Shown: one piece after another, positions 1 through 10,897 of the stretch
How the letters are laid out: every line of letters starts with the position of its first letter
Position numbering within the stretch: the first letter of the stretch is position 1
Assembly (NCBI GenBank): GCA_018267355.1
Contig: JAFDYP010000148.1
Location: 1 to 10,897, forward strand
DNA: 10,897 bases
DNA from: Bacteroidota bacterium
Lineage (GTDB): Bacteria; Bacteroidota; Bacteroidia; Chitinophagales; LD1
Reading direction: 5' to 3'
Position numbers and translations under genes: made by a program
Notes under the pieces: model-generated
Databases searched by the model: none
What the model was told of the DNA's origin: nothing
The model's input: only the letters and a program-made list of their open reading frames with translations

Positions 1-5
1 ATTAG

Positions 6-164
6 CGCTCCCGCACCATGGATGTGACCTGTGCACAGTGCAGTCACAGCTTTATTGGCCAGATCGAGGCGAAATGTTTGTACTTCAGTCTGCAGATAGC
101 CATGATCATCGGGTTTTTCACAGCCTACCCTATGAACTGGCTGCTGATAAAAAAGCAAATGTAA
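6..164 (+). pseudogene. 3' end of a DUF4396-like membrane protein (fragment or frameshifted)
   Basis: The frame beginning at base 6 is open to a TAA at 162-164; the first ATG is at 18, giving 48 residues. The C-terminal part reads as one transmembrane helix ending in 'GFFTAYPMNWLLIKKQM'. From memory this closely resembles the C-terminus of DUF4396 proteins, which end in a helix followed by a 'YPMNWLLIK'-type tail. Those proteins are usually 150-200 residues with several helices, so most of the protein is missing. The same frame has a TAG at bases 3-5, so it cannot simply continue leftward. Either a frameshift lies in the first 60 bases or so, or this is a remnant. A CxxC pair (residues 5-8) precedes the helix, but that part is not recognisable as family sequence and may be out of frame. 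It converges on the cytochrome gene, 29 bases away. Family assignment is moderate; the state of the gene is uncertain. Confidence 0.45.
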
Positions 165-176
165 TATCAGAACCGC

Positions 177-216
177 AGCGCCATGCGCCGTCATTAGCGG
201 TATTGCGCATGGCGCT
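177..216. terminator. 12-bp stem-loop between convergent genes
   Basis: Perfect 12-base inverted repeat, 177-188 against 205-216 (arm agcgccatgcgc), with a 16-base loop. It lies between the + strand DUF4396-like end (164) and the - strand cytochrome. The right arm and loop contain the last codons and the TAA (194-196) of the cytochrome gene. No clean T-run follows on either strand, so it is not a textbook intrinsic terminator. Position between converging genes suggests transcription termination or 3'-end protection. Confidence 0.45.
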
Positions 217-547
217 CTATCTGAGCTGCTACATAATCTGCGATCTCCGAAATCTGCGCATCTGATATGGAATCTTTGAAAGAGGGCATTTTGCCGAAAC
301 CAAAGATGATGATCTGACGCAGCTCTGCGGGGCTTTTGGTGAGCTGGCGGATATCTGGTGCCGGCAGACCACCCGGCGCCGGGCCTCCCTGACCTGTGAC
401 CTGGTGGCATCGCGCACAATTATCTACAAAAAGCTGTGCACCACCAGCCGACCCATCTGAGGCAGGAGAAGTACCATCCCCTTTGTGCAGTGGCTCGCAG
501 GCTGCAAGGCTTATCGTGATCAAGACTATGATATTTATCCGCTTCAT
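194..547 (-). CDS. small lipoprotein c-type cytochrome (class I)
   Basis: A 117-residue electron carrier with one covalently bound heme, predicted to be lipid-anchored and facing the periplasm. The start at 547 gives a short basic N-terminus, a hydrophobic stretch and a lipobox 'SLAAC' with Cys17 as the lipidated residue. The heme-attachment motif CARCH is at residues 44-48. Met87 in 'GKMPSF' is the likely sixth heme ligand, and a C-terminal helix follows (about 92-110), the usual class I cytochrome c order. Between residues 18 and 37 is a Gly/Ser/Asp/Pro-rich flexible linker. The frame is open back to 637, but that extension encodes the neighbouring terminator hairpin and spoils the signal sequence, so it was rejected. 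No electron donor or acceptor gene is adjacent, so its partner is unknown. The fold call is firm; the physiological role is not. Confidence 0.9.
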   Translation of the reverse strand: MKRINIIVLITISLAACEPLHKGDGTSPASDGSAGGAQLFVDNCARCHQVTGQGGPAPGGLPAPDIRQLTKSPAELRQIIIFGFGKMPSFKDSISDAQISEIADYVAAQIERHAQYR

Positions 548-603
548 GCTGTGCCGCTGATATCCAGCTATACTGTGGGTCGCAAATAGCATACCGTGCT
601 CAA

Positions 604-637
604 ATGAGAAAGGAGCACCGCAGCGCTCCTTTCTCAT
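604..637 (-). terminator. intrinsic-type terminator after the efflux operon
   Basis: Perfect 13-base inverted repeat, 604-616 against 625-637, with an 8-base loop. On the - strand it lies 19 bases past the stop of the outer-membrane channel gene (656). It is followed by a short TTT stretch, so the T-run is weak but the stem is strong. It separates the efflux operon from the cytochrome gene downstream. Confidence 0.75.
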
Positions 638-655
638 ACTGATATGTTCGGATCT

Positions 656-2074
656 TTACTTCCACCCTCCACCTAGGGCCTTGTAGATATTGATGTCTGC
701 CTTCAGCTGCTTATTTCTGATCTCTATCAGCTGCATGCGCGACTCCAGTGCCTCACGCTGCGTGAGGAGGACCTCCATATAGTCCGCACGTGCTGAGCGA
801 AAGAGCTTGTCAGATACGGTGATGGACTGCGTGAGTATATCTACCTCAGTAGACTTGGTATCGTAGCTCTTGCTGTATTTGTCTATAGCCGAAAACTGAT
901 TAGCGACTTCTACATAAGCCTTGAGAATAGTCTGCTCATAGCCGTAGACAGCCTTCACTTGATTGGCACGGCTGGTAAAGTAGGCAGCTTTGATAGCATT
1001 CCGATTGATGAGTGGCGCTGCTATATCTCCAAAGATAGAGCCTAGCAAAGACTCCGGCCTGAACCACACGGCTGGATTGAAGGCCTGAAAGCCGATTTCT
1101 GCCGAGAGGTGTATAGTAGGATAAAAGCTTGCCTTAGCCACTTTGACGTCGAGCTTGGCGGCAGCGAGCTCCTGCTCCGCCTTGCGTATATCAGGGCGGT
1201 TTTCAAACAGCTGTGCCGGTGTACCCACAAAGATCGAGTCAAACCTGACTGTATTCAGTGTGAGTGGATTTCTCCTGACCGGCTGTGGGAAGCGGCCCAC
1301 GAGATAGTTGATATGATTTTCTGTCTCTACTATCTTCTGCTGTATTTCGTATTGGAGGTTTTGCGTATTGAGCAGCTGCGCGTCAAACCGGTTGACAGCG
1401 AGCTGAGACACGCGGGCATTGTCCTTCTGCTGCCTGATGATACCGAGGGCATTTTTCTGGATGTCTATATTCTGGTTGATGATCACCAGCTGATTATCCA
1501 GTGTGAGCAGCTCATAGTAAGATTCGGCAATTTCAGCCACCAGATTGGTCACCATAAAATTTTTGCCTTCTATGCTGGCCAGGTACCTGCTCACTGCAGC
1601 CTTCTTGGCATTGCGCAGTTTCTTCCAGATATCGAGCTCCCAGGAGAATGCCGCACTGACAGCTATATCTCCGATCGGCTCCGGAAACCTCCTGCCGGGC
1701 TGTACCTCCAGCTGGTCTTCTACAGCACCCTGCGGCGTATAGCGCGGCGTCTTCTCCACTCCGCCGCCCAGCTTGAGGCCGCCAAAGGGCAGGTACTCTC
1801 CCTTGCGGGCACGGACCTCTGCCTGCGCCACCTGTATCTCCTGCATGGTGATGTTCAGCTCCTGATTATTTTTCAGCGCAGTATCTATCAGCGCTATCAG
1901 GTCCGGATCGGAGAAATAATGGCGCCATTTGATATTGGCAGAGTTGGTCGTATCCTGTGTAGCTCCGTTGTAGGCAGATGGCACAGTCTTATTTTCTGCC
2001 CTGATCGGCTCCTTGAAAAGTTTGCAGCCTGCTATAGATACCAGCAGCAGAGTGGCTGCGATGTATTTATGCAT
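656..2074 (-). CDS. outer-membrane efflux channel lipoprotein (TolC/OprM/NodT family)
   Basis: The outer-membrane exit duct of the tripartite RND pump. From 2074 it is 472 residues, close to the usual 450-490 of OprM-type channels. The signal peptide ends in the lipobox 'SIAGC' (Cys17), so it is a lipid-anchored channel. Two OEP repeats follow: an N-terminal half with the long alpha-barrel helices (about residues 50-260), and a second half opening with the family's 'ENRPDIRKAEQELAAAKLDV' block and 'A.ASFYPTIHLSAEIGF'. It ends in 'ALGGGWK', a typical C-terminus. The start at 2074 was chosen because a GAGGAAG Shine-Dalgarno-like stretch lies just upstream (2081-2087). It overlaps the RND stop by 8 bases, implying translational coupling. 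An in-frame ATG at 2089 would add five residues and cannot be excluded. It is the last gene of the operon, before the 604-637 hairpin. Confidence 0.93.
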   Translation of the reverse strand: MHKYIAATLLLVSIAGCKLFKEPIRAENKTVPSAYNGATQDTTNSANIKWRHYFSDPDLIALIDTALKNNQELNITMQEIQVAQAEVRARKGEYLPFGGLKLGGGVEKTPRYTPQGAVEDQLEVQPGRRFPEPIGDIAVSAAFSWELDIWKKLRNAKKAAVSRYLASIEGKNFMVTNLVAEIAESYYELLTLDNQLVIINQNIDIQKNALGIIRQQKDNARVSQLAVNRFDAQLLNTQNLQYEIQQKIVETENHINYLVGRFPQPVRRNPLTLNTVRFDSIFVGTPAQLFENRPDIRKAEQELAAAKLDVKVAKASFYPTIHLSAEIGFQAFNPAVWFRPESLLGSIFGDIAAPLINRNAIKAAYFTSRANQVKAVYGYEQTILKAYVEVANQFSAIDKYSKSYDTKSTEVDILTQSITVSDKLFRSARADYMEVLLTQREALESRMQLIEIRNKQLKADINIYKALGGGWK

Positions 2075-5000
2075 TGTTGTCTTCCTCATTTTTTCTGCCT
2101 GTTATCTTCTTTAATATTTTCTTGATGTTCTTGGAGAGCGCGGCCTCTGACTGGCTTTCTACAAAGTCTTCACTCAGCGGGCTGGCATCCTCATCCCTGA
2201 TCAGGCTCTTGCCTTCAGTCATCCTGCCTACTATAAAGTAGAGACCAGGTACGGAGATGATGCCGAATACAGTACCGAAAAACATACCGCCAAGCGCCGA
2301 TGAGCCGATGGTCTTATTGCCTACCGCACCCGGGCCTGTAGCTACCACGAGTGGTATCAGACCCGCAATAAACGCAAACGATGTCATGAGGATAGGCCGC
2401 AGACGCACACGGGCACCTTCTATAGCGGCCTCCAGTACTGTAGCTCCCTGCAGGTGCTTCTGCACGGCAAACTCTACAATGAGGATGGCATTCTTGCCCA
2501 GGAGGCCTACGAGCATGATGAGACCCATCTGTGCGTAGATATCATTGGCCAGGCCCATACCCTTCAGCAGGAGAAACGAACCGAATACACCCGGAGGAAG
2601 GGAAAGCAATACCGCCATCGGAATGATGAAACTCTCATACTGAGCTGCCAATACCAGATATACGAATATCAGTACGACACCAAAGATGATGATCGCCTCA
2701 TTGCCCCGGCGTGCCTCATCATAGGAGAGGCCCTCCCAGGCTATACCATATCCGTGCGGTAGTGTCTGGTCGGCTACCTCCTGGATGGCATGTATCGCGT
2801 CACCGCTCGTATAGCCACTAGCCGGCACACCTTTGATAGATGAGGAGGTATACAGGTTGAAGCGGGTGATCTCATTAGGCCCCTGGGTTTTTCTCATACT
2901 CATAAAGGAAGAGTAAGGCACCATTTCTCCCTTATCATTTTTGATAAAGAGATTGAGTACATCTTCGGGCAGCCTCCGGTACTCCGGTGCTGACTGGGTA
3001 TAGACCTTAAAGAAGTTGCCAAAGCGGATGAAACCCTGCTCATAGGTACTACCGATCAGGATATCCAGATTGTCCATCGCCTTACCGATGGTGACACCCT
3101 TCTGCATTGCCAGCTCATTGTCCACCACCAGCTCATACTGCGGATAGTTGGCCGCAAAGAAGGTGAAAAGGCCAGTGAGCTCTTTGCGCTTTTTCAGCGC
3201 TGCCATAAAATCCTTATTGACCCTGTCAAACTCCTGATAGTCTACGGTAGACCCCTTGTCCAGCAGACGGAGGGAGAAACCATCTGATGAACCATAACCA
3301 GGCACAGCAGGCGGCTCAAAGTACTCTATGACGGCACCCATATCTTTAGTTTTCTCTTCAAGCTCAGCGATGATCTGTTTTACATTGTGCTTGCGGTCAG
3401 ACCAGTCGGCCAGGTTGATGAGGCAGGTACCGGCATTGGAGCCACGACCTTCGGTCAGGATCTCATAGCCCGCGAGAGAGGATACGGAGTGCACTCCATC
3501 CACCTTCATGGCTATCTGCTGCAGTTTGCGCGCTACATCATTAGTACGCTCCAGCGTAGTGCCCGGAGGTGTCTGGATGATCGCGTAGATCATACCCTGG
3601 TCCTCATTGGGGATAAAGCCAGACGGCAATACTTCGTTTACAAAGAAGATGGCAAAGGCAAAACCTATAAAGAGACCATAAGTCACTACCCTGCGATCTG
3701 TGATGATACGGAGGAAAGAGGTGTACTTATTAGTAGCGGTCTCAAAAGTCGCATTGAACCAGTCAATGAACATATTGATAGGTGTCTTGCGCCGGTGCTG
3801 TCCATGTGTATTTTTCAGGATCATGGCGCAGAGTACCGGAGTGAGCGTCAGCGCCACCACACCAGACAGTACGATGGAGCTAGCCATGGTGATGGAGAAC
3901 TGGCGGTAAAACACACCGACCGGGCCCGACATAAATGCAACCGGTACAAACACTGCCGTCATCACGAGTGTAATGGCGATGATGGCACCGCTGATCTCAT
4001 CGAGTACTTTTTGTACGGCCTTGTATGGTGAGAGATGGTCGTCGTGCATTTTCACGTGCACCGCCTCTACCACCATGATCGCATTATCTACCACGATACC
4101 GATAGCCAGTACGAGTGCGAAGAGTGTCACGAGGTTCAGCGTGAGGCCAAAGATGCGCATGAAGAGGAAGGCACCTATCAGGGATACTGGTACCGCGAGG
4201 ATCGGTATCAATGTAGACCTCCAGTCACCGAGGAATACAAATACCACCAAAGCCACAAGAATGAACGCCTCCAGCAGGGTGTGGAGTACTTTCTCAATAG
4301 ACGCATCCACAAACTTTGACACATCATAATTGATCTCATAGTCCATGCCCGGTGGGAAGTCCTTCTTCAGTTCTTTGAGCTTTTCTTTGGTCTCTTCTAT
4401 GACCTTGCTCGCATTACTACCGATGTTCTGCTTCAGTACGATAGATGCTGCCGGGTAGCCATCCTTGTTTGAGTAGATATCAAAAAACTCACTACCCAGC
4501 TCTACGGTAGCCACATCTTTTAGCTTCAGGCTCTCACCGGTAGGATTGGCGCGGAGAATGATATTGGCATATTCTTCAGGAGTATTGAAGCGACCCTTGT
4601 AGCTCAATACATATTCGAGAGACTGGGCAGATTTGCCGGATGCCTGGCCTATACGTCCCGGGCGGCCTATCACACTCTGCTCGCTCACGGCATTCATCAC
4701 ATCTTCCGTAGAGATATTATACGCTCTCATACGGTCAGGCTTGAGCCACAGACGCATAGCAAACTGGCGGCTACCGAGTATCTGTGCACGGCCCATACCG
4801 CGTATACGCTGTATCTCCGGCAGGAGCTTTACGTTGGCGTAGTTGTATAGAAACTTCTCATCAGCATTCTTGTCCTTGCTGTAGAGATTGACGTACATGA
4901 GCATACTCGGCTGCAGCGGGCTGATGATCACGCCCTCACGCTGTACCAGAGGCGGCAGGTTGTTCATCACCTGATCCACACGGGTCTTTACGTTTACCAC

Positions 5001-5309
5001 CGCGGCATTGGGATCAGTACCCGGCTCAAATACGATCTGAATAGTGGCCTCACCGGCACTCGTAGCATCAGATATGATATACTGCATACCCTGCACGCCG
5101 TTGACAGCCCTTTCTATCGGGATCAGTGCCGATTTCACAAGTACGTCTGCACTTGCACCGGGGAAGTTGATGAAAACCATGACCCGGGGAGGTGCGATAT
5201 CCGGAAACTGGGAGATCGGTATCGTGCCGATAGCCAGTAAACCCAGGAATGTGATGGCAAGTGAGATGGCTATCGCCAGCACTGGCCTATGTATGAATTT
5301 GCTGAACAT
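2067..5309 (-). CDS. RND multidrug efflux transporter, inner-membrane subunit (AcrB/MexB, HAE-1 type)
   Basis: A 1080-residue proton-driven exporter (AcrB is 1049) that moves drugs, detergents or similar compounds from periplasm or inner leaflet into the outer-membrane channel. TM1 is at about residues 9-29, a first large periplasmic loop runs to about 335, TM2-6 cover about 340-497, TM7 lies near 543-560, a second periplasmic loop follows to about 870, and TM8-12 fill 872-1028. The TM4 motif reads 'GIVVDNAIMVVEA' (Asp408-Asn409), where AcrB has Asp407-Asp408. The TM10 lysine is kept (Lys939 in 'GKNAILIVEF'), as are the 'RLRPILMTS' residues that follow. This favours a hydrophobe/amphiphile exporter over a CzcA metal pump, which has a VDGA-type motif. 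About 50 charged residues extend past TM12. No Shine-Dalgarno is visible; an A-run precedes the ATG. It lies 24 bases after the adaptor gene and overlaps the channel gene. Substrate unknown. Confidence 0.96.
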   Translation of the reverse strand: MFSKFIHRPVLAIAISLAITFLGLLAIGTIPISQFPDIAPPRVMVFINFPGASADVLVKSALIPIERAVNGVQGMQYIISDATSAGEATIQIVFEPGTDPNAAVVNVKTRVDQVMNNLPPLVQREGVIISPLQPSMLMYVNLYSKDKNADEKFLYNYANVKLLPEIQRIRGMGRAQILGSRQFAMRLWLKPDRMRAYNISTEDVMNAVSEQSVIGRPGRIGQASGKSAQSLEYVLSYKGRFNTPEEYANIILRANPTGESLKLKDVATVELGSEFFDIYSNKDGYPAASIVLKQNIGSNASKVIEETKEKLKELKKDFPPGMDYEINYDVSKFVDASIEKVLHTLLEAFILVALVVFVFLGDWRSTLIPILAVPVSLIGAFLFMRIFGLTLNLVTLFALVLAIGIVVDNAIMVVEAVHVKMHDDHLSPYKAVQKVLDEISGAIIAITLVMTAVFVPVAFMSGPVGVFYRQFSITMASSIVLSGVVALTLTPVLCAMILKNTHGQHRRKTPINMFIDWFNATFETATNKYTSFLRIITDRRVVTYGLFIGFAFAIFFVNEVLPSGFIPNEDQGMIYAIIQTPPGTTLERTNDVARKLQQIAMKVDGVHSVSSLAGYEILTEGRGSNAGTCLINLADWSDRKHNVKQIIAELEEKTKDMGAVIEYFEPPAVPGYGSSDGFSLRLLDKGSTVDYQEFDRVNKDFMAALKKRKELTGLFTFFAANYPQYELVVDNELAMQKGVTIGKAMDNLDILIGSTYEQGFIRFGNFFKVYTQSAPEYRRLPEDVLNLFIKNDKGEMVPYSSFMSMRKTQGPNEITRFNLYTSSSIKGVPASGYTSGDAIHAIQEVADQTLPHGYGIAWEGLSYDEARRGNEAIIIFGVVLIFVYLVLAAQYESFIIPMAVLLSLPPGVFGSFLLLKGMGLANDIYAQMGLIMLVGLLGKNAILIVEFAVQKHLQGATVLEAAIEGARVRLRPILMTSFAFIAGLIPLVVATGPGAVGNKTIGSSALGGMFFGTVFGIISVPGLYFIVGRMTEGKSLIRDEDASPLSEDFVESQSEAALSKNIKKILKKITGRKNEEDNNA

Positions 5310-5333
5310 TTTTTTCTTAATTAGTACTTACAT

Positions 5334-6419
5334 TTATTCTGCGTGCAGGTCCTTCAGCTCGGAGATCGCTTTCTGAGGATCTACAAACTCAAATTTGATC
5401 TTGTCATTATTCTTCACCTTGCGGAGGCCATCCAGCAGCACATGGTCAGTCAGGCTGAGGCCCTCAGAGATGACATACAGGTGAGACATCTCCTGCGCTA
5501 CAGTCACCTGGCGCGACTTGACTGTACCATCTTTGTCTACTACGAAAACATATTTCTTGTCCAGTACCTCAAAGGTGGCACCCTGAGGGATGATGATCGC
5601 ATTCTTCAGTGAGACCGGCATCAGTACATTTCCGGTTTCTCCATGCCTGAGTATGCCTTTCGGATTAGGGAAAGTAGCGCGGAAGGCGATATTACCTGTT
5701 TCATTATTGAAATCTGCTTCTATCGTCTCTACCGTGCCCTCCTCATTAAACATGTCCTGATTAGCCATTTTCAGCTTCACTTTGCCGAGGCCGTTTTGCT
5801 TTTTGTCGGTGATATAGCGGAGGTACTCTGCCTCGGGCACGTTAAAGTATACCCACATCTTGCTATTGTCAGAGAGCGTCGTGAGCAGCTCGCCCTCGTC
5901 CAGGAGGCTACCCATCCGCACCATAAAGCGATCTATGATACCATCAAAAGGTGCCCTGATCTCTGTAAAGCTCAGATGCGCCTGAGCCAGTCCGAGCTCA
6001 GCCTTGGCCTTGTCGAGTTTTGCCTTTGCCAGTGCCATCTCCTTTGGAGATACGATATTGCTATCAGACAGGCTCTTGGTATTGAGGTACTCTATCTCTT
6101 CAAAGTTTACCTCTGCCTCTGCCTTTTGCTTTTCATTCTGATAAACTATAGGCATGATCTGAAAGAGGAGCTGGCCCTTGTGTACATGCTGGCCCTCATC
6201 TATGTAGATATTCTGAAGGTAGCCCTGCTCCATAGCCCTGATGTCTATGTGCTGTATAGAGTGGATCTTGCCTACATATTCTTTGTAGATGATCGTATCC
6301 TTCTGGATCGGCGTGGTGACCGGAAATACCTCTGCGTCCTCCTTTTCTTTTTCATTGTGGTGGCAGCTGGCTAAGACTAACAAGATAACTGGGCAGATGA
6401 GAATTGCGATCCTCTTCAT
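5334..6419 (-). CDS. periplasmic adaptor of the RND efflux pump (membrane fusion protein, AcrA/MexA type)
   Basis: A 361-residue adaptor that bridges the RND pump and the outer-membrane channel. It has a lipoprotein signal with lipobox 'LASC' (Cys19), so it is anchored to the inner membrane by lipid, as in AcrA. The first half of the lipoyl (biotinyl-like) domain is about residues 58-88, around 'GYLQNIYIDEGQHVHKG'. An Ala/Lys/Glu-rich alpha-hairpin follows at about 93-150, which would contact the channel. The second lipoyl half is at about 151-184 ('TEIRAPFDGIIDR'), with the beta-barrel from about 186 to 270 and a membrane-proximal domain at the C-terminus. It is the first gene of the three-gene operon, with 24 bases to the pump gene. 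The 148 bases upstream (6420-6567) should hold the promoter unless the operon is cotranscribed with the upstream ORF; I could not identify convincing promoter elements or an operator there. No regulator gene lies alongside. Confidence 0.94.
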   Translation of the reverse strand: MKRIAILICPVILLVLASCHHNEKEKEDAEVFPVTTPIQKDTIIYKEYVGKIHSIQHIDIRAMEQGYLQNIYIDEGQHVHKGQLLFQIMPIVYQNEKQKAEAEVNFEEIEYLNTKSLSDSNIVSPKEMALAKAKLDKAKAELGLAQAHLSFTEIRAPFDGIIDRFMVRMGSLLDEGELLTTLSDNSKMWVYFNVPEAEYLRYITDKKQNGLGKVKLKMANQDMFNEEGTVETIEADFNNETGNIAFRATFPNPKGILRHGETGNVLMPVSLKNAIIIPQGATFEVLDKKYVFVVDKDGTVKSRQVTVAQEMSHLYVISEGLSLTDHVLLDGLRKVKNNDKIKFEFVDPQKAISELKDLHAE

Positions 6420-6567
6420 GGTGCTTTTGATTTATTAATTGATGATTTTTCGGAAAACCGGACTAATGAGCTATTTGCTCTCTGCTTCACAGGTCATGCC
6501 TGCACTGCAGATATGCGGGAGCCACGATGTACATAGCACTGGGTGGCGCCCGTTTCGGAGAGTATGA

Positions 6568-7047
6568 TCAGGAGATAAAGCTCCGCCAGGAGTGATGGAG
6601 CACGAAAAGGCAGACGGTAGCGCAGCTCTGCGATACCTCTGTATAGGAGGCAAAAATATTGCCTACAGTAGCAAAATGAAACCGGCGGTCTGCCGCTGTT
6701 TCTTCCAGAGCTTTGCCGAGGCCTGCCTCCGGAGCATCATCGTTGGGGCCTATCTCATCAAATACCTCCAGCTGCCCGTGCGTGAGCCGGGATATGACAG
6801 GAGGCAGTGACACATATGAAGAGGAACCTGTGAGATCTGCAGAAAGCGGAATGGTATATAATGGCTGCAATGACAGTGGCTGCTCTGACTGCGTAGCAAA
6901 CGCTACTGACTGACCACCCCAAAAAACGATACCCAAGAAAAGAATGACACAGAACTGGGAAACCGACCTGGCCGACAAAAGGGAGAAACTATGATGCCTG
7001 ATGCACCTGATTTTATTTGTCATTGCGGGGCGAAAGTTCATAAACAT
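6568..7047 (-). CDS. possible small secreted protein, family not recognised
   Basis: An ORF of up to 159 residues; in-frame ATGs at 7041 and 7023 would shorten it to 157 or 151. I do not recognise the family. The N-terminus is a plausible Sec signal: Arg/His-rich, then a hydrophobic core 'FCVILFLGIVFWG', then 'SVAFATQ', which suits signal peptidase I. The remaining 105 or so residues are mixed, with an acidic patch 'EIGPNDDAPEAG' and two cysteines (C-x4-C) near the end. The ORF stops at a TGA at 6568-6570. The other two - strand frames remain open beyond it, to 6494 and 6471, so a frameshift near 6600-6660 changing the C-terminus is possible. Codon choice resembles neighbouring genes. It lies 148 bases upstream of the efflux adaptor on the same strand and could be cotranscribed. 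If it is not a gene, 6420-7291 is an 870-base non-coding stretch. Confidence 0.4.
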   Translation of the reverse strand: MFMNFRPAMTNKIRCIRHHSFSLLSARSVSQFCVILFLGIVFWGGQSVAFATQSEQPLSLQPLYTIPLSADLTGSSSYVSLPPVISRLTHGQLEVFDEIGPNDDAPEAGLGKALEETAADRRFHFATVGNIFASYTEVSQSCATVCLFVLHHSWRSFIS

Positions 7048-7242
7048 ATCAGCGTGGTCAAAAGAAAATAACTTTTTTTAGTCAAAGCCTTGATTTACCG
7101 AGGTGAATACGGCATATCCGTTGGTTATTAACAAAGTGGGATTAGACCTGTCCTGTGCTGATATGTAAAATCATAGTGTCAAAAAGATCTGTTAATATTA
7201 TTTAAAACAAATTTGATGTTTTATTAAAGTAGGCCTTAAAAT

Positions 7243-7269
7243 AATGAGGAGGCCATTGGCCTCCTCATT
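7243..7269 (-). terminator. intrinsic terminator of the fibre gene
   Basis: A near-continuous palindrome, 7243-7255 against 7257-7269, centred on 7256 (arm aatgaggaggcca). Read on the - strand it lies 22 bases after the fibre gene's stop and is followed by ATTATTTTAA, a fair T-rich tail. In practice the loop would open to 3-5 bases. This ends the fibre transcript and isolates it from the genes downstream. Beyond it, 7048-7242 is AT-rich and holds no gene I can see; it should carry the promoter for the 7047 ORF. Confidence 0.85.
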
Positions 7270-7291
7270 TGTAACCCTGATACACAATTGA

Positions 7292-7936
7292 TTAGCGGCC
7301 CGTGGTCATATTCAGACGCTCATTGATGGCATCTACCTGAGCCTTGATACGGGTATAATTTTCGACCTGAGTCGCTGTCTGCGTCTTGAGTTTTTCATTT
7401 TCCGAGCGCAGCTGCTCTATGATCTCGCGGTCAGCACGCTGCTGTTTATTCAGCTCTTGAATAGCGCCTATGGCGAGCGCCGTGATCTGATCAAAGTCTA
7501 CAGTGCGGAAGTCATTTACCTTTTTGCCATATACAAAGACATTGCCCTCCTGCCCGCTCCAGCTCTCCGTACGGAAAGTGTGATCACTCTTTACAGCGGT
7601 CACTTTGACAGGATGTGCCATATTCTTCTGATCATAAAGCAGCACCTCATCTCCCTGCTCAAAACCATGAGGGGCGGCTGTCGTAATACTCAGCATACCA
7701 CCATCTGTGCGGACAGATGCAGCCAAAGCAAAAACAGTAGGGATGACATCATTATTCTTATTGACAGCAGTAGGATAGACGCTCTCTACCTGCTGCGCTA
7801 TGAAGCCCGTCTTAGAGCGGTTGCCTCTTTGGATAGAGTCTATATACAGGTATTTAGTGACCTCTAGCCTATCAGCTACATCCAGCAGGGAAGCTGTAGC
7901 AGGATAGCTTAGGTCGCGCTTGATACGACAGTCGCT
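7292..7936 (-). other. S74-type self-cleaving chaperone domain with predicted cleavage site
   Basis: This is the C-terminal 214 residues of the fibre protein. In phage tailspikes such as endosialidase NF, the S74 domain drives trimerisation and then cuts itself off, using a serine and a lysine five residues later. Both are present in 'SDCRIK' (Ser codon 7934-7936, Lys codon 7919-7921). The family's 'TGFIAQQVE' block and the '[17 protein letters not shown]' helix follow. Cleavage is expected just before the serine. Between those two blocks is an extra segment with '[13 protein letters not shown]', and a coiled coil rich in Gln/Glu/Lys closes the protein. Confidence 0.85.
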
Positions 7937-10897
7937 CTGCACATTGACCTCCGCCGAGAGGATGCGACCCGATGAATGTATAGATACAGGTACTGAGCCG
8001 CTATTGCCCGGATTACTGCCGGCCCCACCACTAGAGAGGTAGCCATAGCTGGTATAGTTCGTCGTGACAGTGCTGGCCACATCCAACGGATAGCTAGGTG
8101 AAGATGTGCCAATTCCGACATTGCCATTTTTCAGTACCACCAGCGCATCGGAAGAATAAAAACCGGGATTACCATTGCCGATAGTAAACAGACGGTCAGT
8201 ACTTATCCAGTTTGTAGTAGAGGATGGTGTATATGTAGTATTATACGAGCCTACTACTAGCTCTCCCTCTGAAGGAGCGTTCAATCCACTGCCAAAAGTA
8301 ATACTCTGTACTCCGCTGGACGTGTTAAAATAGCCTATACTCACTGCACCAGAACTAGTAGCATTACTACCTTGTCCAGCTGCGACGGCAGCGCTTCCGC
8401 TGGCAGTATTAGCCAGACCTATGGCTACAGCGCCGGTGTTTGTGGCATTATTATTTTGCCCTATGGCGGTGCTCACGCTGCCGCTGGCACTATTATTCTG
8501 GCCCATGGCAGTGGCAGCAGTACCACCTGCGGTATTGGCCAGGCCTATAGCTACAGACCCTGTATTCGGGGCGCTATTATACTGTCCGGCAGAGATGCTG
8601 TAGTTGCCATTCGCTGTATTATTACCGCCTATAGCCGCTGCTCCAAATCCTCCCACAGTATTGGTGGTGCCAAAAGCCATAGCAGCATTATTTGAAGCAG
8701 TATTAGCATACCCTATAGCAGCTGAAACGATGCCGGTAGCATTGTTGCTTTGGCCGAAAGCCATGCTATAATTGTTTGTAGAAGTATTGCCATATCCCAG
8801 AGCCGCAGCAGTATTTCCACTCACGTAGTTTGACGCTCCTCCTGCTATACCATATTGCGCAAAGACCCTGTTATTAGATCCAAAAGCAGCGGATGCCGTA
8901 GCTGCTGCATTATTATATTGTCCGGCGGCGAAGGCATTGACGCCGCTGGCAGTATCTATACCTCCAAATGCAGTACTGGATGCTCCGCTAGCCACTGTCT
9001 GATAGTTGGCAGCTAAAGCCTGATTGGCTGTAGCTTTAGACTGATAGCCAAACGCTGTGCTGAAAGAGGCGTTAGCAGTATTAGAGTATCCTATTGCCGA
9101 GCTTTGATTGCCCGTAGCGTTGCAAAACAGGCCTGCTGCAAGGCTTTGATTGCCTGATGATGTGCTATTAGACCCAAGAGCAATACTACAACCTCCTGTG
9201 GAGGTCAAGCCGGCGCCCATGGCTATATTACCTTGATTGAGACCATTAGATGTAGGGGTAAAATAGAAGTTTCCACTTGAAGCTGCAAAGGTGATATTGC
9301 TAGCTCCCATGGTCACGGTCCTATTGCCAGTCAGGGTACCATCAGAGTTGTAAATATTTTTTGCTGAGATCGTAGCCGGGTCTACCCAGCTACCCGCACC
9401 AGTACCGCTACCCTGCATAATATAGCCGTTAACAGCGCCATTGGTCATCTGAAAGTTTGTGGTCATTGTATTACCTACTACCTCCAGTGCATTGGCCGGC
9501 ACATTGGTACCTATACCTACACCTATAGCAGTGATGCTCATACCCAGTACATTGCCTGTACCAGGTGCAGATGAGCCTGCGGCTGTGGTAGTATTATTCA
9601 AGTAAAAATCTATCGCATTGAGATTACTGCCTACTACACTATTATGTCTCGTAGAGATGAAATGCCTATACCCGCCGCCGCCATACTGGATGGCAATATC
9701 AGCATTGCTCTGGCCACCTACCAGAGATGCACCGCTTCCTCTACCGGATAAAAGCTCCAAAGCGCTCACTTGTGACAATGGTGCATTTGTATTATTGCCA
9801 CGGATCAACGCATTGGCTCGCAAATCCATCAGAGCCGCTATACCTGAGAGACTCATTACATAAGTGCTGGTGGCTGTATTGTAAAAGTCGAACTGACCAT
9901 TCCATTCGCCAAAGTAGGTATGATCACCCCCGCTACCCAGAGAATATATGTAGTGATTAACGTCTGTGCCGGCGAGATAAAGCTTGTTAGCAGATGTGCC
10001 ACTGTTATTGATCAGGTACAGGCTACCATTTACATTTGCATTGCCATTCACATCCAGCTTGTATGCCGGAGCAGAAGTACCTATACCCACATAGGTGCCA
10101 TCATCATAGATGATGCTGCATGTAGCGTCGGTACCGTTAGATTTTAGGACGAGGTTTGGCGTAGAGCATCCTACCGGGCCAGTTGCGCCTGTAGTACCTG
10201 TCGCACCTGTAGGACCTTGCGCACCATTGATGCCATTAGTACCTGCTGCTCCGGTGGGGCCAGTAGCTCCATCTGCGCCATTCGTTCCGTTAGTGCCTAC
10301 TGCGCCAGTGGGACCAACTGCGCCAGTGGGACCAGCTACACCTGCAGGACCTTGCGGACCGGTAGCACCGTCTGCGCCAGTCGGGCCAGCTACACCCGTT
10401 GCACCTTGAGGGCCAGTAGGGCCTTGTGGGCCGGTAGCTCCATCTGCACCATTTGTTCCATTAGTACCTGCCGCGCCGGTTGGACCAGCTACACCCGCCG
10501 GACCTTGTGGGCCGGTTGCGCCATCTGCGCCATTCGTTCCATTAGTTCCTGCTGCGCCGGTCGGGCCAGCTGCACCCGCAGGACCTTGCGGGCCAGTAGC
10601 TCCATCTGCTCCATTCGTTCCGTTGGTGCCTGCTGCACCGGTTGGACCAGCTATACCTGCGGGACCCTGGGGACCGGTAGCACCGTCAGTACCATTCGCT
10701 CCTGTAGGGCCGGTAGGACCTTGTGCGCCTGTAGCTCCATCTGCACCATTTGTTCCATTAGTACCTGCCGCGCCGGTTGGACCGGCGGGACCCTGTGGAC
10801 CAGTCGCTCCATCTGCGCCAGTCGGGCCAGTTACACCCGCTGCACCTTGAGGGCCGGTAGGACCTTGTGCGCCTGTTGCTCCATCTGCGCCATTGGC
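7292..10897 (-). CDS. giant collagen-like / YadA-head / S74 fibre protein (5' end outside the window)
   Basis: One frame, open from the right edge to the TAA at 7292: at least 1201 residues, N-terminus missing. Order: (1) 81 unbroken Gly-X-Y triplets (10169-10897); (2) a linker with Cys codons at 10166-10168 and 10118-10120, leading into a '[15 protein letters not shown]' motif at about 10043-10087; (3) a fibre-like region to about 9227, with a second such motif ('[15 protein letters not shown]'); (4) 23 YadA-head-type repeats (8261-9226); (5) a linker with a third motif, '[13 protein letters not shown]'; (6) an S74-type domain starting at 'SDCRIK' (7919-7936); (7) a C-terminal coiled coil of about 50 residues. 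No YadA-type membrane anchor, LPXTG or obvious type IX sorting domain is seen at the C-terminus. Collagen helices, YadA heads and S74 domains are trimeric in known proteins, so a homotrimeric surface or extracellular filament is inferred, perhaps for adhesion. A GTG at 10090 could be mistaken for the start, but the coding frame clearly continues upstream. The secretion route cannot be judged without the N-terminus. Confidence 0.9.
8261..9226 (-). repeat. 23 tandem 42-bp units encoding YadA-head-type 14-residue repeats
   Basis: Exactly 966 bases, or 23 x 42, with no insertion or deletion. Each unit encodes 14 residues of the form [h]-A-[h]-G-x-x-N-x-A-[S/T]-x-x-x-[S/A], for example '[14 protein letters not shown]' and '[14 protein letters not shown]'. 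This is the Hep/Hag (YadA head) pattern, which folds as a left-handed parallel beta-roll in trimeric adhesins. A degenerate 24th unit starts 'LVVGSYN'. Units are diverged at DNA level, so the array is old rather than freshly amplified. Confidence 0.9.
10169..10897 (-). repeat. collagen-like Gly-X-Y coding repeat, 81 triplets, continuing past the window edge
   Basis: The - strand frame encodes 81 consecutive X-Y-Gly triplets with no interruption, made mostly of [18 protein letters not shown] and ADG (residue letters). Pro is frequent at X and Thr, Ala, Asn or Asp at Y, the bacterial collagen composition seen for example in Bacillus BclA-type proteins. The frame joins the fibre protein downstream without a stop. 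The opposite strand gives Pro/Ala/Val-rich ORFs that are shadows of this repeat. Confidence 0.95.
10448..10690 (-). repeat. three consecutive 81-bp (27-residue) tandem units in the collagen segment
   Basis: Nine-triplet units, triplets 24-32, 33-41 and 42-50 counted from the window edge, lie head to tail. Each reads (A/T)[11 protein letters not shown](I/A/V)[14 protein letters not shown] in residue letters. Shortened or expanded relatives flank them on both sides. The unit is a multiple of three bases, so gain or loss of a copy would keep the frame. Some third-codon positions differ between copies. Confidence 0.85.

Follow-up and report, generated by a model that had tools for sequence, protein, structure and literature searches.

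A collagen-shafted candidate surface fibre of Bacteroidota related to the mosaic adhesive trimers of Bdellovibrio

The gene at one end of a Bacteroidota contig joins collagen, YadA-head and S74 modules in one protein, raising the question of whether its product is a cell-surface fibre, a released matrix protein, a phage tail fibre or an accidental fusion of unrelated genes. Our analysis suggests, with a probability of roughly 70%, that it encodes the C-terminal portion of a trimeric surface fibre of mosaic build, homologous to the mosaic adhesive trimers (MATs) of Bdellovibrio but with collagen as its shaft. By analogy with its relatives, the protein would form homotrimers and be displayed on the cell surface.

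Module layout of the fibre gene

The stretch of DNA analysed here (the window) comprises all 10,897 bases of contig C53, one of 645 contigs in a fragmented 3.42-Mb genome with 77% completeness. The fibre gene occupies 7292-10897 on the minus strand as a single open frame of 1201 codons without a stop until 7292-7294. It is truncated at its 5' end, where the contig ends within the collagen, so that the N terminus, and with it the MAT-like N domain that would classify the protein, lies off the contig. The following features were assigned:

10163..10891, minus strand: collagen array of 81 Gly-X-Y triplets, residues 3-245, cut by the contig end (Pfam and sequence)
9233..10162, minus strand: beta-rich linker with VGIGTSxPxxxLDVxG-type motifs, residues 246-555 (sequence; within the stretch that is 89.5% identical in the complete orthologue L196)
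8267..9232, minus strand: YadA-head beta-roll, 23 units of 14 residues, residues 556-877 (Pfam, periodicity, phmmer relatives in the PDB)
7937..8266, minus strand: segment before the predicted cleavage point, residues 878-987 (sequence; placed by S74 homology)
7763..7936, minus strand: Peptidase_S74 match, residues 988-1045, in which Ser988 (codon 7934-7936) and Lys993 form the SDxxxK dyad (Pfam; match of the model to the MYRF ICA)
7514..7744, minus strand: six-stranded beta-barrel insert within the S74/ICA domain, residues about 1052-1128
7292..7513, minus strand: second half of the ICA domain, long C-terminal helix (coiled coil) and stop, residues 1129-1201
7841..8090, minus strand: recombination tract in the S74 core, where identity to L196 versus L060 reverses

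The original prediction had placed 81 collagen triplets, 23 YadA-head repeats and an S74 chaperone in one frame. The frame, Pfam and the periodicity confirm this, and Collagen, YadA_head and Peptidase_S74 each score above their Pfam cut-offs in the window protein. All 81 collagen triplets are consecutive (Pfam Collagen, 113 bits), with mainly Ala or Pro in X and mainly Thr, Ala, Asn and Gln in Y, and Asp is the sole charged residue of the rod. As Pro is absent from Y, the rod cannot depend on 4-hydroxyproline at this position, on which animal collagen relies. Matches to the NCBIfam models SclB, Lcl and SclA span the collagen stretch and stay below their cut-offs; membership in these families was not accepted.

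The beta-roll repeats its 14-residue unit 23 times without insertions or deletions. A simple position rule is obeyed by 22 of the 23 units, compared to at most 12 in 2000 shuffles, and residue autocorrelation has maxima at lags 14 and 28. Pfam YadA_head (34.1 bits, cut-off 25) covers a single stretch, so that the count of 23 rests on periodicity rather than on Pfam. In L196 the Pfam YadA model is unmatched at E 0.01, yet 21 of 23 units keep the rule. Relatives of the beta-roll found by phmmer in the PDB include BpaC, CbpF and UspA1. Although the 14-residue head repeats are shared with YadA-type trimeric autotransporters, the window protein has no Pfam match to the YadA anchor at E 0.001, in line with the original prediction, and its C terminus consists of the S74 domain and a coiled coil.

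Peptidase_S74 was detected at 33 bits, and the dyad motif reads SDCRIK (988-993) in the window and SDRRIK in the orthologues L060 and L196. The predicted structure of the domain matches the MYRF ICA with an rmsd of 1.5 over 97 residues. Chaperone fold and Ser-Lys motif are thus common to phage S74 fibres, the MYRF ICA and the window protein; the latter, in contrast, is cellular and exported, and its two domain halves are separated by a beta-barrel insert of about 75 residues. The conserved SDxxxK dyad and the behaviour of relatives suggest self-cleavage at Ser988. Since the insert is absent from some paralogues, comparing S74 domains with and without it offers a natural test of how ICA chaperones accommodate a guest domain. 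One viral contig (L203) encodes an S74 fibre matching the cellular profile over query residues 1-197, including the insert region.

Orthologues, selection and genomic neighbourhood

In the near relative SZAS-56, locus L060 is colinear with window positions 91-10379 at 94% identity; it is likewise cut in the collagen, after 33 triplets. A complete orthologue of 2160 amino acids was found in G007, a same-genus genome in few contigs (L196:268-6771, minus strand, on a 261-kb contig). It runs from a signal peptide (MKRLLLLLTTFYTLGIAAQAP, recognised by eye rather than by a predictor) through an N domain of about 105 residues, 356 collagen triplets broken only by five single Thr, and the beta-roll to S74, and is 89.5% identical to the window protein over 955 aligned residues beyond the collagen. 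With the collagen rise of 0.286 nm per residue, its rod would measure about 305 nm. A candidate for the 5' half of the SZAS-56 orthologue is L181 on contig C4, whose upstream regulator resembles that of L196, but its N terminus is nearer to at least six other paralogues.

The gene is under purifying selection: across 956 codons beyond the collagen, dN/dS is 0.125 relative to L060 and 0.10 relative to L196, the more distant of the two. In steps of 250 bases, identity to L060 is 96.8-99.6% along the shaft (8341-10090) and 89.6-98.8% in the efflux operon next to it, and identity to L196 is 82-86%. Only the S74 core departs from this pattern: 7841-8090 is 94.4% identical to L196 and about 78-78.9% to L060, opposite to the rest of the gene, a pattern that marks recombination at the cap in one or other of the two close lineages. 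Collagen indels account for a second low step against L060, 10091-10340 (75.4%). A contig that terminates in a repeat and a recombination tract in the S74 core could also be expected of a decayed gene or of a mis-assembled chimera of unrelated genes. Such an origin is scarcely credible, however, as L060 and L196 have the same module order without stops and both dN/dS values are low. In particular, the frame is open in both orthologues over the shared part, with neither frameshift nor stop between the collagen and 10090.

The three-module combination is not unique to the window gene: among 120 listed of 183 homologues, Collagen, YadA_head and Peptidase_S74 occur together in four proteins (P0001, P0002, P0004 and P0113). 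By name and sequence the gene belongs to the same family as the Bacteroidota "tail fiber domain-containing protein" (P0001, P0002), although many proteins of this name lack collagen or have other N termini, such as the QNVGIGT type.

Another reading is that the protein is a fibre of a prophage or of a phage-tail-like (eCIS) particle. The window collagen and, once, residues 695-1050 are matched by PHROGs tail-fibre families, and S74 and C1q tips are described from eCIS fibres in the available part of PMC12923769. Nevertheless, we consider a phage or eCIS fibre highly improbable. An RND efflux operon (HlyD/RND/OEP, 656-6419, in which the frame 2067-5309 was called RND from sequence rather than by Pfam) lies beside the fibre gene in the window (3' side), L060 and G007, and in G007 efflux and regulator-like genes flank the orthologue on both sides. 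The orthologue also carries a signal peptide. No N-domain relative was found among 101 pattern matches in IMG/VR, and none of five representative N domains matched PHROGs at E 0.001, the one weak match being at 0.35. The view of the locus as chromosomal rather than viral thus held up, and no flanking phage tail genes were found, both sides being seen in G007; the window's own 5' side is off its contig.

A small frame with a hydrophobic start (6568-7047, minus strand) lies between the fibre gene and the efflux operon, and a similar-ended frame has the same position in G007 (L234:18205-18678); Pfam finds no match in either. In G007 the efflux operon sits between two N-domain fibre genes, with an MFS-like/HlyD/OEP set near the other side.

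A conserved N domain with exchanged tips links the gene to MATs

The N domain of L196 was modelled as a six-strand beta-sandwich (pLDDT 90), a generic fold. With the N-domain profile A2 we located 9 places in the genome of the window, 16 in SZAS-56 and 28 in RYN_284; a match occurs at least once in 70 of the 99 genomes examined, counting that of the window, with a maximum of 37 in one related genome. Because the domain recurs so often, asking what it binds at the surface and how it passes the outer membrane amounts to a single question about many proteins. MAGs labelled as Helicobacteraceae and Colwellia are within reach of the profile as well (L096, E 3.8e-17; L095, E 4.4e-16), and a protein search with L095 as query gave eight matches, none of them named Bdellovibrio.

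All five representative N domains matched NF053851 (Bdello_MAT_N), the only NCBIfam model to do so at E 1, with E values of 1.8e-7 to 2.8e-10. On the window's genome this model identified the same nine places as A2, and it matched none of 14 control genomes. The scores, 31-40 bits for the five representatives and 21-36 bits for the nine places, stay below the curated cut-off of 60, indicating homology outside the Bdellovibrio subfamily.

According to the available text of PMC10769870, MATs form a large paralogue family with a signal peptide, a beta-rich N-terminal domain directly after it, homologous to the one described here, and an S74 tip with SDxxxK or other tips; C1q/TNF-like tips occur in both families. 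Signal peptide and adjoining N domain are seen in L196 (about 105 residues versus about 130), the window's own end being off the contig, and an S74 tip with SDxxxK in the window, L060 and L196, with other tips in paralogues. What differs here is the approximately 300 nm collagen shaft of the orthologue, the YadA-type beta-roll, the beta-barrel insert in S74 and the Bacteroidota host. The main text of PMC10769870 contains neither "collagen" nor "Bacteroid-" (0 occurrences each), so that the shaft sets MATs and the window family apart; "Bacteroid-" is likewise absent from the main text of PMC8968730 as far as available. By their titles, the mosaic adhesive trimer papers found all concern Bdellovibrio, and titles and abstract openings gave no account of the window gene's architecture. 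The window gene is best regarded as a variant of already known MAT-like fibres, distinguished by its collagen shaft, and not as a wholly new machine. Many Bacteroidota genes, most of them without a proper name ("tail fiber domain-containing", "hypothetical"), are thereby linked to an adhesin family that has been studied experimentally.

In the same-genus genomes SZAS-56 and G007, 27 of the 30 N-domain frames found were fetched (one further G007 frame, in L257, is not counted), three of them with a masked or cut 3' end (L180, L181, L201). Collagen is present in 24 of the 27 and the S74 motif in 7. Pfam analysis of 20 sequences, 19 tips and the whole of L196, revealed S74, C1q, PKD with fn3 and ALK/LTK glycine-rich, and Gp53-like tail-fibre tips above cut-off, as well as Phage_depo_C, YadA_head and an ice-binding beta-roll; six sequences had no match at E 0.01 and two matched solely below cut-off. 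A database search limited to lengths of about 1200-3800 residues returned 145 N-domain proteins, of which 120 were listed: 39 of these have at least ten consecutive triplets, 21 have SDx[RK]xK and 6 have both. Collagen is thus the rule within the genus and common, though not general, outside it.

It is tempting to regard the MAT-type N domain as the base of a phylum-crossing display system, which would give Bacteroidota an alternative to the type IX tail for getting to the outer surface and staying there, and in which collagen often forms the shaft and tips are exchanged between genes; the prey-gripping fibres of Bdellovibrio would then be a single branch of a grappling toolkit common to bacteria in general. 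This broader view is tentative, and we rate it as somewhat more doubtful than probable.

Two paralogues, L190 and L116, combine the N domain with a short collagen and a C1q-like tip (Pfam above cut-off for L190, assigned from sequence for L116), a layout resembling animal C1q or adiponectin. Short frames of 154-184 residues (VVAS.G..SISYT type) lie directly upstream of N-domain genes in the same direction at L246, L247, L248 and L256. Divergent, mutually related TPR/LuxR-like genes, several with Pfam scores below cut-off, lie upstream at 5 of the 24 N-domain fibre genes examined, and PAS histidine kinases at two further ones (L236, L250). The TPR/LuxR-like genes are located as follows:

L234:10476-12188
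L235:609-2291
L238:958-2631
L242:1034-2674
L244:861-2585

Export, probable retention and proposed assembly

The signal peptide of L196 fits the predicted export of the protein, and hydrophobic, signal-peptide-like starts are present in 110 of the 116 Met-starting listed N-domain proteins by a crude hydropathy rule. The original prediction was borne out in part: the gene is chromosomal, its product exported, devoid of a YadA anchor and equipped with an intact S74 dyad, whereas the type IX feature that it had considered was not found on the window protein (no NCBIfam sorting-tail match at E 1), and none of the 136 TIGR04183 matches listed when 150 of 208 candidates in the genome were scored falls on contig C53. 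Of the 120 listed N-domain proteins, none was matched by a small type IX tail profile built from four sequences, P0113 included; in the S74 set this profile matched 6 of 120, again including P0113. It missed L243, whose end resembles a type IX tail, so that its zero is not absolute. None of the 18 N-domain proteins within the S74 set has the tail, which is what chance would give for 18 and 6 of 120. P0167 carries a type IX label that its C terminus does not support.

These results bear on whether the fibre stays on the cell. The same export and folding could also yield an extracellular matrix or biofilm protein whose trimers are shed with neither end held by the cell. A lipobox-like pattern in just 1 of the 120 listed N-domain proteins, the lack of matches to the small type IX profile in this set and the generic beta-sandwich fold of the N domain would all suit such a released protein. 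On the other hand, paralogues with one end conserved and the other swapped form a pattern that has been argued to mark retained adhesins, and MATs, with a homologous N domain, are located on the surface of the Bdellovibrio predator (both in the available text of PMC10769870). We therefore hold release to be rather unlikely and favour a retained surface fibre, anchored by its N domain and contacting a target with its tip, as the mosaic pattern and the MATs suggest.

Assembly of this surface fibre may proceed in five steps. The signal peptide, seen in L196 rather than in the window, would direct the chain over the inner membrane, and the C-terminal S74 domain and coiled coil would then unite three chains, by analogy with phage fibre S74, MYRF and the MAT Bd3182. 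The beta-roll and afterwards the collagen rod would wind up behind S74. Ser988 of the SDxxxK dyad would attack its own backbone, so that the last 214 residues, including the insert, are shed as a spent folding cap; in Bd3182, cleavage at S782 is abolished by S782A (PMC10769870, available text). Finally, the N-terminal beta-sandwich common to the paralogues would retain the fibre on the cell while the variable tip meets its target. The model predicts collagen fibres of about 300 nm, completed by a disposable chaperone.

A comparable arrangement is known from Legionella Lcl, which has a secreted collagen stalk, a trimeric C-terminal domain and its N-terminal end at the cell surface. Lcl is, in contrast, a type II secretion substrate that binds the surface via a 30-residue amphipathic helix, and the available part of its description mentions no S74 or YadA part (PMC11162425). 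Pfam Lcl_C is annotated on some N-domain relatives (P0129, P0148 and P0213).

An S74 protein with a different ending is encoded at L048 on contig C214 of the same genome, where a type IX sorting tail follows the S74 domain; if this S74 domain self-cleaves, the sorting tail would depart together with the cap.
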